A stretch of 34,650 nucleotides of DNA from Candidatus Gastranaerophilales bacterium (lineage in GTDB: Bacteria > Cyanobacteriota > Vampirovibrionia > Gastranaerophilales > Gastranaerophilaceae): assembly GCA_944322895.1 (NCBI GenBank), contig CALUQL010000013.1, forward strand, positions 1 through 34,650, given 5' to 3'. How positions within the stretch are numbered: position 1 is the first letter of the stretch; every line of letters starts with the position of its first letter. A program made the translations under genes and the position numbers. The notes beneath the pieces are model-generated. The model was not told the origin of the DNA and made no database searches. It saw only the letters and a list, made by a program, of their open reading frames with translations. Shown here in pieces: positions 1-34,650 of the stretch.

Positions 1-462
1 CAGAAGAACATTCATACCGCTCTTGATACTTCGGGGGTTCTATTTAACAGAAAAAATTTAGCTCAATTTGATAGGCTCTTAAAATATACTGATTTGGTAT
101 TGTTAGATATTAAACACATTAATGATGAAGAACATAAAAAGCTTACGGGGTTCTCTAATAAGAATATTTTAGATTTTGCGCTGTATCTTTCCGACAAAAA
201 TATTCCTATATGGGTAAGGCATGTTGTTGTTCCTACTATTACAGATGATGAAAAATATTTAAAAGAGCTTGGAAAATTTCTTGCAAATATAAAATCTTTA
301 AAAGCTTTAGATGTTTTGCCTTATCACAATATGGCAATTTCAAAGTATGAAAATTTAAATATTGATTATCCTTTAAAAGATATTTCTCCATTAACAAAAG
401 AAGATGCAATGAAAGCACGTCAAATTATTATTAATTCTTATAAACAAGCTAAACAAAATTAA
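1..462 (+). CDS. pflA: Pyruvate formate-lyase activating enzyme, 3' part
   Basis: The reading frame is open from the first base of the window, so the gene starts upstream and only the C-terminal 153 residues are seen. The protein is a radical SAM enzyme that installs the glycyl radical on pyruvate formate-lyase, which splits pyruvate to acetyl-CoA and formate under anaerobic conditions. The visible part matches the C-terminal half of PflA: HTALDTSG near the left edge, then VLLDIKHINDEEHKKLTG, the segment around WVRHVVVPTITDD, and DVLPYHNMAISKY. The CxxxCxxC cluster motif would lie outside the window and cannot be checked. It points to a fermentative lifestyle. An activase of another glycyl-radical enzyme is the only realistic alternative. 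Confidence 0.88.
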   Translation, partial: QKNIHTALDTSGVLFNRKNLAQFDRLLKYTDLVLLDIKHINDEEHKKLTGFSNKNILDFALYLSDKNIPIWVRHVVVPTITDDEKYLKELGKFLANIKSLKALDVLPYHNMAISKYENLNIDYPLKDISPLTKEDAMKARQIIINSYKQAKQN

Positions 463-522
463 TTTTTGTTTATTAAACAAAATGGTAATGATTTTAATGT
501 AATTAGTGTTTAAAATGTAAAT

Positions 523-912
523 ATGCAAAACATAGAATGGTTTGAAAGTTTGAATAAACCCTACTTAAGTCCGCCTGATTGGGTATTTATGCCCGTGTGG
601 ACAATCCTTTATGCAATGATTATTCTTTCTTTGTTTTTATTTTTGAAAGGCGGTCTTTATAAAGGGAAAAGGTTACCTTTCTTCTTTTTTATTGTTCAAA
701 TTCTTCTTAATTTTTCTTGGTCACCTGTATTTTTTGGTTTGCAAAATATATTCGCAGCTTTTCTTATTATCTTTTTAATGTATATATTTATTATTTTGAC
801 AATAATTACCTTTTTTAAATATTCAAAAATATCGGCTTTACTTTTAATTCCATATTTAATATGGGTAAGTTTTGCTGCTTATTTAAATTTTGCTTATTTA
901 GTGTTAAATTAA
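523..912 (+). CDS. tspO: TspO/MBR family membrane protein
   Basis: This 129-residue protein belongs to the TspO/peripheral benzodiazepine receptor family, membrane proteins that bind porphyrins and other hydrophobic ligands. The family signature is at the N-terminus: W at residue 7, then L-N-K-P, then PPDWVFMPVWTILY at about 17-30. About five hydrophobic segments follow, as expected. The length is slightly short compared with the usual 150-160 residues. No clear Shine-Dalgarno sequence precedes the ATG. It follows pflA by 60 bases and may be transcribed separately. Its role here is unknown. In other bacteria TspO proteins take part in tetrapyrrole handling and stress responses, and no tetrapyrrole gene is nearby. 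Confidence 0.87.
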   Translation: MQNIEWFESLNKPYLSPPDWVFMPVWTILYAMIILSLFLFLKGGLYKGKRLPFFFFIVQILLNFSWSPVFFGLQNIFAAFLIIFLMYIFIILTIITFFKYSKISALLLIPYLIWVSFAAYLNFAYLVLN

Positions 913-952
913 AACTTGTTATTAAAGATAATAAACAAGAAAGGTAAGACAT

Positions 953-1201
953 ATGAACACTAAGCCGATAGGATGCAATACTCCTACTTTAATTAAAATA
1001 AGAACTAAAGATGATAAAAAAGAACATTTTATTAATTCTTCAATGATTGTTGCATTTGAACCTTCAAAAAAAGATGAAGATACAGATATTGTTTTGTTAA
1101 ACGGAAAAACATATACAATAAAGGGAACACCCGCTCATCATGCTGAATCATACAGGCAAGATTTTAACCAAGGAAACTCTATACTGAATTTAATTCGTTA
1201 A
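953..1201 (+). CDS. Small conserved-looking protein of unknown function
   Basis: An 82-residue protein with a good ribosome-binding site (GAAAGG) ahead of its ATG. I do not recognise the family with confidence. The middle (residues 13-60) reads as a short beta-rich domain: LIKIRT, then FINSSMIVAFEP, an acidic turn KKDEDTD, then IVLLNGKTYTIKG. That pattern recalls FlbD-type small proteins, in which a residue-number or expression-value strand is followed by a TxITLxNGK hairpin, but this is a resemblance in shape only. It lies 40 bases after tspO and ends one base from the convergent HAD gene. No flagellar gene is present in the window, which weakens the FlbD idea. Confidence 0.6.
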   Translation: MNTKPIGCNTPTLIKIRTKDDKKEHFINSSMIVAFEPSKKDEDTDIVLLNGKTYTIKGTPAHHAESYRQDFNQGNSILNLIR

Positions 1202-1202
1202 T

Positions 1203-1877
1203 TTATAATATATTTCTTAATTCATTAAGGCTGGCTATTTCGTAGTCAGCTTTATATTCTGTTTTGTTTATTTTTCTGTTCGGATTGAACCAACAAGTCT
1301 TTATGCCAGCGTTGCAACCGCCTTTTATATCTGAAGAAAGAGAATCTCCTATTATAATTGTATTTTTATTATCAAAACCGGGTATTTGTTCAAAACAACA
1401 ATTGAAAAATTCTTTTGTTGGTTTTTGATATCCGATTATGTCTGATACAAATAAATCTTTAAAATATTCAATTATTCCGGCAGCAGTGAGTCTTTTTCTT
1501 TGAGTATCAATTAAAGAATTTGATACTATATATAAATCATATTTTTCACTGAGATATTTGATAATCTCTACAGCACCCTCTATTAATTTATATTCTGTCT
1601 TAAAATATTTTTGGAATGCTTCTTCAAATTCAATTCCATCAATATCTATACCATATTTTTTAAATAATTCTGGAAATCTTTTTCTGAAAATATCCTCACG
1701 TGTAATAACTTTTTTCTCAAATTGTCCCCATAAAAATTCATTCTGCTCCATATAATGAGCTATCATTTTATCTGTAAATTCAATGTTGAAATCTTTACAA
1801 CATTTTAGTATTGTTGCTTTTGCACTTTCATAAAAATCAAAAATGGTATCGTCAATATCAAGCAAAACTATTTTCAT
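1203..1877 (-). CDS. HAD-superfamily hydrolase, YjjG/YfnB-type pyrimidine 5'-nucleotidase
   Basis: This 224-residue phosphatase has all HAD motifs. Motif I is LLDIDDT at residues 5-11, with the nucleophile Asp and the general-acid Asp two residues later. Motif II is IVSNS. Motif III is the Lys in IGYQKPTKEFF, and motif IV is IIIGDSLSSDIKGG. The cap between motif I and II is helical, and overall it looks most like the YjjG/YfnB group, which removes phosphate from non-canonical pyrimidine nucleotides. The exact substrate is inferred. It is the last gene of a minus-strand set, starts one base after yqeK stops and lacks its own clear ribosome-binding site, so translational coupling is likely. Confidence 0.82.
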   Translation of the reverse strand: MKIVLLDIDDTIFDFYESAKATILKCCKDFNIEFTDKMIAHYMEQNEFLWGQFEKKVITREDIFRKRFPELFKKYGIDIDGIEFEEAFQKYFKTEYKLIEGAVEIIKYLSEKYDLYIVSNSLIDTQRKRLTAAGIIEYFKDLFVSDIIGYQKPTKEFFNCCFEQIPGFDNKNTIIIGDSLSSDIKGGCNAGIKTCWFNPNRKINKTEYKADYEIASLNELRNIL

Positions 1878-1878
1878 A

Positions 1879-2457
1879 TTATTTTAACGTTTTTTCTAAT
1901 AGGTCATTATATACTTCAATCGTTTGAAAACAAATTGGAAGTTTCCTTTTTAAAAGACTTTTTATTGTGATTTTAAAGCTTTTTAGCATAGCATCATCTA
2001 AATTATTTCTTTTGTTCAATGCTTTTTCTATTTTTTCTCTAAAATCTGTTTCTCTTGTTCTTTGTTCGATTTTGTCTGCAATAAATATGATTTTTTCAAA
2101 ATCTGTCATATCTTTTCTTCCTATAGTATGCCATCTGATAGAAGAAAGTATTTCTTTATCAGTTACACCATAGTCTCTTTGAGCTATAATTTCTCCAACA
2201 GGTGCATGCCAAGTTTTATAGCTTAATTTCTCACATTCTTCAAAAGATTCTTTATATTTTTCCAGTTCTTCATTAGTAAGACATTTTGCACAATCGTGTA
2301 AAAGTCCTGCAACTTGTGCTTTTGTTATATCAAGATTAAATCTTTCTGCAAGCTCCATTGCCTTTTCCATTGTTCCAATGGAGTGAATATATCTTTCATA
2401 GGAAAGACAAAGTTTTAGGTTTTCTTTTATTTCTTCAATGCTATATGTTGTATACAT
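1879..2457 (-). CDS. yqeK: YqeK-family HD-domain phosphohydrolase (Ap4A hydrolase type)
   Basis: A 192-residue HD-domain protein. The metal-binding residues are visible in order: His in RYIHSIGTMEKA at the N-terminus, the HD pair in AGLLHDCAK, and further His residues in KTWHAPVGE and SSIRWHTIG, followed by IIFIADKIEQRTRE, which is characteristic of YqeK. Members of this family hydrolyse symmetrical diadenosine tetraphosphate. The start overlaps the end of nadD by 17 bases. The nadD-yqeK pairing is common in Firmicutes and related genomes, where rsfS usually comes next. Here the next gene encodes a HAD phosphatase instead. Confidence 0.88.
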   Translation of the reverse strand: MYTTYSIEEIKENLKLCLSYERYIHSIGTMEKAMELAERFNLDITKAQVAGLLHDCAKCLTNEELEKYKESFEECEKLSYKTWHAPVGEIIAQRDYGVTDKEILSSIRWHTIGRKDMTDFEKIIFIADKIEQRTRETDFREKIEKALNKRNNLDDAMLKSFKITIKSLLKRKLPICFQTIEVYNDLLEKTLK

Positions 2458-3040
2458 TATTTCGTTTTATATATTCTGCTACCTTCTTTGGTACTATATC
2501 ACAAATATCTTTGCCTTGCTTGATTCTCTCTCTTATTTCACTCGATGAAATATTAATATATGGCATTTTCATTAATTGATATTCGTATCCTTTTTCTTTT
2601 AGCTGTAAGTATGGAGTTTCATCAAAATTATCCTCTCTTACAAAAAGAATAAATTTTATCAAATCTTTCAATTTTTGTGATTGGTTCCAAGATTCAATCT
2701 TTTTAAAAGCATCTGTTCCGATAATAAAGTTTATTTTTTCTTTTGGTTTTACAACTTGATATATCTGTAGAATAGTATCATAAGTATATGATGGTCCGTT
2801 TCTTGTATATTCTATGGCTGAAACCTCAAAATATGGGTAATCTTCCAATGCTAGTTCTACCATGTTTAATCTGTGGATTGCATTATCTGCATCAAAATTT
2901 TTTAAATCTTTATGTGGTGGTTTGAATGCCGGTATGAATACAATTCTTTTGAATCCAAATTGTTCGATTGCATATTTCGCTACTTCTATATGAGCATTAT
3001 GAATTGGATTAAAACTGCCTTGATATAAACACTCACTCAT
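2441..3040 (-). CDS. nadD: Nicotinate-nucleotide adenylyltransferase
   Basis: NadD joins nicotinate mononucleotide and ATP to form deamido-NAD, the step before NAD synthetase. The 199-residue protein has the nucleotidyltransferase signature GSFNPIHNAH at residues 8-17, followed by FIPAFKPPHKDL, the middle motif FIIGTDAFKKIESW, and the C-terminal ISSSEIRERIKQG that contacts ATP. The length is typical. AGGA lies 8 bases before the ATG. It sits 8 bases after the uridine-kinase-like gene and overlaps yqeK by 17 bases, so these genes are almost certainly one transcript. Confidence 0.94.
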   Translation of the reverse strand: MSECLYQGSFNPIHNAHIEVAKYAIEQFGFKRIVFIPAFKPPHKDLKNFDADNAIHRLNMVELALEDYPYFEVSAIEYTRNGPSYTYDTILQIYQVVKPKEKINFIIGTDAFKKIESWNQSQKLKDLIKFILFVREDNFDETPYLQLKEKGYEYQLMKMPYINISSSEIRERIKQGKDICDIVPKKVAEYIKRNNVYNI

Positions 3041-3048
3041 TTTTTTTC

Positions 3049-3915
3049 CTATTTCGAAAAATGTAATTCTTCAACTATTGCCAATATTTTATTTAAAAAG
3101 ATTTTATATCCGCTTCTTTTTGCTTCACCTGAAAGAACAATATCTGCATCTTTTCTGCATGGTCTTATATATATTTGAGCTTTCTCTGAAGCATTTTCAT
3201 ATATTTTATGAGCAGATTCCCCAAGCCCTCTTTCTTCTGCTCTTACATAAAATCTTTCTTTTTGTATTTCACTGTCAATATCAACATATATTTTAAAATC
3301 GAAAGCATCTTTGATTTTTTCGGTAAGTGTAAATAAACCTTCAGAAATAATAATTCTTGAAGGTTCTGCTAAAGTATAATTATCCCATCTGATTGTAGTT
3401 CCTGACATGTCATATTTGGGAAGCATTACGGATTTACCTGACAATAATTCATTAATATGTTTATACATTAAATCTAATTCAAGCGCTTCTGGAACATCAA
3501 AGTCATAATTCTTTGCGAATTCTGCCATTCCGCCGGCTTTTTTAACTTCTTCAGAACGGTCATAATAATAATCGTCAGTATTAACTCTTGTTATTACATT
3601 TCCTGAGTTAAATAGTTTAGAAAAAATTTCGATTGTATCAATAATATCCAATGTAATAGTGGACTTACCGCTGGCTGTTTCTCCAGCAATGCCTACAGAT
3701 GCAGATCGTTTTATCTCTCCTGTTATGAATCTTGCAAGCTTTCTTATTGCAAATGGTTTATATGCTAATAATACAGAATTCTTTGAATTTAATTCATCTT
3801 CAAATATTTTAAATAATCGACTTTCTATATCATTCGTCTTATTAATTGGGGAAGAAAAATACTTATTAAAAAATTGTTCTTGTATTTCAATCTCTCGACA
3901 AAGTGTATTTGTCAC
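3049..3915 (-). CDS. Uridine kinase-like P-loop kinase
   Basis: A 288-residue protein of the uridine kinase/phosphoribulokinase family. An N-terminal helical extension of about 70 residues precedes the Walker A motif GETASGKS at 78-85. Then come NTDDYYYDRSEE, like the DDFY substrate motif of uridine kinases, MLPKYDMSGTTIRWD, and IIISEGLFTL, which matches the usual P-x-Y-D and EG(I/L)F strands. The likely role is phosphorylation of a nucleoside or similar small molecule. The exact substrate cannot be read. Translation starts at GTG, supported by AAGGA eight bases upstream. It is the first gene of the nadD-yqeK-HAD set. The long N-terminal extension is unusual for canonical Udk (about 210 residues). 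Confidence 0.8.
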   Translation of the reverse strand: MTNTLCREIEIQEQFFNKYFSSPINKTNDIESRLFKIFEDELNSKNSVLLAYKPFAIRKLARFITGEIKRSASVGIAGETASGKSTITLDIIDTIEIFSKLFNSGNVITRVNTDDYYYDRSEEVKKAGGMAEFAKNYDFDVPEALELDLMYKHINELLSGKSVMLPKYDMSGTTIRWDNYTLAEPSRIIISEGLFTLTEKIKDAFDFKIYVDIDSEIQKERFYVRAEERGLGESAHKIYENASEKAQIYIRPCRKDADIVLSGEAKRSGYKIFLNKILAIVEELHFSK

Positions 3916-4040
3916 GATTAAGTTCCTTTTTGTTTACTTAGTTTTTCATGAATATACCAAAACAAAATATAAAACAAAATAATTTTATCTATTTTGTAAC
4001 GATAAATGTATGTAAAATTTACAAAAAAAGTTAATGAAAA

Positions 4041-4069
4041 TTGACTTGTTATAAAAAAATAATTATCAT
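4041..4069 (+). promoter_or_regulatory. Probable sigma-70 promoter
   Basis: TTGACT at 4041-4046 and TATCAT at 4064-4069 are separated by 17 bases, 34 bases before the start of the small gene at 4103. The -35 box is one mismatch from consensus. The -10 box matches four of six positions. This is read by eye. Confidence 0.45.
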
Positions 4070-4102
4070 AATAGAATAGGTTGCACGGAGAAAACATTAA
4101 TT

Positions 4103-4369
4103 ATGAGATTGGTAGATAAACTCAAATTATTTGAAAGACAGCTTGTATTTATGAAATGGGGCTCAAGTGAGGGTTATGGCAGAATTAATTATGTTGGTCA
4201 TGATTTCCTTGAGTTTGAAATTTTCGATACTGACGAACTTGAGTATACTGATAAAATATTAATTAACGCTCAATTAATTTTAGAAGTTGTTGTTAAAGGT
4301 TCTGATATAGCAAGAATACTTGCTGAGTATTCAGCTTCATTACCAGACCATAACAAGGATAATGTCTAG
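4103..4369 (+). CDS. Small protein of unknown function, possible Sm-like barrel
   Basis: An 88-residue protein with no family I can name. The N-terminus (MRLVDKLKLFERQL) looks like an amphipathic helix. It is followed by alternating strands: VFMKWGSSEGYGRINYVGHDFLEFEIF, then KILINAQLILEVVV. A helix followed by a barrel whose second strand carries GRI-x-x-VG-x-D-(F/Y)-(L/I)-E is the shape of Sm/Hfq-like folds, but there is no diagnostic residue set, so this is only a suggestion. GGAG lies 12 bases before the ATG, which is rather far. The gene is divergent from the uridine-kinase-like gene and its end lies three bases from the end of the tagged kinase-like gene on the other strand. Confidence 0.62.
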   Translation: MRLVDKLKLFERQLVFMKWGSSEGYGRINYVGHDFLEFEIFDTDELEYTDKILINAQLILEVVVKGSDIARILAEYSASLPDHNKDNV

Positions 4370-4372
4370 TTA

Positions 4373-5410
4373 TTAGGCAACACCTTTTTCTTGTAAGATT
4401 CTCCATTTCGCTCTATCATCTGCTGTTCTACAATAGTATGAGAATGGCATACTGCTTATGAAGTTGAAAAATTCATATGAACATTCATCTCTGTTGAATT
4501 TTTCCCCTTTGTTTTTCATTGCGCTTATGAATTTATCCGTTATTTCCATTGTATCTTTAATCGCTGTTCCAATTTCCTCATTTCCCATTGGACAAGGATT
4601 ATATTGACTTGCGAATGTTGAGAAATAATTTATGTTTGTTAACGCATACAATACATTACCTAAATTTGCCGGGACTTTATTTTTATCCATATCTATAAGA
4701 TTTATTGAACCTTTTTCTTCATCCAGTAATAAATTATTAGAGTTTAAATGATCAAAGTGATATCCTGCTTTTTCTGCAGCTCTGATATCATCGATAAGCT
4801 TTTCGTATGCAGAAACAGGGAGTTTAGCAACTGTATGTATTGTTGAAGCATATTGTTCTTTTCTTTCTCTGGCTTCATATGGTTTTTCACCTTCTCTGAG
4901 CTTTCCGGTGTCTTCTATATATATAGCTTGAGATGGAGGAACTCCTATTGGTTTACCTGTTTGTTTTTTTAGTACTTCTATTCTAAATGGAAAGCCATTG
5001 TCAGTTTGGAGTTCTATATTTGCTACTTCCTGACCTATATTTACATTTAGATTTTTATCTTCTGTGTCTTCTAGTTTTGCATTTTCAAAATTATAATCTT
5101 TTTGAATTTTAGTGTTTGGTGTTCTAAGAATATACGCTTCGTTACCTGGTATTACATAAGCACTATGAGAGAAGCCTGAGCCTAATTTGCAATCTGGATT
5201 TGTTAAAATTTCAGGTAGTTGTGTTTTTATAAAATCTGTTTCTTGTGCCCATTTTATAAAAGACTTATTGTTTGTAGTTTCACTACCTTTGAAGCTTACA
5301 TTATTGCTTGAACGTACAAATGTATCTGATTTTAAACCAACTTGTTTTTGTGGATTTCTATTTTGTATATTGTTAATGTTTACAAATTTTATCGGGTTTA
5401 TGTTTAGCAT
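4373..5410 (-). CDS. Atypical kinase-fold protein with N-terminal SFKG tag
   Basis: A 345-residue protein. Residues 1-36 are rich in Asn, Gln and Ile, and SFKG is at 39-42. What follows looks like a divergent protein-kinase/aminoglycoside-phosphotransferase fold: a glycine-rich loop LGSGFSHSAY at 76-85, a strand YILRT with Arg 96 where the beta-3 Lys is expected, a catalytic loop HFDHLNSNN at 218-226 that fits H-x-D-x4-N (His218, Asp220, Asn225), and LIDMD at 238-242 in place of DFG. The C-terminal lobe is helical. The closest analogies I know are compact effector kinases and APH-type phosphotransferases, but this is pattern matching only. No signal peptide or membrane segment is visible. It is the last minus-strand gene of its block, 90 bases after the SH3-like gene. 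Confidence 0.68.
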   Translation of the reverse strand: MLNINPIKFVNINNIQNRNPQKQVGLKSDTFVRSSNNVSFKGSETTNNKSFIKWAQETDFIKTQLPEILTNPDCKLGSGFSHSAYVIPGNEAYILRTPNTKIQKDYNFENAKLEDTEDKNLNVNIGQEVANIELQTDNGFPFRIEVLKKQTGKPIGVPPSQAIYIEDTGKLREGEKPYEARERKEQYASTIHTVAKLPVSAYEKLIDDIRAAEKAGYHFDHLNSNNLLLDEEKGSINLIDMDKNKVPANLGNVLYALTNINYFSTFASQYNPCPMGNEEIGTAIKDTMEITDKFISAMKNKGEKFNRDECSYEFFNFISSMPFSYYCRTADDRAKWRILQEKGVA

Positions 5411-5500
5411 ATTTTTCTCCTGTTAATTTATTATGTCTTTTTAAATTAACTGAAGAAATGAAATTGCTTAAATGAAGCGCATAATTTTATAAAGTTTACA

Positions 5501-6163
5501 TTAATCTTTAAAATTAGGGAACATATTTAGTGTTCCATCATCATTACGCCAATTGAACCAGCCTACTTTTGCCTGTTTTGACATATCATTAACAGAGGCC
5601 AAAAGCCAGTTGCCTCTTATTACTGTGAAACTTATGTATTTTGGATATGTTAATTCTTCTAATACTTGAGAATTTGTTGATTCAGAAGCATATAATACCT
5701 TTTCTTCTTTTGGTAAATCATTAAATATTCTTATCCCGTATTTCTTTCCGTATTTATAAAAAAGTTCTTTATAAGTCATAAAGGAATTTGGTGTTTCGTT
5801 ATATACCCAGCCTGTTTCACCTGTTTCTTGATTTAGATATACATTATACCAGTTATTACCAGGGTTTTGATCAACTGTTAATAATGCAACATTATTAGAT
5901 GGAACATGTGCTATATATGAAACCTTTCTCATATCAATAGAATTTACTATTGCTGATCTTTTTAGGTCGTCATAATTTACTTCTCTTATAATATCAGAGT
6001 CTCTATCAGGATATTTATAAACGGTATAACTTTTTGGCATATTTAATGTGCCTATTCCGTAATATTTTATACTTTTTGTGCTTGATGGTATTATATCGGC
6101 AAATGCTGATGTCGAAAATATAAATAATATTAATAATATTAATAACGAAAAAATCTTTTTCAT
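5501..6163 (-). CDS. Secreted protein with SH3-like repeats
   Basis: A 220-residue exported protein. Residues 1-22 form a clear signal peptide: MKK, a hydrophobic core rich in Leu and Ile, and an SAFA cleavage site before Asp. The mature part appears to have two bacterial SH3-like segments. The first runs from SYTVYKYPDRDSDIIREV to NNWYNVYLNQETGETGWVYN. The second contains EEKVLYASESTNSQVLEEL to GNWLLASVNDMSKQAKVGWFNW. The pattern of a variable loop followed by G-W-(V/F) is typical of SH3b domains, which often bind cell-wall components. No catalytic domain is attached. It follows the P-loop kinase gene by 36 bases on the same strand. Confidence 0.72.
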   Translation of the reverse strand: MKKIFSLLILLILFIFSTSAFADIIPSSTKSIKYYGIGTLNMPKSYTVYKYPDRDSDIIREVNYDDLKRSAIVNSIDMRKVSYIAHVPSNNVALLTVDQNPGNNWYNVYLNQETGETGWVYNETPNSFMTYKELFYKYGKKYGIRIFNDLPKEEKVLYASESTNSQVLEELTYPKYISFTVIRGNWLLASVNDMSKQAKVGWFNWRNDDGTLNMFPNFKD

Positions 6164-6199
6164 AGTTCTATTATATCAAAACTTAAAGAATAAAGTCTA

Positions 6200-6739
6200 T
6201 TATAATTCTTTTCCTAATTTAATTTGTATATCGTTTATAAGTTCTTGGGTATTTTTTAAAAGTTCTTCATAGGTTCCGTTATTATAAATGACATAATCCC
6301 AATTTTTAATATTATCAAGAGCTGTCTCTGTATTATCATTTTTAGATGATAAAGTACCTCTTTTGCTTCTTGTTTCTTCACTTGCTTCGACACGTACACA
6401 ATAGGCTCCATGTTGTTTGAATAAATTCAATTCGTGCTCTACTCTTATATCCGTAACGATAGTATTACCTTCATACGCTATAATTGAGTTTAGCCAATAG
6501 TCAGGATTTTGTGCCCTTCCCCAATCTCCAAGTTCAATCAAATCTTGTCTGTATTGTGATTTGTTTTGTTCTATTTCTTCTAATGAGAGACCGGTTTTAT
6601 GGGCATATCGCATTTTTATTGCATCAGCAATGCCAATTCTTTTAAAAGATTTGAAGTTTTCTAATAAAATTTTTGCAACAGTATCTTTTCCGGAAAATTG
6701 TTTCCCGGAAAAGACTATAATTTTTCTATTATTCTTCAT
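6200..6739 (-). CDS. Deoxynucleoside monophosphate kinase-like P-loop protein
   Basis: A 179-residue kinase with the Walker A motif GKQFSGKDT at residues 12-20. The GKDT ending is typical of the dNMP-kinase/phosphomevalonate-kinase group and differs from CoaE or Tmk. Other matching parts are RIGIADAIKMRYAHKTGL, YRQDLIELGDWGRAQNPDYWLNSI, and IVTDIRVEHELNLFKQHGAYCVRVEA, where the Arg-Val strand and the lid region are expected. The likely reaction is phosphate transfer to a nucleoside monophosphate, but the acceptor is not certain. The start overlaps the end of the S1 gene by 11 bases, so it is translated from the rpsA transcript. Confidence 0.75.
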   Translation of the reverse strand: MKNNRKIIVFSGKQFSGKDTVAKILLENFKSFKRIGIADAIKMRYAHKTGLSLEEIEQNKSQYRQDLIELGDWGRAQNPDYWLNSIIAYEGNTIVTDIRVEHELNLFKQHGAYCVRVEASEETRSKRGTLSSKNDNTETALDNIKNWDYVIYNNGTYEELLKNTQELINDIQIKLGKEL

Positions 6740-7787
6740 TCTTAATACTTAGACTGATTCTTCTATCATCAGGGTTGAATTTTAGAATTGTAGTTTGAAT
6801 TTTATCGCCAACTTTTAGGATTAAATTCTTTTGATTTTGGTATTCTATAAGTTCGTTGTTAGGAAGTAAAGCTTCAACACCCGGGAATACTTCTACAAAA
6901 GCACCGAAATGTTTGATTCTGGTAATTGTACCTTCAATCTTATCACCGTCTTTTATTTTGTCTTTTGCTTCTATCCAAGGATCTTTTTCTAAATTTTTCA
7001 AACTTAAACTAATACGTTGTTTATCTTGATCTACAACTATAACTTCAACATCAACCATATCACCGACTTTAAGAATATCTGAAGGATGATCTACCCATCT
7101 CCAAGAAATTTGAGATAATGGTAACAATGCATCTATTCCACCAATATCAATAAATGCTCCGAAATCGGTAATTCTTACAACTTCACCTTTTACTATTTGT
7201 CCAATTTTTATAGTTTCAAATAAATCTTTTTTAGTTTCTTCTTTATCTTCTGCATATACTTTCCTATTTGAAAGAATAAAGTTGCCTTGTTGAATATCCA
7301 TAGTAAGGATTTTTAATTCCAATGTTTCGCCAACAACATCTTCTGTTGATTTTAATTTCAAGTGGCTTGAAGGTACAAATCCTCTTACGCCTTTAACTTC
7401 GACTAGAACACCGCCTTTGACAACTGATACTACTACACCTTCAACTGTAGCATCTTCTGCTTTTAGTTGTTCAAGTTCGCGCCAATTATATGCCATTGCA
7501 ACTTTTTTATAAGATAGAGTGAATCTTCCGTCTTCGTCTTCTTCTCGAATGATTAAAAATTCATATTCCTGATTTTTCTTTAAGGTTTCTTCTAAGCTTA
7601 CAGTAGTATCAACAATTGCTTCTTTTACAGGAACATATGCTGCAGTTTTTGCACCTATATCTACTATGACACCAGATGAATCGTACGAACAAACTATACC
7701 TTTTACTAAATCACCCTTTTGAAAACTATAATCATATTTGTTAAGTAACGCTTCAAATTCAGCATCTGTATACTTTTGTTCTGACAT
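6729..7787 (-). CDS. rpsA: 30S ribosomal protein S1
   Basis: S1 binds mRNA on the small ribosomal subunit and helps initiation on structured or weak leaders. This protein has 352 residues and four S1 (OB-fold) repeats at about 23-95, 111-178, 194-264 and 281-350, seen from repeats of the form G-x-V-x-G-x-V followed by G-(A/G)-(F/V)-V-(D/E). Repeats 3 and 4 (ITDFGAFIDIGGIDALLP and IKHFGAFVEVFPGVEALLP) are the most canonical. I chose the ATG at 7787 because GAGG lies 8 bases upstream. A GTG three codons earlier would place that site too close. It heads the block that continues with the dNMP-kinase-like gene. Confidence 0.92.
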   Translation of the reverse strand: MSEQKYTDAEFEALLNKYDYSFQKGDLVKGIVCSYDSSGVIVDIGAKTAAYVPVKEAIVDTTVSLEETLKKNQEYEFLIIREEDEDGRFTLSYKKVAMAYNWRELEQLKAEDATVEGVVVSVVKGGVLVEVKGVRGFVPSSHLKLKSTEDVVGETLELKILTMDIQQGNFILSNRKVYAEDKEETKKDLFETIKIGQIVKGEVVRITDFGAFIDIGGIDALLPLSQISWRWVDHPSDILKVGDMVDVEVIVVDQDKQRISLSLKNLEKDPWIEAKDKIKDGDKIEGTITRIKHFGAFVEVFPGVEALLPNNELIEYQNQKNLILKVGDKIQTTILKFNPDDRRISLSIKNEE

Positions 7788-7832
7788 CTCTTTCACCTCA
7801 TAAATCTGCAGACATATTCTTATATATGCCCT

Positions 7833-7861
7833 ATTATACAGTTTTTTCTACATATTGTAAA
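7833..7861 (-). promoter_or_regulatory. Probable sigma-70 promoter of rpsA
   Basis: On the minus strand TTTACA (7861-7856) and TATAAT (7838-7833) are separated by exactly 17 bases, with TG directly before the -10 box. It lies 46 bases before the chosen start of rpsA. The -10 hexamer is perfect. Confidence 0.7.
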
Positions 7862-7981
7862 TAATTTGACAAAATTATTCTTCTAGATGCTTGCCATAAG
7901 TGTGTTGTATTGCCTCAAGTTGCCTTATAGTTAATAAATATGACTTGTTTAACTGTTTGTAAATTTTACTCGTGTGACTTT

Positions 7982-8872
7982 TTAGTATACGTAGTCTTGG
8001 TATAAACTTATTGAAATATTATTATTTTTTAGTTTATTTAATGCTCTTGCTTCTGTTTGTCTTATGCATTCTTTTGTTACACCATATATTTTACCGATTT
8101 CTTCCAATGTTTGTCTTTCATTGCCTCCAATGCCAAATCGCATTGTTATTACTTTTTGTTCTCTTTCTTTTAAATTCTTAAGTAATGACATAATATCTTT
8201 TTTTAGGGATTCACTTTCAATTTCTTTTGAAATTGAGCTTTTTTTATCCTCGATGATATCTATTAATTTAACTTCAGAGCCGTTTTGCATTTCGAAATCA
8301 CCTTCTAGTGATAAAGTTTTTTTATAAGCATTTAGGTAATTATTTATTTTATCTGATTCTGTATTCATTCTTTTTGCAACTTCATCAATGCTTATTTCTT
8401 TTTGACTTTCTTTTTCCATTTCTGATTTTATTTTTGAATATTTTGAAAGTGTTTCTTGAATATAAACAGGAATTTTTACGCTGTGTGATTGTTCTGATAT
8501 TGCTTTAAACATTGCCTGTTTAATCCACCAGCTTGCATATGTTGCAAATCTGTAGCCGAATTTCCAGTTAAACTTATCTATTGCAACCATAAGTCCGATG
8601 TTGCCTTCTTGTATTAGATCGGTCATTGGTAATTTGCTTGTATGAATTACTTTCCTTGCAATCATTACTACTAATTTCAGGTTCGCTTTTGTTAGCTTCT
8701 CTTTTGCTTCTTTTGAACCGTTTTGTATTTGTCTTGCAAGTTCTTGTTCTTCTTCAATTGTTAATGATTTATATTTAGAAATTTCCTTAACATAATTTAC
8801 CAAATTTGTTTCTGAAAAAAGATTTGTTGAAAAATTTTCTGAATCTAATGTTGATACACAATTTAATGCCAT
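7982..8872 (-). CDS. RNA polymerase sigma-70 family factor (SigA/RpoD-related)
   Basis: A 296-residue sigma factor. Region 1.2 is near residues 22-50, and region 2 is strongly conserved: ANLKLVVMIARKV, DLIQEGNIGLMVAIDKF, then RFATYASWWIKQAM, which contains the -10 recognition helix. Region 3 begins at SVKIPVYIQE. Region 4 holds MRFGIGGNERQTLEEIGKIYGVTKECIRQTEARALNKL, the -35 helix-turn-helix. Region 1.1 is absent and the protein is short for a primary sigma (usually 350 residues or more), so a group 2 factor, or a reduced primary sigma, is likely. ECIRQTEARAL replaces the more usual (R)ERIRQIEA(K/R)AL. AGGAG precedes the ATG with good spacing. A perfect palindrome lies about 60-80 bases upstream. 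Confidence 0.92.
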   Translation of the reverse strand: MALNCVSTLDSENFSTNLFSETNLVNYVKEISKYKSLTIEEEQELARQIQNGSKEAKEKLTKANLKLVVMIARKVIHTSKLPMTDLIQEGNIGLMVAIDKFNWKFGYRFATYASWWIKQAMFKAISEQSHSVKIPVYIQETLSKYSKIKSEMEKESQKEISIDEVAKRMNTESDKINNYLNAYKKTLSLEGDFEMQNGSEVKLIDIIEDKKSSISKEIESESLKKDIMSLLKNLKEREQKVITMRFGIGGNERQTLEEIGKIYGVTKECIRQTEARALNKLKNNNISISLYQDYVY

Positions 8873-9158
8873 ATTATTTTACTCCTGATTTTTTTAGTAA
8901 CACACACTTGCTTTTATAATTGCAGAACACATTTTGCCTATAATAGGCAAAGAACACTATTATTAATGCAAACGACACACTTTCAAATCGCATTAACTTT
9001 TTATCGTATATAATTTGTATATCTTTAATATATCACTTTGTAATTCTTATTTCAATCCATGTATGAAGACATGTTAAGCAAAATTTAAAAAACACCATTT
9101 TTTCTTAATATCTTGTAATATTTATACTTTAAACTGTCTTTTTAATTACAATCTAATT
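8873..9158. other. Divergent intergenic region between sigma gene and helicase
   Basis: 286 bases with no gene. The left part holds the palindrome at 8933-8951 and the ribosome-binding site of the sigma gene. The right part, before the helicase, is AT-rich with a weak -10-like TATACT at 9123-9128 and no Shine-Dalgarno sequence. I see no LexA-like box, though I would not detect a divergent one. Confidence 0.5.
8933..8951 (-). promoter_or_regulatory. Palindromic operator-like site upstream of the sigma gene
   Basis: TTTGCCTA and TAGGCAAA form perfect 8-base arms around a 3-base centre. Read on the minus strand the centre contains TATTAT, a possible -10 box for the sigma gene, so a bound protein could block or control that promoter. 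A stem-loop with a 3-base loop in the RNA is the alternative. Confidence 0.45.
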
Positions 9159-12100
9159 ATGTTATTAGAAGGCTCAGTAAATAGTAAAAGAACAGATTTC
9201 CTTGCTGAAAAGTATGTGGAATTAATCAAGCAGGGAAATAGTCCTGAGGATATTTTAGTTATTCTTTTAAATTCATATAAAAAAGCAAATTTTATAAATA
9301 AAGTTTGTGCCTTAAATCCTCAGTTAAGACAAGAAAAACATCAGGTATATACTTTTTGGGGGCTTTGCTATAATTCGATTAGTGATAATTGGGAATATAT
9401 TTCCAGTTTAATAAATAGGTCAGAAAGCACTTCAAAACCAAATTTATGTGGATTGGAAGTTTCTCAATTTATTTTTAAACAGAGTATAAAAGAGGCGGAT
9501 TTTTCAGATTATATATCTAAGGTTAATCTTCTTCATCAGCTTTTTAGAAGGTATTCTTTAATTGTTCAAAATGAACTTACTAATGATGAAATAAAAGAAC
9601 GTTCAGAATTGTTAAGAGAAAGTTTTTATATTGATGCCCAAAAGGCGATTGACGATTATAAATTCAAAACTATTAAATATACCAGTTTTGATTATTTAAG
9701 ACAGCTTGCTATATTGCCTTTTGTTTATAAGAATACTGATTACTTTAAGAAGATAAAATTTCTTTTGGTTGATGATGCAGATGAGTTTTCATTTGCATTT
9801 TGGTCTTTTGTTTATCATTTAGTTCCTCAATTAAATGAATATTATATTGCCTATGATCAAAACGGTTCATCAAGATGTGGATATTTATGTGCTTATAAAT
9901 CGGGTGTTATAGAATTTTCAAGAAAATATAAACCTGAAATTATTAGATTAAAAGATGATTGTATTTTGTCAAAAAAAGCTGAAGATTTCTTTATCAATAT
10001 TCAACAAGGTAAAAAGATAAAAATTGCTGATATAAAATACACTATTCAGCCAAAACGTTTGGATATGTTTGATGCTGCAATTTGTGAAATAAATAAACTC
10101 ATAAGAAAAGGGATAAAACTTTCTGATATTTCTGTAATTACCCCGGTTGTAGATGAAGTATTAATGCAATATTTTAAAGAACAAAAGTGTGGTATAAAAT
10201 TTCAGGTAATATCCGGTAGTGAAAAACTTGTTCAAAATAATATTGTTAAGTATATTCTAATATTACTGAAACTTATTAATGGTTTTAATGTACAAGTTTA
10301 TGAGTTAAAAAGTTTATTAATTAATCTTTTGAAAATACCATATCGTAAATGTATTGAAATTATTAGGGAATATTCTTCTTCTTCTGGATTAAAGGATTAT
10401 ACTTTTTCAGAAGATATAAATAATTACAGATATAAAAAATTGTGTTCTGTTATTGCTTCTGAATTAAAAAGTAATAATAGTATTTCCAATCAAATAAAAA
10501 TAATTTTTTCTAATATTATTCAAGAATTTGAAACAGAAGCAGATAAAGAAAAGTATGATTTTCTTCTGAAAGAAGCAGAAAATTTTGAAAAAGCATTCTC
10601 TGAAAGCGTATCTGATATTGCTAAAGAATTTATTTTACAAATAGAAAATAGTGTAATAAGTGAAAATCCTATAGATTCTTTTGCTTTGCCCAAAGATGCA
10701 ATTATAGTTTCAAGTCCTCAAAAAATAATTGACTTCTCTATAAGAACAAAGTATCAACTTTGGCTTGATGTATCTAATTGCGAATGGTTAAAACAAGATA
10801 CAGGTACTCTATATAATGCTTGGGTTTTAAGTAAAGATTGGCAGAAAAAAGAATATACATTGGAAGATAATATTTTATTAACAAGAGAAAAAACGGCAAG
10901 AATTGCCAGAAAACTAATTTTGTGTGCGCAAGAAAACATTATGTTTTTTGCAAGTATATATGATAATACAGGCAATGAAAATTTTGGCGGTTTGTCTGAT
11001 TTTCTTGAAATAAAAGAAGAAAAGAAACAAGAATTTAAGATAATTCCTAGGGATGATCAAAAAAAAGTTCTTGAATATAAAAAAGGGAAAATGGGTGTAA
11101 TGGCGGTTCCTGGTGCAGGAAAAACCACTATATTGTTAGCTTTAATCATAAAATTGTTAAATGAAAAAGTTGCTCCTGAAAATATATTTGTTTTGACATA
11201 TATGGAATCTGCGGCTAAGAACTTTAAAGAAAGAATAAAAGCTGCTGTTTCAGATGATTCTGATCTTCCTAATATATCGACTATTCATGGGCTTGCATTA
11301 AGAATAATAAAAGAAAATGCAAATTATAATAAAATAGGCTTAGATGAAAATTTTGAAATATGTGATGATACTTTAAAAGAAAGAATAATAAAGGAATTAC
11401 TTTATAAACTGAAAATTGATGATGAAAAATATGATAATTTTTTAAGATGTATATCTATAGTCAAATTATCTGCTTATAATGGCGAGCTATATTCAAAATA
11501 TAAAGATATTCAAGAGTTTTACAGGTTTTATGAAGAATACAATAAAATTCTCAAACAAAGTAATTTGCTCGATTATGATGATATGCTTTGTTATGCAGTT
11601 AAAATACTTGAAAATAATCCTGAGATATTAAATTATTATCAAAATATCTGTAAATACATAATCGAAGATGAGGCACAGGATTCAACTGAAATACAACAAA
11701 AATTAATTTCTTTATTGAATGGAAAATATAATAATTATGTTCGTTGTGGTGATATTAATCAGGCGATTACATCTACTTTTACAAATAGCGATTTGGAAAG
11801 TTTTAGAAATTTTATCGGAATAAATAATAAAGTAGAGATGGTATCTTCTCAAAGATGTGCAAAACCAATATATTCTTTTGCTAATTCTTTTATAAATGAA
11901 GTCTCTCAAAATGAAGAAACCAAAAATGCTTTTTATAATATTCAAATAAAAGGAACAGATAAAAATCCAAAAAATAATAAAAAACCTGAATATATATTGT
12001 TTCAAGAAGAAAAGGAAGAAAAAACTTTTATAATAAACAAGATAAAAGAAATTTATAATTTTGATTCTTCTGCATCAATTGCAGTTTTATTGAGGTTAAA

Positions 12101-12977
12101 TTCTCAAGTTAATGAATATAATGAATTATTATTGTCAAAAGGTATAAAAACTTCAATAAGATCTGATTGTTTAGCACAGAAAAATATATACAGACTTATA
12201 CATTCGGTTTTAAATGTTATTAATAATCCGGTAAGTAACATTAGTATATATGAGTTGGCTCAAGAATATAATAAAAGTAATATTTATGAATTTGGTGAAG
12301 ATACAATTAACTTTTTAAGAAATTTGCAAACACCATTTATGAAAATGAATCCTGATGAAATTAATGATGAAGGACTTTTACAGTTGTTTTGGGATATTGA
12401 TTATTGGCTTAATAATTCTTCTATCGAAACCGATATTTTGGTTTTAAATATAGGTCTATTTTATTCTAAAAATTCTGTTGATAAATCTAATTCATATATG
12501 ATTTCGGCAATGGTAAAAAGGATGTTCGCAGAAAACGAAAGCTTAGAAAGTATAATAAAAAAGCTGGAATATTCCGCTCAAAAATCTTTGAGTGCATATA
12601 GATTCTTTGAAAATGAACTTGTTGAGACGAATGATATTCCTATAGAAATAATGACAATGCATAAATCAAAAGGTGATGAATTTGATTATGTGTTTATTCC
12701 AGAACTAAATGAAGAAAATTATCCGACATCAATAAAAAATGTAAAACTCAAAAGCGGTGGGCATTTTGTTCAGATAATAAAAAATTCAATTGATAATAAA
12801 GGAATTAAAACTCCTGATGAACTAAAACTGGAACAAATTGAAGAAACACTAAGGCTTTTATATGTTGGATTTACTCGTGCAAAAAAAGAACTTTATTTGA
12901 CTAATTCATTAAATTATAAAAAAAGAAAGAATACTAAATCTGTTGAAATAATTAATAAAATATCACTTGAAACTTGA
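9159..12977 (+). CDS. UvrD/Rep-type SF1 helicase fused to a degenerate N-terminal helicase half
   Basis: A 1272-residue protein, about twice the size of a normal UvrD. The C-terminal half has every SF1A motif: Q-motif Gln634, Walker A AVPGAGKT (649-656), Ia VLTYMESAAKNF, Ib STIHGLALRI, Walker B IEDEAQD (835-841), III GDINQ (864-868), IV QR (898-899), V TMHKSKGDEF (1166-1175) and VI YVGFTRA (1235-1241). The N-terminal half (about 1-620) follows the same order in degraded form: GSVNSKRT at 5-12, ILVILLNSYKKANF at 32-45, YTFWGLC at 64-70, VDDADEF at 204-210 and DISVITPV at 323-330. ATPase residues are lost there. No nuclease domain follows motif VI. It should unwind DNA in repair or recombination. 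The ATG has no clear Shine-Dalgarno sequence. It appears to stand alone. Confidence 0.9.
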   Translation: MLLEGSVNSKRTDFLAEKYVELIKQGNSPEDILVILLNSYKKANFINKVCALNPQLRQEKHQVYTFWGLCYNSISDNWEYISSLINRSESTSKPNLCGLEVSQFIFKQSIKEADFSDYISKVNLLHQLFRRYSLIVQNELTNDEIKERSELLRESFYIDAQKAIDDYKFKTIKYTSFDYLRQLAILPFVYKNTDYFKKIKFLLVDDADEFSFAFWSFVYHLVPQLNEYYIAYDQNGSSRCGYLCAYKSGVIEFSRKYKPEIIRLKDDCILSKKAEDFFINIQQGKKIKIADIKYTIQPKRLDMFDAAICEINKLIRKGIKLSDISVITPVVDEVLMQYFKEQKCGIKFQVISGSEKLVQNNIVKYILILLKLINGFNVQVYELKSLLINLLKIPYRKCIEIIREYSSSSGLKDYTFSEDINNYRYKKLCSVIASELKSNNSISNQIKIIFSNIIQEFETEADKEKYDFLLKEAENFEKAFSESVSDIAKEFILQIENSVISENPIDSFALPKDAIIVSSPQKIIDFSIRTKYQLWLDVSNCEWLKQDTGTLYNAWVLSKDWQKKEYTLEDNILLTREKTARIARKLILCAQENIMFFASIYDNTGNENFGGLSDFLEIKEEKKQEFKIIPRDDQKKVLEYKKGKMGVMAVPGAGKTTILLALIIKLLNEKVAPENIFVLTYMESAAKNFKERIKAAVSDDSDLPNISTIHGLALRIIKENANYNKIGLDENFEICDDTLKERIIKELLYKLKIDDEKYDNFLRCISIVKLSAYNGELYSKYKDIQEFYRFYEEYNKILKQSNLLDYDDMLCYAVKILENNPEILNYYQNICKYIIEDEAQDSTEIQQKLISLLNGKYNNYVRCGDINQAITSTFTNSDLESFRNFIGINNKVEMVSSQRCAKPIYSFANSFINEVSQNEETKNAFYNIQIKGTDKNPKNNKKPEYILFQEEKEEKTFIINKIKEIYNFDSSASIAVLLRLNSQVNEYNELLLSKGIKTSIRSDCLAQKNIYRLIHSVLNVINNPVSNISIYELAQEYNKSNIYEFGEDTINFLRNLQTPFMKMNPDEINDEGLLQLFWDIDYWLNNSSIETDILVLNIGLFYSKNSVDKSNSYMISAMVKRMFAENESLESIIKKLEYSAQKSLSAYRFFENELVETNDIPIEIMTMHKSKGDEFDYVFIPELNEENYPTSIKNVKLKSGGHFVQIIKNSIDNKGIKTPDELKLEQIEETLRLLYVGFTRAKKELYLTNSLNYKKRKNTKSVEIINKISLET

Positions 12978-13032
12978 TAAAGTTTATATTAATAATATTT
13001 CATATACTAGTGTTTTTTTGGAAAACAAGTGC

Positions 13033-13038
13033 TATAAT
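13033..13038 (+). promoter_or_regulatory. Probable -10 box for the BlaI-like gene
   Basis: TATAAT is a perfect -10 hexamer, 83 bases before the ATG at 13121. No good -35 box is visible 16-18 bases upstream, only a T-rich run, so the promoter may rely on a regulator or on other contacts. Confidence 0.4.
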
Positions 13039-13120
13039 AGTAGTAATTAATCTTTTAAAAGATTATACGGGTTGTAGTAATTTAAAATATTTAAGATATA
13101 AAAATTAAAAGGATGGATTA

Positions 13121-13471
13121 ATGGCATTTACACACGGAACTCTTGAAAATGAGATATTGAATGCAGTTTGGACAATGGAAGAAAATGGTATTTCAACCAA
13201 AAATATCTCTGTTAGTGAAGTATTATCAGCAATAAATGATAACGGAAATATCAGAGCTTATACTACTGTTAAAACAGTTATGGATAGGCTTGTTGATAAA
13301 AATCTTTTAAGAAGACAAAAGAGCGGAAAAAAATTCTGTTATAAATCTGTTGAATCAAGAGAAAAAATGGCTGCAAGTGCTATATCTAAATTGGCAGGTC
13401 AATATTTCAATAATGATGTCCGTTCTTTAATGAAAGCACTTGAAAAGCAATGTCTGAGCATAAAAGCGTAG
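13121..13471 (+). CDS. BlaI/MecI-family winged-helix repressor
   Basis: A 116-residue DNA-binding protein. The N-terminal winged helix matches BlaI/MecI/CopY repressors: LENEILNAVWTMEENG, then ISVSEVLSAINDN, AYTTVKTVMDRLVDKNLLRRQKSGKKFCYKSV. The recognition helix is in AYTTVKTVMDRL. The C-terminal part (about 88-116) is helical and would provide dimerisation. Family members are dimers that repress cell-wall or metal-stress genes and are often relieved by a BlaR1 sensor protease. No BlaR1 or beta-lactamase gene is adjacent. The next gene overlaps by 22 bases and encodes an unknown protein, so the partner or target may be that gene. AAAGGA stands before the ATG. Confidence 0.85.
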   Translation: MAFTHGTLENEILNAVWTMEENGISTKNISVSEVLSAINDNGNIRAYTTVKTVMDRLVDKNLLRRQKSGKKFCYKSVESREKMAASAISKLAGQYFNNDVRSLMKALEKQCLSIKA

Positions 13472-13830
13472 ATTATTCAGAAATAAGAAAAAAAGTTTCA
13501 AGATTGTTCTTTGGAGTTTTAACTAAAAAACTTCCTGTTCGTGAAGCACTTGTTCGTTTTCCGAAAGATTGTGAAGATAAAACTCTTATTGCGAGCTGGC
13601 ATGCTTTATGTCATCTTGAAGCTGATGAAGATATCAGAAAAAGAAATTTAATGTATAAACAAGAACAAGATGAATACATTGAGTTTATTGCTTATACTTT
13701 GCAAAAAGGTGATGCTTTGCCTTCAAATATTATAAAATCTTATCTGCCTTATCATAATGAATCATTGATTCCTAATACAAATACTTTTAAAGGTATTATT
13801 AGTCAGTTAAAAAAATTTCTGTGCTGTTAA
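13450..13830 (+). CDS. Unknown protein co-transcribed with the BlaI-like repressor
   Basis: A 126-residue soluble protein that I do not recognise. It is mostly helical by composition. Notable parts are the N-terminal helix DYSEIRKKVSRLFFGVLTKKL, the segment TLIASWHALCHLEADEDIRKRN, which looks conserved and contains Cys and two His, and a C-terminus ending in Cys-Cys. There is no signal peptide or membrane segment. Its start lies inside the end of the BlaI-like gene (22-base overlap, different frame), which indicates translational coupling and a shared function or regulation. It ends 80 bases before the UPF0173 gene. A role as an effector or antagonist of the repressor would be guesswork. Confidence 0.65.
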   Translation: MSEHKSVDYSEIRKKVSRLFFGVLTKKLPVREALVRFPKDCEDKTLIASWHALCHLEADEDIRKRNLMYKQEQDEYIEFIAYTLQKGDALPSNIIKSYLPYHNESLIPNTNTFKGIISQLKKFLCC

Positions 13831-13910
13831 TAATTACAATAATTGCAATATTTAGAGTATTTCTTTAAACTTTCAAATTTGTTAAAATTTAAAAAAAAGA
13901 GGAGAATAGT

Positions 13911-14588
13911 ATGAGAAAACTGACTTATTTGGGACACAGTGCTTTCTTTATTGAAAAAGATTGGGATGGTATTCTTATTGATCCTTTTATAACCGGAAAT
14001 CCATCTGCCAATTTTGATTATAAAAAGAAACGAATTACTCATATTATTGTTACTCATGCGCATCTTGATCATTTAGGAGATGCAATTGCAATCTCAAAAA
14101 ATACAGGTGCAACAATTATAGCTGTATTTGAGCTTGCTAATTATTGTATAGAAAAAGGTGCAAAGGCAATTGGAGTTAATATAGGTGGGAAATTAAAATT
14201 TAATTGGGGTAGTGTTAAATTTCTTCCTGCTGTTCATTCAAGTTCCAATCCTGATTTGCCATATGGTGGTTTAGCTGCTAGTTTATTATTTGATATAGAT
14301 GGAACTACAATTTACCACGCAGGTGATACTGCCTTAATGCCTGATTTTTCATTAATAGGAGAATTGTATAATCCATATTATGCCCTGTTGCCTGTTGGCG
14401 GATATTATACAATGGATATGCAAGATGCTGCTATTGCTGCAAAAATGTTATATGCAATGGAGGTTATTCCAATGCATTATAATACATTCCCTAATATAAA
14501 GGTTGATATTCAAAAGTTTGTTGATATGTTAGAAGCGCAAGGGCAAAAATGCTTGCCTCTAAAGGCGAATGAATATGTTGAGTTATAA
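13911..14588 (+). CDS. UPF0173-type metal-dependent hydrolase (metallo-beta-lactamase fold)
   Basis: A 225-residue protein of the UPF0173/YtkL group. The N-terminus LTYLGHSAFFIE carries the typical G-H-S/A motif, and IDPFITGNP follows. The metal-binding H-x-H-x-D-H motif is THAHLDHLGDA at about residues 48-58. Later ligands are in LPAVHSSS, YHAGDTALMPDF and VIPMHYNTFP. The substrate is not known for most members. AGGAG is well placed before the ATG. The gene overlaps the DUF3326 gene by 20 bases and begins a three-gene unit that ends with a prepilin-like gene and a terminator. Confidence 0.9.
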   Translation: MRKLTYLGHSAFFIEKDWDGILIDPFITGNPSANFDYKKKRITHIIVTHAHLDHLGDAIAISKNTGATIIAVFELANYCIEKGAKAIGVNIGGKLKFNWGSVKFLPAVHSSSNPDLPYGGLAASLLFDIDGTTIYHAGDTALMPDFSLIGELYNPYYALLPVGGYYTMDMQDAAIAAKMLYAMEVIPMHYNTFPNIKVDIQKFVDMLEAQGQKCLPLKANEYVEL

Positions 14589-15561
14589 TAAAGAAAAGCC
14601 ATTAATTGCCTTTGTTGTTCCGACAGGAATTGGTGCAAGTATTGGCGGTTTCGCCGGTGATGCTTCTCTAGTTGCGAGGAATTTTGCTAAAGATTTTAAT
14701 GTTATAGTTAATCCTAATGTTGTTAATGCTGCTTGTTTTTCTGGGATTACCGATAATATGCTGTATGTTGAAGGTTGGACGCTGTCTCAATTTATGAAAG
14801 GGAATTTGGGCTTGATTCCTTCCGTAAATAATAAAGTTGGAGTAATCTTTGATAAGGGAATTTCCCAAGGTGTTATTAATGTACATATAAATACTATTAA
14901 TGCTGTTAAAACTGTTTATGGGGTCGATATAATAGGCTACGAAATAACAGAAGAACCTTGCAAAGTTGAATTCTATAATACAGAAAGCGGTATATCATCG
15001 GGAAGTGTTTTAGACAACAAAACACTTTTAAAAGCAGGTGAGAAATTATTAAAAAGAGGTGCTGAAACAATCGCCGTTGTATGTAAGTTTGAAGAGCCTC
15101 CTGAAGATAATTATCAAAATGGAGAAGGTGTAGATATTGTAGGTGGTGTGGAAGCTGTTATTTCTCATTATTTGACTCGTGAATTAAAAGTGCCGGTTGC
15201 ACATTCACCTGCATTTGAAGATATTACAATCTCAAAAGAAATTGTTGATCCAAAGGCTGCTGCAGAATATATAACTCCGACATTTCTGCCTTGTATTTTA
15301 ATAGGTTTAGGTAATGCACCGTTAATTTCATATAAAAAAGTGGAACATTATATAGGAGTAGAATCACTAAAAGCTTTGATTATGCCATATAATGCATTAG
15401 GTTCATCCATTGTCTTTGATGCGATTTCAAAAGGTGTAAATGTATATGCTGTAAAAGAAAATTCTTCTGTACTAAATATAACAAAAAATATTATAAATAA
15501 GGATGATATAATAGAAGTGAATACATATAAAGAATGTTTAAAAATGATAGAGGAACTATAG
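14569..15561 (+). CDS. DUF3326 family protein
   Basis: A 330-residue protein of a family that I know mainly from cyanobacteria and plants, with no established function. The N-terminal segment IAFVVPTGIGASIGGFAGDA (about 13-32) is the hallmark, followed by ARNFAKDFNVIVNPNVVNAACF and NMLYVEGWTLSQFM. Later parts include a Gly-rich GEGVDIVGGVEAVISHYLT and HSPAF. The pattern of P-T-G-I-G-A plus VNPNVVN suggests a Rossmann-like or PRTase-like sheet, but that is a guess. It overlaps the hydrolase gene by 20 bases, and an in-frame ATG at 14575 has better spacing to AAAGG and may be the true start. The next gene begins directly after its stop codon. Confidence 0.85.
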   Translation: MNMLSYNKEKPLIAFVVPTGIGASIGGFAGDASLVARNFAKDFNVIVNPNVVNAACFSGITDNMLYVEGWTLSQFMKGNLGLIPSVNNKVGVIFDKGISQGVINVHINTINAVKTVYGVDIIGYEITEEPCKVEFYNTESGISSGSVLDNKTLLKAGEKLLKRGAETIAVVCKFEEPPEDNYQNGEGVDIVGGVEAVISHYLTRELKVPVAHSPAFEDITISKEIVDPKAAAEYITPTFLPCILIGLGNAPLISYKKVEHYIGVESLKALIMPYNALGSSIVFDAISKGVNVYAVKENSSVLNITKNIINKDDIIEVNTYKECLKMIEEL

Positions 15562-16644
15562 ATGAGATATAAGTTTGGATTTACGTTAGCGGAAGTCTTA
15601 GTCGCAATAGCTGTAATTGGTGTAATTATGGCTCTTTCTGTAAACTCTATAAAGATAGTAAAATCTTCCTATACTTCATTAGCATATTTCGCTCATAAGA
15701 ATGTAGTGAATATGGTTGGGGTTCTTAATGCCGGTGATTCTCCATATGAAAATTTGAAAGATAATGATGGAAATTCATTACCTTCGTTAATAGCACAATG
15801 TAAAAACTCAAATGGTGCAATTGTTCAGGTTTTGAAGTCTGATAGAGAATATGCAAATGATTTTGGCACTCCTAATTGTTCTGAAAGAAATCTTTCAGAA
15901 CAGGAAAAGAAAAATCTTTTTTGCAAAAGTATGGTTGCTATCGCTAATACTGCAGGTAAAACCAGATGTGATACATTGTTTCAAACAAATCTTTCTTCGA
16001 ATAGTGGATCTACAGCTGCTTTTGAAGAGCCTTATATAACAAATTTAGATTATGATAATCCGACTTTTATTGCAACAAACGGGCAAAGGTATTATCTGTC
16101 AGAATGGACATATAATCCTGTTATATCAGATACCTATGGATATAGATTAATATCTATTGATTTGAATGGTAAGGCAAAACCCAATAAAACAGAAAGGGAT
16201 GGAATAACCCCTCCTCCAGATATAATAACTTTTATGGTGATGGATAATGGTTCTGTATACCCATTAGGTGTAGCAGCAACAAATATAAAGTTGAATACAG
16301 GTAGAGTTATACAATATCTGAACTCTAAAGTTAAAGGATATTACTATACATATGATCCAAATAGGACAACTAATGTTGCACCTGAATGCACCCAAGGAAC
16401 AAATGGAGAAAAAAGACAAACTTGTAATTATGCTATTGTATATTTGCAAAATAGTGCAGGTACATCGTTCTTTAATTATAGAGAGGCATATTGCTTGTCA
16501 TTGGGTGGAAAAGAAAATGCCTATGCTGGATATTGTAATGGTATTGCACCTAGCGAATATTGTCCGCCGTCTACAAACGATAAAGTTTTTGATTTATGTA
16601 CAATGACAAATATAAAACCGATGTTTAGATATAACTTTAATTAA
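15562..16644 (+). CDS. Prepilin-like protein with type IV N-terminal methylation motif
   Basis: A 360-residue protein with a class III signal: MRYKFG then FTLAEVLVAIAVIGVIMAL. Cleavage by prepilin peptidase is expected between Gly6 and Phe7, leaving Glu at position +5 of the mature protein. The hydrophobic helix (about 7-27) is followed by a large globular domain with many Cys residues, for example in NCSERN, LFCKSM, RCDTLF, APECTQ, RQTCNY and several near the C-terminus, so disulfides are likely. It is longer than major pilins and may be a minor pilin, a pseudopilin or an adhesin-like subunit. It starts directly after the DUF3326 stop codon, so it belongs to that operon, and a strong terminator follows. 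Confidence 0.85.
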   Translation: MRYKFGFTLAEVLVAIAVIGVIMALSVNSIKIVKSSYTSLAYFAHKNVVNMVGVLNAGDSPYENLKDNDGNSLPSLIAQCKNSNGAIVQVLKSDREYANDFGTPNCSERNLSEQEKKNLFCKSMVAIANTAGKTRCDTLFQTNLSSNSGSTAAFEEPYITNLDYDNPTFIATNGQRYYLSEWTYNPVISDTYGYRLISIDLNGKAKPNKTERDGITPPPDIITFMVMDNGSVYPLGVAATNIKLNTGRVIQYLNSKVKGYYYTYDPNRTTNVAPECTQGTNGEKRQTCNYAIVYLQNSAGTSFFNYREAYCLSLGGKENAYAGYCNGIAPSEYCPPSTNDKVFDLCTMTNIKPMFRYNFN

Positions 16645-16659
16645 TAAATATAGCAAAAT

Positions 16660-16698
16660 AAAAAATCACCACATTTGTTATAAATGTGGTGATTTTTT
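16660..16698 (+). terminator. Intrinsic terminator after the prepilin-like gene
   Basis: A perfect 17-base stem (16660-16676 with 16682-16698), 5-base loop, core CACCACATTT/AAATGTGGTG, flanked by A and T runs, so it could work in both directions. It closes the UPF0173-DUF3326-prepilin unit. Confidence 0.88.
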
Positions 16699-16712
16699 AG
16701 AAAGCGGGCAGA

Positions 16713-17342
16713 ATGAAAGTAAGTTTTAAAGCAGAAATTCCGGAAAATATAAATCCTAAATATCAGACTAAGGACTCTAGAAAAAATACTATAGGTATAT
16801 TGGGAAGTTCAAAGTCTACAGATGCAATAATGAATTATATGGAGCTTTGTGCTTCAGTAACAAAAGGTATGGTACATAAAGGTAAGAATCTTTTACACGG
16901 ATGTGGTAATTCTGGAATTATGGGTGTTGCATATGATGCTGGTAAAAAATATTCCCCAAAGGATTCTAATGGTAGACCTTTACAAAATCTTGCTATTATA
17001 GCTCAACCTCTTTGGGGGGATGAGGATTTAGATAATTGTATCCCTTTAACAACATCAAAAAATGAAGCTGATAGAATAGAAAAGTTCTCTACAGTAGCTG
17101 ATAATTTTGTAATTTTTCCTGGAAGTTCTACTACTTTGCAAGAAGCAACAACATTAATTACAAAGAATTATTATGGTAAACCTGAAGATAAAAAGAAAAT
17201 AATATTAGTAGGACGAGATTTCTTTAAGGGATTACAAGAACAGTATCAAAAACTGTATGATTCAAAATTAATTAAATGTCCTCTGGAAGAATTGTTTACT
17301 GTTGTTGATACTGAAGAAGAAATAAATGCTTTGATTAAGTAA
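16713..17342 (+). CDS. LOG-family-like Rossmann protein with SFK N-terminus
   Basis: A 209-residue protein that resembles the LOG/YvdD family, known as nucleoside-5'-monophosphate phosphoribohydrolases and often called lysine-decarboxylase-like. After MKVSFKAEIPENINPKYQ comes a Rossmann start NTIGILGSS, then LLHGCGNSGIMGVAYDAG, corresponding to the G-G-G-x-x-G-L-M-G loop, then ADRIEKFSTVADNFVIFPGSSTTLQEA. The family motif P-G-G-x-G-T-x-x-E appears as P-G-S-S-T-T-L-Q-E, so two glycines are replaced while the Glu and the upstream Arg remain. Function may therefore differ. It begins 15 bases after a terminator and ends ahead of another, so it is probably a single-gene unit. No strong ribosome-binding site is seen. 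Confidence 0.75.
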   Translation: MKVSFKAEIPENINPKYQTKDSRKNTIGILGSSKSTDAIMNYMELCASVTKGMVHKGKNLLHGCGNSGIMGVAYDAGKKYSPKDSNGRPLQNLAIIAQPLWGDEDLDNCIPLTTSKNEADRIEKFSTVADNFVIFPGSSTTLQEATTLITKNYYGKPEDKKKIILVGRDFFKGLQEQYQKLYDSKLIKCPLEELFTVVDTEEEINALIK

Positions 17343-17362
17343 AATATTTTAGATTTTATAAG

Positions 17363-17395
17363 AAAAAGAGCTACTACATTAGTAGCTCTTTTTTT
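17363..17395. terminator. Bidirectional intrinsic terminator
   Basis: A 14-base stem (17363-17376 with 17380-17393), 3-base loop, core GAGCTACTA/TAGTAGCTC with A run before and T run after. It lies between the convergent LOG-like gene and ileS and can serve both. Confidence 0.88.
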
Positions 17396-17408
17396 ATTGC
17401 TTTTTTTA

Positions 17409-20246
17409 TTAGTCTTTGTTTGTAACAGCATTGTAGCAGTCTTCGCAAATAGTTTCGTAGCCTTCAATTTTACCTAAAGGTCTATATTTCCAGCAACGTT
17501 CACATTTCTCTCCTATTGCTTTTGTTACATATATACTATAACCATCTTCTGTATATTCATTCATAACATCAGCAGGTTTTTCGCTAACTACAAATGCTTG
17601 AGAGGTTATGAATATATTGCATAATTCTTTTTCATATTTTTTCAATAGATTTGAATTTTCAGAAATAATATAAACAGCAGTTTCTAAAGAACTTCCTATT
17701 TTCTTTTCTGCTCTTAACGGTTCAATAGCTTTTGTTACTATTTCACGAACTTTCAATATTTGAGTGAATTCTTGTTCTAAAGATTCATTATGCCATTCTT
17801 CTTTAACAGTTGGCCAATCAGAAAGAAGAATACTTTCCAATCCGTCTTTTTGTGCTTCAGGAGTGTTCATCCAAATATCTTCGGCTTGGTGTGGCATAAC
17901 AGGAACTAATATTCTAGTTAAGGCTTGAGCTATTTCATAAAGGACAGTTTGACAAGCTCTTCTTGATAGTGATTTTTTACCGCTTGTATATAATCTGTCT
18001 TTTACAATATCAAGATAGAATGAACTTAAATCTACAGCTGCAAAATTTTGAAGATATTGGAAATATCTGTAAAATTCATAATCATCAAATGCTTCTGTTA
18101 CATTTGCAATTAATGTATTTAGTTTGTGAAGTGCAAACTTATCTATTTCTTTCAAATCTTCATATTTTACATAATCTGTTTTTGGGTCAAAATCATATAA
18201 ATTTCCAAGTAAAAATCTTGCTGTATTTCTAGTCTTTTTAAAGATTTCAACTAGTTGTTTAATAATTGTATCACCTATTTTAACGTCATTTCTGTAGTCG
18301 ATAGATGCAGCCCAAAGTCTTAATACATCAGTACCATATACTTTGATTACTTCTTGAGGTAAAACAACATTACCTAAAGATTTACTCATTTTTCTGCCTT
18401 CACCGTCAAGAACAAAGCCGTGTGTTAATACTGTTTTGTACGGAGCTTTACCTGTAGTAGCAACAGAAGTTAATAATGATGATTGGAACCAGCCTCTGTG
18501 TTGGTCAGAACCTTCTAAATACATTTCAACAGGAAGTTCACCAAGTTCTTCGCTTCTTTTTTGAACCACTGCTCTATGTGTACATCCTGAATCAAACCAA
18601 ACATCCATAATGTCTGTTTCTTTTCTGAAATGTATGCTGCCGCATTTCGGACATTTATATCCTTTTGGCATAAGTTCTTCAGTTGTATGGTTTACCCAAG
18701 CATCTGAACTTTCTTTTTCGAATAAATCAGCAACATGATTGATTGTTTCATCATTAACAATAACTTCACCACAGTCCTTGCAATAAAATACCGGAATTGG
18801 TACACCCCAAGCACGTTGACGAGAAATACACCAGTCAGAACGGTTTTCAACCATGTTGGTTATTCTTGTTTCCCCTGCAGATGGAATCCATTTTACATTT
18901 CTTATTGCTTCCAAAGTTTGTTCTTTGAACATATCAACTTTAACGAACCATTGGTCTGTAGCTCTATAGATAACAGGTTTTTTACATCTCCAGCAGTGAG
19001 GATAGCTGTGAGTTATATCTTGTTTTGCTAAGAGTGCTGTTTTTTCTTCAAGTTTGTTTATAACAATTTCATTACCCTTATAATAAGGAATTCCTTCTAA
19101 ATCAGGGTCTTCAAATTTGTCGCTTTTTCTCCAAATACCTTTTGAGTCAAGCGGAGAAAGAGTTTCTATACCATATTTTTGGCAAACTTCCCAATCTTCA
19201 AGACCGTGTCCCGGTGCTGTATGTACACAACCTGTACCGGCGTCTAACGTGACGTGGTCTCCAAGAATTATACGGCTTAGTCTGTTATATAAAGGATGGA
19301 ATACATTTAGGTTCTCAATTTCTGCACCTTTTAATGTTCCTATAGTTTTTATATCTGTTTCTTCCCAAGCTACATCTTTTAAGAAATTATTTAATAATTC
19401 TGTAGCTACAATATATCTGTCATTTTTATATTCAAATACAGTATATTCAAGTCTTGCATTTAAACAAACAGCTAAGTTTGAAGGGATTGTCCAAGGAGTT
19501 GTTGTCCAAATAACAACATATAAATCTTTTTCTGATTTTTCGTTGATAAGTGAATAAACTTTTTCTTGGTCTTTATTATCAAATTTGAAACGAACATAAA
19601 TACTTGTAGATGTATGATCAGCATATTCAACTTCTGCTTCTGCTAAAGCAGTTTCGCAAGATGCACACCAATAAACTGGTTTTAAACCTTTTTGAATATA
19701 GCCCTTTTTATACATTTCGCCAAAGACTCTGATTTGTTCCGCTTCAAAATCAGGTGCTATAGTTAAATAAGGTTTTTCCCAGTTGCCCCATACACCAAGT
19801 CTTTTAAAGTTTTCTTCTTGTCCTTTAAGATTTTTTAGTGCAAATTCTCTGCATTTTGCTCTTAATTCACCAGGGGTAAGTGCTTCTCTACCACCTTTTA
19901 TGTTCTTTACAACAGCATTTTCGATAGGAAGCCCATGGGCATCATATCCTGGAACATATGGTGCATAATAACCTCTTTGTGCTTTATATTTAAGTATTAT
20001 ATCTTTTAAAATTTTATTTAAAGCAGTACCAATATGAATCTTATCTGAACTTAAATATGGCGGACCATCATGAAGAATAAATTTATTTTTTTTGTCTCTT
20101 TGATTAATACTTTTTTCATAAATTTTGTTATCTTCCCAAAACTTTTGAGTTAAAGGCTCTTTTTGAGCGGCATTTGCTCTCATCTCTAATGAAGTTTTAG
20201 GTAAATTTATACTGTCCTTATAGTCCTTTTTTGTAGCTTCTGTCAT
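17409..20246 (-). CDS. ileS: Isoleucyl-tRNA synthetase
   Basis: IleRS charges tRNA-Ile. The protein has 945 residues from the ATG at 20246, chosen because AGGTGG lies five bases upstream. A GTG three codons earlier falls inside that site. Class I signatures are clear: DGPPY followed by KIHIGTALNK (HIGH motif as HIGT), WTTTPWTIPSN of the editing domain, RQRAWGVPIPVFYC, MYLEGSDQHRGWFQSSLL, and GEGRKMSKSLGN (KMSKS). The C-terminus carries a zinc-finger CERCWKYRP...CEDC, as in the typical bacterial type. No T-box leader is evident: the region before the start is only about 150 bases and is shared with a divergent gene. Confidence 0.97.
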   Translation of the reverse strand: MTEATKKDYKDSINLPKTSLEMRANAAQKEPLTQKFWEDNKIYEKSINQRDKKNKFILHDGPPYLSSDKIHIGTALNKILKDIILKYKAQRGYYAPYVPGYDAHGLPIENAVVKNIKGGREALTPGELRAKCREFALKNLKGQEENFKRLGVWGNWEKPYLTIAPDFEAEQIRVFGEMYKKGYIQKGLKPVYWCASCETALAEAEVEYADHTSTSIYVRFKFDNKDQEKVYSLINEKSEKDLYVVIWTTTPWTIPSNLAVCLNARLEYTVFEYKNDRYIVATELLNNFLKDVAWEETDIKTIGTLKGAEIENLNVFHPLYNRLSRIILGDHVTLDAGTGCVHTAPGHGLEDWEVCQKYGIETLSPLDSKGIWRKSDKFEDPDLEGIPYYKGNEIVINKLEEKTALLAKQDITHSYPHCWRCKKPVIYRATDQWFVKVDMFKEQTLEAIRNVKWIPSAGETRITNMVENRSDWCISRQRAWGVPIPVFYCKDCGEVIVNDETINHVADLFEKESSDAWVNHTTEELMPKGYKCPKCGSIHFRKETDIMDVWFDSGCTHRAVVQKRSEELGELPVEMYLEGSDQHRGWFQSSLLTSVATTGKAPYKTVLTHGFVLDGEGRKMSKSLGNVVLPQEVIKVYGTDVLRLWAASIDYRNDVKIGDTIIKQLVEIFKKTRNTARFLLGNLYDFDPKTDYVKYEDLKEIDKFALHKLNTLIANVTEAFDDYEFYRYFQYLQNFAAVDLSSFYLDIVKDRLYTSGKKSLSRRACQTVLYEIAQALTRILVPVMPHQAEDIWMNTPEAQKDGLESILLSDWPTVKEEWHNESLEQEFTQILKVREIVTKAIEPLRAEKKIGSSLETAVYIISENSNLLKKYEKELCNIFITSQAFVVSEKPADVMNEYTEDGYSIYVTKAIGEKCERCWKYRPLGKIEGYETICEDCYNAVTNKD

Positions 20247-20372
20247 AATATCCACCTATTACATATTTACCGATTAATATTTTAATATAAACACATATAA
20301 TAGTAAAAATATCTTATAATTATTTGTATATCTTTACTAATTTTATTGATTAATTACTTTGTGCATTTAATA

Positions 20373-20381
20373 TGATATAAT
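20373..20381 (+). promoter_or_regulatory. Extended -10 promoter of the PerM-like gene
   Basis: TGATATAAT gives a perfect TATAAT at 20376-20381 with TG one base upstream. No good -35 box lies at the right distance, which is allowed for extended -10 promoters. It is 23 bases before the ATG at 20404, so the leader would be about 16 bases with AAAGGAGAG directly before the start. Confidence 0.6.
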
Positions 20382-20403
20382 CTTTGCAAAAAAGGAGAGT
20401 CAA

Positions 20404-21456
20404 ATGTTTTGGAACAAGCCTGTTTATCTCAAGAATACAATGTTTGTTGTTGCAGCTATATTATTGATTTTTTTAATTATGCAAATGAAAGAGATTGCAC
20501 TTCTTATTTTTGCATCTTTTGTACTGGCTTGTTCATTAAATCCTGCTGTTGATAAATTAAGCACTAAAATGCCTCGTTCTTTGGCTTCTACAATTGTTAT
20601 TACAGGTGCTATTTTAGTTGCTGTGCTTTTTTTAATTCCGATTGTATCAATTTCAATAAAAGAAATTCAGCAAGTTATTAATAATATTCCGATTTTCGTA
20701 AAAAATATTATAGATTTTATTAGTAATAGAACAATTATGGGGAAACCGATAATTGAATATGTTGATATAAATGCATTGACAAATACATCTTCGCACATGG
20801 CATCAGGAATTGTAAATAAATCAATAAATTTTACTGTTGCTTTTATGGAAGCGATAACAATTGTAATAACAATGGGTGTTATCGTTTTCTATATGGTTAA
20901 TGAAAAAAATCTGGTAAGAGATGCTATTGTTCTTATTTTTCCACCAAAAATGAAAAAAAGAGCAAAAGAAGTTTATGAAAATATTGAACATAAAGTAGGT
21001 GGATATGTAATAGCACAGGTTTTATCAATGTCAACAGTTGCAATATTTACCGCTATTGGATTAATGATTTTAAAGGTTCAGTATTCAGTATTATTGGGTT
21101 TAATTGCCGGTATTTTGGATATTGTTCCTATTGTTGGTCCCACGCTTGCTTTTGTTTTAGGAATTTTGTGCGCTTCTCAAAAAGGATGGTTGATTGTTGT
21201 TTTGACAGCTGTTGTTTATCTTGCTGCACAATGGGTATCTAATAATTTTGTAAGACCGCTAGTTTTTGGTAAGTTTTTAGATTTGCATCCATTAATAATT
21301 ATATTTGCATTTTTGATTGCAGCAAAATTCCTTGGTGTATGGGGTGTTATACTTTCGCCAGCCATCGCTGCATTGTTATTAACATTGTTTGATGAGTTGT
21401 ATCTGAAAACAATTAATGGAAGGCAAGAAAAAACTGAAGAAGAAGAAGAAAAATAA
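20404..21456 (+). CDS. PerM/AI-2E-family membrane protein
   Basis: A 350-residue polytopic membrane protein of the AI-2E transporter (PerM, formerly UPF0118) family. It starts with two hydrophobic helices (about 10-45), has a soluble segment around IQQVINNIPIFVKNIIDFISNRTIMGKPI, and ends with the family's signature region: VLLGLIAGILDIVPIVGPTLAFVLG and NNFVRPLVFGKFLDLHPLIIIFAFLIAAKFLGVWGVILSPAIAALLLT. Members include proton-driven exporters and Na+/H+ antiporters. Only a few have been tied to AI-2. An acidic and Lys-rich tail ends the protein. Its stop codon overlaps the start of the next gene (TAATG), so the two are co-translated. Confidence 0.9.
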   Translation: MFWNKPVYLKNTMFVVAAILLIFLIMQMKEIALLIFASFVLACSLNPAVDKLSTKMPRSLASTIVITGAILVAVLFLIPIVSISIKEIQQVINNIPIFVKNIIDFISNRTIMGKPIIEYVDINALTNTSSHMASGIVNKSINFTVAFMEAITIVITMGVIVFYMVNEKNLVRDAIVLIFPPKMKKRAKEVYENIEHKVGGYVIAQVLSMSTVAIFTAIGLMILKVQYSVLLGLIAGILDIVPIVGPTLAFVLGILCASQKGWLIVVLTAVVYLAAQWVSNNFVRPLVFGKFLDLHPLIIIFAFLIAAKFLGVWGVILSPAIAALLLTLFDELYLKTINGRQEKTEEEEEK

Positions 21457-23012
21457 TGTCTGAAAATTATTTATATTCTCAACATCAAGAACAAGATACC
21501 AAATTGAATGTTTGGTGTTGTTTTCCTGCTGTTTATAATTTTGGAATGTCTGCTTTAGGTTTTCTTACGGTTTTTAAGCAAGTAAGCACGATTAAAGGTA
21601 TTTTTGCCGAAAGAATTTTTACGGATACGCAAAAAACACAAATAAGACCATCTTGTGTTGATGTTATGGCTTTTTCTTTTTCTTTTGAACTTGATTATCT
21701 TGGAATTTTAAACATATTAAAAACTTATGATATCCCTTTTCTTACTAAAGACCGAGATGACTCATATCCTTTAATTTCATCTGGAGGCCCAGTTGTAAGT
21801 GCTAATCCCGAACCATTTGCAGAATTTTTTGATTTCATTACAATTGGTGATTCTGAAAATAATATAAATCAAATATATGATATACTTCGCGATAATAAGG
21901 AAAAATCAAAGTCCGAAAAACTTGAACTTTTATCAAAAATAGAAGGGGTTTATATTCCATCTTTTAAAAAAGATGGATATTTGGTTAAAAAGTCTTCTGC
22001 TTGTTTGGATTGTTGTGTATCAACACCAATTTTAACTGAAAAAAGTTTTTTCCCAAATACGTTTATAGTAGAAGTTGAAAGGGGTTGTCCTCAAAGTTGT
22101 GCTTTTTGTTTGACTTCGTTCATTAATAACCCTGTTAGATTTGCACCGTATGAAGAAATTATTAAACAAATTGATATGGGATTAAAACATACTAATAAAC
22201 TAGCCTTGCTCGGAGCTTTAATATGTTCTCATCCAAAGATTGATGATATTTGTCAATATATTATTGATAAAGTCGATTCAGGCATGGATCTTGAAGTAAC
22301 AGTATCCTCTTTAAGGGCTGATTATGTTTCAGATACTGTTCTTGAAATGCTTCATAAATGCGGACAAAAATCTGCAACAATAGCAGTTGAAGCAGGAAGT
22401 GAAAGATTAAGAAAAGTAATTAATAAACACCTTAATAAAGAAGATATATTATGTATTATAGATAAAATGGTAAAGCACGGTTTTACCGGAGTCAAAATGT
22501 ATGGAATTATAGGGTTCCCTACTGAAACTTATGATGATTTGGATGAGTTTGTAAATTTGTGTAAGGAAATAAAACACAAGTATAAAGGCTTTATAATAAC
22601 GCCAAGTTTTTCAACATTTGTTCAAAAAGCGCATACTCCATTTCAATTCGCAAGTCGAGAAGATATAAAAACTCTTGAAAAGAAAAATGAATATATAAAG
22701 AAAGAATTTGCAAAAATAGGTATAAAGGCAAGAACAAGCAGTGTAAAATGGGATTATATACAGGCTCTTCTTTCAAGAGGAGACAGAAGCCTTACTCCTT
22801 ATTTAATAGAAGTATTTAATCAAGGTGGAAATCTTGGTGCATTTAAGTCTGTATATAAAGATTTTGAAAAAAATAATAAATTAAAACCTTCTGATGAATT
22901 TGTTTTAAAAGAAATAAGTATAGAAGATGAATTGCCTTGGGATTTTATCTTGTATCCTAAAAATAAAGAAGCGTTAAAATCCGAATATAAAAGGCTTTTG
23001 GCGTTGCAATAA
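21456..23012 (+). CDS. Radical SAM protein (B12-binding-like N-terminus)
   Basis: A 518-residue radical SAM enzyme. The N-terminal 190 residues look like the Rossmann-type domain that precedes many radical SAM cores: GIFAERIFTDTQKTQIRPS, DVMAFSFSFELDYLGILNIL and SSGGPVVSANPEPFAEFFDFITIGDSE. The D-x-H-x-x-G cobalamin motif is not seen. The cluster motif is RGCPQSCAFC with Cys211, Cys215 and Cys218. After it come NNPVRFAPYEEIIKQI, LEVTVSSLRADYVS, TIAVEAGSERLRKVINK and GFTGVKMYGIIGFPTETYDDLDEF, all typical of the Elp3/MiaB-like superfamily core. The substrate is unknown. It overlaps the PerM-like gene by one base. Confidence 0.88.
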   Translation: MSENYLYSQHQEQDTKLNVWCCFPAVYNFGMSALGFLTVFKQVSTIKGIFAERIFTDTQKTQIRPSCVDVMAFSFSFELDYLGILNILKTYDIPFLTKDRDDSYPLISSGGPVVSANPEPFAEFFDFITIGDSENNINQIYDILRDNKEKSKSEKLELLSKIEGVYIPSFKKDGYLVKKSSACLDCCVSTPILTEKSFFPNTFIVEVERGCPQSCAFCLTSFINNPVRFAPYEEIIKQIDMGLKHTNKLALLGALICSHPKIDDICQYIIDKVDSGMDLEVTVSSLRADYVSDTVLEMLHKCGQKSATIAVEAGSERLRKVINKHLNKEDILCIIDKMVKHGFTGVKMYGIIGFPTETYDDLDEFVNLCKEIKHKYKGFIITPSFSTFVQKAHTPFQFASREDIKTLEKKNEYIKKEFAKIGIKARTSSVKWDYIQALLSRGDRSLTPYLIEVFNQGGNLGAFKSVYKDFEKNNKLKPSDEFVLKEISIEDELPWDFILYPKNKEALKSEYKRLLALQ

Positions 23013-23052
23013 ATCGGTATTTACAATTTGTAATATTATAAAAAAATAACAC

Positions 23053-23080
23053 TTGACATAATAGTTATATGTGTCATAAT
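23053..23080 (+). promoter_or_regulatory. Strong sigma-70 promoter
   Basis: A perfect TTGACA (23053-23058) and CATAAT (23075-23080) with a 16-base spacer, followed by a second AT-rich GATAAT. It would start RNA near base 23087. There is no gene with a ribosome-binding site between here and the terminator at 23217. Confidence 0.72.
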
Positions 23081-23086
23081 GATAAT

Positions 23087-23217
23087 GTAAGATTTAAGTG
23101 TAAGCAATACACTAAACGAAACATTACAACCCCGAACACATATAAACTCCTAAATAATAAACACAAAAGAGACCATTAGGATGCAGAAATAGACCACTTT
23201 ATAAGTGGCTTTTTTTT
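23087..23217 (+). ncRNA. Candidate small RNA, about 131 nt, of unknown family
   Basis: The segment is bounded by a strong promoter and an intrinsic terminator. Near the 5' end AGTGTA/TACACT (23097-23102 with 23108-23113) makes a hairpin with an AGCAA loop, extended by TTT/AAA at the base if one A is bulged. The middle (23117-23190) is A/C-rich and looks unstructured, with ACTCCT at 23146-23151, which could pair with AGGAG-type ribosome-binding sites. No reading frame longer than a few codons has a credible start. It does not match tmRNA, SRP RNA, RNase P RNA or any riboswitch I can recognise. It could instead be an attenuated leader of purA, 240 bases downstream. Confidence 0.5.
23194..23217 (+). 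terminator. Intrinsic terminator of the candidate small RNA
   Basis: CCACTT (23194-23199) pairs with AAGTGG (23203-23208) around a TAT loop and is followed by CT and a run of eight T at 23210-23217. Short stem but a strong T tract. Confidence 0.75.
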
Positions 23218-23457
23218 GCTTAAAAATGGGTTTTTATCTCAAAAAAGACAAATAAAATGTTTTTAAGTGTTTGAAATACAATTTAAACACTTATTTGAAA
23301 AACACTTATTTTAGATTACTGATTTTACAATTGTTAAATAATTAAATATTTTAGTTTTTGGTATTTCTTAATACATATCTTTACACATTGTTTCTATAAA
23401 CATAAGCTTTTGGTTTATAATAAGTGGGTAAGAGCCATGTCTAAGAAAGGACATAAT
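23218..23457. other. Non-coding interval with repeated AAACACTTA elements before purA
   Basis: 240 bases without a gene. TAAGTGTTT (23264-23272) is followed by two copies of AAACACTTA (23285-23293 and 23300-23308), so the first can pair with either copy. The rest is AT-rich. AAAGG at 23446-23450 is the ribosome-binding site of purA. An open frame reading into purA from 23410 is not needed for the protein. I see no clear promoter of purA in this stretch. Confidence 0.5.
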
Positions 23458-24753
23458 ATGAAAAATACTGTAGTAGTCGGCGCTCAATGGGGTGATGAGG
23501 GAAAAGCTAAAATTACTGATCTTTTGGCGGAGTATGCTGATGTTATTATTCGTTATCAAGGCGGTTGTAATGCCGGTCATACTGTTGTTGCCAATAACGA
23601 AACTTACAAATTTCATTTGATACCATCGGGTGTTTTATATGATAATAAGTTCTGTTTTATTGGTGCAGGTACTGTTATTCATCCTGAAACTTTTGTGAAA
23701 GAAACTCAAGAACTAATTGAGAGAGGTGTAAACCTTTCTACGCTTAAGATAAGTCCTTTAGCTACTATTACACTTCCTTATCATATTGATATAGACGGAA
23801 TTAGTGAAGATACTTCCGGAAAAAATAAAATTGGAACTACAAAAAAAGGAATAGGTCCAACATATTCAGATAAAATAGGCAGATATGGTTTGAAAATACA
23901 AGATTTATACGACGAAGAACTTTTAAATATTCGTTTAGATGCCATACTTCCATTAAAAAATAAAATGCTTGAAAAAGTTTACGGAACAAAAACGTATTCA
24001 AAAGAAGAAATGCTTGAATATTGTAGAAAGTATGCAGAAATATTTAAACCTTATGTTTGCGAAAATTGGGTTGATAAATTAACAGTTGCATTAAAAGAAG
24101 ACAAAAAAATTCTTTTTGAAGGTGCACAAGGAATAATGCTTGATATTGACTATGGAACTTATCCTTATGTAACAAGTTCAAGTCCTATTGGCGGCGGTGC
24201 TGCAACAGGTTCAGGTATTGGACCTACTAATATAAAAAATGTAATCGGTGTTACAAAAGCATATATTACAAGAGTTGGTGAAGGTCCTTTTGTTACTGAA
24301 TTATTAGATGAAACAGGTGAAAAAATAAGAACAATCGGTGGAGAATTTGGTACAACTACAGGCAGACCTAGACGCTGTGGTTGGTTTGATGCTGTTCTTT
24401 CAAGATATTGTGTTCTTGTTGGCGGTTTAACCGAAATGGCAATAACTAAGCTTGATGTTTTTGATACTTTTGATGAATTAAAAGTTTGTGTTGCTTATAA
24501 AGATAAAAGAAATGGAAAAATTTATAAAGATTATCCGACTAATATAAATATGCATAAATATTTAGAGCCTGTATATGAAACTTATAAAGGCTGGAAGACT
24601 GATATTACAAAATCTAAAAAAATGGAAGATTTGCCAGAAAATGCTAAAGCTTATTTGAAAAAGCTTGAAGAATTGGTCGGTATTCCAATAAAAATTGTGA
24701 GTGTCGGTCCTGATAGAGAACAAACAATAATGTTAGAAAATCCGTTTAAATAA
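23458..24753 (+). CDS. purA: Adenylosuccinate synthetase
   Basis: PurA makes adenylosuccinate from IMP, aspartate and GTP, the first step of AMP synthesis. The protein has 431 residues from the ATG at 23458, chosen for AAAGG seven bases upstream and because the family starts right there with NTVVVGAQWGDEGK. The GTP-binding loop reads WGDEGKAKITD, with Ala where nearly all members have Gly (GDEGKGK). Further signatures: GCNAGHTVV, GIGPTYSDKIGR, FEGAQGIMLDIDYGTYPYVTSSSP, GEGPFVTEL, FGTTTGRPRRCGWFD and SVGPDREQTI. No other purine gene is near. A terminator follows directly. Confidence 0.96.
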   Translation: MKNTVVVGAQWGDEGKAKITDLLAEYADVIIRYQGGCNAGHTVVANNETYKFHLIPSGVLYDNKFCFIGAGTVIHPETFVKETQELIERGVNLSTLKISPLATITLPYHIDIDGISEDTSGKNKIGTTKKGIGPTYSDKIGRYGLKIQDLYDEELLNIRLDAILPLKNKMLEKVYGTKTYSKEEMLEYCRKYAEIFKPYVCENWVDKLTVALKEDKKILFEGAQGIMLDIDYGTYPYVTSSSPIGGGAATGSGIGPTNIKNVIGVTKAYITRVGEGPFVTELLDETGEKIRTIGGEFGTTTGRPRRCGWFDAVLSRYCVLVGGLTEMAITKLDVFDTFDELKVCVAYKDKRNGKIYKDYPTNINMHKYLEPVYETYKGWKTDITKSKKMEDLPENAKAYLKKLEELVGIPIKIVSVGPDREQTIMLENPFK

Positions 24754-24766
24754 TTTTAATTAGTTT

Positions 24767-24796
24767 AAAGAGTGCGATTATAAAGCACTCTTTTTT
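24767..24796 (+). terminator. Intrinsic terminator of purA
   Basis: AAAGAGTGC (24767-24775) pairs with GCACTCTTT (24785-24793) around a 9-base loop, ending in a T run to 24796. It starts 13 bases after the purA stop codon. Confidence 0.82.
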
Positions 24797-24812
24797 ATAA
24801 CATAAAAAATCA

Positions 24813-24841
24813 GTTCAAATTTATTTTAAATTTGAACTTTT
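24813..24841. terminator. Second hairpin after purA, terminator-like
   Basis: A perfect 11-base stem GTTCAAATTTA/TAAATTTGAAC (24813-24823 with 24827-24837) with a TTT loop, preceded by an A run and followed by T's. It may act in both directions as a back-up terminator. Confidence 0.6.
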
Positions 24842-24947
24842 TTATTTTTATCTCGTTTTAAATGGTACGAGGAATTGAAATCTATTTTATTCTTTCGACA
24901 TCGAACAACTCTAAATACTACTTATTTATTCCATAACAGAACTCTCT

Positions 24948-24974
24948 GTGACTTTTTTTTAAAGTCACTTTTTA
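24948..24974 (+). terminator. Third hairpin, terminator-like, upstream of tRNA-Lys
   Basis: GTGACTTT (24948-24955) pairs with AAAGTCAC (24961-24968) around five T's, then TTTTTATTTT. The 106 bases between the second hairpin and this one hold no gene that I can identify, apart from a small CTCGT/ACGAG inverted repeat near 24852-24871, so what transcript it would end is unclear. Confidence 0.55.
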
Positions 24975-25000
24975 TTTTGTGAATAAATATAAAAAACTTG

Positions 25001-25029
25001 TTGACTCTAAAATATGTTCTTGTTATCTT
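25001..25029 (+). promoter_or_regulatory. Promoter of tRNA-Lys
   Basis: TTGACT (25001-25006) and TATCTT (25024-25029) are separated by exactly 17 bases and lie 20 bases before the first base of the tRNA. Confidence 0.68.
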
Positions 25030-25049
25030 AATAGAGAAGTAAGACAAAT

Positions 25050-25125
25050 GCGTCTGTAGCTCAGCAGGTAGAGCACTCCCCTTTTAAGGGATAGGTCGCG
25101 CGTTCGAATCGCGCCAGACGCACCA
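25050..25125 (+). tRNA. tRNA-Lys, anticodon UUU
   Basis: A complete 76-base cloverleaf including the encoded CCA. The acceptor stem is GCGTCTG/CAGACGC, the D stem GCTC/GAGC, the T stem GCGCG/CGCGC with loop TTCGAAT. The anticodon loop CTTTTAA has TTT at 25083-25085, which reads Lys codons. The anticodon stem CTCCC/GGGAT has four normal pairs and a C-T mismatch at its outer end (positions 27-43). The variable loop AGGTC is standard. The tRNA has its own promoter and terminator. Confidence 0.97.
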
Positions 25126-25129
25126 TTTT

Positions 25130-25153
25130 AAGCCTCGGGAACGAGGCTTTTTT
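25130..25153 (+). terminator. Intrinsic terminator of tRNA-Lys
   Basis: AAGCCTCG (25130-25137) pairs with CGAGGCTT (25142-25149) around a GGAA tetraloop of the stable GNRA type, then a T run. It lies only about 20 bases before luxS, so luxS either depends on read-through or has a promoter overlapping the tRNA. Confidence 0.85.
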
Positions 25154-25171
25154 ATTATCAGGAGTTTGAGA

Positions 25172-25633
25172 ATGAAAAAAATTGCAAGTTTTACTGTCAA
25201 CCACGATATTTTGGAAAAAGGAATGTATATTTCAAGAATTGATGGTGACGTTGTTACATATGATATAAGAATGAAAAAACCCAATAATAACGATTATTTG
25301 GAAAATGCAGCAATGCATACATTTGAACATTTATTTGCAACATATGCAAGAAATACTGAATTTGCTCAAAATGTTGTTTATATTGGTCCTATGGGGTGCA
25401 GAACGGGATTTTATTTTCTTGTTCGTGATGCAATAAGTCATGAGGATGCTTTAAAAATAATGAAGGATTGTTTTGAGTTTATAAAGAATTTTGACGGAGA
25501 AATTCCGGGTACTAAAAAAGAAGAATGCGGTAATTATTTAGAGCACAATCTTCAAGGTGCAAAAGAAATTGCAATTGATATGGCTGATGTATTAAAAAAT
25601 TGGACAGTGGAGAAAATGAAATATGCAGAATAA
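25172..25633 (+). CDS. luxS: S-ribosylhomocysteine lyase
   Basis: LuxS splits S-ribosylhomocysteine into homocysteine and DPD, the precursor of autoinducer-2. The protein has 153 residues from the ATG at 25172, with AGGAG seven bases upstream. A TTG two codons earlier is less likely. Metal ligands are visible: His49 and His53 in HTFEH, and Cys119 in ECGNYLEHNLQGAK. The catalytic Cys76 is in GPMGCRTGFY. The start of mtnN overlaps the end by 11 bases, so the enzymes for two successive steps are co-translated. Confidence 0.96.
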   Translation: MKKIASFTVNHDILEKGMYISRIDGDVVTYDIRMKKPNNNDYLENAAMHTFEHLFATYARNTEFAQNVVYIGPMGCRTGFYFLVRDAISHEDALKIMKDCFEFIKNFDGEIPGTKKEECGNYLEHNLQGAKEIAIDMADVLKNWTVEKMKYAE

Positions 25634-26345
25634 GTTTACCTTTGGAATTATTGGGGCTATGGAGTGTGAGGTTAACAGTTTAAAATCTAAACTCCAAAAT
25701 CTTGAAAAGTTAGTAGTAGGCAAACGTATATTTTATGTTGGTGAACTTAATTCACATAAAGTTATTTTAGTTCAAAGTGGTGTAGGTAAAGTTAATTCCG
25801 CTATTTGTGTTCAATATATTATAGATAAATTCAATCCTGATTTTATTATAAATACAGGTATAGCTGGCGGCTTGGGTGAAAATATGCAAGTCGGAGATAT
25901 TGTTATAGGAACGGAATTTGTTCAATATGATTTTGATGTTACTGCTATTGGTTATGCTTTGGGATATATGTGTACAGGTATTGATAAAGATAAACCTACA
26001 AAATTTTATTCTGATTCAAAGTTAATTAATGAATTTGAAAAAGCACTTCAGCATACTGCTCCAAATATCAGATATCATAAAGGAGTTATTGCTTCAGGTG
26101 ATTGTTTTGTTTCTTCTTTGGATAAGAAATTGCAAATAAAAAATATGTTTAATGCTTTAGCAGTTGAGATGGAAGGAGCTGCTATTGCTCAAACTGCAAA
26201 TTTAAATAGAGTACCTTGTGTTATTGTAAGAGCAATTTCTGATTTGGCAGACGATAACGCAGCAAAAGATCATGAATTTGTTGAAGAGGACATGGCTGAA
26301 CATTGTTCTTCAACTATAGAAAATCTTTTGAAACACATTTCTTAG
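25623..26345 (+). CDS. mtnN: 5'-methylthioadenosine/S-adenosylhomocysteine nucleosidase
   Basis: MtnN (Pfs) removes adenine from S-adenosylhomocysteine, methylthioadenosine and 5'-deoxyadenosine. The 240-residue protein has the family pattern: GIIGAMECEV at the N-terminus with the catalytic Glu, QSGVGKVNSA, NTGIAGGLGENMQVGDIVIG, then ASGDCFVS, AVEMEGAAIAQTA that binds ribose, and VRAISDLADD with the catalytic Asp. It supplies LuxS with substrate and overlaps its gene by 11 bases. Removal of 5'-deoxyadenosine would also help the radical SAM enzymes encoded in this window. It ends 15 bases from the convergent cysK. Confidence 0.96.
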   Translation: MQNKFTFGIIGAMECEVNSLKSKLQNLEKLVVGKRIFYVGELNSHKVILVQSGVGKVNSAICVQYIIDKFNPDFIINTGIAGGLGENMQVGDIVIGTEFVQYDFDVTAIGYALGYMCTGIDKDKPTKFYSDSKLINEFEKALQHTAPNIRYHKGVIASGDCFVSSLDKKLQIKNMFNALAVEMEGAAIAQTANLNRVPCVIVRAISDLADDNAAKDHEFVEEDMAEHCSSTIENLLKHIS

Positions 26346-26360
26346 TATTTATGATTCAAG

Positions 26361-27284
26361 TTAATCTTGAAACATTACACTTGAAAGGTATCTCATACCT
26401 GTATCAGGTAGAATTACTATAATTAATTTGCCTTTATTTTCTTGTCTTTGTGATAATTCAATTGCGGCGTGTAACGCAGCTCCAGAGGAAATTCCTGCAA
26501 AGATACCTTCCTTATCGGCTAAATTTCTTGCAGTATTTACCGCATCTTCATTTTTTACGGTTATAACTTCATCAATCAAATCTGCATTATAATTCTTTGG
26601 TATAAAATTTGCACCGATTCCTTGTATTTGATGTGCACCTGCTTTTCCTTGAGTTATAACAGGGGATGAATATGGTTCTACTGCTATGGCTTTAACGTTA
26701 GGATTTTTTTCTTTTAACTTTTTTGCAATTCCTGAAATGGTTCCGCCTGTACCAACACCGGCTACAATAATATCAACTTTTCCGTCTGTATCATTCCAAA
26801 TTTCTTCGGCTGTTGTTTCATAATGAATTTTAGGATTTGCAGGATTGTTGAATTGTTGCGGGATAAAAGAGTTTTTATTCTCTTTATGAAGTCTTTCTGC
26901 TTCATCAACAGCTCCTTGCATTCCTTTTGTTCCATCTGTTAGAACTAATTCTGCTCCATATGCTTTTAGAATATCTCGTCTTTCTTTACTCATTGAATCT
27001 GGCATAGTAAGTATAAGTTTATATCCTTTTAATAGGCAAACAAGTGCAAGACCAATTCCTGTATTTCCGCTTGTAGGTTCTATTATTGTTGTTTTTCCTG
27101 CTTCAATTAATCCTTCTTTTTCTGCTTCTTCTATCATACTTAAAGCAGCTCTGTCTTTTATTGAACCTGCTGGGTTGAAAAATTCAACTTTTGCAGCAAT
27201 ATCACTATAACCCGTATTTAATTTATTTATTCTTACAAGGGGAGTATTTCCTATTAATTCAATTAAATTGTTATATATTTTCAT
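26361..27284 (-). CDS. cysK: Cysteine synthase A
   Basis: CysK makes cysteine from O-acetylserine and sulfide with PLP. The 307-residue protein has LIGNTPLVRIN, the PLP lysine Lys43 in NPAGSIKDRAA, the substrate loop EPTSGNTGIGLA, the phosphate-binding VGTGGTISGIAKKL, and the GIGANFIPKNY and FAGISSGAALHAA segments of the O-acetylserine sulfhydrylase type. The last gene of the mnmA-bioB-cysK unit, it starts two bases after bioB ends. Cysteine is the sulfur source for the other two enzymes through desulfurases, so the operon groups sulfur metabolism. Confidence 0.96.
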   Translation of the reverse strand: MKIYNNLIELIGNTPLVRINKLNTGYSDIAAKVEFFNPAGSIKDRAALSMIEEAEKEGLIEAGKTTIIEPTSGNTGIGLALVCLLKGYKLILTMPDSMSKERRDILKAYGAELVLTDGTKGMQGAVDEAERLHKENKNSFIPQQFNNPANPKIHYETTAEEIWNDTDGKVDIIVAGVGTGGTISGIAKKLKEKNPNVKAIAVEPYSSPVITQGKAGAHQIQGIGANFIPKNYNADLIDEVITVKNEDAVNTARNLADKEGIFAGISSGAALHAAIELSQRQENKGKLIIVILPDTGMRYLSSVMFQD

Positions 27285-27286
27285 TA

Positions 27287-28198
27287 TTACACCTTTCTCA
27301 AATTTTTGTTTATTTTCTTAAGTGTATTAATATCTTCTTGTGGACTTTTGCCTGTTGTTGTGAGGTAATTCCCTGTTAGAATTCCTTCAACACAAGTTTT
27401 TAGTGCAAGCTCTTGATTTTTATCAGATAATTTCATTCTGCCTCCACAAAATCTTATAATAGATTTTGGATTTGCTATTTTGAATATTGCAAGGGTTCTT
27501 AGAATATTTTCTTCATCAATTTTATTATTATAATTTTCAAAAGGAGTCTTTGGAATTGGCATTAATATGTTAATTGGTATAGATTCAGGCTCTATTTCAC
27601 TTAATTCGATTGCCATTTCTATTCTTTGTTCAATAGTTTCGCCCATGCCAAGAATTACTCCGCAGCATAATTCCATTCCGTATTTTTTTACCATTTTACA
27701 TGTATTTAATCTGTCTTGCCATGTGTGTGTTGTACATATGTCTTTATAATATGATTCTGACGTATTTATATTATGGTGGAATCTTTTAAGTCCGTGCTCA
27801 GAAAGTTCTTTTGCTTGTTCTTCATTTAAAATACCGATTGAAGCACAGCTTCTTATTCCTTCAATTTTATTTAGTTCATCTATAAATCCAAGGATTTTAT
27901 CAAAATTTTCTTCATCGGGGGATTTGCCCGAAGTTACAACTGCAAATCTGATAACGCCATTAGTTTTTGCTTCTTCTGCAGCTTTTATGACTTCTTCTTT
28001 TGAAATTAAAGGGTATTCTTCTATATCAGTTCTATAATGTGCGCTTTGTGCACAGTATTTACAATCTTGTGAACATTTTCCGCTTCTAGCATTGATTAGT
28101 GAACAAAATTCCACTTCATTTTTTATATATTTTGAAGCTTTCTCTAAAAGTTGTTCTAAATCAGAATTATATAGTTTTAAAAGTTCTTCTTTATTCAT
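27287..28198 (-). CDS. bioB: Biotin synthase
   Basis: BioB is a radical SAM enzyme that inserts sulfur into dethiobiotin. The 303-residue protein has NARSGKCSQDCKYCAQSAHY with the cluster cysteines Cys42, Cys46 and Cys49, then VTSGKSPDEE, CASIGILNEEQAKEL, GLKRFHHNINTSESYY, CCGVILGMGET, INILMPIPKTPFE and FCGGRM, with GNYLTTTGKSP near the end. All are BioB hallmarks, including Cys in the CASIG segment and Arg in RFCGGR that bind the auxiliary 2Fe-2S cluster. Its start overlaps the mnmA stop by one base. No other biotin gene is in the window. Confidence 0.95.
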   Translation of the reverse strand: MNKEELLKLYNSDLEQLLEKASKYIKNEVEFCSLINARSGKCSQDCKYCAQSAHYRTDIEEYPLISKEEVIKAAEEAKTNGVIRFAVVTSGKSPDEENFDKILGFIDELNKIEGIRSCASIGILNEEQAKELSEHGLKRFHHNINTSESYYKDICTTHTWQDRLNTCKMVKKYGMELCCGVILGMGETIEQRIEMAIELSEIEPESIPINILMPIPKTPFENYNNKIDEENILRTLAIFKIANPKSIIRFCGGRMKLSDKNQELALKTCVEGILTGNYLTTTGKSPQEDINTLKKINKNLRKV

Positions 28199-29301
28199 TA
28201 AAATACACTTTCTATAATGCCTCCGCCAAGTACAATTTCTCCGTCATAAAAAACTGCTGATTGACCTGTTGCTATTGGAGGCTGCATGTCATCAAAAATG
28301 ACTTCTATATTTCCGTTTTCCAATGGTTTTATTGTTGCAGGTTTTGGCTCTTGTGAAGATCTTATTTTTACTTGACAGCTTGTTGGAGTAGTCAGATTCT
28401 CTATAGCCGAAAAATTAATTTCAGAGGCTATTAACCCTTTGTTTAAAGAATCTTCCTTAAATGCTACAACAACTTCATTTGTATCTTTTCTTAATTCTAC
28501 AACATACAATGGGGCACTTGCTGCAACTCCGATTCCTTTTCTTTGTCCTATTGTATAATTCCAAAAACCTTGATGAATTCCTAATATATTTCCTTTAATA
28601 TCAACAATATTGCCTTTTTTTGGTTTTTCATTAAGAATGTCATTATAGTCACCATTATAAAAATCTTGGCTGTCAGGTTTATCTGCTACAACTAATCCGT
28701 GTTCTCTTGCTATTTCTCTAATTTGTTCTTTTGTGTATGTTCCAAGTGGCATTATTGTTTTTGAAAGCTGTTCTTGTGTTAATCCATATAAAAAATATGA
28801 CTGGTCCTTCTTTAGATTAATTCCTCTTTTTAATATGTATCTGTTATTTTCCTTTATTATTTGTGCATAATGACCTGTTGCAAACTTATCAAATTTAATG
28901 CCTGCTTTTTTTACAAGTTCTGGAAATATTCCGAATTTTATATATCTGTTACAGCATACACAAGGGTTTGGGGTGCGCCCTTCCATATATTCTTTCTTAA
29001 AATAATTTATAACTATTTCTTCATATTCCTTGGAACAATCAATGACGTGAAATTCTATTCCGAGATTTTCTGCAATTTTTTTTGTTTGATTTATATCTTC
29101 TTCTTTATTCGGGCAAAGGCAAGCTGTATGAGTTGAAATTTTTGTATCTTGATTTGTTATTTTTTTATTTAATGCATTAAAAAAATCACTGCTGCCCCAT
29201 TGAGACATAGTTGCACCTATTACTTCATAACCTTGTTCTTTTAGTAAAAGTGCCGCGACTGAAGAATCAACGCCCCCTGACATTCCGACAAGAACTTTCA
29301 T
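28198..29301 (-). CDS. mnmA: tRNA-uridine 2-sulfurtransferase, variant active site
   Basis: MnmA thiolates U34 of tRNAs for Lys, Glu and Gln. The 367-residue protein has the PP-loop VGMSGGVDSSVAAL, GRTPNPCVCCNRYIKFG, ATGHYAQI, the Lys-Asp-Gln-Ser-Tyr-Phe-Leu segment, and IGQRKGIGV. Cys117 matches the first catalytic Cys (E. coli Cys102). Two positions differ from E. coli: the Asp of NPD-I-L-C is Cys114, and the second catalytic Cys (in DSTGICFI) is missing, with DSQDFYNGDY at 210-219. Extra cysteines occur at 61 and 63 (ACLCPNKEEDI). An Fe-S-dependent mechanism is possible but unproven. First gene of the unit with bioB and cysK. Confidence 0.9.
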   Translation of the reverse strand: MKVLVGMSGGVDSSVAALLLKEQGYEVIGATMSQWGSSDFFNALNKKITNQDTKISTHTACLCPNKEEDINQTKKIAENLGIEFHVIDCSKEYEEIVINYFKKEYMEGRTPNPCVCCNRYIKFGIFPELVKKAGIKFDKFATGHYAQIIKENNRYILKRGINLKKDQSYFLYGLTQEQLSKTIMPLGTYTKEQIREIAREHGLVVADKPDSQDFYNGDYNDILNEKPKKGNIVDIKGNILGIHQGFWNYTIGQRKGIGVAASAPLYVVELRKDTNEVVVAFKEDSLNKGLIASEINFSAIENLTTPTSCQVKIRSSQEPKPATIKPLENGNIEVIFDDMQPPIATGQSAVFYDGEIVLGGGIIESVF

Positions 29302-29366
29302 TTTACTATGCCTCCAATTGTTACTTTATAATTATAATTCAAAAAATTTGGCAAATAAAAATGATT

Positions 29367-29394
29367 TTGAAAGTAAATATTTTTAACCTATAAT
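29367..29394 (+). promoter_or_regulatory. Promoter of the his fusion gene
   Basis: TTGAAA (29367-29372) and a perfect TATAAT (29389-29394) are 16 bases apart, 28 bases before the ATG at 29422, which is preceded by GAAAGGGCGAG. Confidence 0.7.
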
Positions 29395-29421
29395 TTAAGA
29401 AGAGAAAAGAAAGGGCGAGAT

Positions 29422-30648
29422 ATGATTATTCCAAGTATTGACTTAATGGATGGAAAAGCTGTCCAATTAAGACAAGGAAAAGAAAAGGTATTAGAAAGAG
29501 AAAATGTATTAGAACTGGCAAAATATTATTCACGTTTTGGAGAAATTAGTGTAATAGATTTAGATGCTGCTATGAATAAGGGTAATAATGAAGCTCTTAT
29601 TAAAGAAATCTGCAAAATCGCCCATTGCAGAGTAGGTGGTGGAATTAGAGATAAGGAAAAAGCAAAAAGAATTCTTGCTAATGGTGCAAAACAAATTATT
29701 ATTGGTACTGCTGCAAATGAAGAATTCCTTTCGAAATTGCCAAAAGATAAGGTTATTGTTGCTATTGATGCTAAAAAAGGTAAAGTGACTACGCAAGGTT
29801 GGACTAAAGAAGTTGATGCAACTCCTGCTGATTATGTTAAAAGATTTGATGATTTATGTGCAGGATATCTATATACCATTGTTGATAAAGAAGGTATGAT
29901 GCAAGGTACTGATATCGAAGCTATTAAAGAAATCAGAAAACTTACTAAAAAAACTTTAATTGCAGCAGGTGGTATTTCTACAATTGATGAAATCAAAACT
30001 CTAGTTAAAATGAATGTTTCAACTCAACTTGGTATGAGTATTTATACAGGTGCTGTGAATCTTGAAGATGCTTATATTGCTGTTATGGATTTTGATAAAC
30101 AAAATGGTTTGATACCGACTATTGTTCAAGATGTTGAAACAAAACAAGTATTAATGCTTGCATATTCAAATAAAGAATCATTGAAAAAATCATTATCAGA
30201 AGGTCTAGCAACATATTGGAGCCGTTCAAGAAATGAATTGTGGACAAAAGGATTAACATCAGGTCATACTCAAGAGTTAATCAGTGCTAAATTCGATTGT
30301 GATCAGGATGCTTTATTATTCAAAGTTAAACAAAATGGAGTTGCTTGTCATACTGGACGTTATTCTTGTTTTGAAGATAGAGAATTTTGTATAAATGAAC
30401 TGTATAATTTGCTTTTAGATAGAAAAGCAAAGCTTCCAGACGGCTCTTATACAACAAAATTGTTTAAAAATGAATTCTATTTAAAAAGAAAAGTTATGGA
30501 AGAAGCATTTGAATCTGTTAATTTTGAACAAGGTGACGGGTTGGAATGGGAAGCAAGTGATTTGGCTTATCATATGCTTACTTTTATGGCAATGCATAAT
30601 GTAACTCCGCAAGATATAATAAATAACTTGGCTTCAAGAACAAAATAA
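29422..30648 (+). CDS. HisA-HisI-HisE trifunctional histidine biosynthesis protein
   Basis: A 408-residue fusion of three histidine enzymes. Residues 1-224 are HisA (ProFAR isomerase), a TIM barrel with [46 protein letters not shown] and IAAGGIST. Residues 226-320 are HisI (phosphoribosyl-AMP cyclohydrolase) with [28 protein letters not shown] and the zinc ligands in [12 protein letters not shown]. Residues 324-408 are HisE (phosphoribosyl-ATP pyrophosphatase) with [16 protein letters not shown] and SDLAYHML. There is no stop codon or frameshift between them. Together they cover pathway steps 2, 3 and 4. HisIE fusions are common, but joining HisA at the front is unusual to me. hisD follows on the same strand. 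Confidence 0.94.
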
Positions 30649-30704
30649 CTAATAAATTTGTTTGAATGTAGAAATAAATTTCAATAATAAGAAAAGGATG
30701 AAAA

Positions 30705-31955
30705 ATGCAGATAAATACTTATGATGAATTGGATAAAAATTTCTTTTCTAAGATAGAGTTTGAAAGTATATCTTCTGTTAATGACATTATTAATGCCGTC
30801 AGAAAAGATGGTGATAATGCTGTTAGAAAATATGCTAAAAAATTTGGTGATGGAGATTTATCTGCATTTAAATTGACAGAAGATGAGATAAAAGAAGCGA
30901 TAAAGCAAGTTGATGGAAAAACTATTGAAACAATAAAGTTTGCAGTAAAAAATGTAAAAGAATTTGCAAAGGCTCAGTTATCAAGTATAAAAGAATTGGA
31001 AGTTGAAGTTAACGGAAATATTCTTGGACATAAGATTATCCCTATAGAGTCTGTTGGTTGTTATATACCGGGTGGAAATTATCCACTTCCTAGTAGTGCA
31101 ATAATGACTGTAGTTCCTGCGAAAGTTGCAGGGGTAAAAAGAGTTGTTGCAATGTCACCTAAAATACAACCTGTAACAGTTGCAGCAGCATATTATGCAG
31201 GTGCTGATGAAATATACAGAATAGGCGGAGTCCAAGCAATAGCTGCAATGGCTTATGGAACAGAATCTATTCAAAAAGTAAACAAAATAGTAGGACCTGG
31301 GAATAAATTTGTAACATCTGCAAAAAAACAAGTTTATGGTGAATGCGGTATAGACTTTTTGGCCGGGCCATCTGAAGTGCTAATTATTGCTGATGAAACT
31401 GCTAAACCTGAATTCGTTGCCGCTGATATTCTAGCCCAATGTGAACATGATAAAGATGCCCGTGCATTTTTAATATGTTTCTCAAAAGAGTTTGCTCAAA
31501 AAGTTGACGAGAAAGCTAAAGAATATTTGAAAAATCTTCAAACACACGAAATCGCAAAACAATCTTATAATAAATCATTTGCAGTTGTTGTGAGATATTT
31601 AGATGAAGCTGTTGCTTTATCTAATAAAAAAGCACCTGAACATTTGGAATTATGTTTAGAAAATGCGGAAAATCTTATTAATAAATTTAATAATTACGGT
31701 TCATTATTTATTGGTAATTATAGTGCAGAAGTTTTTGGTGATTATGTATCAGGTACTAATCATACTTTGCCAACAAATCAAGTTGCCAAATATTCTGGTG
31801 GTTTAAGTGTTTTTGATTATATAAAAATCCAAACTTATCAAATAATAAGAGAAAAATCTATTAAAGAAACAGCAATAAATGCTTCATATCTCGCTGAAAA
31901 AGAAGGACTTTTTGCACATAAATTGGCAGCTGATGTGAGATTGGAAAAGCTTTAA
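30705..31955 (+). CDS. hisD: Histidinol dehydrogenase
   Basis: HisD oxidises histidinol to histidine in two NAD-dependent steps. The 416-residue protein carries VGCYIPGGNYPLPSSAIMTVVPAKVAGV, IVGPGNKFVTSAKKQVYGECGIDFLAGPSEVLIIAD, and ADILAQCEHDKDARAFLI, whose Gln and His bind zinc. Near the end are KKAPEHLEL and YVSGTNHTLPT with the remaining catalytic and zinc residues. It is a little shorter than the E. coli enzyme (434). AAAGGATG precedes the ATG, and it lies 56 bases after the his fusion gene, so one operon is likely. The other his genes (hisG, B, C, H, F) are not in the window. Confidence 0.95.
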   Translation: MQINTYDELDKNFFSKIEFESISSVNDIINAVRKDGDNAVRKYAKKFGDGDLSAFKLTEDEIKEAIKQVDGKTIETIKFAVKNVKEFAKAQLSSIKELEVEVNGNILGHKIIPIESVGCYIPGGNYPLPSSAIMTVVPAKVAGVKRVVAMSPKIQPVTVAAAYYAGADEIYRIGGVQAIAAMAYGTESIQKVNKIVGPGNKFVTSAKKQVYGECGIDFLAGPSEVLIIADETAKPEFVAADILAQCEHDKDARAFLICFSKEFAQKVDEKAKEYLKNLQTHEIAKQSYNKSFAVVVRYLDEAVALSNKKAPEHLELCLENAENLINKFNNYGSLFIGNYSAEVFGDYVSGTNHTLPTNQVAKYSGGLSVFDYIKIQTYQIIREKSIKETAINASYLAEKEGLFAHKLAADVRLEKL

Positions 31956-32980
31956 TCTTCTTTATATTCGTTTTTTATTTTGTCATATAGGTTACGGTGC
32001 TCTTCTACAGCACAGTGCATATTACCTGCTAATCCATGGTTTATATTCCGTTTTTCTGCATATTTTTCCATAAATACCAACAATTTAAATAGTTCTTCCA
32101 GTTTTTCTTTGTCCTGCTTGATTTTTAAATATGATGTAATATCTATTTCGGGTTTTATATAACTTACGTTTGCTTCAATCACTTTATTAAAAAATTTTTT
32201 TATTTCTTCTTCATTATCATTTATATTTGGAAGTATAATGTATTTGGCTCGTACTTGTTCTTTGTTCTCATTCTGTGCTGCTGCATAATTTTGTATATTA
32301 CTCCAAACTTCGTCAAATTTATCGACTCCTTTAATCTTCTTATATAATTGTCTATCTCCACAGTCAGGAGTAATAACAAGCTCGCAATTGCCTGCCCTTA
32401 GAAGATTCTCTATTGCTTTACTATATTTAATTCCTGATGAATATATCTTTATCTTACATTTTGAATTGTTGGAAAATAAATTCATAATATCTTCAAATTC
32501 ATTGTTTATTGTTGGTTCTCCACCTCCAAATAATACAGATACATTTTCATCAATTAAATTAGCGTTAATGCATTTTTTTAAGAAATTAAGTATTGGAATA
32601 TCATTAATGTTATTAAAGAAATCTTTTCTTTTATGAGTATAACAATATATACAATTTGCATTACATTTAGTGTTTGTGCTAATTGCAAGTTGTTTGATTT
32701 TAAAATTATTATCCCAAACTCTTTTCTCTAAACGCTGACAACCTAAGCAACGGTCAATGATTTGACCTTTTCGGTGGGCTTTTATAAATTTCTTTTTTTC
32801 TTTTAAAAAAGAGTCAAAATCGTAAGTCCAATCTTTATTTATTGGTGTTACTGGCTTGAATGCTATTGTGTTATGTGCAAACATACAACAATTGTATATG
32901 CCTTCATATGTAAAACTAATTCCTGATTCCAGCCATTCACAGCTTATATATTCATTATTCTTTTTAAATAAATTTAGCAT
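31952..32980 (-). CDS. Radical SAM protein with N-terminal cysteine cluster
   Basis: A 342-residue radical SAM protein of unknown substrate. The cluster motif is KCNANCIYC with Cys106, Cys110 and Cys113, followed by FGGGEPTINNEF and ITPDCGD. Before the core there are further cysteines: Cys14, the pair Cys31-Cys32 in YNCCMFAHN and Cys78/Cys81 in DRCLGCQRLE, which could bind an auxiliary Fe-S cluster. In SPASM/twitch proteins such cysteines usually lie after the core, so their place here is notable. No precursor-peptide gene is evident nearby. Its end overlaps the convergent hisD by four bases. The ribosome-binding site is weak. Confidence 0.85.
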   Translation of the reverse strand: MLNLFKKNNEYISCEWLESGISFTYEGIYNCCMFAHNTIAFKPVTPINKDWTYDFDSFLKEKKKFIKAHRKGQIIDRCLGCQRLEKRVWDNNFKIKQLAISTNTKCNANCIYCYTHKRKDFFNNINDIPILNFLKKCINANLIDENVSVLFGGGEPTINNEFEDIMNLFSNNSKCKIKIYSSGIKYSKAIENLLRAGNCELVITPDCGDRQLYKKIKGVDKFDEVWSNIQNYAAAQNENKEQVRAKYIILPNINDNEEEIKKFFNKVIEANVSYIKPEIDITSYLKIKQDKEKLEELFKLLVFMEKYAEKRNINHGLAGNMHCAVEEHRNLYDKIKNEYKED

Positions 32981-33070
32981 TTCTTTGTAATTATATTATT
33001 TCTAATTCGATTTTAGAATTATTTTAATTTAAATTAATAAATGTTTACATAAAAAACAATAAAAAACAAA

Positions 33071-33098
33071 GAATGGGTTTATTCCATTCAGAATGGAG
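33071..33098 (+). promoter_or_regulatory. Possible RNA switch over the ribosome-binding site
   Basis: GAATGG (33071-33076), CCATTC (33084-33089) and GAATGG (33091-33096) are arranged so that the middle element can pair with either neighbour. The second pairing covers GGAG (33095-33098), the ribosome-binding site of the gene at 33107. The first leaves it free. Confidence 0.4.
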
Positions 33099-33106
33099 CT
33101 AAGAAT

Positions 33107-33982
33107 ATGAAAATATCATCTGTAAATATTCAGAATAATCGTAATAATCAAACTGCTTATTTATCTAATCATACACTTACTTATTTAAAAGATTCTGTAA
33201 GTTTTTCTTCTCCGTCATTTAAAAGTACTGGTATAAAACAACACCTGCAGAATTCAGTTCCATATATAGCTGTTTTAGGAGTACTGCTTGGAGGCCTGTT
33301 TGGTATTTCTTCAAAAATTGAAGAAAAAAAAGGAAGTGAAATAACTAAAATTAATAATTCTCATATAGTTGAAAAATACGAAGAAGAAAAACTTGAGTCA
33401 GCTATAGATATTCTCTCTAATAATCCTGAAATTACAGCAGAATATAATAAAATTATTCAAGCTATAAATACTTACTCGGAACAATTAGGGCAGGATGCTA
33501 TTCCATTAATAAAAGAAAGAGTTGCTTCGCTCGGCAACGGTAAAGTTGATGTTATAGATGTATTAAAAATTCTTTGGATTGAATCTAATGGTAGAATATA
33601 TGATGATAATGGTGAAATATTAAAAAGTATTTCTGATGCATATGGTGCTTTTCAAATAACAAAGGATACTCAGGATTATTTGAATTATTACTTTGGTTTA
33701 GAAGGTAGTGAAAATGAGTTAAATGTTGAAGATCCATATGATAATTTGGATGCCTGTATTTATAATCTGAGATTTTTGCGTGATAAAAGATGTGCAGATT
33801 TGAAAAATGGGGAACATTTGCCTACCGGTGATAATATAAAAAATGCTGTAGCTTGGAGCTATCATGATGGTGCTTGGGCAAGTGAAATTACTAATTATGG
33901 ACAAGATTATATTGAGAAGTATGAAAAACTTAGTAAAATAGATGCGTATCCCCAAGTCATAGATTTTATATTGAACAGTTAA
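33107..33982 (+). CDS. Membrane-anchored lytic transglycosylase-like protein with SFK tag
   Basis: A 291-residue protein. Residues 1-35 are Asn/Gln/Ser-rich (VNIQNNRNNQ at 6-15), then SFKS at 37-40 and one membrane segment at about 52-67. After an acidic, Lys-rich linker the C-terminal domain (about 120-285) resembles the lysozyme-like SLT fold: VLKILWIESNGRIYDD with the likely catalytic Glu, SDAYGAFQITKDTQ matching the G-x-x-Q-I strand, DPYDNLDACIYNLRFLRDK matching the D-P-x-x-N-I helix, and NAVAWSYHDGAWAS in place of AxxAYNAG. The likely role is cutting peptidoglycan strands, perhaps for a secretion or division machine. GGAG lies eight bases before the ATG. A terminator follows. Confidence 0.75.
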   Translation: MKISSVNIQNNRNNQTAYLSNHTLTYLKDSVSFSSPSFKSTGIKQHLQNSVPYIAVLGVLLGGLFGISSKIEEKKGSEITKINNSHIVEKYEEEKLESAIDILSNNPEITAEYNKIIQAINTYSEQLGQDAIPLIKERVASLGNGKVDVIDVLKILWIESNGRIYDDNGEILKSISDAYGAFQITKDTQDYLNYYFGLEGSENELNVEDPYDNLDACIYNLRFLRDKRCADLKNGEHLPTGDNIKNAVAWSYHDGAWASEITNYGQDYIEKYEKLSKIDAYPQVIDFILNS

Positions 33983-33994
33983 AGTTAATTTAAC

Positions 33995-34024
33995 AAAAAA
34001 GAAGGAGTTAGCTCCTTCTTTTTT
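33995..34024. terminator. Bidirectional intrinsic terminator
   Basis: A perfect 13-base stem (33995-34007 with 34012-34024), loop TTAG, core GAAGGAG/CTCCTTC with six A's before and six T's after. It separates the convergent genes ending at 33982 and 34044. Confidence 0.88.
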
Positions 34025-34043
34025 ATATATGATATTTAGTTTA

Positions 34044-34508
34044 TTAAGCACCTATTTTTTCTTTTAAAATTTCTTCAAGACTTGTTTTTGCATCCATTCT
34101 TTCTTGTATATCAGATAATTGTTTTTCTATATTAAATCTAATCGCTTTTTTGCTTTTATTTGATGAAACACCTTTCATTATTTCATCATAAACAATAAAA
34201 GAATTAAGTTGCATATATGTTTTTATATCTTTTGCTTTTTTATTTGATTTTAGAAGGTTTTCACTTTTACCTAAGGTGTATTTTAATATTGAATCGACAA
34301 TAAATTTATTTTGACGGAATGATTGCTTTTCGCTTCCATTAATTAAAGTGTTTAATAGGACTTTAAAGTGTGTTTGAATTGTATTGGTCAGTCCTTTTCT
34401 TTGAATCCATGGAATAGATTTAGATAAATGACTGCTGCATTCATTTACTCTTGTTTCAGCGTATTTTACAAGTAAGTACTTTTTGATGTTTTCTTTTAAT
34501 TCATTCAT
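34044..34508 (-). CDS. Protein of unknown function, helical
   Basis: A 154-residue, Lys- and Ser-rich, probably all-helical soluble protein that I do not recognise. Visible parts are KENIKKYLLVKYAETRVNEC, SIPWIQRKGLTNTIQTHFKVLLNTLI, SFRQNKFIVDSILKYTLG and a C-terminal helix SLEEILKEKIGA. There is no signal peptide, membrane segment or motif of a known enzyme. AAAGGA lies 11 bases before the ATG. It ends next to a bidirectional terminator. Its promoter must lie in 34509-34650, which holds no other gene that I can see. Confidence 0.6.
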   Translation of the reverse strand: MNELKENIKKYLLVKYAETRVNECSSHLSKSIPWIQRKGLTNTIQTHFKVLLNTLINGSEKQSFRQNKFIVDSILKYTLGKSENLLKSNKKAKDIKTYMQLNSFIVYDEIMKGVSSNKSKKAIRFNIEKQLSDIQERMDAKTSLEEILKEKIGA

Positions 34509-34650
34509 TACTAGTGTATCCTTTTCTCACTCTAATCCTCGTCGAATAAAGACGTTTAATTAAATTCCAGTTTGTTTTAAAAGTATTTTAAACTCTTATA
34601 TCTAAAAATCTTTCTCAACTATATCTGTTTTATATCATAAAACTTATTTT

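Follow-up and report, generated by a model that had tools for sequence, protein, structure and literature searches.

The window, that is, the whole stretch of DNA analysed (34,650 nucleotides), is an entire contig of a genome of 2.15 Mb in 159 contigs. Its nearest named relatives are Candidatus Gastranaerophilales. An open reading frame on the forward strand (9159-12977) encodes a protein of 1272 aa in which two UvrD-fold halves are joined in one chain; its N half is 96% identical to that of Ca. Avigastranaerophilus faecigallinarum. The neighbours of this fused gene are housekeeping genes, and on its 3' side it is followed by genes for a BlaI-like regulator, a metallo-beta-lactamase-fold protein, a DUF3326 protein and a tRNA synthetase. 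The features of the locus are listed below.

7982-8872, reverse strand: sigma-70-family gene (regions 1.2-4), divergent; the intergenic region upstream of it also serves the fused gene
9159-11012, forward strand: N half, residues 1-618, inactivated UvrD/AddB-like SF1 helicase with domains 1A-1B-2A-2B (AlphaFold2, Foldseek, hhalign)
9171-9194, forward strand: Walker A position, residues 5-12, with the degenerate sequence GSVNSKRT; cyanobacteria and further families of the order have an intact GxxxSGKT here
9351-9362, forward strand: motif Ib-like TFWG, residues 65-68, pairing with TIHG of the C half
9768-9785, forward strand: motif II remnant VDDADE, residues 204-209, catalytic Glu replaced by Asp, pairing with EDEAQD of the C half
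9852-9887, forward strand: motif III position YDQNGSSRCGYL, residues 232-243, GDxNQ lost and a family-specific G..R.GYL conserved instead
10125-10148, forward strand: entry strand of domain 2A, motif IV region, residues 323-330 (DSSP strand 324-327 in the model)
10701-10736, forward strand: motif V position, residues 515-526, with Q521, K522 and D525 invariant
10890-10934, forward strand: motif VI position, residues 578-592, with R584, K585 and L586 invariant and the arginine-finger TRA missing
11013-12977, forward strand: C half, residues 619-1272, active-type SF1A (UvrD/AddA-like) 3'-5' helicase (PF00580, 7e-51; PF13361, 1.5e-23)
11103-11126, forward strand: intact Walker A AVPGAGKT, residues 649-656 (105/105 fused relatives)
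11664-11684, forward strand: intact motif II EDEAQDS, residues 836-842 (alignment of relatives)
11748-11768, forward strand: intact motif III GDINQAI, residues 864-870 (alignment of relatives)
12654-12686, forward strand: intact motif V TMHKSKGDEFD, residues 1166-1176 (alignment)
12861-12884, forward strand: motif VI YVGFTRAK, residues 1235-1242, arginine finger present
12978-13120, no strand: site of the nuclease gene of most relatives, empty here; the next gene encodes a BlaI/Penicillinase_R-like regulator

The N half was modelled with AlphaFold2 from 28 orthologs, and a complete SF1 helicase fold was obtained for residues 1-618 (pLDDT 89.9, pTM 0.88). When the model was compared with the PDB by Foldseek, UvrD (E 7.9e-19) and AddB (E 1.8e-15) were matched, as were PcrA, Rep and AdnB. 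The matches spanned the whole N half, AdnB being the closest single chain (TMq 0.69) and AddB reaching up to 0.64. The paired RecA-like domains 1A and 2A, on which the original prediction of a UvrD-type pseudo-helicase depended, are therefore present. The motif order that it described, with the ATPase residues lost, was recovered at residues 5-12 and 204-209, and the strand that it placed at 323-330 corresponds to a strand at 324-327 of the model.

Sequence matches of the N half were weak. Pfam returned nothing significant for the isolated half, PF00580 scored 25.2 bits against a cut-off of 23 in the whole-genome search, and the N-half profile gave a single weak match to Rep (E 0.17) among PDB sequences, so that profile-profile and fold comparison were needed. 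Alignment of the N-half family with the C-half family by hhalign placed 353 columns in register (E 9e-11), Walker A and motif II being paired; a chance resemblance of the N half to helicases can thus be set aside. A structure search among viral proteins yielded ordinary phage and giant-virus helicases only. Motif II reads DDxDE in the N half versus DEAQD in the C half, and the Glu expected at position 206 is missing from all 127 pseudo-helicases examined (some loci counted twice). Walker A of the pseudo-helicase is degenerate in the family of the window and in family f6, and intact (GPLKSGKT, APLGSGKT, GPTGSGKT) in families f2, f4 and f7, in G375 (another order) and in the cyanobacterial homologs. 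For most members of the genus, identity amounts to 51-60% in the N half versus 59-68% in the C half, and across the order to 33-35% versus 38-41%. As its conservation almost equals that of the C half, the N half is under selection; judged by these sequences, it is as old as the active half and nearly as constrained.

The second part of the chain was expected to be an intact helicase, and this was borne out: AVPGAGKT, EDEAQDS and GDxNQ[AS]I are kept in 105/105 C halves. By Pfam, an intact UvrD core is found in residues 632-1249 only. A nuclease domain was not found on the C half, and the chain stops after motif VI. Among NCBIfam models the C half is nearer to PcrA (188 bits, cut-off 911) than to AddA (addA_Gpos, 92 bits, cut-off 708), and the curated AddB model did not match the fused protein. 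True PcrA is encoded in these genomes as well, and the C half falls outside the PcrA clade in the tree.

Related genomes were searched for the same architecture, as had been suggested, and the fusion of a dead with a live helicase was found in 36 of the 38 sampled relatives, some copies being split by contig ends. The fused gene was not found in G025, G037, G152, G319, G324 or family f8, in which PcrA-level matches only were obtained; the system may accordingly have been lost several times within the order and class. Two further helicase-related loci were recorded. At G000:C53:3815-5200 (L098) a UvrD-like helicase match carries one in-frame TGA, so that either the gene is broken or the assembly is in error. 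At G000:C110:587-5578 (L099) a 1663-aa open reading frame contains SF1 helicase domains (AAA_11/AAA_12) together with a nuclease domain of the MTES_1575 restriction type.

A search with PF12705 (PD-(D/E)XK) revealed genes of 220-230 aa adjoining the fused gene in several families, and a profile built from these small nucleases was used to search the genomes for further copies. The frames of the two genes overlap by 4-8 bases in five genomes (G034, G036, G028, G033, G031). The nuclease gene, which usually overlaps the fused gene, lies directly downstream of it in most genera of the family of the window, in G375 and in three other families (f3, f4, f7, where 4-8 bases are shared); in f2, f6 and some genera of f1 it is encoded elsewhere in the genome. 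It is adjacent in 43/43 named loci of other Gastranaerophilaceae genera, with one further locus lacking it. The protein has a D..DWK core, a Cys near its N terminus, a C-terminal Cys and a weak match to Cas4. Since Fe-S nucleases of the AddB/Cas4 type show comparable Cys motifs (PMC5704561), it may bind an iron-sulphur cluster.

Only the genus of the window (Avigastranaerophilus-like) is clearly devoid of this gene. None of its 32 loci that extend 1 kb or more downstream of the fused gene holds the nuclease, the further locus L264 lacks it too, and a whole-genome search of 12 genomes of the genus gave no copy of the small nuclease. Profile matches in the genus fall inside UvrD-Cas4-type fusions of about 1000 aa, and no PF12705 match was obtained anywhere in the assembly of the window (93% complete). 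The statement that the system has no nuclease consequently stands for the chain and for the genus; it fails as an ancestral state, because relatives carry an overlapping PD-(D/E)XK gene. By this distribution of sequences, the absence in the genus is a secondary loss. A link between decay of Walker A and loss of the nuclease was considered and rejected, as other genera of the family with a degenerate Walker A keep the nuclease. In the genus, the motor would either work alone or draw on another nuclease, such as the UvrD-Cas4 protein that sister species encode, and without the nuclease the enzyme of the genus may now do something else. Nuclease orthologs with an in-frame stop were seen at G297:C5:92366-93007 and G327:C80:42350-43111 and may be early steps of the same loss. 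A fusion of UvrD with a Cas4-like domain (about 1023 aa) occurs in most relatives of the genus (G020:C7, G005:C2, G013:C5, G017:C14 and G027:C1; loci L100-L104).

The same parts occur unfused elsewhere in the phylum. In G050, a deep lineage in another family, three overlapping genes encode, in this order, a pseudo-helicase (673 aa), a helicase (712 aa) and a nuclease (at most 280 aa); in G072 the helicase and nuclease genes overlap, and the pseudo-helicase is encoded elsewhere. Photosynthetic cyanobacteria possess a standalone pseudo-helicase of 660-770 aa, strong scores being obtained in 122 sampled genomes, which aligns with the N half over 607 columns (hhalign, E 5.6e-31). Its model (pLDDT 74) had AddB as the top PDB match (3u44_B, 3.1e-18), and RecC chains were also matched. 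The active partner in cyanobacteria is a distinct helicase of 740-820 aa with the signature MAVSAVPGAGKS. In a maximum-likelihood tree, the fused C halves and the standalone helicases of cyanobacteria, G050 and G072 form one clade (100/99), which lies apart from PcrA and the UvrD-Cas4 proteins. The cyanobacterial nuclease ortholog (260-300 aa) aligns with the Gastranaerophilales nuclease at E 1.4e-17 (hhalign). The three orthologs sit at separate loci in most photosynthetic cyanobacteria. By sequence relationship, the fused gene is the joined form of three separate cyanobacterial genes and not a one-off architecture. Fold, motifs and phylogeny together uphold both a single chain with a pseudo-helicase and a live helicase and its likeness to AddB and RecC.

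Co-occurrence was determined in 43 cyanobacteria positive for the pseudo-helicase: the helicase was present in 41/43 and the nuclease in 43/43 (one of them a 27-residue fragment). In family f36, with genomes of 1.6-3.7 Mb, the helicase (0/30 genomes) and the nuclease (0/30) were not found, and neither was the pseudo-helicase. RecC, on the other hand, was detected in 57 f36 genomes and in 0/122 genomes with a strong pseudo-helicase match; RecC (PF04257) was likewise absent from the genome of the window and from the listed relatives. recBC genes are reported from marine Prochlorococcus and Synechococcus only, model strains being without recBec and recC or recCD (PMC5101192), for which reason f36 is presumably the picocyanobacterial family. 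Within the phylum sample RecC was confined to f36, f13 and f27. Five deep carriers lie outside f36, namely G041, G047, G055 and G069 (f13) and G090 (f27); three of them (G055, G069, G090) also gave weak matches to the pseudo-helicase profile. RecBCD may thus be the ancestral state for part of the phylum. The mutual exclusion with RecC concerns largely one clade (f36) and comes near to a single replacement event; functional equivalence is therefore supported, not proven.

The closest known counterpart is AddAB of the Bacillus subtilis type. Common to both are a UvrD-fold pseudo-helicase with inactivated motifs (the N-terminal domain of AddB there), one active SF1A motor (AddA), paired here with the pseudo-helicase by fusion or by overlapping genes, and, in the relatives of the genus, a nuclease of the Cas4/AddB type. 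The Walker A that many members have kept in vestigial form, and that is intact in several families, also has its parallel in AddB, where another ATP site persists and lends stability to the Chi complex (PMC4824097). Unlike in AddAB, the two helicase modules form a single chain or come from separate genes, and the nuclease is a separate gene, whereas in AddAB it is the C-terminal domain of AddB (PD-(D/E)XK, Fe-S). The second PD-(D/E)XK nuclease at the C terminus of AddA is missing from the AddA-like half, and the AddA and AddB family models stay below cut-off for the fused protein. By strict features (nuclease domains, model scores) it is not a member of AddAB. The module set is nevertheless that of AddAB in another partition: AddB without nuclease plus AddA without nuclease, with the nuclease in trans. 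RecBCD is similar in that an active SF1 helicase has an inactivated one, RecC, at its side, and differs in that the RecC family PF04257 is absent here and the nuclease is not fused to the motor. Mycobacterial AdnAB also pairs UvrD-fold subunits, but AdnA and AdnB each bear a nuclease domain and neither half does here. The C half has the fold and motifs of UvrD, PcrA and Rep, yet it scores far under their equivalog cut-offs and belongs to a clade apart from the PcrA of the same genomes. UvrD-Cas4 fusions and the uvrD plus cas4-like operons of Clostridiales (PMC5704561) likewise join an SF1 helicase to a PF12705 nuclease; no pseudo-helicase is described for them, and the UvrD-Cas4 fusions of the present genomes form another clade. 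The trio of pseudo-helicase, helicase and nuclease was not found described in the open-access literature, although subscription literature may hold more; Synechococcus elongatus is said in passing, without analysis, to encode 'AddAB' (PMC10269773).

Taken together, the fused gene probably encodes the AddB-like/AddA-like motor of a DNA-end-processing enzyme of the AddAB type, with the nuclease acting in trans. A nuclease is missing from the chain, the operon and the genus; the gene is monocistronic amid housekeeping genes, PcrA is the best-scoring model for the C half, and most relatives possess a separate UvrD-Cas4 fusion. These observations would also fit an accessory helicase or translocase without nuclease, with a Rep/PcrA-like role at forks or in transcription, in which the N half served as a processivity clamp or autoinhibitory module and end resection was gone in the genus. 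We consider this unlikely: the genomes carry a true PcrA as well, the operon of close relatives still includes the nuclease, and its loss in the genus left the fused protein otherwise unchanged.

An anti-phage helicase (Gabija GajB-like, or in a UvrD-Cas4 defence context) appears highly improbable, the PADLOC profiles for GajB and DRT helicases matching the C half through generic UvrD similarity. Neither GajA, the OLD-family ATPase of Gabija, nor another defence neighbour was found beside the gene, which, unlike defence genes, is near-universal and vertically distributed across the order; the defence function was rejected for its generic profile matches and housekeeping neighbours. That both halves are UvrD-like and that Walker A is decaying in the family of the window might point to a recent tandem duplication of UvrD with one functionless copy, a reading that hardly deserves credence: the N half is conserved across the order almost like the C half, with invariant residues of its own, and cyanobacteria have it almost universally as a protein in its own right.

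On the preferred reading, an AddAB-type motor, the fused protein most likely works like AddAB. In AddB and RecC the pseudo-helicase is located to the rear of the active motor and retains the 3' strand when Chi is reached (PMC4824097, PMC4027173). By analogy, the C half would unwind DNA from an end in the 3'-5' direction at the expense of ATP, and the 3' strand would enter the channel of the pseudo-helicase, where the N half would guide, contact or scan it; the trans nuclease of the relatives would trim the products to a 3' tail for RecA. A scanning or regulatory role of the N half, as originally proposed, is a reasonable inference from AddB and RecC (PMC4824097). Assembly of the parts into one complex, threading of the 3' strand, scanning of sequence and a role in RecA loading would follow from the same analogy.

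Cyanobacterial model strains, though without recBC, recombine well enough for routine gene replacement. From the sequence data, the trio is a strong candidate for the 'missing' RecBCD/AddAB that would process double-strand breaks in most cyanobacteria. On balance, we lean towards the view that most photosynthetic cyanobacteria, long called RecBC/AddAB-less, would carry a dispersed three-gene equivalent of AddAB, which RecBCD would have replaced once (in picocyanobacteria) and which would be fused in Gastranaerophilales, one genus being without its own nuclease. The fused gene serves as a Rosetta stone by which three unannotated, unlinked cyanobacterial genes become one testable machine. Pseudo-helicase, motor and nuclease occur fused, in operons, dispersed or with a part missing, and this variety informs the assembly of RecBCD and AddAB. 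In the genus of the window, nature supplies a form without nuclease in which the roles of motor and scanner can be told apart.
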